From Acidimicrobiales bacterium (lineage in GTDB: Bacteria > Actinomycetota > Acidimicrobiia > Acidimicrobiales > CADCSY01): a stretch of 34,544 nucleotides of DNA. Below, piece by piece: positions 1 through 34,544 of the stretch. The position numbers were made by a program, and so were the translations under genes. Numbering within the stretch: position 1 is the stretch's first letter; every line of letters begins with the position of its first letter. The notes under the pieces were generated by a model. The model saw only the letters and a list, made by a program, of their open reading frames with translations, did no database searches and was not told the origin of the DNA. The stretch lies in assembly GCA_025463335.1 (NCBI GenBank), contig JAOBWJ010000295.1, positions 1 through 34,544 of the forward strand, written 5' to 3'.

Positions 1-266
1 TGTTCAGTCGCCCAATGATCCGTGCCGTGCGCAGCCTCGTCATTCCACCGCGGCAGAGGCTCTGGGAACGGTCGATCGAAGACCTCGCCGAAGTACCGGG
101 AGTCCCAGATCGCGTTGTGCTTGACCAGGCCGAGCAGGTTGGTCCCCGTCGGGGTCACCGGACGCCGGATGTCGTATTCCGACAGCCCAGTGAGCTTCCA
201 CACGAGCGCTTCACGCACCCAACGCAGGTGGTCGTGAAGATGCGCCTTCGCGACTTCGTCGATCAT
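1..266 (-). CDS. DinB/DUF664 family protein (N-terminal part, runs off the window start)
   Basis: Reverse strand from ATG at 266 reads MIDEVAKAHLHDHLRWVREALVWKLTGLSEYDIRRPVTPTGTNLLGLVKHNAIWDSRYFGEVFDRPFPEPLPRWNDEAAHGTDHWATE, typical of DUF664/DinB. Missing from the ORF track because no stop lies in the window. Confidence 0.8.
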   Translation of the reverse strand, partial: MIDEVAKAHLHDHLRWVREALVWKLTGLSEYDIRRPVTPTGTNLLGLVKHNAIWDSRYFGEVFDRPFPEPLPRWNDEAAHGTDHWATE

Positions 267-561
267 GACGCCAGATTGCCATCTGCCCCGGCCGAGCCGA
301 GGACGCCGGCACCCGGTCGACGGTCCTGTCGCTTCGGGCCACACCAGCTCGCCGGCTGCGAGAGCGGCGCCCATTCAGGGCATCGCCGTGGGGCCAACCC
401 CGCTTGACCCTTCCACGGCCATCCGGGGCAGACCGACCCACCCGAAGGTGTCCCAGAACGCACGTCCGGCCGGCGGGCTGTGGGGGCCGCTCAACGCCGG
501 GTCGGTGGCCTGGCCTACGACGTGCTGCAACGCCGACGCGCGTCGACCACGACCGCCCACG

Positions 562-969
562 ATGGTGCAGCCTGTGGATGTGTTCGAAGAGTTGGAGTTC
601 ATCTACTGCCCGAGCTCCGACGTCTCCGCTGAGCTCGCGCACTACGTCGAGGGGCTCGGGGCCGAGGTCGTGTTCGCCATCGAAGCCTTCGACACTCGCG
701 TTGCGATGCTTCGTCTCACCGTCGATGGCCCAAAGCTGCTCCTCGCCCAGCACCTGCACGGTGAGCAGCCGGTGCTCGTCTACCGGGTCCCAGACCTCGA
801 CGCGGCCGAGGCGGATCTCGCCCGACGCGGCGTCGGGTTCAGCCCTCGCTTCGAGTTCCCCCATGGCGATGCCACGGAGCTGGACGTCCCCGGCCCACAA
901 CGCATCGCCGTCTACCAGCGGACGCGACCCGAACGGGCCGCTGAGATCGAGGGCCGGATGGACTTCTGA
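562..969 (+). CDS. VOC/glyoxalase-like domain protein
   Basis: MVQPVDVFEELEFIYCPSSDVSAELAHYVEGLGAEVVFAIEAFDTRVAMLRLT...PVLVYRVPDLDAAEADLARRGV...; start moved from 265 to the internal ATG at 562, where the domain-like sequence begins. Confidence 0.75.
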   Translation: MVQPVDVFEELEFIYCPSSDVSAELAHYVEGLGAEVVFAIEAFDTRVAMLRLTVDGPKLLLAQHLHGEQPVLVYRVPDLDAAEADLARRGVGFSPRFEFPHGDATELDVPGPQRIAVYQRTRPERAAEIEGRMDF

Positions 970-1172
970 GCACAGCCGCTCGGCTGGCCGCTAGGGACGC
1001 CGCCTTGGTCGAGAGCCGCCGGAGGGCCCAATGACGGCCTCAAAGGGACATCCCGTGGACCCCCAACATTGGGCCGTCGATCAACACTGCTCCGGATCCA
1101 TGCTTTTGAGGTGGAGGGGCCTCTCTCGGATGATTTGATCCGGGCTCGCACGCGGCCGGAGTCGCCGCGGTC

Positions 1173-3716
1173 ATGTCTCGTGAGATCTCGTTGATCACGG
1201 TCCCCCATGTTGGTTCGCCGGTGGCGCCGGCGCCCTCCCATCCGGAGGACATCGCCACGTCGCGCGTCCGGGTCGACGGCAAGTTCTTTTCGGTCGATGG
1301 TCGTCGTTTCCCCTTCCGGGGAGTCAGCTACGGCACCTTCCAGCCGCGCGGTGACAGCGAGCGGTTCCCCGAGCGGGAGCAGATGAAGCTCGATCTGTCG
1401 GAGATGGCGGCGAGCGGCTTCACCGTCGTCCGGACGTACACCGAGCCGGGCGGTGACCTGCTCGAGCTCGCCGACGAGTGGGGGCTGAAGCTCTTCGCCG
1501 GTATTCACTTCGACGACTGGCGCTACCTGGTCGGGGGGTCCAAACGGCAGCAGCGGAGCCTGCTGCGCAGCGCCCGGCTCGACATCGAGCGAGCCGCGCG
1601 GCGCCTGCGCGGAACTCCTACCGTCGCGGCCCTGAGCCTCGCGAACGAGGTACCGGCCGACGTCGTCCGATGGATCGGCACCGATGCCATAGCGAGCGCT
1701 CTCGGCGAGCTCGCTGACGCGGTGCACGACATCGACGACGAGACGCTCGTGACGTATGCGAACTACCCGAGCACCGAATACCTGCAGGTAGCGGGGCTGG
1801 ACTTCGTGACGTTCAACCTCTTCCTCGAGGAGGACGAACCGTTCCGTCGTTACGTCACCCGTCTTCAGCATCTTGCCGGGCACCTCCCGCTTGTCATTGG
1901 CGAGCTCGGAATGCATGTCGACGACGACGGTTCGGCACAGGCCGCTGCCCTCGATCGCCATCTCGGCACCCTCGTCGAACGCGGCTGTGCCGGCTATTGC
2001 GTGTTCTCCTGGACCGACGAGTGGTGGGTGGGCGATGCAGCCGTCGAAGGGTGGCACTTCGGGCTGACGACCTCGGAACGAGCGCCGCGGCCGGCACTCG
2101 AGGCGGTCGCGTCGTGGAACGAGCGAGACGTACGCGACATCGACCTGAAGTGGCCATCGATCAGCGTCGTCATCTGTGCATACAACGCAGTGGCGACGCT
2201 CGACGAGTGCCTGCGGCACACCGTCGCGCTCGACTACCCGGAGCTCGAGATCATCGTCGTCGATGACGGGTCGACCGACGCAACCCCATCGATCGCCGCG
2301 TCGTATCCGGAGGTGCGCCTTGTCACGATCCCGCACGGTGGGTTGGCGACGGCACGGAACGCGGGAATCCAGGTGGCGCACCACGAGGTCGTCGCCTATC
2401 TCGACAGCGACGCGTACCCGACACCCGAGTGGCCATACTTCCTCTCCCTAGGCTTCGATCGGCCGGGCACAGCCGGCTGTGGCGGGCCCAATGTCGGTCC
2501 ACCGAAGGATGGTTCGGCGGCCGAGCGCGTTTCGCAGGCGCCGGGCGGCCCCGTGCACGTGCTCCTCGACGACGACCGAGCCGAACACATACCTGGCTGC
2601 AACATGGCCTTTTGGCGCGACACGTTGGTCGAGCTCGGCGGCTTCGATCCGATCTTCACGACGGCGGGCGACGACGTCGACCTGTGCTGGCGACTTCTGG
2701 ACCACGGTGGCGAGATCGGGTATCACCCGGCGGCCCTGGTGTGGCACCACCGCCGGGGCAGCATCCGGGCATATCTGCGCCAGCAACGGGGATACGGCCG
2801 CAGCGAGGCTCTCGTAGAGACGCGGCACCCGGCCCGGTTCACCCGCTTCGGGTCTGCTCGCTGGCGTGGCGCCATCTACGGCGGCGGCGCCTTGGCCGCT
2901 CGCGAGAGCGTGTACCGGGGGGTCCTCGGCGCGGCGGCCTTTCAGTCCATCTACCGGACGGGCCGAACGGCGCTGACGGTCGCCTATCAGATCGGCACGC
3001 CGATCGTCGTGTTCACGCTCGCAGCCGCGATAGCCGGCATGTCGATCGGCGACGGCCCGGTGGCCGATGCCGCGCGCGTCGCGGCGGTGCTGTCGGTCGT
3101 CTTTCTCATCAGTCTGGCGTTCGATAGTGCTCGTCGAGCTTCGCCGTCGAGGCGGATGCCCTTGTGGCGACGGCTCGGGTTCCGACTCGCGGTCGCGTCG
3201 CTGCATCTCACACAACCGCTAGCGCGGTTGACCGGCCGCAGCTTGTCGCATCGCTCCGCTCGGCGTGGGACGCCATACGACCCGACGTTCCTGCCCGGGG
3301 CGCCGGTGCAGTGCAGGCACGGGACGATGCTCTTCGCGTTCGACGGTGATCGGAGCGCCACGATGAGAGCCCTGCTCTCCTACGTCAGTCGGAGCGGCAT
3401 CAAGATGATCCTCGGGTCGAGTTGGGACAGCCATGACGCGCATCTGCTGCCGTCGTTCTTGCTGGGCGCCACGGTCACCTCATCCGCGTATCCAGAGCAC
3501 TGGTTGCAGGTCCGTGTTCGGCGCTTCATACGGCTGAAGCTGGCGCTCGTCTCCGTCGCCGTCATCACGTTCATGGTCCGCGAGCGGGCCGTCCTGCTCA
3601 CCGGGGCGGTCGCCACGGTCGTCTTGATCGACGTCATCGTCGGTTGGTGGCGAAGCGGGCCGCACCTTCGGCGCGTCATCCGCTCCGCGCCGGCCTGTCA
3701 TTCCGAGGTGTCGTGA
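1173..3716 (+). CDS. Glycoside hydrolase (clan A TIM-barrel-like)-glycosyltransferase family 2 fusion with C-terminal membrane helices
   Basis: N-terminal GH-like part with SLANEVP and VIGELGMH (putative acid/base and nucleophile Glu). Middle GT2 part: ISVVICAYNAVATLDECLRHTVALDYPELEIIVVDDGSTD, AYLDSDAYP, TAGDDVDLCWRLLDHG. Hydrophobic helices near the C-terminus. Confidence 0.85.
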   Translation: MSREISLITVPHVGSPVAPAPSHPEDIATSRVRVDGKFFSVDGRRFPFRGVSYGTFQPRGDSERFPEREQMKLDLSEMAASGFTVVRTYTEPGGDLLELADEWGLKLFAGIHFDDWRYLVGGSKRQQRSLLRSARLDIERAARRLRGTPTVAALSLANEVPADVVRWIGTDAIASALGELADAVHDIDDETLVTYANYPSTEYLQVAGLDFVTFNLFLEEDEPFRRYVTRLQHLAGHLPLVIGELGMHVDDDGSAQAAALDRHLGTLVERGCAGYCVFSWTDEWWVGDAAVEGWHFGLTTSERAPRPALEAVASWNERDVRDIDLKWPSISVVICAYNAVATLDECLRHTVALDYPELEIIVVDDGSTDATPSIAASYPEVRLVTIPHGGLATARNAGIQVAHHEVVAYLDSDAYPTPEWPYFLSLGFDRPGTAGCGGPNVGPPKDGSAAERVSQAPGGPVHVLLDDDRAEHIPGCNMAFWRDTLVELGGFDPIFTTAGDDVDLCWRLLDHGGEIGYHPAALVWHHRRGSIRAYLRQQRGYGRSEALVETRHPARFTRFGSARWRGAIYGGGALAARESVYRGVLGAAAFQSIYRTGRTALTVAYQIGTPIVVFTLAAAIAGMSIGDGPVADAARVAAVLSVVFLISLAFDSARRASPSRRMPLWRRLGFRLAVASLHLTQPLARLTGRSLSHRSARRGTPYDPTFLPGAPVQCRHGTMLFAFDGDRSATMRALLSYVSRSGIKMILGSSWDSHDAHLLPSFLLGATVTSSAYPEHWLQVRVRRFIRLKLALVSVAVITFMVRERAVLLTGAVATVVLIDVIVGWWRSGPHLRRVIRSAPACHSEVS

Positions 3717-3773
3717 ACACCTGCTTCGTGTACCGGGAGCCGGGCACGACGGCGTGACCTCGACGATCGGCCC

Positions 3774-4460
3774 TCAAGGCGCGCCCACCTTCGCGAAATG
3801 TGCTTTCACCTTCGGGTCACACAGCGTCTCCAGCTCGATGGCGCGCTCGATGCCGTAGTCGTCGGCCTCCGGGTCGGGCCACTCGCCCGGGTGGCAGCTG
3901 AGCTCGGTGGCCTCGGGAGGTAGCGAGTCGAGAAGCCGTACGAGGGCGTCGACGGTGATGAGCTCGTGGCAGGTGGCGGCCCCGCCGTACTGCCCATAGA
4001 AGTTGCCGCAGAACGCGATGCCCGGTGTCAGTTCGCGGACACGCACGCCGAGGCGTTCACCCCATCCGAGCACGACCGACCGCACCGGCTCGTGTCGGTG
4101 GACGTGCTGGTGCGAGTCGAGGTGCGTGGGCGGCCGGCCCATGAGGGCGACGAAGGCATCGATCTGGCTGGCGACCTCCGCCGCCACGGCCCCGGGATCA
4201 TCGACATCGGCGATCCGGACGACCTCCAACCACTCGCCGTTCCGGTACGCCCAGTCGGTCAGGTCGACGTGCAGGCCGACCTCGAGCCTGGTCAGCGGGC
4301 GGCTCAGCTCCACCGCCTGGCCCGCGTGCGCGGCGCGCACCATGAGGCTGGTGCTTCTGACGATGCCGTCGGTGTGGGCGCGGACGATGCCTCGATTGAC
4401 GGCGGGGGTCCGGCCGAAATCATCGGCGTTCACGATGACCCGTCGCTGCCCGTCGCTCAT
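3774..4460 (-). CDS. ChbG/YdjC-like carbohydrate deacetylase
   Basis: MSDGQRRVIVNADDFGRTPAVNRGIVRAHTDGIVRSTSLMV...HLDSHQHVHRHEPV...ELSCHPGEWPD; NADDFG and DSHQHVH motifs. Start at 4460 overlaps the upstream gene by 4 nt. Confidence 0.9.
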   Translation of the reverse strand: MSDGQRRVIVNADDFGRTPAVNRGIVRAHTDGIVRSTSLMVRAAHAGQAVELSRPLTRLEVGLHVDLTDWAYRNGEWLEVVRIADVDDPGAVAAEVASQIDAFVALMGRPPTHLDSHQHVHRHEPVRSVVLGWGERLGVRVRELTPGIAFCGNFYGQYGGAATCHELITVDALVRLLDSLPPEATELSCHPGEWPDPEADDYGIERAIELETLCDPKVKAHFAKVGAP

Positions 4461-5437
4461 CGGCCGTAGTCCTCCGCCGCATCGCGCAGCTCGGCGTGCC
4501 AGTCGGTTCGGTGCGCGGCCGGCGGGACCCAGTCGTTCGCCCATCCCAACCACTGCGCCGCGTACTGCACCCGAGCCGCGGCGACGACGTGGTGGAGCTC
4601 ATCGAAGGAACGGTGCTGCCACGTCGTGGACGCCTCTCGGTATGCCGCGACCATGTGAGCGCGATCGGGGCCGGCCCAGCCGGTGACGATGGCGGCCAGG
4701 TCGACGGGGCCCGGCGCCACGGCAAGCGTTTCGAAGTCCACGAAGACGGCGTCGTCGGACGTCATGAGAATGTTGGACGCATACAGCTCGCCGTGCACGA
4801 TCGTGGGAGGCAGCGCGCCGAGTGCGGGTGGAACGCAGTCCCGCAACGTCTCGAGCAGGCCGATGGACGCGCCGCTCTCGTCATCGGTCGATTCGCCTCC
4901 GCGTAGGGCCGCGATGGCGCGGTCGTACCACCTCCGGTTGCTCGCCGACGTGGGCCGGTCGAACGGAATCGGCGACCTGCATTCGCCCGCCCGTACGGCG
5001 AGGCAATCATGCATGCGCGCTGCGGTGACGGCCGCCTCGCACCATTGGTCGATCGCCCCGAACTCGGCGAGAGGTGTGCCGCCGACTGCGACGGTGACGA
5101 GCCAGCGGTACGGACCTTGGTCGAGCACGCCGACGAACCGGGGCACCGGCAGACCCGGGTCATCGAAGAGGTGTTCGTAGGCAGCGATCTCTCGCCGAAC
5201 GGAGTACACGTCGACAGGGCGCGTGCGGGCCGCAACGGGCAGAAGGCCGGCGGCATCGACGCGCTTGGCGATCAGCAAGATCGACGGCCGTCCCTCGACG
5301 TGGACGAGCCAGTCCTCGAGCCGGCGGCTCGATGCGTGCGGATTCGGTGAGCGCTCCACCGCGACGACCCGGCCATCGATGCTCAATCCGTCCTGCAGCA
5401 TCGGGCCGAGGCGGGCGACGAATGAGGCAGGCGTCAT
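4457..5437 (-). CDS. APH-fold phosphotransferase family protein
   Basis: PPTIVHGELYASNILMTSDDAVFVDFETLAVAPGPVDLAAIVTGW: HGxLxxxN and DFE loops of the aminoglycoside phosphotransferase fold. Confidence 0.85.
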   Translation of the reverse strand: MTPASFVARLGPMLQDGLSIDGRVVAVERSPNPHASSRRLEDWLVHVEGRPSILLIAKRVDAAGLLPVAARTRPVDVYSVRREIAAYEHLFDDPGLPVPRFVGVLDQGPYRWLVTVAVGGTPLAEFGAIDQWCEAAVTAARMHDCLAVRAGECRSPIPFDRPTSASNRRWYDRAIAALRGGESTDDESGASIGLLETLRDCVPPALGALPPTIVHGELYASNILMTSDDAVFVDFETLAVAPGPVDLAAIVTGWAGPDRAHMVAAYREASTTWQHRSFDELHHVVAAARVQYAAQWLGWANDWVPPAAHRTDWHAELRDAAEDYGR

Positions 5438-6591
5438 GTCACACCCACGCAGGACAAGAGTGCACCGAGGACGCGATCGGACTCGAGCCAGGTCTCGGCA
5501 AACTCTCGCGCCGCGACGCAGTGCCGCTCGTAGTCACCGGCGACCTCGGCAATGGCGGCGGCCGCCGTCTCGACGTCGTCGAACGGCACGATCCCGTGGC
5601 CGAGCGGCAGGACCTCCGAGAGCCCGGTGTCCTGCACGACGACAGGTCGGCCCGACGCGAGGTAGCACGCGCTTCGGTCGCTGAACCATCCGCAGCGCGA
5701 CTGCACGTACCCGCTCTTCGCCAGCCCGACCTCGGCCTTGGAAGACTGGATGAAGGCTCGATAGCTGCCGGGGTCGCACGCGATGGTCGCCGGGTTCACG
5801 GGCCGCCACCCGTGACGGTTCAGCAGGTCGAGATCGTTCGTCTCGCCGGCGTCGATGGCGAGGGCGATCTCGATGCGCTCCGCGGTCCTGGTGGGGAGCG
5901 ACACGAGCTGGCGCACGCTGTGTGCCTTCTGTCCGTAGAAGACGCCGTCGTGAAGGATCGATCCGTAGCCACGCCAGTTCGCGATGGTCGTCCACGCGGC
6001 CTCGGCCGCGGGCGGCGCCACCGGCCACTCATCGAGCACGACGGGCGGCCGGGTGTGGATCCACTCGAGCCCGAGCGTGGGCACGACACAGTTCGGCCGG
6101 CCCACCTGGAGCCCGACCGTTGCGGCGTGGGTGTGACCGGCCAGGCGCATGTCGACGCCCTCGTAGGCCTGCCACATCTGCGTGAAGCAGGGGTCGAGAT
6201 CGAGATACACCCGCGCTCGGGCGCGCTCGAACACCTGCTTGTTCGCCAGACCACCGGCGACGTCGAAGATGACATCGGCGGGAGGCGATGCGGGGCCGAG
6301 GCTCGGTGCGCCAGGGCCCTCGAGCGCTCCGTCGTCGAGCGCCAGCGCCCACCTGTCGGCGAGCCCGAAGGGTTCGAGAACGGTTTGTAGATAACGGACG
6401 TTGTCGGACGACGCGGCGTCGACGCCACGTGGTCGCAACTGCGCCGGCCGCAACGGCTCGACGAACCAGACCTCGTGGCCCAGCCGACGCAACCCGAGGA
6501 TGTACTGCAGCACGGCCCAGGTCGCGCCACCCTGCGACGGCACGGCGCACATCATGCCGCTCACCACGACCCGGAGGCGCTGGCGCGTCAT
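5434..6591 (-). CDS. Glycosyltransferase-like protein, paralogue A
   Basis: MTRQRLRVVVSGMMCAVPSQGGATWAVLQYILGLRRLGHEVWFVEPL...RVYLDLDPCFTQMW...YGQKAHSVRQL...CGWFSDRSACYLASGRPVVVQDTGLSEVLP; GT-B-like C-terminal pattern. Confidence 0.75.
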   Translation of the reverse strand: MTRQRLRVVVSGMMCAVPSQGGATWAVLQYILGLRRLGHEVWFVEPLRPAQLRPRGVDAASSDNVRYLQTVLEPFGLADRWALALDDGALEGPGAPSLGPASPPADVIFDVAGGLANKQVFERARARVYLDLDPCFTQMWQAYEGVDMRLAGHTHAATVGLQVGRPNCVVPTLGLEWIHTRPPVVLDEWPVAPPAAEAAWTTIANWRGYGSILHDGVFYGQKAHSVRQLVSLPTRTAERIEIALAIDAGETNDLDLLNRHGWRPVNPATIACDPGSYRAFIQSSKAEVGLAKSGYVQSRCGWFSDRSACYLASGRPVVVQDTGLSEVLPLGHGIVPFDDVETAAAAIAEVAGDYERHCVAAREFAETWLESDRVLGALLSCVGVT

Positions 6592-7706
6592 GGGCTCACC
6601 CCGACCCGTTCGAGCAATGGGGTGAGAGCGGCCTCAGGCGAAGCGAACTCCGCGACCCAGGCGCGGGCTGCTCGGCAATGGTGTTCGTAGTCTTGTGCGA
6701 TCGCTCGGGCTCGCGCGCCTGCCTCATCGAGCGTGCGGAACGTATTCAGACCGGCGCCGGTGGGAACGGCGCGGCCGAGGCCGGTGTCCTGGACGAGGAC
6801 GGGCCGGCCGGCGGCGAGGTAGCGGAGGCTCCGGTCGCTGATCCAACCGCTCTGCGTCTCCACATACGCACCCTGGGCCACCGACAGTTCGGCACTGGAC
6901 CCCAGGACGTACGAGCGGAACGCGTCGGGCGAGGCGGCGACGTGGGTCGGATCCACCAGGTGCCAGCCGTGGGCGGCGAGGTTGTCGCGGTCGGCTTCGT
7001 CCGCACCGTCAATGTCCAGCGCGACCTCGACGTCCCAGTCGACGTGCCGAGGAAGTTCGACGAAATGGCGGAACTCGTGCGCCTTCTGGCCATACGTCAC
7101 ACCCCGGTGCTCCAGGCGTCCGTACCCCCCGCGGAACGCCGCGATGGTGGTGAAGCGGCCGGGGAGCGATGGGGTGTCGGCGAACGACCAGTCGTCGAGG
7201 CACGTGGGTGGCACGATCGGCAGCCACGAGAACCGGCCGGTAGGGATGGTGCACTCGGAGCGGCCGACGCACAGCCCGACGGTGCCGTGTACGTCGTAGT
7301 GCTCGAGCATCGACCCGAGGAGGCCCTGCTCGTGCCACATCTGGGTGTAGCCCGGATCGAGATCGACGTACACGCGGCGTCGAGCTCGCTTGAGCACATC
7401 GAGATGGCGGACGTTGCCGCTGATGTTGACGAAGAGCTCGGCGGCGTCGGACCAGCCGATGGCCGTAGCGAGGGTGTCATCGGCATCACCGGTGACCAGG
7501 ACCGCTCGAGCCTCGAGACCGGCCCACTTGACGACGGTGTCGAACCAGGCCCGAGCCGCGGGCGATGCATCGTCCAGCTGCTCGACGAAGCGCACCTCGA
7601 AGCCGAGCTGGGCGAGTGCCCGCACCCAGCTGATGCGCACCCAAGCTTCGCCGCCGTTGCGCGGCTTGGCGGCCAGGGCCCCGGCGACGAGGACACACGA
7701 TGCCAT
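6588..7706 (-). CDS. Glycosyltransferase-like protein, paralogue B
   Basis: Same motif set as its neighbours: RVYVDLDPGYTQMWHEQG, YGQKAHEFRHF, SGWISDRSLRYLAAGRPVLVQDTGLGRAVP. Confidence 0.75.
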   Translation of the reverse strand: MASCVLVAGALAAKPRNGGEAWVRISWVRALAQLGFEVRFVEQLDDASPAARAWFDTVVKWAGLEARAVLVTGDADDTLATAIGWSDAAELFVNISGNVRHLDVLKRARRRVYVDLDPGYTQMWHEQGLLGSMLEHYDVHGTVGLCVGRSECTIPTGRFSWLPIVPPTCLDDWSFADTPSLPGRFTTIAAFRGGYGRLEHRGVTYGQKAHEFRHFVELPRHVDWDVEVALDIDGADEADRDNLAAHGWHLVDPTHVAASPDAFRSYVLGSSAELSVAQGAYVETQSGWISDRSLRYLAAGRPVLVQDTGLGRAVPTGAGLNTFRTLDEAGARARAIAQDYEHHCRAARAWVAEFASPEAALTPLLERVGVSP

Positions 7707-8261
7707 CTACTTCAGCGCCTCGATGTACAGGCTCTCGTGCTCTCGGTTGTCGAGGTCGGTGATTCCGGGCAGCCTCGACGACGACTCGAGATAGTGGCAA
7801 TGGTGCACCTCTCGAAAGCCCGCCTTTCGAAGCAGCTCCTCGATGAACTCGGCCGTGAACAGCGTGACGGACCAGCCGTACCACAACATGTGGACGATGA
7901 ATTTGCCGCTCAGCGACGTGACCTCGTCGTCTGGCACGGCGAAGTGACCAGCTCGCCCTTCGACGAGCGCGGCGAGGCCCTTGTCGAGATCTGGGAGGCA
8001 CAGCCGCAACACCCCGCCGGCCTGCAGCACGCGGTGCAGCTCACACAGCGCGGGCACGAGATCGGGATAGCTGACCATCGGCAGGGCGTGAATGCTGACG
8101 ACATAGGCGAAGGTCTCGTCGTCAACGGGAAGACCGTCGCGGATGTCGGCGACGATCTCGATGCTCGGGCCCTCTTTCAGGTCGGAATTGACCCAACCCG
8201 GTTCTCCCTGGTCACCGCAGCCCCAGTTGAGACGGCAAAGGGGCGGTGTTCTCTCCGTCAC
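7707..8261 (-). CDS. SAM-dependent methyltransferase (class I)
   Basis: CRLNWGCGDQGEPGWVNSDLKEGPSIEIVADIRDGLPVDDETFAYVVSIHALPMVSYPDLVPALCELHRVLQAGGVLRLCLPDLDKG; glycine-rich motif I and methyltransferase_11-like layout. Confidence 0.85.
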   Translation of the reverse strand: MTERTPPLCRLNWGCGDQGEPGWVNSDLKEGPSIEIVADIRDGLPVDDETFAYVVSIHALPMVSYPDLVPALCELHRVLQAGGVLRLCLPDLDKGLAALVEGRAGHFAVPDDEVTSLSGKFIVHMLWYGWSVTLFTAEFIEELLRKAGFREVHHCHYLESSSRLPGITDLDNREHESLYIEALK

Positions 8262-9430
8262 GACCGGATTCCGAGACGAGTGAGGAGGGTCTCGAGGACG
8301 ATGTCGGCGGCGAACACGGTCTCGGCGGCATCGCGGGCACGTTGGCGGAGTCGAGGTGCATCGCGCCGGACCTGAGCGACGAGCTCAACGGCCTCGTCCG
8401 GCGAAGAGAAGAGCAGCAGGGCGGCATCGGCGGCGAAATCGGCATCGATGCCGGTGTCCTGCATCAGCACCGGGTGCCCACTCGCGAGGTAGCAAGGGCT
8501 GCGGTCGCTGATCCAGCCGGTGCGGGCACGTACGTACATGTTCTTCGCGACGAGGATCTCGGCGCCCGAGCCCTGCACGAAGGTGCGATAGCAATCGAGA
8601 TCGGCCGCGACATCCTGTGGTGACACGAGCTCCCAGCGCCCGTCGCGCAACCGGGCCGCATCGTCGCCGTCGGCGTCGTCGATGTCGAGCGCCGCCACGA
8701 ACCGGTCGCCGCACCGGGCGGGAAGGTCGTGATAGGAGCGAAACTCGTGCACGCGCAATCCGTACGTGACGCCATCGTGTTCGACCGGACCGAATGGCCC
8801 CCGCCACGACGCCACCGTCGTGAATGGAGCGTCGTCGTCGCAAGACACGTAGGGCCACTGCGAGAGCACGACGGGGGGCAGCGTGGGTATCCATTCGAGC
8901 CCGAGGGCCGGCACTGCGCACTCGGGCGCGCCGATCCTCGTGCCCACCGTGACGTACTGGTGGTGGTCCCCAAACACTCTTGCCTGACCGTTCTCCTGCC
9001 ACATCTGCCCGAAACCCGGGTCGATGTCGAGGAAGACACGATGAGACGCAAGCGCCCCACGGTCGGGGCCGAGATATCCCATGACATCGAGGAGGAGGAC
9101 CGAACCGCGCAGCGCGTCGTCGACCGTTGCGTCCTCGAGCCCAAGGGTGGTCGATCCACAAGCGAGCGACCACCGGCGGTGGAGATCGACGCGCCTCATG
9201 ATCCGGTCCAACCACGCGGCTTGGACACTCCGCTCGACCGAACAGGGAAGGTTGGATCGATCGGTGCAGTCGCCAGGTTCGAGCCGGTCGACGAACACGA
9301 TTTCGTAACCCAACTCGGTGAATCCGAGGAGGTACTGCAGGAACATCCAGGCGTGCCCGGCGATGCCTGGACGCTGCGCAATCGAACCGGCCACCACGAT
9401 CGTACGCCGCACATGCCTCCTCGCTGGCAC
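8258..9430 (-). CDS. Glycosyltransferase-like protein, paralogue C
   Basis: GIAGHAWMFLQYLLGFTELGYEIVFVDRLEP...RVFLDIDPGFGQMWQENG...YGLRVHEFRSY...TGWISDRSPCYLASGHPVLMQDTGID. Confidence 0.75.
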   Translation of the reverse strand: MPARRHVRRTIVVAGSIAQRPGIAGHAWMFLQYLLGFTELGYEIVFVDRLEPGDCTDRSNLPCSVERSVQAAWLDRIMRRVDLHRRWSLACGSTTLGLEDATVDDALRGSVLLLDVMGYLGPDRGALASHRVFLDIDPGFGQMWQENGQARVFGDHHQYVTVGTRIGAPECAVPALGLEWIPTLPPVVLSQWPYVSCDDDAPFTTVASWRGPFGPVEHDGVTYGLRVHEFRSYHDLPARCGDRFVAALDIDDADGDDAARLRDGRWELVSPQDVAADLDCYRTFVQGSGAEILVAKNMYVRARTGWISDRSPCYLASGHPVLMQDTGIDADFAADAALLLFSSPDEAVELVAQVRRDAPRLRQRARDAAETVFAADIVLETLLTRLGIRS

Positions 9431-9552
9431 TTGACGGCTTCCCGCAACCCTGGCCGTCGCCGGCGCCCAACGGCACCCTCACATGAGGGGCTTACAGACC
9501 GCAGCGCGCCCTTCCCGTCCTCCCTCCCGACTGTCCGCTCCGTCGACGGCTG

Positions 9553-9568
9553 GACCCCCTAGGGGGTC
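9553..9568. promoter_or_regulatory. Perfect 16-bp palindrome GACCCCCTAGGGGGTC in the divergent intergenic region
   Basis: Read directly; lies between the - glycan operon (start 9430) and the + CHRD gene (start 9691). Confidence 0.5.
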
Positions 9569-9655
9569 AAGTTGTGGTGGCTGGGCGTGAACCCGCAATC
9601 CGCCCGCTTCGCTGGTCCGTACGCGCTCGGTAGACCCCGTCGGGCTCCGCCGGAC

Positions 9656-9667
9656 GTTGGGCCCAAC
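9656..9667. promoter_or_regulatory. Perfect 12-bp palindrome GTTGGGCCCAAC upstream of the CHRD gene
   Basis: Read directly; ends 23 nt before the GTG start at 9691. Confidence 0.35.
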
Positions 9668-9690
9668 CAGGAGAGCGAAGGAGCGAGCCC

Positions 9691-10245
9691 GTGAAGAAGT
9701 CCCGATTCGCACTAGTGGTCGCCATCGTCAGTGCAGGCGTACTGGGAGTGGGTGCGGTGGCCATCGCCAGCCAAACCGACGGCCAGACCGAGAGGCTCAC
9801 CGGCTTCGAGGAGGTGCCGGCCCTCTCCACGCCCGGCGTCGGCACCTTCCAAGCGTCCATCAACACCGCCGCCAGCGAGATCCGCTACTCGTTGACCTTC
9901 AGCGGCCTGCAGTCGCCGGCCACGCAGGCGCACATCCATTTCGAGAACGCAACCAACAGCGGCCCGATCGTCGTGTTCCTCTGCTCCAATCTCGGCAACG
10001 GGCCGGCGGGCACGCAGGCCTGTCCCGCTGGCGGCGGCACCATCCAGGGGACGATCCGGCCCGCTGACATCGGCGCCGGGGCGGCCGATCAGGGCCTCGC
10101 CGCCGGTGAGTTCGCCGAGTTCGTCCGGGCCGTGCGCGCCGGGGCGACGTACGTGAACGTCCACAGCACGGGACGGCCGAACGGCGAGATCCGGGCGCAG
10201 CTCGGCGACACACGTGCGGCCGCCAGCCACCACCACGACGACTGA
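9691..10245 (+). CDS. Secreted CHRD-domain protein
   Basis: Signal peptide MKKSRFALVVAIVSAGVLGVGAVAIA; LTGFEEVPALSTPGVGTFQASINTAASEIRYSLTFSGLQSPATQAHIHF...YVNVHSTGRPNGEIRAQL; His/Asp-rich tail SHHHDD. Confidence 0.9.
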   Translation: MKKSRFALVVAIVSAGVLGVGAVAIASQTDGQTERLTGFEEVPALSTPGVGTFQASINTAASEIRYSLTFSGLQSPATQAHIHFENATNSGPIVVFLCSNLGNGPAGTQACPAGGGTIQGTIRPADIGAGAADQGLAAGEFAEFVRAVRAGATYVNVHSTGRPNGEIRAQLGDTRAAASHHHDD

Positions 10246-10388
10246 CCTCGCCTTCCGGGCCTCGGGCCGGCTGTCAACCACCCAAACGTGGCGGGCAGCA
10301 CACCCGAGGCTCGGTCTGGGCCAGGCGGCTGGGCGCCACGCACGCTGGCAGCCGGAAACAGGCTCAGGCCACGAGAAGGAGACGAGTG

Positions 10389-10793
10389 ATGTCCTACTTC
10401 AAGGCGGCGGTCGCCGCGCTGTGCGTCGCGTCGGTGTTGGCGGTGGGGGCGGGGACGGCCAGCGCCGACCCGACGAATGCCAAGAACAGCGAGTTGGTCC
10501 ACCTCAACTGCGACGTGAACGGACCGCTCACAGCGGTGGTGAACGGCAACGGCGACTGGACGCCGGCCCACGTGACGACGAGCAACCAGATCCTCAAGCC
10601 CTACGAGTTCCACATCACCGGAACCTTCACGCCCACGGGTGGAGCTCCCGAAGCCTTCAGCGACGACCTGGTGAAGCGCGCACCGAGGAACGGGCGGCTC
10701 GACACCTGCACCTTCAGCGAATCAGGCACGGACGAGACCGGGTCGTTCTCGCTCACGGGTGTCGTCAAGGTCTCGTACACGCCGCAGCACTGA
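10389..10793 (+). CDS. Small secreted hypothetical protein
   Basis: MSYFKAAVAALCVASVLAVGAGTASADP signal peptide plus about 100 aa mature part; RBS-like gagaaggagacgag upstream. Confidence 0.7.
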   Translation: MSYFKAAVAALCVASVLAVGAGTASADPTNAKNSELVHLNCDVNGPLTAVVNGNGDWTPAHVTTSNQILKPYEFHITGTFTPTGGAPEAFSDDLVKRAPRNGRLDTCTFSESGTDETGSFSLTGVVKVSYTPQH

Positions 10794-10827
10794 CCTGCTG
10801 TTCAGACCTCGAACCCGTTCGACCACC

Positions 10828-10854
10828 GAGGGCGGCTCACCTCGAGCCGTCCTC
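10828..10854 (+). terminator. Hairpin in the gap between the secreted-protein gene and the sigma factor gene
   Basis: GAGGGCGGCTC-acctc-GAGCCGTCCTC, 11-bp stem with one G.U pair; no T-tract. Confidence 0.35.
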
Positions 10855-10906
10855 CGGCGCGTTCCCGCTTCGCTTCCCCGGCCACCGCCGCTAGAAAGGG
10901 GAGGGC

Positions 10907-11509
10907 ATGGCCGACCAAGCGCACTTCGCCGAGCAGGCCATGGAGCACATGCCGTCGCTCTACTCGGCGGCGCTCCGCATGACCCGCAACCCGGCCGACG
11001 CCGAGGACCTCGTGCAGGAGACGTACCTCCGCGCCTATCGCGGCTACGGGGGGTTCACCGAGGGCACCAACCTCAAGGCCTGGCTGTACCGGATCCTCAC
11101 CAACACGTTCATCAACCGGTACCGGGCGAAGAAGCGGCGCCCGGAGGAGACCGAGTTCGACGACGTCGAGGACTTCTACCTGTACCGCCGGCTCGGCGGG
11201 CTGGAGGAGGCACGGGCCGGGCGCAGCGCCGAGGACGAGCTCATGGACCTCTTCCCCGAGCAGGAGGTCAAGGAGGCCGTCGAGTCCCTCCCCGAGAACT
11301 TCCGGCTGGCCGTGCTGCTCGCCGACGTCGAGGGCTTCTCCTACAAGGAGATCGCCGAGATCCTCGACATTCCCATCGGTACGGTCATGAGTCGGCTGCA
11401 TCGCGGAAGAAAGGCGCTGCAGAAGCGGTTGTACGACTTTGCCGCCGAACGGGGGCTTGCCCCCACGGGGGGCGACCCTGAGCACCGGGAGCCAGCACAA
11501 CGTGGATGA
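10907..11509 (+). CDS. sigR: ECF sigma factor, SigR/SigH-like
   Basis: [56 protein letters not shown] (as [23 protein letters not shown]... in frame) and [33 protein letters not shown]; followed by an RsrA-like gene. Confidence 0.85.
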
Positions 11510-11777
11510 CAGCCACCTCGAGCCGGGCGCAGGAGACTGCGCCGACTCCCTGAAGGAGCTCTACACCTTCTTGGACGGCGAGCTCACCGTCGAACGGCGC
11601 ACGCACATCCGTCAGCACCTCGACGGCTGCCAGAACTGTTACGAGGCCTTCGACTTCGAGGCCGAGCTGCGCATCGTGGTGTCGGCCAAGTGTCGCGACG
11701 AGGTACCCGACGAGCTGCGCGCCCGCGTCGCCGACGCCCTCAACAAGCTCAGGCAGGGCGACGAACCCGTCCTCTGA
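11502..11777 (+). CDS. rsrA: RsrA-like zinc-binding anti-sigma factor
   Basis: From GTG at 11502 overlapping the sigma gene stop: [57 protein letters not shown]; HxxxCxxC motif. Confidence 0.85.
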
Positions 11778-11824
11778 GAAAGCAGCAAAATCCCTGACCC
11801 GGCTTGGTCCGAAGTACCTGCGGG

Positions 11825-12016
11825 ATGGATGCCCACGTACGTGGCGAGCGGATCACCAGCGTCAACGGCCAGACCCCACGGGTGCCCGCCGGGCGGGTGT
11901 GCGTGCGGGAGGGCTGTGAAACCCGCCTGTCGATCTACAACGACGGCGATCACTGCGGCCTCCACGCCCCGATGGTCGTGCCCCGCACCCGAGGCCGGAA
12001 ACACCCGGCGGCCTGA
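11825..12016 (+). CDS. Small Cys-containing hypothetical protein (63 aa)
   Basis: MDAHVRGERITSVNGQTPRVPAGRVCVREGCETRLSIYNDGDHCGLHAPMVVPRTRGRKHPAA; C-x4-C and later C-x2-H spacing suggest a small metal site. Confidence 0.55.
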   Translation: MDAHVRGERITSVNGQTPRVPAGRVCVREGCETRLSIYNDGDHCGLHAPMVVPRTRGRKHPAA

Positions 12017-12045
12017 AGTGGGGGACGGCGCAAACCGCCTCTACG

Positions 12046-12186
12046 ATGCCCATCATGCTGCTTGCCGCCAAGGTCTGGCACTACTGGATCGCCGTCCCGC
12101 TGGCCGCCGGCGCCGTGTTGGCGCTTCCGGCGCTCGCCGTTGGGTACCTGAGGAAGGTGCATTCCCTCAAGTACCCGAAGCGTTGA
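12046..12186 (+). CDS. Very small single-pass membrane protein (46 aa)
   Basis: MPIMLLAAKVWHYWIAVPLAAGAVLALPALAVGYLRKVHSLKYPKR; one hydrophobic helix, basic tail, 4 nt before the next gene. Below the ORF-track length cutoff. Confidence 0.6.
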   Translation: MPIMLLAAKVWHYWIAVPLAAGAVLALPALAVGYLRKVHSLKYPKR

Positions 12187-12190
12187 GTCG

Positions 12191-13270
12191 GTGACGGCGG
12201 ACCCCATCGCCTGGGATCTTGCCGAACGCGTCGCGGCCCGGGTCGGCGGCCGGGAGCCCTTCGGGGACTCGTACCACGTCGACTCGCTGCTCCCCGACTT
12301 CGAGGAGCTGACGCGGGAGGCTGAGCAGCTCGTCACCGAGGAGACCGGCCTGGTCTCCGCCAGCGGCCCGGCCCGGGTGCGGGTCACCGATCGTCCTGGC
12401 TGGGTCCACGCCAACATCGGCTCGATGCGGCGCATGCTCTCGCCCCTCACCGAGAAGTTCGGCGACAAGCTCGACGGCACATCGGTCCTCGCGCCAGTGG
12501 CGAAGGGGCTCACCCGGCGAGTCACCGCGGTCGAGCTCGGCACCCTGCTGGGCTGGATGTCGACCCGCGTCCTCGGCCAATACGACCTGCTCCTCGTCGA
12601 GGACGAGAACCCGGAGGACCAGGACCTCGTCTACTACGTGGGCCCCAACGTCCTCGCGCTGGAGAAGCGTTTCGGCTTCCCGCCCCGGGAGTTCCGCCTG
12701 TGGCTGGCCCTCCACGAGGTGACCCACCGGGCCCAGTTCACGGGTGTGCCGTGGTTGCGGCCCTACTTCCTCTCCCAGGTCGACGGGATCATCGGCCAGC
12801 TCGACCCCGGTCACCTGGCCGAGGGGCTGCGCCGGGCGGTGGCGGAGGTGCGCTCCGGCCGCAACCCGCTCGATGAGGGAGGGTTGCCGGCGCTCTTCGC
12901 CACGCCCGAACAGCGCGAGGTGCTCGATCGCATCGGCGGGCTGATGAGCCTGCTCGAGGGCCACGGTGACGTGACCATGGACCGGGCGGGCGCCGACCGC
13001 ATCCCTTCGGCCGAGCGGTTCTCCCGCGTCCTCCGGGCCCGGCGGGCCAACCGACCGGGACCGGCCAAGTTCCTCCAGAAGTTGGTGGGGTTCGAGGCCA
13101 AGCTGAAGCAGTACGAACTGGGCGAACGCTTCATCGCCGAGGTGGAGGCCCAAGGGGGCCCCGAACTGCTGGCCCGGGTGTGGGAAGGCGCCGACCGCTT
13201 GCCGACGATGGCCGAGATCCGAAAGCCAGCGGCGTGGTTGCACCGCGTGGCTGGCCTAACCTCCGTCTGA
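12191..13270 (+). CDS. DUF2342 zinc-dependent metalloprotease-like protein (F420-associated hydrolase family)
   Basis: PGWVHANIGSMRRMLSPLTEKF...LGWMSTRVLGQYDLL...LWLALHEVTHRAQFTGVPWLRPYF (HExxH). Confidence 0.85.
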   Translation: MTADPIAWDLAERVAARVGGREPFGDSYHVDSLLPDFEELTREAEQLVTEETGLVSASGPARVRVTDRPGWVHANIGSMRRMLSPLTEKFGDKLDGTSVLAPVAKGLTRRVTAVELGTLLGWMSTRVLGQYDLLLVEDENPEDQDLVYYVGPNVLALEKRFGFPPREFRLWLALHEVTHRAQFTGVPWLRPYFLSQVDGIIGQLDPGHLAEGLRRAVAEVRSGRNPLDEGGLPALFATPEQREVLDRIGGLMSLLEGHGDVTMDRAGADRIPSAERFSRVLRARRANRPGPAKFLQKLVGFEAKLKQYELGERFIAEVEAQGGPELLARVWEGADRLPTMAEIRKPAAWLHRVAGLTSV

Positions 13271-13295
13271 TCCTCCATCCCCCGAAGGGGCGTTG

Positions 13296-14057
13296 ATGGC
13301 AACCATCCTCGTCGTCGACGACGAGCCCGACATCCGAGCGCTGGTCCAGCTCAACCTCGAGCTGGACGGACATCGCGTCATCACTGCCGCCAACGGGGCC
13401 GAGGCCCTCGAGCTCATCGCCGATGAAGTGCCCGACGTGATGCTGCTCGACCTGATGATGCCGGAGGTCGACGGCTGGACGGTGCTGGAGACAATCAAGG
13501 CGGCCAGCAACCTCGACGTCAACCGCATCCCGGTTCTCATGCTCACCGCCAATGACGCCGCCGACGCCCGCGTCCGGGGCGGCATCGAGGGCGCCATCCG
13601 CTTTCTGACCAAGCCGTTCTCCCCGTCGTCGCTCCGCGACGAGGTGCGCGCCGCCCTCGGCGGCGACCCCGAGCCGACCAAGCGCCGGAAGACGCAACAG
13701 GCGGCGCTCGAACAGCTGGCACGCATCGAGAAGGGCTCCGACAGCCAGGACGCGGGCAGCGCCCGCCCGCATCTCACCCGGCTCGAGCACCGTCCGGTCG
13801 CCGCCACCGAGCCCAAGCAGCTGGTTGCCGCCCGCGAGAAGCTGTCGACCCTCACCGACAAGCAGCGAGAGCTGCTCGACCGGCTGGCTGAGGCCACGTC
13901 GGTCAGCGACGCCGCCATCGACCTGGGCGTCAGTCGCTCCAACGTCTACGCCAGCCTCCGTCGCATCAGCCGCAAGCTCGGTGTGCCGTCGGTGCCCGAG
14001 CTGCTCGGCCTCGTCCGCGACCGGACGCTGGCCCCCGGTGACGTCGGCAACCGCTGA
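13296..14057 (+). CDS. Response regulator with C-terminal helix-turn-helix
   Basis: MATILVVDDEPDIRALVQLNLELDGHRV...DVMLLDLMMPEVDGW...LMLTAND...LTKPFSPSSL, then LTDKQRELLDRLAEATSVSDAAIDLGVSRSNVYASLRRISRKLGV. Confidence 0.85.
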   Translation: MATILVVDDEPDIRALVQLNLELDGHRVITAANGAEALELIADEVPDVMLLDLMMPEVDGWTVLETIKAASNLDVNRIPVLMLTANDAADARVRGGIEGAIRFLTKPFSPSSLRDEVRAALGGDPEPTKRRKTQQAALEQLARIEKGSDSQDAGSARPHLTRLEHRPVAATEPKQLVAAREKLSTLTDKQRELLDRLAEATSVSDAAIDLGVSRSNVYASLRRISRKLGVPSVPELLGLVRDRTLAPGDVGNR

Positions 14058-14904
14058 CGTCGGGCTCCTCGCCCGTTGCACGTTCCCGCCGGCCGGGACC
14101 GCGGCCGTCTCCGGCGGGGCCGACTCCACTGCGCTGTTGGTCCTCGCCGTCGAGGCCGGTTGCCAGGTGACCGCCGTGCACGTCGATCACGGGCTACGGC
14201 CGGGTTCGGCGGCTGAGGCCGATCACGTGGCCGAGCTGGCCGCCCGACTGGGTGTGCCCTTCCGGGCCGAGCGGGTCGAGGTGACGCCCGGCCCCAACCT
14301 CGAGGCCCGTGCCCGCGACGCCCGGCGGAGCGTGCTCGGGCCGGCGGCCATGACGGGCCACACCGCCGACGACCGGGCCGAGACCCTCCTCCTCCAGCTG
14401 CTCCGGGGGGCGGGCACCACCGGCCTGGCCGCCATCCGCCCCGGTCCGACCAAGCCCATCCTCGCCCTGCGCCGGTCCGAGACCCGTGCGCTCTGTGTCG
14501 AGCGGGGCCTGGCCACGATCGATGACCCGTCCAACCGCGACCCAGCCTTCCGCCGCAACCGGGTGCGGGCCGAGCTCCTCCCGCTGCTCGACGACGTGGC
14601 CGGCCGCGACACGACGGTGCTCCTGGCTCGGACCGCCGCCCTCCTCGGCGACGACGACCGCTTCCTCGATGACCTGGCCGCCGACCTCGACCCCACCGAC
14701 GCCCGGGCCCTCGCCGGTGCCCCGCCGGTGCTGGCCCGCCGGGCCGTGCGCCGGTGGTTGGTCGCCGACCGACCGCCCTACGCCCCCGACCTGGCGGCCG
14801 TCGAGCGGGTGCTGGCCGTGGCCCGGGGCGACATCCGGGCCACCGACGTGGGCGGTGGCCGGCGGGTCGAGCGCACCGCAGGCCGCCTGCGCATCGCTGG
14901 CTGA
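14038..14904 (+). CDS. tilS: tRNA(Ile)-lysidine synthase
   Basis: AAVSGGADSTALLVLAVEAGCQVTAVHVDHGLRPGSAAEADHVAELAARLGVPF...MTGHTADDRAETLLLQLLRGAGTTGLAAIRP; SGGxDS PP-loop. Likely GTG start at 14038 overlaps the upstream gene by 20 nt. Confidence 0.9.
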   Translation: MTSATADVGLLARCTFPPAGTAAVSGGADSTALLVLAVEAGCQVTAVHVDHGLRPGSAAEADHVAELAARLGVPFRAERVEVTPGPNLEARARDARRSVLGPAAMTGHTADDRAETLLLQLLRGAGTTGLAAIRPGPTKPILALRRSETRALCVERGLATIDDPSNRDPAFRRNRVRAELLPLLDDVAGRDTTVLLARTAALLGDDDRFLDDLAADLDPTDARALAGAPPVLARRAVRRWLVADRPPYAPDLAAVERVLAVARGDIRATDVGGGRRVERTAGRLRIAG

Positions 14905-14939
14905 GAGGCTGATCTACGCGGGGTCTAAGGTCGCCGACC

Positions 14940-15506
14940 GTGCCCCCCGTGCCGCCCCCGTACGACATCAACCTCGACCTCGGCGAGCTGGTCGTCCCCG
15001 AGGACGTCCTCCAGGCTCGCATCCTCGAGCTCGGCCGCCAGATCACCGAGGACTACCAGGGGCGCCCGCCGCTCCTCGTCGGCGTGCTCAAGGGCGCGTT
15101 CGTGTTCATGGCCGACCTGGCCCGAGCCATCGATCTGCCTGTCGAGTTCGACTTCATGGCCGTGTCGTCCTACGGCGCCGCCACCAAGACCAGCGGCGTC
15201 GTCCGCATCGTCAAGGACCTCGACCTCGACCTGACCGACCGCCACGTGCTCATCGTCGAGGACATCGTCGACAGCGGCCTCACCCTCAGCTACCTGCGCA
15301 AGAACCTGCTGGCCCGCAACCCGGCCAGCCTGGAGATCTGCGCCCTGCTCGTCCGCGAGGGCAACGCGGCGACCGAGGTCGACCTGCGCTACGTCGCCTT
15401 CCGCATCCCGCCGGCCTTCGTCGTCGGCTACGGCCTCGATGTCGCCGAGCGATACCGGAACCTGCCCTTCGTCTGCGTCTACAACGAGAAGGTCGCGGGC
15501 CACTAA
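14940..15506 (+). CDS. hpt: Hypoxanthine phosphoribosyltransferase
   Basis: LLVGVLKGAFVFMADLARAIDLPVEFDFMAVSSYG...DRHVLIVEDIVDSGLTLSYL...PPAFVVGYGLDVAERYRNLPFVCVYNEK. Confidence 0.95.
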   Translation: MPPVPPPYDINLDLGELVVPEDVLQARILELGRQITEDYQGRPPLLVGVLKGAFVFMADLARAIDLPVEFDFMAVSSYGAATKTSGVVRIVKDLDLDLTDRHVLIVEDIVDSGLTLSYLRKNLLARNPASLEICALLVREGNAATEVDLRYVAFRIPPAFVVGYGLDVAERYRNLPFVCVYNEKVAGH

Positions 15507-15544
15507 TTGGCGGGGATCGGTAGCCTTGAGGCTCCGTCGAACTC

Positions 15545-17433
<1,889 letters not shown>

Positions 17434-17437
<4 letters not shown>

Positions 17438-18060
17438 CCGCCCTCTCGGCGTCGGACCTGGAGGATGACGAGGCGCTGCCGCCGCCGGCGCCAGTCGACC
17501 AGCCGCGCATCGAGGCCGCCGTGCGCGAGATCCTCCTGGCCATCGGCGAGGACCCCGACCGCGACGGGCTCATCGACACGCCGGCGCGCGTGGCCCGCAT
17601 GTACGCCGAGGTCACCGGTGGGCTCCACGAGGACCCCGACCAGCACCTCCAGGTCACGTTCGACGCGTGCCACGACGAGATGGTCATGGTGCGCGACATC
17701 CCGCTGTACTCCCTGTGCGAGCACCACCTGGTGCCGTTCATGGGCCGGGCGCACGTGGCCTACATCCCCGGCGAGGACGGCCGCATCACCGGTCTGTCGA
17801 AGCTGGCCCGGCTGGTCGACGCCTACGCCAAGCGGCCCCAGGTGCAGGAGCGGCTCACGGTTCAGGTCGCCGACGAGATCGAGCGGACGCTGAAGCCCCG
17901 AGGCGTCCTGGTGGTGATCGAGGCCGAGCACCTCTGCATGTCGATGCGGGGCGTGCGCAAGCCCGGCGCCAGCACCGTGACCTCGGCCGTGCGCGGCCTG
18001 TTCCGTGAGAACGCCGCCACCCGGGCCGAGGCCATGGACTTCATCCACCGAGGCCGCTGA
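17434..18060 (+). CDS. folE: GTP cyclohydrolase I
   Basis: [71 protein letters not shown] start overlapping the ftsH stop. Confidence 0.96.
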
Positions 18061-18130
18061 ACCGGCGTCGGTATGAAAAGTACTGAGAAGCAGTCGGTTT
18101 CCGTAACCAGAACGCCGTAACCTGCGCGGC

Positions 18131-18901
18131 ATGGTGCCGGTCGTGATGGGGATCCTGAACGTGACCCCTGATTCGTTCAGCGACGGCGGCCGGTTCCTCG
18201 ATCCCGATGCTGCCGTCGAGCACGGGCTGCGCCTGATCGCGGAAGGAGCCGGTGTGGTCGACGTGGGCGGGGAGTCCACCCGGCCGGGGGCCGAACCGGT
18301 CGACGAGATCGAGGAATGCCGTCGGGTGGTGCCGGTCATCGAAGCCCTGGCGCCGCACACCCGGGTGTCGATCGACACCCGGCACCCCTCGGTGGCCGAG
18401 GCTGCCATCGCCGCTGGGGCCACGCTGGTGAATGACGTCTCCGCCGATCTCTGGGAGGTGGCCGCGGCCGCCGGCGTCGGCTGGGTCGCGCTCCACATGC
18501 AGGGCGACCCTCGCACCATGCAGGCCCACCCCCGCTACGACGATGTCGTCGGCGAGGTGCGCACCTTCCTCGTCGAGCGGGCCGAGCGGGCCGTCGAGGC
18601 CGGTGTGCCCGAGGTGTGGGTCGACCCGGGGATCGGGTTCGGCAAGTCCGTCGACCACAACCTCACGCTGCTGCGCCGTCTCGACGAGCTGGTCGCCGCC
18701 GGGCACCCGGTGCTGGTCGGGACCAGCCGGAAGGGCTTCCTCGGGAAGCTCACCGGCGGCGCGCCGGCCGACGATCGACTCGAGGCATCGCTGGCCACCG
18801 CCGTGGTGGCCGCCGCCAAAGGGGCCCGGATGATCCGGGCCCACGACGTGCTCCCGACGGTGCACGCCATGCGCATCGTGGGAGAGGAAGTGGCAGTTTG
18901 A
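18131..18901 (+). CDS. folP: Dihydropteroate synthase
   Basis: VMGILNVTPDSFSDGGRF, VVDVGGESTRPGAEPV, SIDTRHPSVAEAAIAAGATLVNDVS, WVDPGIGFGKSVDHNLTLLRRL. Confidence 0.96.
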   Translation: MVPVVMGILNVTPDSFSDGGRFLDPDAAVEHGLRLIAEGAGVVDVGGESTRPGAEPVDEIEECRRVVPVIEALAPHTRVSIDTRHPSVAEAAIAAGATLVNDVSADLWEVAAAAGVGWVALHMQGDPRTMQAHPRYDDVVGEVRTFLVERAERAVEAGVPEVWVDPGIGFGKSVDHNLTLLRRLDELVAAGHPVLVGTSRKGFLGKLTGGAPADDRLEASLATAVVAAAKGARMIRAHDVLPTVHAMRIVGEEVAV

Positions 18902-18975
18902 TGAGGGAGCGAAGCGAGCTCCATGAGCATCGCGGCGTGAGCGTCGCGCGACGAGTGGGACTGGTGACCTTGTGA
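18901..18975 (+). CDS. Putative bridging micro-ORF 1 (24 aa)
   Basis: ATG shares its A with the folP TGA stop (TGATG); MRERSELHEHRGVSVARRVGLVTL*; stop overlaps the next GTG (GTGA). Confidence 0.35.
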   Translation: MRERSELHEHRGVSVARRVGLVTL

Positions 18976-19043
18976 GGGAGCGAAGCGAGCTCCATAGGCA
19001 TCGCGGCGTGAGTGTCGCTCGACGAGTGGGACTGGTGACCTTG
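18902..19043 (+). repeat. Tandem duplication, two 71-bp units (18902-18972 and 18973-19043), 67/71 identical
   Basis: Both units read tgagggagcgaagcgagctccat..gcatcgcggcgtgag.gtcgc.cgacgagtgggactggtgaccttg; 4 mismatches counted by eye. Confidence 0.95.
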
Positions 19044-19046
19044 TGA
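18972..19046 (+). CDS. Putative bridging micro-ORF 2 (24 aa, near-copy of micro-ORF 1)
   Basis: GTG overlaps the micro-ORF 1 stop; (V)RERSELHRHRGVSVARRVGLVTL*; stop overlaps the GTG start of the next gene. Confidence 0.35.
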   Translation: MRERSELHRHRGVSVARRVGLVTL

Positions 19047-19552
19047 AAGGCAAGTGGGCGCAGGGGATCGTGCCCCGGAACTTCGCGTGGGTGATCAAGG
19101 ACCAGCTCGCCGTGTCCGAGCGGCTCGGCGGCTACGGCACCAACCATCGCAAGGTGCGGCGCCAGGAGGAGATCATCTGGGTCCGCGAGCAGGGCTTCAC
19201 GCGGATCATCAGTCTGCTGCCGTCGCCCCACAACCTCCATGCCTACGACGAGCTCGGCGTGGAGTGGCGGCACTTCCCCTACGGCAAGCATGACGACCCG
19301 ATCACCGCGCTCGAGCCGTTCTGGCGCGACCTGCGCAATCAGCTCGCCAACGGCGACAAGGTGATCGTCCACAACGACGAGCTCGGCGACCGGCTCGAGG
19401 GCGCGGTCGGCGGCTACCTGGTCTACGCCGGCCTGGTGCCCGAGCAGCCTCGGGCAGTGGCCATCGTCGAGCACGTGCTCGGCCGCCAGATGGGCCCGTC
19501 GGCCCGCGAGATCGTGGCTGCGGCCGTCCGGCTGGTCGCCAAGAGCTCGTGA
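19043..19552 (+). CDS. Dual-specificity-phosphatase-like protein with degenerate P-loop
   Basis: GFTRIISLLPSPHNLHAYDELGVEWRHFPYGKHDDPITALEPFWRDLRNQLANGDKVIVHNDELGDRLEGAVGGYLVYAGLVP; DSP-like layout with HN-x5-R in place of HC-x5-R. Confidence 0.6.
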   Translation: MKGKWAQGIVPRNFAWVIKDQLAVSERLGGYGTNHRKVRRQEEIIWVREQGFTRIISLLPSPHNLHAYDELGVEWRHFPYGKHDDPITALEPFWRDLRNQLANGDKVIVHNDELGDRLEGAVGGYLVYAGLVPEQPRAVAIVEHVLGRQMGPSAREIVAAAVRLVAKSS

Positions 19553-19923
19553 GCGAGCGCAGCGACCGGATCGAGCTGCGGGGTCTGCGCCTCGTCACGC
19601 TCGTCGGTGCCCTGCCCGAGGAGTACGAGCGTCCCCAGCCTCTCGAGCTCGATGTCGACGTGGAGGCCGACCTCAGCGTCGCCGGCGCCAGCGACGTCCT
19701 CACCGACACCATCGACTACGGCGCGCTGTGCGACGTGGTCGAGCTGACGGTGATCGACGGCGGCCACGTGGCCCTACTCGAAGCCCTGGCCCACCGGGTG
19801 GCGGCCGCCGTGCTGGCCGCCGACGAGCGCATCACGGCCGTCACCGTGGTCGTGCGCAAGGTCCGGCCGCCCGTGCCCCAGGACCTGGCCACCTCGGGGG
19901 TGCGCGTCACCCGTCAACGTTGA
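19549..19923 (+). CDS. folB: Dihydroneopterin aldolase
   Basis: SDRIELRGLRLVTLVGALPEEYERPQPLELDVDVEADLSVAGASDVLTDTIDYGALCDVV; between the DSP-like gene and folK; GTG start. Confidence 0.92.
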   Translation: MSERSDRIELRGLRLVTLVGALPEEYERPQPLELDVDVEADLSVAGASDVLTDTIDYGALCDVVELTVIDGGHVALLEALAHRVAAAVLAADERITAVTVVVRKVRPPVPQDLATSGVRVTRQR

Positions 19924-19988
19924 TGGTCTCGCTCCGCAGGCTCCGCTCGACTGCACCTGGTCGCTGGCGCTCCCGACGGTTGCGTTGA
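19923..19988 (+). CDS. Putative bridging micro-ORF 3 (21 aa, Arg-rich)
   Basis: ATG shares its A with the folB TGA (TGATG); MVSLRRLRSTAPGRWRSRRLR*; its TGA shares its A with the folK ATG (TGATG). Confidence 0.35.
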   Translation: MVSLRRLRSTAPGRWRSRRLR

Positions 19989-20443
19989 TGCGGGCGTTCC
20001 TCGCCCTTGGCTCCAACCTCGGGGAGCGTGCGGCCCTGCTGCGCCAGGCCGTGGCGTCGATGCCCGACCTGGTCGCCGTCTCCCCGGTGTACGAGACCGA
20101 CCCGATCGGCGGGCCGGAGCAGGGCGCGTATCTCAACGCCGTGGTCGAGCTCGACACCGAGCGCTCACCGCGTGAGCTGCTCGCCCTGTGCCAGGCGCTC
20201 GAAGCCGAGGCCGACCGCGTCCGCATCGAACGCTGGGGTCCCCGGACCCTGGACGTCGACGTGCTCCTGGTGGGCGACCTCTCCGTCGACGAGCCCGACC
20301 TCGAGGTACCCCACCCGCGCATGTGGGACCGGCGCTTCGTCCTCACCCCCCTGGCAGACCTCGCCCCCGACCTCGTCCCGCCCGAGCGCCTGGCCGCTGC
20401 GTCCGGCGAGGTCCACCGCACCGACCTTTCCCTGCTGGCGTAG
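19988..20443 (+). CDS. folK: 2-amino-4-hydroxy-6-hydroxymethyldihydropteridine diphosphokinase
   Basis: MRAFLALGSNLGERAALLRQAV, SPVYETDPIGGPEQGAYLNAVVEL, RWGPRTLDVDVLL, PHPRMWDRRFVLTPLADLAPDLV. Confidence 0.96.
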   Translation: MRAFLALGSNLGERAALLRQAVASMPDLVAVSPVYETDPIGGPEQGAYLNAVVELDTERSPRELLALCQALEAEADRVRIERWGPRTLDVDVLLVGDLSVDEPDLEVPHPRMWDRRFVLTPLADLAPDLVPPERLAAASGEVHRTDLSLLA

Positions 20444-20475
20444 ATCTGTGGTCTCCACGACCACGGATCTACGCC
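20437..20475. terminator. Bidirectional hairpin terminator candidate between convergent folK and SDR
   Basis: GGCGTAGATCTGTGGTC-tccac-GACCACGGATCTACGCC, 17-bp stem with one T.G pair; contains the folK stop and lies next to the SDR stop. Confidence 0.65.
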
Positions 20476-20478
20476 GAG

Positions 20479-21231
20479 TCAGAGCTTGTTGAAGTACCTG
20501 AGGGCGGCGTCCCTCACCAGGGTCGGGGTGAACGGGGCCGACAGGGAGTTGAGGCGGGCGTCGAGGCCGACGACGTAGCGGGCCCGGGGCACGCGGGCGG
20601 TCAGGGCGCCGCCGATGACGTCGGCCACCTGCCCGGCCGAGCTCTGCAGCGGCCGCAGCCACGTGTAGGCCTCATGCTCCGCCGAGCCGGACGGGAACGC
20701 GCCCGGCTCGATCAGGGAGACCGAGATCCCGTCGCCCGCCACCTCCATGCGAAGGGCATCGGACACCGCCTCGAGGGCGTGCTTGGCCGCCTGGTACCAG
20801 CCCAACATCGGGAACGTCACCAGACCGCTGATCGACGACACCTGCACGATGCGCCCGCCGCCCTGCTCGCGCATGTGCGGCAGGCACAGGCGGGCCAGGC
20901 GCATCGGAGCCACGACCAGCGTCTCCAGCTGGTGCCGGGCGTCCTCGTCGCCCACATCTTCGACCCGCCGCTGGTCGACGTAGCCGGCGTTGTTGATGAG
21001 CGCCCACGGTCGCAGCTCGTCGATGACCGCTGCGCATCGCGTCGGGTCGTCGACGTCGAGTTGCACGGTCTCCACGTCCACGCCGGCGGCGGCCGCGGCG
21101 ACGGCGACTTGCTTGGCCTTCTCGGGCGACCGCACCGAGCCCACTGACCGAAAACCCCGGCGGGCCACCTCGAGGGCGCTGGCCAGGCCAAGGCCCGAGT
21201 TGGCACCGGTGGTGAGGACGGTCTTCGTCAC
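20479..21231 (-). CDS. SDR family oxidoreductase
   Basis: MTKTVLTTGANSGLGLASALEVARRGFR...ALINNAGYV...IVQVSSISGLVTFPMLGWYQAAKHALEAVSDALRME; GTG start at 21231. Confidence 0.92.
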   Translation of the reverse strand: MTKTVLTTGANSGLGLASALEVARRGFRSVGSVRSPEKAKQVAVAAAAAGVDVETVQLDVDDPTRCAAVIDELRPWALINNAGYVDQRRVEDVGDEDARHQLETLVVAPMRLARLCLPHMREQGGGRIVQVSSISGLVTFPMLGWYQAAKHALEAVSDALRMEVAGDGISVSLIEPGAFPSGSAEHEAYTWLRPLQSSAGQVADVIGGALTARVPRARYVVGLDARLNSLSAPFTPTLVRDAALRYFNKL

Positions 21232-22634
21232 GCCGGTTCCTTGGACGTCTTGACCAGGATCTCCAGCTCTTCGACGATTCCGTCGGCCAGCTCGAAGGGG
21301 TCTTCGATCATCTCCTTGCAGGAGAGGATGCCGAAGTCCATCTGGTCCTTGTAGCTCATGGCGCCGATGAACAGCCCAGCGCCGTCGAGCAGCAACCCCA
21401 TGGAGAAGAAGGCCTTGATCGGTGCGCCGAGCATGTAGAGCTGGCGGGGTGGGCCGGGCACGTTGGAGATGGGGAGGTTGGTGACCGGGGGGTGGCGCTT
21501 CACCAGGTTGGTCGTGGCGTAGAAGCGCAACGCCAGCGAGAGCATCGCCGGTGGCGGCGTCTCGATCAGGTTCATGATCGTCTGGGCGCCCAGCGCCCGC
21601 TGCATGTCCTTGGCCGCCATGGCGTTCCTGTGGATGGCCTGCAGCCGCAGCACCGGGTCGTCGATGTCGGTGGCCAACGACACGGGCATGCCGGAGATGG
21701 CGTTGCCGGTGGTGACCTCCTCGCCCTTCGGGCCCCGCACGCTCACCGGCACCGAGGCAGCCAACGGGACGTCGGGTAGCTCGCCCCTCGCCTGCAGCCA
21801 CTTCCGCAGCGACCCGGCCGAGATGGCCAGCACCACGTCGTTGACCTTCACGTCGTAGGTGTTTTTCACCCGCTTCACGTCGTCGAGCGAGATGGAGCAG
21901 AAGCCCCACGTCCGGTGCTCGGTGACGGCGTCGTTGAACCGGGTGCGGGGCACGCCCCCGCCGGGGAGCGGCAGGTCACCCGACCGGGCCGAGCGCACCA
22001 GCGCGGGCGCGTTCGGAAGCATCCGCCCGACCTCCTTGGCGAGCCGGATCGGCGTGGCCGCGAACGACGGCAGCGAGGAGAGGAACATCCGGGCCCCGCT
22101 GGGGAACTCCTCGGGCACCCATTCCTCGACCGGTGGGGTGATGTGCACGCCGCCCGACGGATCCGGGTCGAACATGACCTCTTGGATCGAGGCCCCGGCG
22201 ATGCCATCGATGCACGCGTGGTGAATCTTCCAGAACACCGCCACGTGCCCGTGCTCGAGGCCCTCGATGACCCACAGCTCCCACATCGGCCGGCGCCGGT
22301 CGAGACGGTGGCGGTAGATCTCGGTGCAGACCTCGGACAGCTCGCTTCGGGTGCCAGGCGCGGGCAGGCCGATGCGGCGGATGTGCCAATCGAGGTCGAA
22401 GTCGGCGTCCTCGATCCAATGGGGTCGGCCCAGGCTCAGCGGCGGGTCGACCAGGCGCCACCGCAACGGGGGCAGCAGGTGGAGACGATCGGCCAGCGAC
22501 TGCTTGAACCGGTCGATGTCGTACCCGCCCGGACAATCGGCGGGATCGAAGACGGTGATGCATGCCACATGAGTCGGCCACCGATCCGACTCGACGGCGA
22601 GGAACGCTGCATCGAGACCTGATAGCCGCTTCAC
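21228..22634 (-). CDS. Wax ester synthase/diacylglycerol acyltransferase (WS/DGAT)
   Basis: MKRLSGLDAAFLAVESDRWPTHVACITVFDP...VAVFWKIHHACIDGIAGASIQEVMFDP (HHxxxDG)...NLPISNVPGPPRQLYMLGAPI. Confidence 0.95.
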   Translation of the reverse strand: MKRLSGLDAAFLAVESDRWPTHVACITVFDPADCPGGYDIDRFKQSLADRLHLLPPLRWRLVDPPLSLGRPHWIEDADFDLDWHIRRIGLPAPGTRSELSEVCTEIYRHRLDRRRPMWELWVIEGLEHGHVAVFWKIHHACIDGIAGASIQEVMFDPDPSGGVHITPPVEEWVPEEFPSGARMFLSSLPSFAATPIRLAKEVGRMLPNAPALVRSARSGDLPLPGGGVPRTRFNDAVTEHRTWGFCSISLDDVKRVKNTYDVKVNDVVLAISAGSLRKWLQARGELPDVPLAASVPVSVRGPKGEEVTTGNAISGMPVSLATDIDDPVLRLQAIHRNAMAAKDMQRALGAQTIMNLIETPPPAMLSLALRFYATTNLVKRHPPVTNLPISNVPGPPRQLYMLGAPIKAFFSMGLLLDGAGLFIGAMSYKDQMDFGILSCKEMIEDPFELADGIVEELEILVKTSKEPA

Positions 22635-22648
22635 GAGCTCCCTCGGTT

Positions 22649-23887
22649 CTACATGACCGGATGTTGCGGTGCGACCGATGCCGTGATGGCGTCGCCGACG
22701 AACCGCCGAACTTCACGAGACAGGGCGAAGCCCACATGGGATCCGCCGTACCAACAGATGGACGGCTCGTCCCAGTGCTCCCACAAGCGATGTGCCGCTT
22801 CCGGTTTCGCCATCCGATCGGCGACTCCTGCGTAGATGAACCGACGATCTTCGGGAACGAGGCACTCGAAGGCCAGGGGAGACACCACGTGGTGGACCTG
22901 GTCGGCGAGCTCGCCGAGGATCCCATGGGCGTCGACCGCCGGCCGGGCCTTCTCGGGGACGTGCTGACGCATGACCCACGCCAGGTCGACGCTCGGCACG
23001 CCGGCGATGACGCCACCGAGCCCGGGCTCCAGTCCACTCAGCAGCGCCGCGGTGTAGGCCCCGAGGGAGACGCCGTGGACCACCACCGACGTGGCCCCGT
23101 GGCTCCGAGCCCACGCGATGCAGCGCCGCACGTCCCACACCGCCTGGGCCATGCCGTGGACGTTGTTCAGGAAGTCGAGCGTGATGAAGGCATCACCGCT
23201 GCGCTTGCCGGCCCGTCGGGGCCCGTGCAGCGGCAGAACCGGGTGGATGACGTTGAAGCCGAGATCCCGGTGGTAGTGGAGCGAATGGAAGGCCTCGAGG
23301 TCGGACGGCACGCCCATCGAGAAGCCGTGCAGATGCACGAGCCAGGGCCGGTCCGTGGCGCCGCGGTGGCGCATGACGTAGGCGTGGGTGACCCGGTTGG
23401 CCTCCATGGCCCGCCAGCGGTCGGCCCCGGGCATGTCGGGCACCGGCTCGAACCCGCTGTCGAAGGTGAGCTCGTCGTAGCGGATCCGCCCGAACCGCTT
23501 GCGCTCGAGCTCGACCTGGGGCGGCGCCGGCGGTGCGATGTGGTAGCCGGTCGGGTCCTCCAGCCAGCCGTGGCGCCGGATGACGTCGACGGCCGCACGA
23601 GTCTCCGCCGCGATGCGGCGCAGCTCGTGCTCCGACGGCACCAGCCGGTCGTTGGACATGGTGGCGAGGAGCAGCTCGTCGGCCAGGGCCCCGAGCAGCA
23701 GCGCCGGCGTCGTGGGCCGGGTGGGGATGTCGGGGAAGCGAGGGCGGTCGAAGGGCATGGCCCGCCGCAGGGAACGGGCCATGAAGCCGGCCGTGCGGGG
23801 CCCGGTCTGGGCCAGCTTGCGGACCGGCACGTCGGGCCATGGCCGCTCGGTTCCGGTGTTGGTGTCGTCTCGCTCGGGAGTGCTCAT
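22649..23887 (-). CDS. Alpha/beta hydrolase family protein
   Basis: WLVHLHGFSMGVPSDLEAFHSLHYHRDLGFNVIHPVLPLHGPR...SVVVHGVSLGAYTAALLSGL (GxSxG)...GGSHVGF; start taken as MSTPERD at 23887. Confidence 0.85.
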   Translation of the reverse strand: MSTPERDDTNTGTERPWPDVPVRKLAQTGPRTAGFMARSLRRAMPFDRPRFPDIPTRPTTPALLLGALADELLLATMSNDRLVPSEHELRRIAAETRAAVDVIRRHGWLEDPTGYHIAPPAPPQVELERKRFGRIRYDELTFDSGFEPVPDMPGADRWRAMEANRVTHAYVMRHRGATDRPWLVHLHGFSMGVPSDLEAFHSLHYHRDLGFNVIHPVLPLHGPRRAGKRSGDAFITLDFLNNVHGMAQAVWDVRRCIAWARSHGATSVVVHGVSLGAYTAALLSGLEPGLGGVIAGVPSVDLAWVMRQHVPEKARPAVDAHGILGELADQVHHVVSPLAFECLVPEDRRFIYAGVADRMAKPEAAHRLWEHWDEPSICWYGGSHVGFALSREVRRFVGDAITASVAPQHPVM

Positions 23888-23916
23888 CACCTGCACCGGC
23901 TCGGGTCTCGTGTGGT

Positions 23917-23933
23917 CAGTGTGTCGGACACTG
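23917..23933. promoter_or_regulatory. Inverted repeat CAGTGT-n5-ACACTG, operator candidate
   Basis: Read directly in the divergent gap, 30 bp upstream of the alpha/beta hydrolase start. Confidence 0.35.
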
Positions 23934-24077
23934 CGCCCCGAGGGCCACCCCGGGAAACCACAACCTGCCCCGGATGCGGCGGGCGCCATCCTGGCGTCGT
24001 GGGTCACCCCGTCCGCTGGGTACGCTCGCCGTGCGAACGGCACCCACTTCGGGGCCGGAACGTGAGAGGAGCGCCTC

Positions 24078-24776
24078 GTGCCCACGCTGCGCGTGGTCGG
24101 ACCTGGTCGGGCCGGAACGTCGATGGCGCGCGCCCTCCAAGCGGTCGGCTGGCAGGTCGCCGGGTTCCTCGGTCGGGGCGCGGACGTGTCTTCGGCCGCC
24201 GCGGGAGTCGACCTGCTCCTGCTGGCCACGCCCGACGGGGCAGTGGCCGAGGTAGCCGCCGCCGTACGCCCCGTCGACACCACGGTGGTGGCCCACCTGG
24301 CCGGCTCATTCGGTCTCGACGCCCTCGCCGGCCACTCCCGCCGGGCGGCCATCCACCCGCTGCGCAGCATCCCGACGCCTGCCACCGACCTGCAGGGCGC
24401 CTGGTTCGCAGTGGCCGGCGACCCGCTGGCTGACCGGGTGGTCGACGACCTCGGCGGTCACCGCGTCGCCGTCGCCGACGTCGATCGGGCCGCCTATCAC
24501 GCCGCCGCGTGCATGGCCTCGAACCACGTGGTGGCCCTGCTCGGTCAGGTCGAGCGGGTGGCGGCCACCGCTGGCGTGCCCCTCGAGGCCTACCTCGACC
24601 TCGTTCGCCAGACCGTGGACAACGTCGCCACACTCGGACCGGTCGAGGCCCTCACCGGCCCGGTGCGGCGGGGTGACGAGGCCACCGTCGCCCGCCACCT
24701 CCAAGCCATCGACCCGTCGGAGCGCCCCGCCTACGAGGCCCTGGCCGACGCGGCCCGGAGACTGGTCCCGGCATGA
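24078..24776 (+). CDS. Rossmann-fold/DUF2520 protein
   Basis: LRVVGPGRAGTSMARALQAVGWQVAGFLGRG...LLLATPDGAVAEVAAAV...AIHPLRSIPTPATDLQGAWFAVAGDP...ACMASNHVVALL; directly upstream of panC. Confidence 0.85.
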   Translation: MPTLRVVGPGRAGTSMARALQAVGWQVAGFLGRGADVSSAAAGVDLLLLATPDGAVAEVAAAVRPVDTTVVAHLAGSFGLDALAGHSRRAAIHPLRSIPTPATDLQGAWFAVAGDPLADRVVDDLGGHRVAVADVDRAAYHAAACMASNHVVALLGQVERVAATAGVPLEAYLDLVRQTVDNVATLGPVEALTGPVRRGDEATVARHLQAIDPSERPAYEALADAARRLVPA

Positions 24777-25648
24777 AGATGCTCGCGACGGTCGCCGACT
24801 TCTCCGCCGCGCTCGATGCCGAGCGGTGTGCCGGCCGGACCGTGGGCCTGGTCCCAACCATGGGCGCCCTCCACGACGGCCACGGCAGCCTGGTGGAACG
24901 GGCGGCGGCCGAGTGCGACGTGGTGGCGGTGACGGTCTTCGTGAACCCGCTCCAGTTCGGGGCCGGCGAGGACCTCGACGCCTATCCCCGCACGCTCGAT
25001 GCCGACGTGAAGCTGGCCGAGCAGGCCGGGGCCACGCTCGTGTTCGCTCCCACCGTGGCCGAGATGTACCGCGACGGCACCGCCACCACGGTGTCCGTGG
25101 CCAGCGGCATGACCGCGGTGCTCGAGGGGGCCAGCCGTCCCGGTCACTTCGATGGTGTGGCGACGGTCGTGGCCAAGCTGTTCGCCATGACCGGCCGCAG
25201 CCGGGCCTACTTCGGCGAGAAGGACTTCCAGCAGCTCGCGGTGGTCCGCCGCATGGCCCGCGACCTGTCGTTCCCCGTCGAGGTGGTCGGCTGCCCCACC
25301 GTCCGGGCCGACGACGGCCTGGCCCTGTCGAGCCGCAACGCCTACCTCTCCGACGAGGAGCGGGCCGCCGCCCCGGTGCTGCACCGGGCGCTGCGGGCCG
25401 GGGCCGAGGTGGTCCTTGCCGGTGGGCGCGATGCCGCCGCCGTGCGGGCCGCCATGGAGGCCGTGCTCGCCACCGAATCGCTGGTCGACCCCGACTACGC
25501 GGTGGTGGTCGACGCCGCCACCCTGGCGACGCCCGCACCGCTCGACGGCGACTTGCGCCTGTTGGTCGCCGCCCGCCTACCCTCTGCAAGACTCATCGAC
25601 AACTTGGGCGTGACCGTGGCTGACGGCATGCACCGAAAGGACGATTGA
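24773..25648 (+). CDS. panC: Pantothenate synthetase
   Basis: VGLVPTMGALHDGHGSLVERA, VTVFVNPLQFGAGEDLDAYPRTLDAD, MTGRSRAYFGEKDFQQLAVVRRM, GLALSSRNAYLSDEER. Confidence 0.97.
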   Translation: MKMLATVADFSAALDAERCAGRTVGLVPTMGALHDGHGSLVERAAAECDVVAVTVFVNPLQFGAGEDLDAYPRTLDADVKLAEQAGATLVFAPTVAEMYRDGTATTVSVASGMTAVLEGASRPGHFDGVATVVAKLFAMTGRSRAYFGEKDFQQLAVVRRMARDLSFPVEVVGCPTVRADDGLALSSRNAYLSDEERAAAPVLHRALRAGAEVVLAGGRDAAAVRAAMEAVLATESLVDPDYAVVVDAATLATPAPLDGDLRLLVAARLPSARLIDNLGVTVADGMHRKDD

Positions 25649-26037
25649 TGCGCCGGCGAATGATGAAGTCCAAGATCCACCGCGCCACGGTGACGGGGGC
25701 CGACCTGCACTACGTCGGGTCGATCTCGCTCGATCCCGAGCTGATGCGGCTCTCGGACATCCGGGAGCACGAGCAGGTCGCCATCCTCGACATCGACAAC
25801 GGCGCCCGGTTCGAGACCTACGCCATCCTGGGCGAGCCCGGCGAGGTGTGCCTGAACGGTGCCGCTGCCCGCCTGGTGCAGCCCGGCGACCGGGTGATCG
25901 TCATCACGTACGCCGACTACGAGGACGCCGAGCTCGACTCCTACGAGCCCACCGTCGTTCACGTCGACACCGAGAACCGCCCGGTCGACCCGTCGCTCAT
26001 TCCCCAGAGCCGGGTCTACGTCGAGTTCGAAGCCTGA
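25648..26037 (+). CDS. panD: Aspartate 1-decarboxylase
   Basis: MKSKIHRATVTGADLHYVGSISLDPELM (Gly-Ser self-cleavage site)...NGARFETYAI...CLNGAAARLVQPGDRVIVITY. Confidence 0.96.
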   Translation: MRRRMMKSKIHRATVTGADLHYVGSISLDPELMRLSDIREHEQVAILDIDNGARFETYAILGEPGEVCLNGAAARLVQPGDRVIVITYADYEDAELDSYEPTVVHVDTENRPVDPSLIPQSRVYVEFEA

Positions 26038-26041
26038 CGCT

Positions 26042-27586
26042 CTGAATCTCGACCTCCTCGTCCTCGGCAGCGGGGTCGCCGGCCTCTCGGCGGCCGTCCG
26101 CGCTGCCGGGCGTCCCGGCCTGCGGGTGGGCGTCCTCACCAAGGCCGACCTCTACCAGTCGGCCACCCGCTGGGCCCAAGGTGGGGTGGCTGCCGTGCTG
26201 TCCCCGGACGAGGACTCGACCGACCTGCACCTGGCCGACACGCTCGCGGCCGGTGCCGGCTTGTGTGACGTCGACGCCGTGCGGGTCCTCGTCGACGAGG
26301 GCGCGGCGCGAGTCCATGACCTGATCTCGCTCGGCGCGGTGTTCGACCGCGACCCCAGCGGTGCCCTCGACCTGGCCCGGGAGGGCGGTCACAGCCAGGC
26401 CCGGGTCGTCCACGCCGGCGGGCTGGCCACCGGAGCCGAGATCGAGCGGGCGCTGGTCGACGCCGTGCACGAGACGGCGGCGGCCGTGCTCGAAGGGTGG
26501 TTCGCCCTCGACCTGCTGGTGGAAGGCGGGCGGTGCCGCGGCGTCGTGGCCCTCGATCCCGAGGGTGTCCGCCACGAGGTGCGGGCCACCCACACGTTGC
26601 TGGCCACCGGCGGCGCCGGCCAGCTGTTCGCCGTGACCACCAACCCGGCCCAGGCCACCGGTGACGGCATCGCCATGGCCCTGCGGGCCGGCGTTCCGGT
26701 GGCCGACGTCGAGTTCATGCAGTTCCACCCGACGGCTCTGCATCACCCTGCCATGCCCCGTCCCCTCCTCTCCGAGGCGCTGCGGGGTCACGGGGCGCTC
26801 ATCCGCAACTCGGCGGGGGAGCGGTTCGTCGACGAGCTACTGCCCCGCGACAAGGTCAGCCAGGCCATCACCACGCGGATGCTGGAGGAGGGCGTCGAGC
26901 ACGAGTGGCTCGACGCCACCGGGCTCGAGCGCTTCGACGAGCGGTTCCCGACCATCGCCGCCTCGGTGCGGTCGATCGGTCTCGACCCGGCCACCGACTG
27001 GTTGCCGATCGCCCCCGCTGCCCACCACCTGTCGGGTGGCGTGCTCAGCGACCTCGACGGGGCGACCGCGCTGCCCGGCCTGTGGGCGGTGGGCGAGGTG
27101 GCCGATGTCGGCGTCCACGGGGCCAACCGGCTGGCGTCGAACTCGTTGCTCGAAGGCATGGTCTTCGGCCCCCGCGTGGTCGACGCCCTGGAGCGGGGCA
27201 AGGACGCCCCCGATGCCACCGGCGCCCTGCGGGCCGTCCTCGGCGGTGATGTCGACATCCCCGGCCGGCCGGTGGGCGGCGAGGTCGTCGAGCCCAAGGT
27301 GGTGGAAGCCCGACCCGAGGACGTGCGCGAACACCTGCAGCAGGCCATGACCCTCGGCGCCGGCGTGGTCCGCACGGCCGGCTCGTTGGAGCTGGCCCGC
27401 CAGACCCTCATGGTCCCGACCGGCGACACGCCCGCAGTCCACGAGGTGCGCAACTTGGTCACGGTCGGTGAGGCCCTGGTGCGGGCGGCTCTGGCCCGAA
27501 CCGAGAGCCGAGGCAACCACTGGCGGTCCGACCACCCGGCTCAGGACGAAGCCCTCCGCGTCCGGCTGGTACACAGTCGGGCGTGA
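26042..27586 (+). CDS. nadB: L-aspartate oxidase, proposed CTG start
   Basis: CTG AAT CTC GAC CTC CTC GTC CTC GGC AGC GGG gives (M)NLDLLVLGSGVAGLSAAVRAAGRPGLRVGVLTKADLYQSATRWAQGGVAAVL; REGGHSQARVVHAGG; ANRLASNSLLEGMVFG. The ORF track starts at 26126 and loses the FAD GxGxxG motif. Confidence 0.9.
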   Translation: MNLDLLVLGSGVAGLSAAVRAAGRPGLRVGVLTKADLYQSATRWAQGGVAAVLSPDEDSTDLHLADTLAAGAGLCDVDAVRVLVDEGAARVHDLISLGAVFDRDPSGALDLAREGGHSQARVVHAGGLATGAEIERALVDAVHETAAAVLEGWFALDLLVEGGRCRGVVALDPEGVRHEVRATHTLLATGGAGQLFAVTTNPAQATGDGIAMALRAGVPVADVEFMQFHPTALHHPAMPRPLLSEALRGHGALIRNSAGERFVDELLPRDKVSQAITTRMLEEGVEHEWLDATGLERFDERFPTIAASVRSIGLDPATDWLPIAPAAHHLSGGVLSDLDGATALPGLWAVGEVADVGVHGANRLASNSLLEGMVFGPRVVDALERGKDAPDATGALRAVLGGDVDIPGRPVGGEVVEPKVVEARPEDVREHLQQAMTLGAGVVRTAGSLELARQTLMVPTGDTPAVHEVRNLVTVGEALVRAALARTESRGNHWRSDHPAQDEALRVRLVHSRA

Positions 27587-27711
27587 GCGAGCGGAGCGAG
27601 CGAACCATGAGCACAGGTCTTGTGAGGCGCCCCGGCGCCGAACGGCTCACTGGTCCTTCCCGCTCCATGGCGAGTCGGCGTCGTCATCGGACGTGGATCC
27701 AGGACCAGTGA
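27583..27711 (+). CDS. Putative bridging micro-ORF 4 (42 aa, basic)
   Basis: GTG overlaps the nadB TGA (GTGA): (M)SERSERTMSTGLVRRPGAERLTGPSRSMASRRRHRTWIQDQ*; stop overlaps the nadC GTG (GTGA). Confidence 0.35.
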   Translation: MSERSERTMSTGLVRRPGAERLTGPSRSMASRRRHRTWIQDQ

Positions 27712-27712
27712 G
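27646..27712 (+). promoter_or_regulatory. 12-bp perfect inverted repeat whose right arm covers the nadC start codon
   Basis: CTCACTGGTCCT (27646-27657) and AGGACCAGTGAG (27701-27712); the nadC GTG is at 27708. Confidence 0.5.
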
Positions 27713-28559
27713 TGCCGTCGACCCGCCGATCACGGCGGTACGTGAGGCGGTCACCCGCGCCCTGATCGAGGACCTCGAGCCGCTGGGCGACGTGACCTCG
27801 GCGCTGCTCCCGCCCGGCCAGCAGGCGACGGCGGCCTTCGTGGCCCGGGAGGAGGGCGTGGTGGCGGGCGGCTCGTGCGCGCTGGAGACCTTCCGCCAGG
27901 TCGACCCCGACGTCGAGATCCAGTGGCGGGTCGACGACGGCGCCGCCGTCGACCCCGGCACCGAGATCGGGCGGGTCATCGGCAGCCTGGCCTCCATCCT
28001 CATCGCCGAGCGCACGGCGCTGAACTTCCTGTGCCACCTGTCCGGCGTGGCCAGCTACACGCGGCGCTTCGTGCGGGCCGCCCACGGCGACGCCCGCATC
28101 TGGGACACCCGCAAGACCACCCCCGGCCTGCGGGCGCTCGAGAAGGCGGCGGTGCGCGCCGGCGGCGGCCGCAACCATCGCGGCAACCTCAGCGAGTGGG
28201 TCCTGCTCAAGGACAACCACATCGCCGGCATGGGCATCACCGAGGCGGTGGCCCGCGCCCGCGAGCGGTGGCCGGCTCGCACCGTGCAGGTCGAGGCCGA
28301 CACCCTGGCCCAGGTCGACGAGGCCCTCGCGGCCGACGCCGACATCGTGCTGCTCGACAACATGACGCCCGAGCAGGTGGCGACCGCCGTGCAGAAGCGG
28401 GGCGGCGCCCGCCGCCCGTTGCTCGAGGTGTCGGGCGGCGTCACGCTGCAGACCGTGAGCCGCTACGCCGGCACCGGTGTCGACCTCATCTCCGTGGGGG
28501 CCCTCACCCACTCGGCCCCAATATTGGACATTGGCCTCGACATCGTCGAGGTGCGCTGA
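27708..28559 (+). CDS. nadC: Nicotinate-nucleotide pyrophosphorylase (carboxylating)
   Basis: ALIEDLEPLGDVTSALLPPGQQATAAFVAREEGVVAG, AERTALNFLCHLSGVASYTRRFV, IWDTRKTTPGLRALEKAAVRAGGGRNHRGNLSEWVLLKDNHIA. Confidence 0.96.
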   Translation: MSAVDPPITAVREAVTRALIEDLEPLGDVTSALLPPGQQATAAFVAREEGVVAGGSCALETFRQVDPDVEIQWRVDDGAAVDPGTEIGRVIGSLASILIAERTALNFLCHLSGVASYTRRFVRAAHGDARIWDTRKTTPGLRALEKAAVRAGGGRNHRGNLSEWVLLKDNHIAGMGITEAVARARERWPARTVQVEADTLAQVDEALAADADIVLLDNMTPEQVATAVQKRGGARRPLLEVSGGVTLQTVSRYAGTGVDLISVGALTHSAPILDIGLDIVEVR

Positions 28560-29338
28560 TGTTGCTCGCCGTCGACGCCGGCAACTCCGAGACCGTCGTC
28601 GGCCTGTTCGAGTTGGGGGACGAGCGGCGCCTGCTCGACACGTGGCGGCTCTCGACCCAGGCCGACCGCACTTCAGACGAGGTGGCCCTGCTCGTGCAGG
28701 AGTTCCTCGCGTTCCACGGCTTCAGCTTCGACACCGACATCGCCGGCGTGGTGGTGGCGTCCAACGTCCCCAAGATCACCGCCGCCTTCCGGGAGATGAC
28801 CGAGCGCTACTTCGGCTTCCCGGCCGTGGTGCTCGAGGCCGGCGTGAAGACTGGCATGCCGATCCTCTACGACAACCCCCGCGAGGTGGGCGCCGACCGC
28901 ATCGCCAACGCCGTGGGAGCGCTCGAGCTGGCCGCTCCACCGCTGGTGGTCGTCGACTTCTCGGGCACGGCCACCATCCTCGACGCCATCTCCCCGAAGG
29001 GCGAGTACCTCGGCGGCGTGATCGTGCCCGGCATCGAGGTCGGCCTCGACGCCCTGGTGGGCAAGGCCGCGCTGCTGCGCGACGTCGAGCTGGTCGAGCC
29101 CCGCAGCGTCATCGGCCGCAGCTCGGTCGAGTCGATCCAGTCGGGCGTGGTCCACGGCACCGGGTCGATGGTCGACGGCGTCGTCGAGCGCATCCGGGGC
29201 GAGATCGGGCCTGCCGCGGTGGTGGCCACCGGCCGGCTGGCCGAGCTCATGGCCCCGTTCACAACGTCCATCCAGCACGTGGAGCCGTGGCTCACCCTCC
29301 AGGGCCTCCGCACGATCTTCGAGAAGAACCAAACCTGA
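28559..29338 (+). CDS. coaX: Type III pantothenate kinase
   Basis: MLLAVDAGNSETVVGLF, YDNPREVGADRIANAVGALEL, VVDFSGTATILDAISPKGEYLGGVIVPGIEVGLDALVGKAALL. Confidence 0.92.
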   Translation: MLLAVDAGNSETVVGLFELGDERRLLDTWRLSTQADRTSDEVALLVQEFLAFHGFSFDTDIAGVVVASNVPKITAAFREMTERYFGFPAVVLEAGVKTGMPILYDNPREVGADRIANAVGALELAAPPLVVVDFSGTATILDAISPKGEYLGGVIVPGIEVGLDALVGKAALLRDVELVEPRSVIGRSSVESIQSGVVHGTGSMVDGVVERIRGEIGPAAVVATGRLAELMAPFTTSIQHVEPWLTLQGLRTIFEKNQT

Positions 29339-30750
29339 TGGCACAGCCCCCCTACCGCTTCGAACCCACGGCCTCGGCCGCCGAGCTCCAGGCCAAGTAT
29401 CCCGACCTCGAGCCCGGTACCGAGACCGGCGACGTCGTCACCGTGGCCGGGCGGCTCATGCTGCGCCGGGTCCAGGGCAAGCTGGCCTTCGGCACCCTCC
29501 AGGACGGCAGCGGCCGCATCCAACTGTTCGGCACGGCCGCCGGCACGCCCGACTTCGAGGGCTTCTCCTCGCTGTCGCTCGGGGACTGGATCGGCGTCAC
29601 CGGCCAGGTCATGACCACCCGCCGGGGCGAGCTCTCGGTGTCGGTGGACTCCTGGACGCTGCTGGCCGAGGCCAAGCGCCCGTTTCCGGACAAGTGGCAC
29701 GGGATCAGCGACCCCGACACCCGCTACCGCCAGCGTTACGTCGACCTCTGGGTCTCGGAGGAGGCCCAGGCGCTGCGCACCCGCAGCCGCATCATCAGCC
29801 TCACCCGCCGGTGGCTGGAGGACCGCGGCTTCATCGAGGTGGAGACGCCCACCTTCCATCCCATCCCGGGCGGCGCCGCGGCCAAGCCCTTCGTCACCCA
29901 CCACAACGCCCTCGACATGGACCTCTTCCTGCGCATCGCGCCGGAGCTGTACCTGAAGCGGCTGGTGGTGGGCGGGTTCGAGAAGGTGTTCGAGCTGGCC
30001 CGGGTGTTCCGCAACGAGGGGCTCTCGCCTCGGCACAATCCCGAGTTCACGATGCTAGAGCTGTACCAGGCGTACGCCGACTACGGCGACATGATGACGC
30101 TCACCGAGGAGCTGGTCTCCTACCTGGCCACCGAGGTGCTGGGCACCACCGTGCTGGAGTACGACGGCAGGGAGCTCGACCTCACGGCTCCGTGGCGGCG
30201 GGCGTCGATGACCGACCTCATCGAGGAGCACGCCGGCGTGCGGGTCGACGTGCGCATGCCGATCGACGAGCTGCGCCGCATCTGCGAGGAGCACGGCGTC
30301 CCCATGAAGGACGGCTGGGGCCCGGGCAAGCTGATGCTCGAGCTGTACGAGAAGACCACCGAGTCGAACCTCTGGGGGCCGGTGTTCGTCACCGACTACC
30401 CCAAGGAGGTGTCGCCCCTCGCCCGCGACCACCGCGAGCTGCCCGACATGGTGGAACGGTTCGAGGCCATCGTCGCCGGGCGCGAGCTGATGAACGCCTT
30501 CAGCGAGCTGGTCGACCCCGACGAGCAGCGAGCCCGGTTCGAGGACCAGGCCCGGGCCGGGGCGGCGGGCGACGAGGAGGCCATGGGCGTCGACGACGAC
30601 TACGTCCGGGCCCTGGAGTACGGGCTGCCGCCGACGGGCGGCCTCGGCATCGGCATCGACCGGTTGGTCATGCTGCTGACCGGCATGACCACCATCCGCG
30701 ACGTCATCCTGTTCCCGACGTTGCGACCAGAGCAGGGGGAGACGACATGA
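29338..30750 (+). CDS. lysS: Lysyl-tRNA synthetase, class II
   Basis: DPDTRYRQRYVDLWVSEEAQALRTRSRIISLTRRWLEDRGFIEVETPTFHPIPGGAAAKPFVTHHNALDMDLFLRIAPELYLKRLVVGGFEKVFELARVFRNEGLSPRHNPEFTMLE; GIGIDRLVMLLTG. Confidence 0.97.
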   Translation: MAQPPYRFEPTASAAELQAKYPDLEPGTETGDVVTVAGRLMLRRVQGKLAFGTLQDGSGRIQLFGTAAGTPDFEGFSSLSLGDWIGVTGQVMTTRRGELSVSVDSWTLLAEAKRPFPDKWHGISDPDTRYRQRYVDLWVSEEAQALRTRSRIISLTRRWLEDRGFIEVETPTFHPIPGGAAAKPFVTHHNALDMDLFLRIAPELYLKRLVVGGFEKVFELARVFRNEGLSPRHNPEFTMLELYQAYADYGDMMTLTEELVSYLATEVLGTTVLEYDGRELDLTAPWRRASMTDLIEEHAGVRVDVRMPIDELRRICEEHGVPMKDGWGPGKLMLELYEKTTESNLWGPVFVTDYPKEVSPLARDHRELPDMVERFEAIVAGRELMNAFSELVDPDEQRARFEDQARAGAAGDEEAMGVDDDYVRALEYGLPPTGGLGIGIDRLVMLLTGMTTIRDVILFPTLRPEQGETT

Positions 30751-31502
30751 ATCGGTTCGAGGGACGACGGGTGCTGGTCACCGGCGCGGCATCGGGCATC
30801 GGGCAGGCCACGGCCATCCGCCTCCACCAGGAAGGCGCCGATGTCATCGCCGCCGACGTGGTCACCGACGGACTGGCGGAGACCGAGAAGTCGTGCGGCA
30901 CGGAGCGCATCCGGACGGTGCAGCTCGACGTATCGAACGAGGCCCAGGTGAACGAGGTGGTCGGGGCCCTCGACCCCCTCGACGTGCTCGTCAACGCCGC
31001 GGGCATCCTGCGGGCCTCCCACACCCACGAGACGTCGCTCGACGTGTGGAACCAGGTGATCGGCATCAACCTCACCGGCACGTTCCTCGTGTGCCGGGCG
31101 GCCCTGCCGGCCCTGTGCGCCGGCGGCCGCGGCGTCATCTGCAACTTCTCCTCGACCTCGGCCCGCTTCGCCCACCCCTACATGGCGGCCTACGCCGCCT
31201 CCAAGGGCGGCATCGACGCCTTCACCCACACCCTCGCCGCCGAGTACGCGAAGTCGGGCCTGCGGGCGTTCAACGTCCAGCCTGGCGGCATCGAGTCGGG
31301 CATCACCGAGACCACCGGCGGGATGCTCCCCACCGACACCGACTGGGGCCTGTTCGCCAAGACGTCGCCGGTGCTGCGGCCCAAGGCCAGCGGCTTCGCC
31401 GGCCCCGAGACCATCGCCGGTGTCATCGCCGCCCTGGCCTCCGACGACGGCGCCTGGGTCACCGGCACCGACATCCGCATCGACGGCGGCGCCCACGGTT
31501 AG
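30747..31502 (+). CDS. SDR family oxidoreductase
   Basis: MNRFEGRRVLVTGAASGIGQATAIRLHQEGADVIAADV...NAAGILR...YMAAYAASKGGIDAFTHTLAAEYAKSGLRAFNVQPGGIESGI. Confidence 0.93.
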   Translation: MNRFEGRRVLVTGAASGIGQATAIRLHQEGADVIAADVVTDGLAETEKSCGTERIRTVQLDVSNEAQVNEVVGALDPLDVLVNAAGILRASHTHETSLDVWNQVIGINLTGTFLVCRAALPALCAGGRGVICNFSSTSARFAHPYMAAYAASKGGIDAFTHTLAAEYAKSGLRAFNVQPGGIESGITETTGGMLPTDTDWGLFAKTSPVLRPKASGFAGPETIAGVIAALASDDGAWVTGTDIRIDGGAHG

Positions 31503-31512
31503 AGGTCCACTG

Positions 31513-32040
31513 ATGCGCGTCGAGCGGCGGTTGCAGGACGGGTTGGCCGATGGGTCCATCACCGTGGCTCTCCGGCGGTGGTCGCGGCCGCAGGTGGTGG
31601 CCGGTCGGCGGTACCGCTCGCCCTCCGGCCTGGTCGAGGTGACGCAGGTCGAGGTGGTCGACGTCGTCACGGCCGACCAGGCCCGTGAGGCCGGGTTCGC
31701 CTCGGTCGAGGCGGCACTCGGCGACCTCCAGGGCGAGGGGCCGATCTCCGTCGTGCACCTGCACCGGGTCGACGACCCCGACCCGCGCGACGTGCTCTCC
31801 CACGACACGCACATCGCCGACCCCGAGAAGCTGAAGCGCCAGGTCGAGCGCTACCGCGGTCATTTCGACCTGATCGCCGCCAACCCCGGCGTGCGGGCAC
31901 CCGACCTCGCGCCCCAACTCGGCCTCGACACGGTCACGTTCAAGCGACAGGTCCGGCGGCTGAAGGAGCTCGGCCTCACCCACAGCCTGCGGGTCGGCTA
32001 CCGGCTGTCGCCCCGAGGCGAGGCGTTCCGGAACCTCTAA
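31513..32040 (+). CDS. ASCH-like domain protein with C-terminal winged-HTH-like region
   Basis: ITVALRRWSRPQVVAGRRYRSPSGLVEVTQVEVVDVVTADQAREAGFASVEAALGDL, then FDLIAANPGVRAPDLAPQLGLDTVTFKRQVRRLKELGLTHSLRVGYRLSPRGEAF. Confidence 0.7.
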   Translation: MRVERRLQDGLADGSITVALRRWSRPQVVAGRRYRSPSGLVEVTQVEVVDVVTADQAREAGFASVEAALGDLQGEGPISVVHLHRVDDPDPRDVLSHDTHIADPEKLKRQVERYRGHFDLIAANPGVRAPDLAPQLGLDTVTFKRQVRRLKELGLTHSLRVGYRLSPRGEAFRNL

Positions 32041-32050
32041 CGTCGATCCA

Positions 32051-32935
32051 ATGCGCATCGGGCTGATCGTGGAGGCCAAGGATCTCGACTCGGCGGTGGC
32101 CGGGGTCCGGCAGGCGGCCGACGAGGGCTTCGCCTCGGCGTGGTTCACCCAGATGTTCAGCTTCGACGCCATCGGGGTGTGCACGGTGGCCGGGCGAGAG
32201 GTCCCCGGCATCGAGGTGGGCACCGCTGTCGTCCCCACCTTCCCCCGCCACCCGGTGACGCTGGCCATGCAGGCCGTCACCGCCTCGCTGGCCTCCGGCG
32301 GTCGCTTCGCCCTGGGCATCGGCCTCTCCCACCAGGTGGTGATCGAGAGCATGCTCGGCCTGTCCTACGAGAAGCCGGCCCGCCACATGCGCGAGTACCT
32401 CCAGGTGCTCCAGCCCCTCCTGCACGACGGCAAGGTCGACTTCGAGGGCGAGGTGTTCAAGGTCCACGCCCCGGTCGACTCGATGGGCGCCGCGCCTCCT
32501 CCCGTGCTCGTGGCCGCCCTCGGCCCGGCGATGCTGCGGGTCACCGGCGAGCTCGCCGACGGCACGATCACATGGATGACCGGGCCCCGGACGCTGGCCG
32601 ACCACATCATCCCGTCGGTCACCAAGGCGGCGGCCGGCCGCCCCGCGCCCCGGGTCGTGGCCTGCCTGCGGGTGTGCGTCACCGACCAACCCGACGACGC
32701 TCGGGAGCGGGTGGGCAAGGCGGTGGCCTTCTACGGCAACCTGCCCTCGTACCGGGCCATGCTCGACCGGGAGGGGGCGGCCGAGCCGGGCGACGTCTCC
32801 ATCATCGGGGACGAAGCCCACGTGACATCCGTCGTCCGGGGGCTGGCTGACGTTGGCGTGACCGACTTCGTGGCCGTGCCCGCCGGCACGCCCGACGAGC
32901 TGACCCGCACACGCGGGTTGCTCGCCTCGCTCTAG
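32051..32935 (+). CDS. LLM class (probably F420-dependent) oxidoreductase
   Basis: GFASAWFTQMFSFDAIGVCTVAGREVPGIEVGTAVVPTFPRHPVTLAMQAVTASLASGGRFALGIGLSHQVVIESMLGLSYEKPARHMREYLQVLQPLL. Confidence 0.92.
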   Translation: MRIGLIVEAKDLDSAVAGVRQAADEGFASAWFTQMFSFDAIGVCTVAGREVPGIEVGTAVVPTFPRHPVTLAMQAVTASLASGGRFALGIGLSHQVVIESMLGLSYEKPARHMREYLQVLQPLLHDGKVDFEGEVFKVHAPVDSMGAAPPPVLVAALGPAMLRVTGELADGTITWMTGPRTLADHIIPSVTKAAAGRPAPRVVACLRVCVTDQPDDARERVGKAVAFYGNLPSYRAMLDREGAAEPGDVSIIGDEAHVTSVVRGLADVGVTDFVAVPAGTPDELTRTRGLLASL

Positions 32936-32942
32936 CCGGCGC

Positions 32943-34301
32943 GTGGCCGACGTTCCTGAGCTCGAGGCGGCCGACGACGCCGGCCTCCACTCGCCCTCCC
33001 GCCCCGGCATGGGACGGAGCTGGACGATCCTGCGCGTCGACGCGGGCGCTCAGGTCCGCGTGCTCCTCCGCCTGGTGCGTTGGGCCGTCATCGGCGCCGT
33101 CGTCGGCGTGGTGGCCGGCCTGGCCTCAGCCGGCTTCCTGGAGGCCGTGTCCTGGGCCACGCGGACCCGTGCCGCCCATCCCAACCTCCTGTGGGGCCTC
33201 CCGCTGCTCGGACTGCTCCTCGGGCTCGCCTACCACTACGTGGGCGGCCGATCGGGTGGAGGGAACTCGCTGATCATCGACGAGATCCACGATCCCCGGA
33301 CGTGGGTCCCCCGACGGATGGCGCCGCTCACGTTCGTGTTCTCGGTCGCCGGCCACCTGTTCGGCGCGTCGGTCGGGCGGGAGGGCGCCGCCATCCAGAT
33401 GGTGGCCGGGCTCACCGACACCGGGGCCCGGGCCCTGCGCATCACCGGCCCCGACCGCCGGATCCTGCTGATCGCGGCCATCGCCGGAGGCTTCGGCGCG
33501 GTGTTCGGTGTGCCCCTGGCCGGCGCCGTGTTCGGGCTGGAGGTCCTCGCCGTCGGGCGCATCCGCTACGACGCCCTCGTCCCGGCGTTCGCCGCCTCGC
33601 TGGTGGGCGCCCAGATCGTCGCCGGGTTCGGCGTGCACGACACGCCGAACCCCACCCTGGCCGCCGTCCACCTCGACCCGCTCCTCCTCGGCAAGTTCGT
33701 CCTGGCCGGCATCGCCTTCGGCATGGCCGCGCTGGTCTTCGCCGAGCTGACCCACGGCATCAAGCACCTGTTCTCGGTCCACGTCGGCTGGCCGCCGGCC
33801 CGCACGTTCCTCGGCGGTGTGGCCGTGGTGGCCCTGACCTACGCCGTCGGTGACCGGGCCTATCTCGGGCTGTCGGTCCCGCTGATCACCGGCGCCCTGG
33901 CTGGTGGCGCCGGGATCGCGGCGGGCGCGTTCGCCCTAAAGCTCCTCTTCACCTCGGTCTCGCTCGGCTCCGGGTTCCAGGGTGGCGAGGTCACGCCCCT
34001 GTTCGTCATCGGCGCCACGCTGGGCGTGACCCTCGCCCGGCTCCTCGACGTCCCGATCCCGATGTTGGCCGCTGTCGGCTCCGTCGCCGTGCTCGCCGGG
34101 GCCACCAACACCCCGTTGGCGTGCACGGTCCTGGCCATCGAGCTTTTCGGCGCCGGCGTCGCCGTCCCGGCGGCCATCGGCTGCATCGTGTCCTTCGTCG
34201 TCTCCGCCGAGCGGGGCATCTACAGCAGCCAGCGCATCGACGCTGACCCCGACGCCACGATCGGCAGCCGCCGCCGGCGTTCGCGCGGAACAGCGGGGTA
34301 G
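32943..34301 (+). CDS. CLC family anion channel/antiporter, possibly CLC-F type
   Basis: GGGNSLIIDEIHDPRTWVPRRMAPLTFVFSVAGHLFGASVGREGAAIQMVAGL...GGFGAVFGVPLAGAVFGLEVL...LGSGFQGGEVTPLFVIGATLG; GTG start. Confidence 0.9.
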   Translation: MADVPELEAADDAGLHSPSRPGMGRSWTILRVDAGAQVRVLLRLVRWAVIGAVVGVVAGLASAGFLEAVSWATRTRAAHPNLLWGLPLLGLLLGLAYHYVGGRSGGGNSLIIDEIHDPRTWVPRRMAPLTFVFSVAGHLFGASVGREGAAIQMVAGLTDTGARALRITGPDRRILLIAAIAGGFGAVFGVPLAGAVFGLEVLAVGRIRYDALVPAFAASLVGAQIVAGFGVHDTPNPTLAAVHLDPLLLGKFVLAGIAFGMAALVFAELTHGIKHLFSVHVGWPPARTFLGGVAVVALTYAVGDRAYLGLSVPLITGALAGGAGIAAGAFALKLLFTSVSLGSGFQGGEVTPLFVIGATLGVTLARLLDVPIPMLAAVGSVAVLAGATNTPLACTVLAIELFGAGVAVPAAIGCIVSFVVSAERGIYSSQRIDADPDATIGSRRRRSRGTAG

Positions 34302-34327
34302 CGGGCGTTACCAGGGGCCCCCTCCGC

Positions 34328-34379
34328 CGAACCCGCGACGGAAAGTCAACGGAACTGTTGACCATTCGTCGCGGGTTCG
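34328..34379. terminator. Long near-perfect hairpin downstream of the CLC gene
   Basis: CGAACCCGCGACG (34328-34340) pairs with CGTCGCGGGTTCG (34367-34379); inner stem GTCAAC/GTTGAC (34345-34350 with 34357-34362); no T-tract. Confidence 0.5.
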
Positions 34380-34415
34380 CTCCGGGGAAGGGGCGTTCCC
34401 CTGGGTCCGGCGTGG

Positions 34416-34544
34416 TCAGGTCCTGGATCGACGCTGGTTGCGTCCGGTCGCTGACGATGCCGCCAAGGCGTCGGCGAGCCCACCGACTCCGTCGTTCACC
34501 AGGCCGACCGTCACCCGGATGTGGTCGACGCCCGGCGAGTCCGC
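34416..34544 (-). CDS. C-terminal end of a probable PLP-dependent enzyme (runs off the window end)
   Basis: Reverse strand reads ...ADSPGVDHIRVTVGLVNDGVGGLADALAASSATGRNQRRSRT*; resembles the tail of Cys/Met-metabolism enzymes or aminotransferases. Only 42 aa visible. Confidence 0.4.
   Translation of the reverse strand, partial: ADSPGVDHIRVTVGLVNDGVGGLADALAASSATGRNQRRSRT

What the first reader, a model, noticed from the sequence alone, without database searches (positions are those of the whole stretch)
1173..9430. Divergent glycan-building locus with an unusual enzyme set
A GH-GT2 membrane fusion on + faces a six-gene - operon joined by 4-nt overlaps or direct abutment: GT-C, methyltransferase, GT-B, GT-A, APH-fold kinase, ChbG-like deacetylase. 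The set could build, methylate, phosphorylate, deacetylate and trim or transfer one glycan. I do not recognise this combination as a named pathway. It is the best candidate for an undescribed system in the window. The gene content is read from sequence; the shared pathway is inference.
Basis: partly seen in the sequence, partly recalled or inferred. Interest (0 to 1): 0.68.

Follow-up and report, generated by a model that had tools for sequence, protein, structure and literature searches.

The report
Cross-phylum glycan assembly and export cluster
These seven genes are half of a gene cluster, found in at least seven bacterial phyla but not described anywhere I could find, that very probably builds, decorates and exports a complex cell-surface sugar chain; it includes a sugar-transferase family that public family libraries do not name.

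Summary
The operon is real: one + gene (GH-GT2 membrane fusion) converges on six - genes joined by 4-nt overlaps or abutment. Two enzyme assignments are wrong. The supposed 'GT-C', 'GT-B' and 'GT-A' are three paralogues (35-39% identical) of one soluble GT-B-fold family. AlphaFold gives pLDDT 97; the fold resembles GT4 enzymes, the EX7E motif is absent, and Pfam has no good model.

The genes co-occur. In 396 other genomes of the order, GT family and fusion are each in 12 and together in 10 (p ~ 2e-16). Eight of those ten carry both on one contig.

The wider cluster recurs in Actinomycetota, Chloroflexota, Planctomycetota, Gemmatimonadota, Verrucomicrobiota, Acidobacteriota and Gammaproteobacteria: GH-GT2 > ABCB exporter > GTd > variable GTs and sulfotransferases with an unnamed domain > GTa > GTb > GTc > APH-like kinase > ChbG-like deacetylase. 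The window genome's other half, exporter included, is on contig C286. The four GT paralogues form four deep clades, each spanning phyla.

Most likely this is a cytoplasmic glycan-assembly pathway with a dedicated exporter. It resembles cyclic-glucan synthase plus its exporter in layout only, and lacks that family's defining domains. I found no published description; the product is unknown.

The parts
1173..3716 (+). GH-GT2 fusion, 847 aa: clan-A TIM-barrel glycosidase-like domain (about 30-310), GT2 domain (about 326-590), C-terminal transmembrane segments; no signal peptide-like segment or TM before GT2
   Evidence: Pfam PF00535 E 1.5e-27 and PF02836 in 20 of 22 relatives; N158-E159 and E244 invariant in 22 of 22; TM at 603-648 and 784-824 only
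8258..9430 (-).
   Evidence: 39% to GTc, 35% to GTb; no TM; GTa clade 99% SH-aLRT across phyla
7707..8261 (-). SAM-dependent methyltransferase, 184 aa; accessory, also found between GTc and APH in genome G187
   Evidence: PF08241 above its cut-off; 57% identical gene in L135:9004-9528; absent from the other clusters mapped
6588..7706 (-).
   Evidence: GTb clade 99%
5434..6591 (-).
   Evidence: AlphaFold2 pLDDT 97; Foldseek: GT4-type GT-B enzymes E to 2.5e-12; GTc clade 100%
4457..5437 (-). APH-fold kinase-like protein, 326 aa, with HGE in place of the catalytic HGD
   Evidence: PF01636 E 1.4e-15; HGE in 10 of 11 orthologues, HGQ in one
3774..4460 (-). YdjC/ChbG-family sugar N-deacetylase, 228 aa, metal-site residues intact
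   Evidence: PF04794 E 8.9e-48; D13, D14, H64, H117, H119 and H121 invariant; closest PDB chitooligosaccharide deacetylase 7vi8 E 5e-37

Best explanation
The window holds half of a conserved glycan-assembly-and-export cluster. Proposed steps: (1) GH-GT2 makes or extends a glycan on the cytoplasmic face. Its clan-A GH domain, on the same side, trims, transglycosylates or sets the length of the nascent chain. (2) GTa, GTb, GTc and GTd each add a distinct sugar. GT2 and GT4 proteins carrying the WWL domain, plus sulfotransferases (on contig C286 or in relatives), lengthen and decorate it in a lineage-specific way. (3) The ChbG-like enzyme N-deacetylates an amino sugar, the APH-like protein phosphorylates a sugar or the glycan, and here the methyltransferase caps it. 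(4) The ABCB/MsbA-type exporter, encoded beside GH-GT2 in most carriers, moves the finished, probably lipid-linked or soluble, glycan across the membrane. Shown: gene content, co-occurrence, synteny, four ancient orthologous GT groups, GT-B fold, conserved catalytic residues. Inferred: order of steps, substrates, product, side of the membrane.
For: Co-occurrence: order level, 12 genomes with the GTs and 12 with the fusion, 10 shared, Fisher p 1.9e-16; relatives p 3.5e-5, phylum p 7e-8; 18 of 20 named genomes with the GTs have the full-length fusion. Synteny: ABCB exporter directly downstream of GH-GT2 in 20 genomes; GTa-GTb-GTc, APH and ChbG neighbours in Actinomycetota, Chloroflexota, Planctomycetota and Gemmatimonadota. 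In the single-contig Solirubrobacteraceae cluster nearly every interval is accounted for (a 207-aa ORF is left), and no Wzx/Wzy was recognised. GTa, GTb, GTc and GTd form separate clades that predate the spread between phyla. GH catalytic Glu pair invariant in 22 of 22. Exporter is fused TMD-NBD, PF00664+PF00005. Sulfotransferase and pyruvyl-transferase neighbours fit an exported glycan.
Against: No product, substrate or mutant is known. No initiating phosphoglycosyltransferase or polymerase was recognised, so whether the glycan is lipid-linked is unknown. The GT family lacks EX7E and the kinase lacks the catalytic Asp, so some members could be inactive or do different chemistry. In this genome the exporter is not beside the fusion.
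Confidence: 0.62

Rival explanations
1. Specialised-metabolite pathway: the GTs assemble a small oligosaccharide or glycosylated antibiotic or signal, the APH-like protein is a self-resistance or tailoring kinase, and the ABCB protein is the drug exporter.
For: The nearest solved relatives of the kinase are viomycin and capreomycin kinases (weak, E 3e-8); ABCB exporters often export drugs; tailoring enzymes are numerous; distribution is patchy and horizontal.
Against: No PKS, NRPS, cyclitol or aglycone genes recognised near the cluster; sulfotransferases, pyruvyl transferase and many GT2/GT4 genes fit a surface glycan; a membrane GT2 with GH domain suits polymer or lipid-linked synthesis; minimal clusters keep only GH-GT2, ABC and 2-4 GTs.
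Confidence: 0.17
2. Cyclic or osmoregulated glucan system: GH-GT2 is a functional analogue of cyclic beta-glucan synthase and the ABCB exporter an analogue of NdvA/Cgt, with the GTs adding substituents.
For: Same layout: GT plus GH on one membrane protein next to an MsbA-type exporter. In Cgs all soluble domains are cytoplasmic (PMC10901819); GH17-GT2 fusions of pseudomonads are proposed cyclic glucan synthases (PMC10237404). Four of 22 fusions match the GH72 transglycosylase model.
Against: No GH94, GH189 or GH17 domain is found in the fusion; the GT2 carries QQxGYG instead of the processive QxxRW motif; at least four further GTs, deacetylase and kinase are unusual for a simple glucan.
Confidence: 0.13
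3. The seven genes are unrelated neighbours that happen to be adjacent.
For: In this genome the fusion and the operon are on opposite strands, and the exporter half is on another contig.
Against: Co-occurrence p about 2e-16 in the order and shared synteny across phyla.
Confidence: 0.03

Closest known systems
Cyclic beta-1,2-glucan synthase Cgs/ChvB/NdvB with exporter Cgt/NdvA
   Same: One membrane protein joins a GT domain to GH domains, all on the cytoplasmic side, with an MsbA-type ABC exporter for the product (PMC10901819, PMC11842490)
   Different: Here about 850 aa against about 300 kDa; clan-A GH2-like domain instead of GH94 and the cyclase domain; many accessory GTs, a deacetylase and a kinase
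Pseudomonad GH17-GT2 'orphan' BcsA-like proteins
   Same: N-terminal clan-A-type TIM-barrel GH joined to membrane GT2 (PMC10237404)
   Different: Those have a signal peptide and TM helices between GH and GT2, so the GH is predicted periplasmic; here neither is present, and the GH matches GH2_C, not GH17
MftF, mycofactocin glycosyltransferase (TIGR03965)
   Same: Closest NCBIfam model to the GT2 domain, 161 bits, all 22 relatives match
   Different: Far below the 280-bit cut-off; the match covers the GT2 domain only; no mycofactocin radical SAM protein over cut-off in this genome
Glyco_trans_1_2 (PF13524) and GT4-type GT-B enzymes
   Same: GTa-d share the GT-B fold and weakly match PF13524 (24 of 52)
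   Different: 10-17% identity, no EX7E motif, family-specific GW(F/I)SDRS and QDTG motifs; the window's GTa is below the PF13524 cut-off and GTb and GTc do not match
Actinoplanes missouriensis wps-1 sporangium polysaccharide cluster
   Same: GT2, GH, sulfotransferases, methyltransferase and kinase-like protein in one cluster (PMC13390465)
   Different: Wzx/Wzy-dependent, GH26 as a separate protein, no paralogous GT-B set

Membership tests
Cyclic beta-1,2-glucan synthase (Cgs/NdvB) | GH94 phosphorylase domain at the C-terminus and a cyclase domain | tested here: not met
   Pfam and NCBIfam scans of P0001 and 21 relatives give only GT2-type and GH2_C/GH72-type domains
Cyclic beta-1,2-glucan synthase (Cgs/NdvB) | Partner MsbA-type ABC exporter | tested here: met
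   ABCB protein directly downstream of the fusion in 20 genomes; on C286 in the window's own genome
GH17-GT2 cyclic-glucan synthases of pseudomonads | GH17 domain, signal peptide, TM helices between GH and GT2 | tested here: not met
   GH2_C match, no GH17; no hydrophobic segment before residue 603
MftF mycofactocin glycosyltransferase | Score above the TIGR03965 cut-off and a mycofactocin locus in the genome | tested here: not met
   161 bits against 280; TIGR03962 not over cut-off in the genome
GT-C glycosyltransferases (claimed for GTa) | Integral membrane protein with many TM helices | tested here: not met
   No TM segment in P0002; paralogue of a GT-B fold protein
GT-A fold (claimed for GTc) | Single Rossmann-like GT-A domain with DXD | tested here: not met
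   AlphaFold model matches two-domain GT-B enzymes
GT4 retaining glycosyltransferases | GT-B fold with EX7E motif | tested here: not met
   Fold met; positions 301 and 309 of GTc are Gly and Cys/Arg/Thr across 52 members
YdjC/ChbG deacetylases | PF04794 match with metal-binding Asp/His residues | tested here: met
   E 8.9e-48; D and H residues invariant in the cluster's orthologues
APH phosphotransferases | PF01636 match with HxD catalytic motif | tested here: inconclusive
   Domain met; catalytic Asp is Glu in 10 of 11 and Gln in one, so kinase activity is not assured
Wzx/Wzy- or Wzm/Wzt-dependent polysaccharide pathways | Wzx and Wzy, or ABC-2 type Wzm/Wzt, within the cluster | tested here: not met
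   In the single-contig cluster L107 the intervals are filled by other genes; the exporter is PF00664+PF00005 in one chain. Genes elsewhere in the genome were not tested

The most novel reading that the evidence does not exclude
A previously unnamed glycan export system shared by at least seven phyla, in which a cytoplasmic clan-A glycosidase domain acts as a transglycosylase or cyclase on the chain made by its fused GT2, four ancient GT-B paralogues of a new GT family build a fixed core oligosaccharide on it, and an ABCB pump exports it: a third route beside Wzx/Wzy and Wzm/Wzt for complex heteroglycans.
Probability: 0.22. Interest if true: 0.82.

Novelty: new variant of a known kind. Interest (0 to 1): 0.6.

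Why it matters
The cluster is conserved from Actinomycetota to Gammaproteobacteria, moves between phyla, and codes for a GT-B family and a recurrent 110-residue domain that Pfam does not describe. It offers a defined gene set for an unknown envelope or secreted glycan of mostly uncultured bacteria. It also makes a clear question testable: what a glycosidase domain on the synthesis side of the membrane does to a nascent chain.

Tried and rejected
Chance neighbourhood: rejected by co-occurrence and synteny. GT-C and GT-A assignments: rejected. Mycofactocin glycosylation: rejected on the cut-off and on absence of the radical SAM protein. Cgs and GH17-GT2 membership: rejected on domains. Plasmid carriage: no relatives of P0001 or GTc in 72,556 plasmids. 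Fold search with the WWL domain gave nothing below E 1e-3. Literature searches for the combination found no description; the library holds open-access papers only. Promoter and terminator scans of the locus gave nothing above chance.
Full report
OBSERVATION. The seven genes are present as described. The fusion runs 1173-3716 on +. Six genes on - run from 9430 down to 3774 with four 4-nt overlaps and one abutment. The two transcripts converge with 57 bp between stop codons, so 'divergent' in the title is wrong. Outside the locus lie unrelated genes: a DinB-like and a VOC-like ORF upstream (judged by eye), and CHRD, ECF sigma, zf-HC2 anti-sigma-like and Zincin_2 proteins downstream.

ENZYME IDENTITIES. 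None has a transmembrane segment. A 52-member alignment gives an AlphaFold2 model of GTc with pLDDT 97 and pTM 0.95. Its best PDB matches are GT-B enzymes of GT4 type, E down to 2.5e-12, 10-17% identity. The EX7E pair is absent; GW(F/I)SDRS and QDTG are near-invariant instead. Pfam gives only a weak PF13524 match, in 24 of 52, and sequence searches of PDB find nothing significant. The fusion has a clan-A GH domain (PF02836 in 20 of 22 relatives; nearest PDB 9fz9/9g4n, E 1e-11) and a GT2 domain. The GH residues N158-E159 and E244 and the GT2 aspartates are invariant. The kinase-like protein has HGE or HGQ where APH enzymes have HGD. The deacetylase keeps its metal site.

CO-OCCURRENCE. Of 58 relatives, 6 have the GT family and 4 the fusion; all 4 overlap (p 3.5e-5). 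Of 396 genomes of the phylum, 5 have strong GT matches and 6 the fusion, 4 both (p 7e-8). Of 396 genomes of the order, 12 and 12, with 10 both (p 1.9e-16). Eight of those ten have both on one contig. Related genomes are not independent, so the p values overstate, but each hit is a different genus. Of 20 named GT-bearing genomes, 18 have the full-length fusion. G316 has the fusion and the exporter without the GTs, so GH-GT2 plus ABC is the pair that persists when the rest is missing.

THE WHOLE CLUSTER. Mapping some 60 loci gives a common plan: GH-GT2 > ABCB exporter > GTd > GT2/GT4/sulfotransferase genes carrying a 110-residue domain (called WWL here) > GTa > GTb > GTc > APH-like > ChbG. It is complete or nearly so on one contig in a Solirubrobacteraceae MAG (L033/L107), an Acidimicrobiia MAG (L104/L105), and Gemmatimonadota (L109/L034, L111/L038). 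Contig-split or partial forms occur in Planctomycetota and Chloroflexota. Reduced forms (GH-GT2, ABC, 2-4 GTs) occur in Akkermansiaceae, Ectothiorhodospiraceae and several Actinomycetota; an Acidobacteria MAG (L119, L041) also carries fusion, exporter and GTs. The exporter follows the fusion directly in 20 genomes. In the window's genome the exporter, GTd and three WWL-bearing GTs are on contig C286 (L059). There a truncated ChbG, a tRNA-Ala and two tyrosine-integrase fragments lie just upstream of the exporter, which suggests the locus was broken by a mobile-element event; this last step is inference.

HISTORY. GTa, GTb, GTc and GTd are separate clades with 99-100% SH-aLRT support (a few reduced-cluster members fall elsewhere), each mixing phyla. 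A tree of the fusion rejects a single actinobacterial clade, p-AU 0.0012. The paralogues therefore predate the spread of the cluster, and the cluster has moved between phyla.

MECHANISM. GT2 uses NDP-sugars and so faces the cytoplasm (established knowledge). The GH domain precedes it with no signal peptide-like or transmembrane segment, so it should face the cytoplasm too. A glycosidase there is best read as a chain-processing or transglycosylating domain, as in Cgs, whose soluble domains are all cytoplasmic and whose product leaves by an MsbA-type exporter (PMC10901819, PMC11842490). The resemblance is in layout only: GH94, the cyclase domain and GH17 are absent. Four conserved GT-B paralogues argue for four distinct sugar additions. 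ChbG, APH-like, methyltransferase, sulfotransferase and pyruvyl transferase are decorations of graded conservation.

LIMITS. The genome-contig scan used two peptide patterns and the phylum and order scans scored few candidates per genome, so counts are lower bounds. Most carriers are MAGs. Some genomes appear under two handles (for example G040 and G448); they were counted once. Novelty rests on family libraries and an open-access paper library only.

VERDICT.

Noticed in passing
L059 (G000:C286) 3838-4101, with tRNA-Ala 3184-3259 and integrase fragments 2767-3240 and 3374-3880: ChbG remnant (first ~95 residues, 53% identical to P0007) abutting tyrosine-integrase pieces and a tRNA-Ala, just upstream of the exporter half of the cluster: a likely rearrangement scar.
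   Followed up: partly
L059:8493-8954, L035:3169-3528 and about 30 other places (alignment A6): Recurrent ~110-residue domain with WWL motif, HFPQ and GAxxLVxP, attached to GT2, GT4 and sulfotransferase proteins, up to five copies per cluster; AlphaFold pLDDT 96.5, no Pfam family, no confident PDB fold match.
   Followed up: partly
window 4457-5437 and orthologues (A3): APH-fold protein with the catalytic HGD aspartate replaced by Glu (10 of 11) or Gln, other key residues kept.
   Followed up: partly
L135:9004-9528 (G187): The window's methyltransferase recurs (57% identity) in another actinobacterium's cluster but at a different position, between GTc and APH.
   Followed up: no
L027:3531-8968: A Chloroflexota cluster with four sulfotransferase-like genes in tandem, alternating with WWL domains.
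   Followed up: no
L043:9090-9974, L074, L067: A polysaccharide pyruvyl transferase-like gene lies between the GT paralogues in reduced clusters.
   Followed up: partly
L024:12315-13628, L039:8619-9854, L064: BNR_4 repeat protein (putative secreted glycan-binding or -cleaving protein) near GTb in several Acidimicrobiia clusters.
   Followed up: no
window 9691-11777: Next to the locus: CHRD-domain protein, small secreted-looking protein, ECF sigma factor and zinc-finger anti-sigma-like gene; no sign that they belong to the cluster.
   Followed up: no
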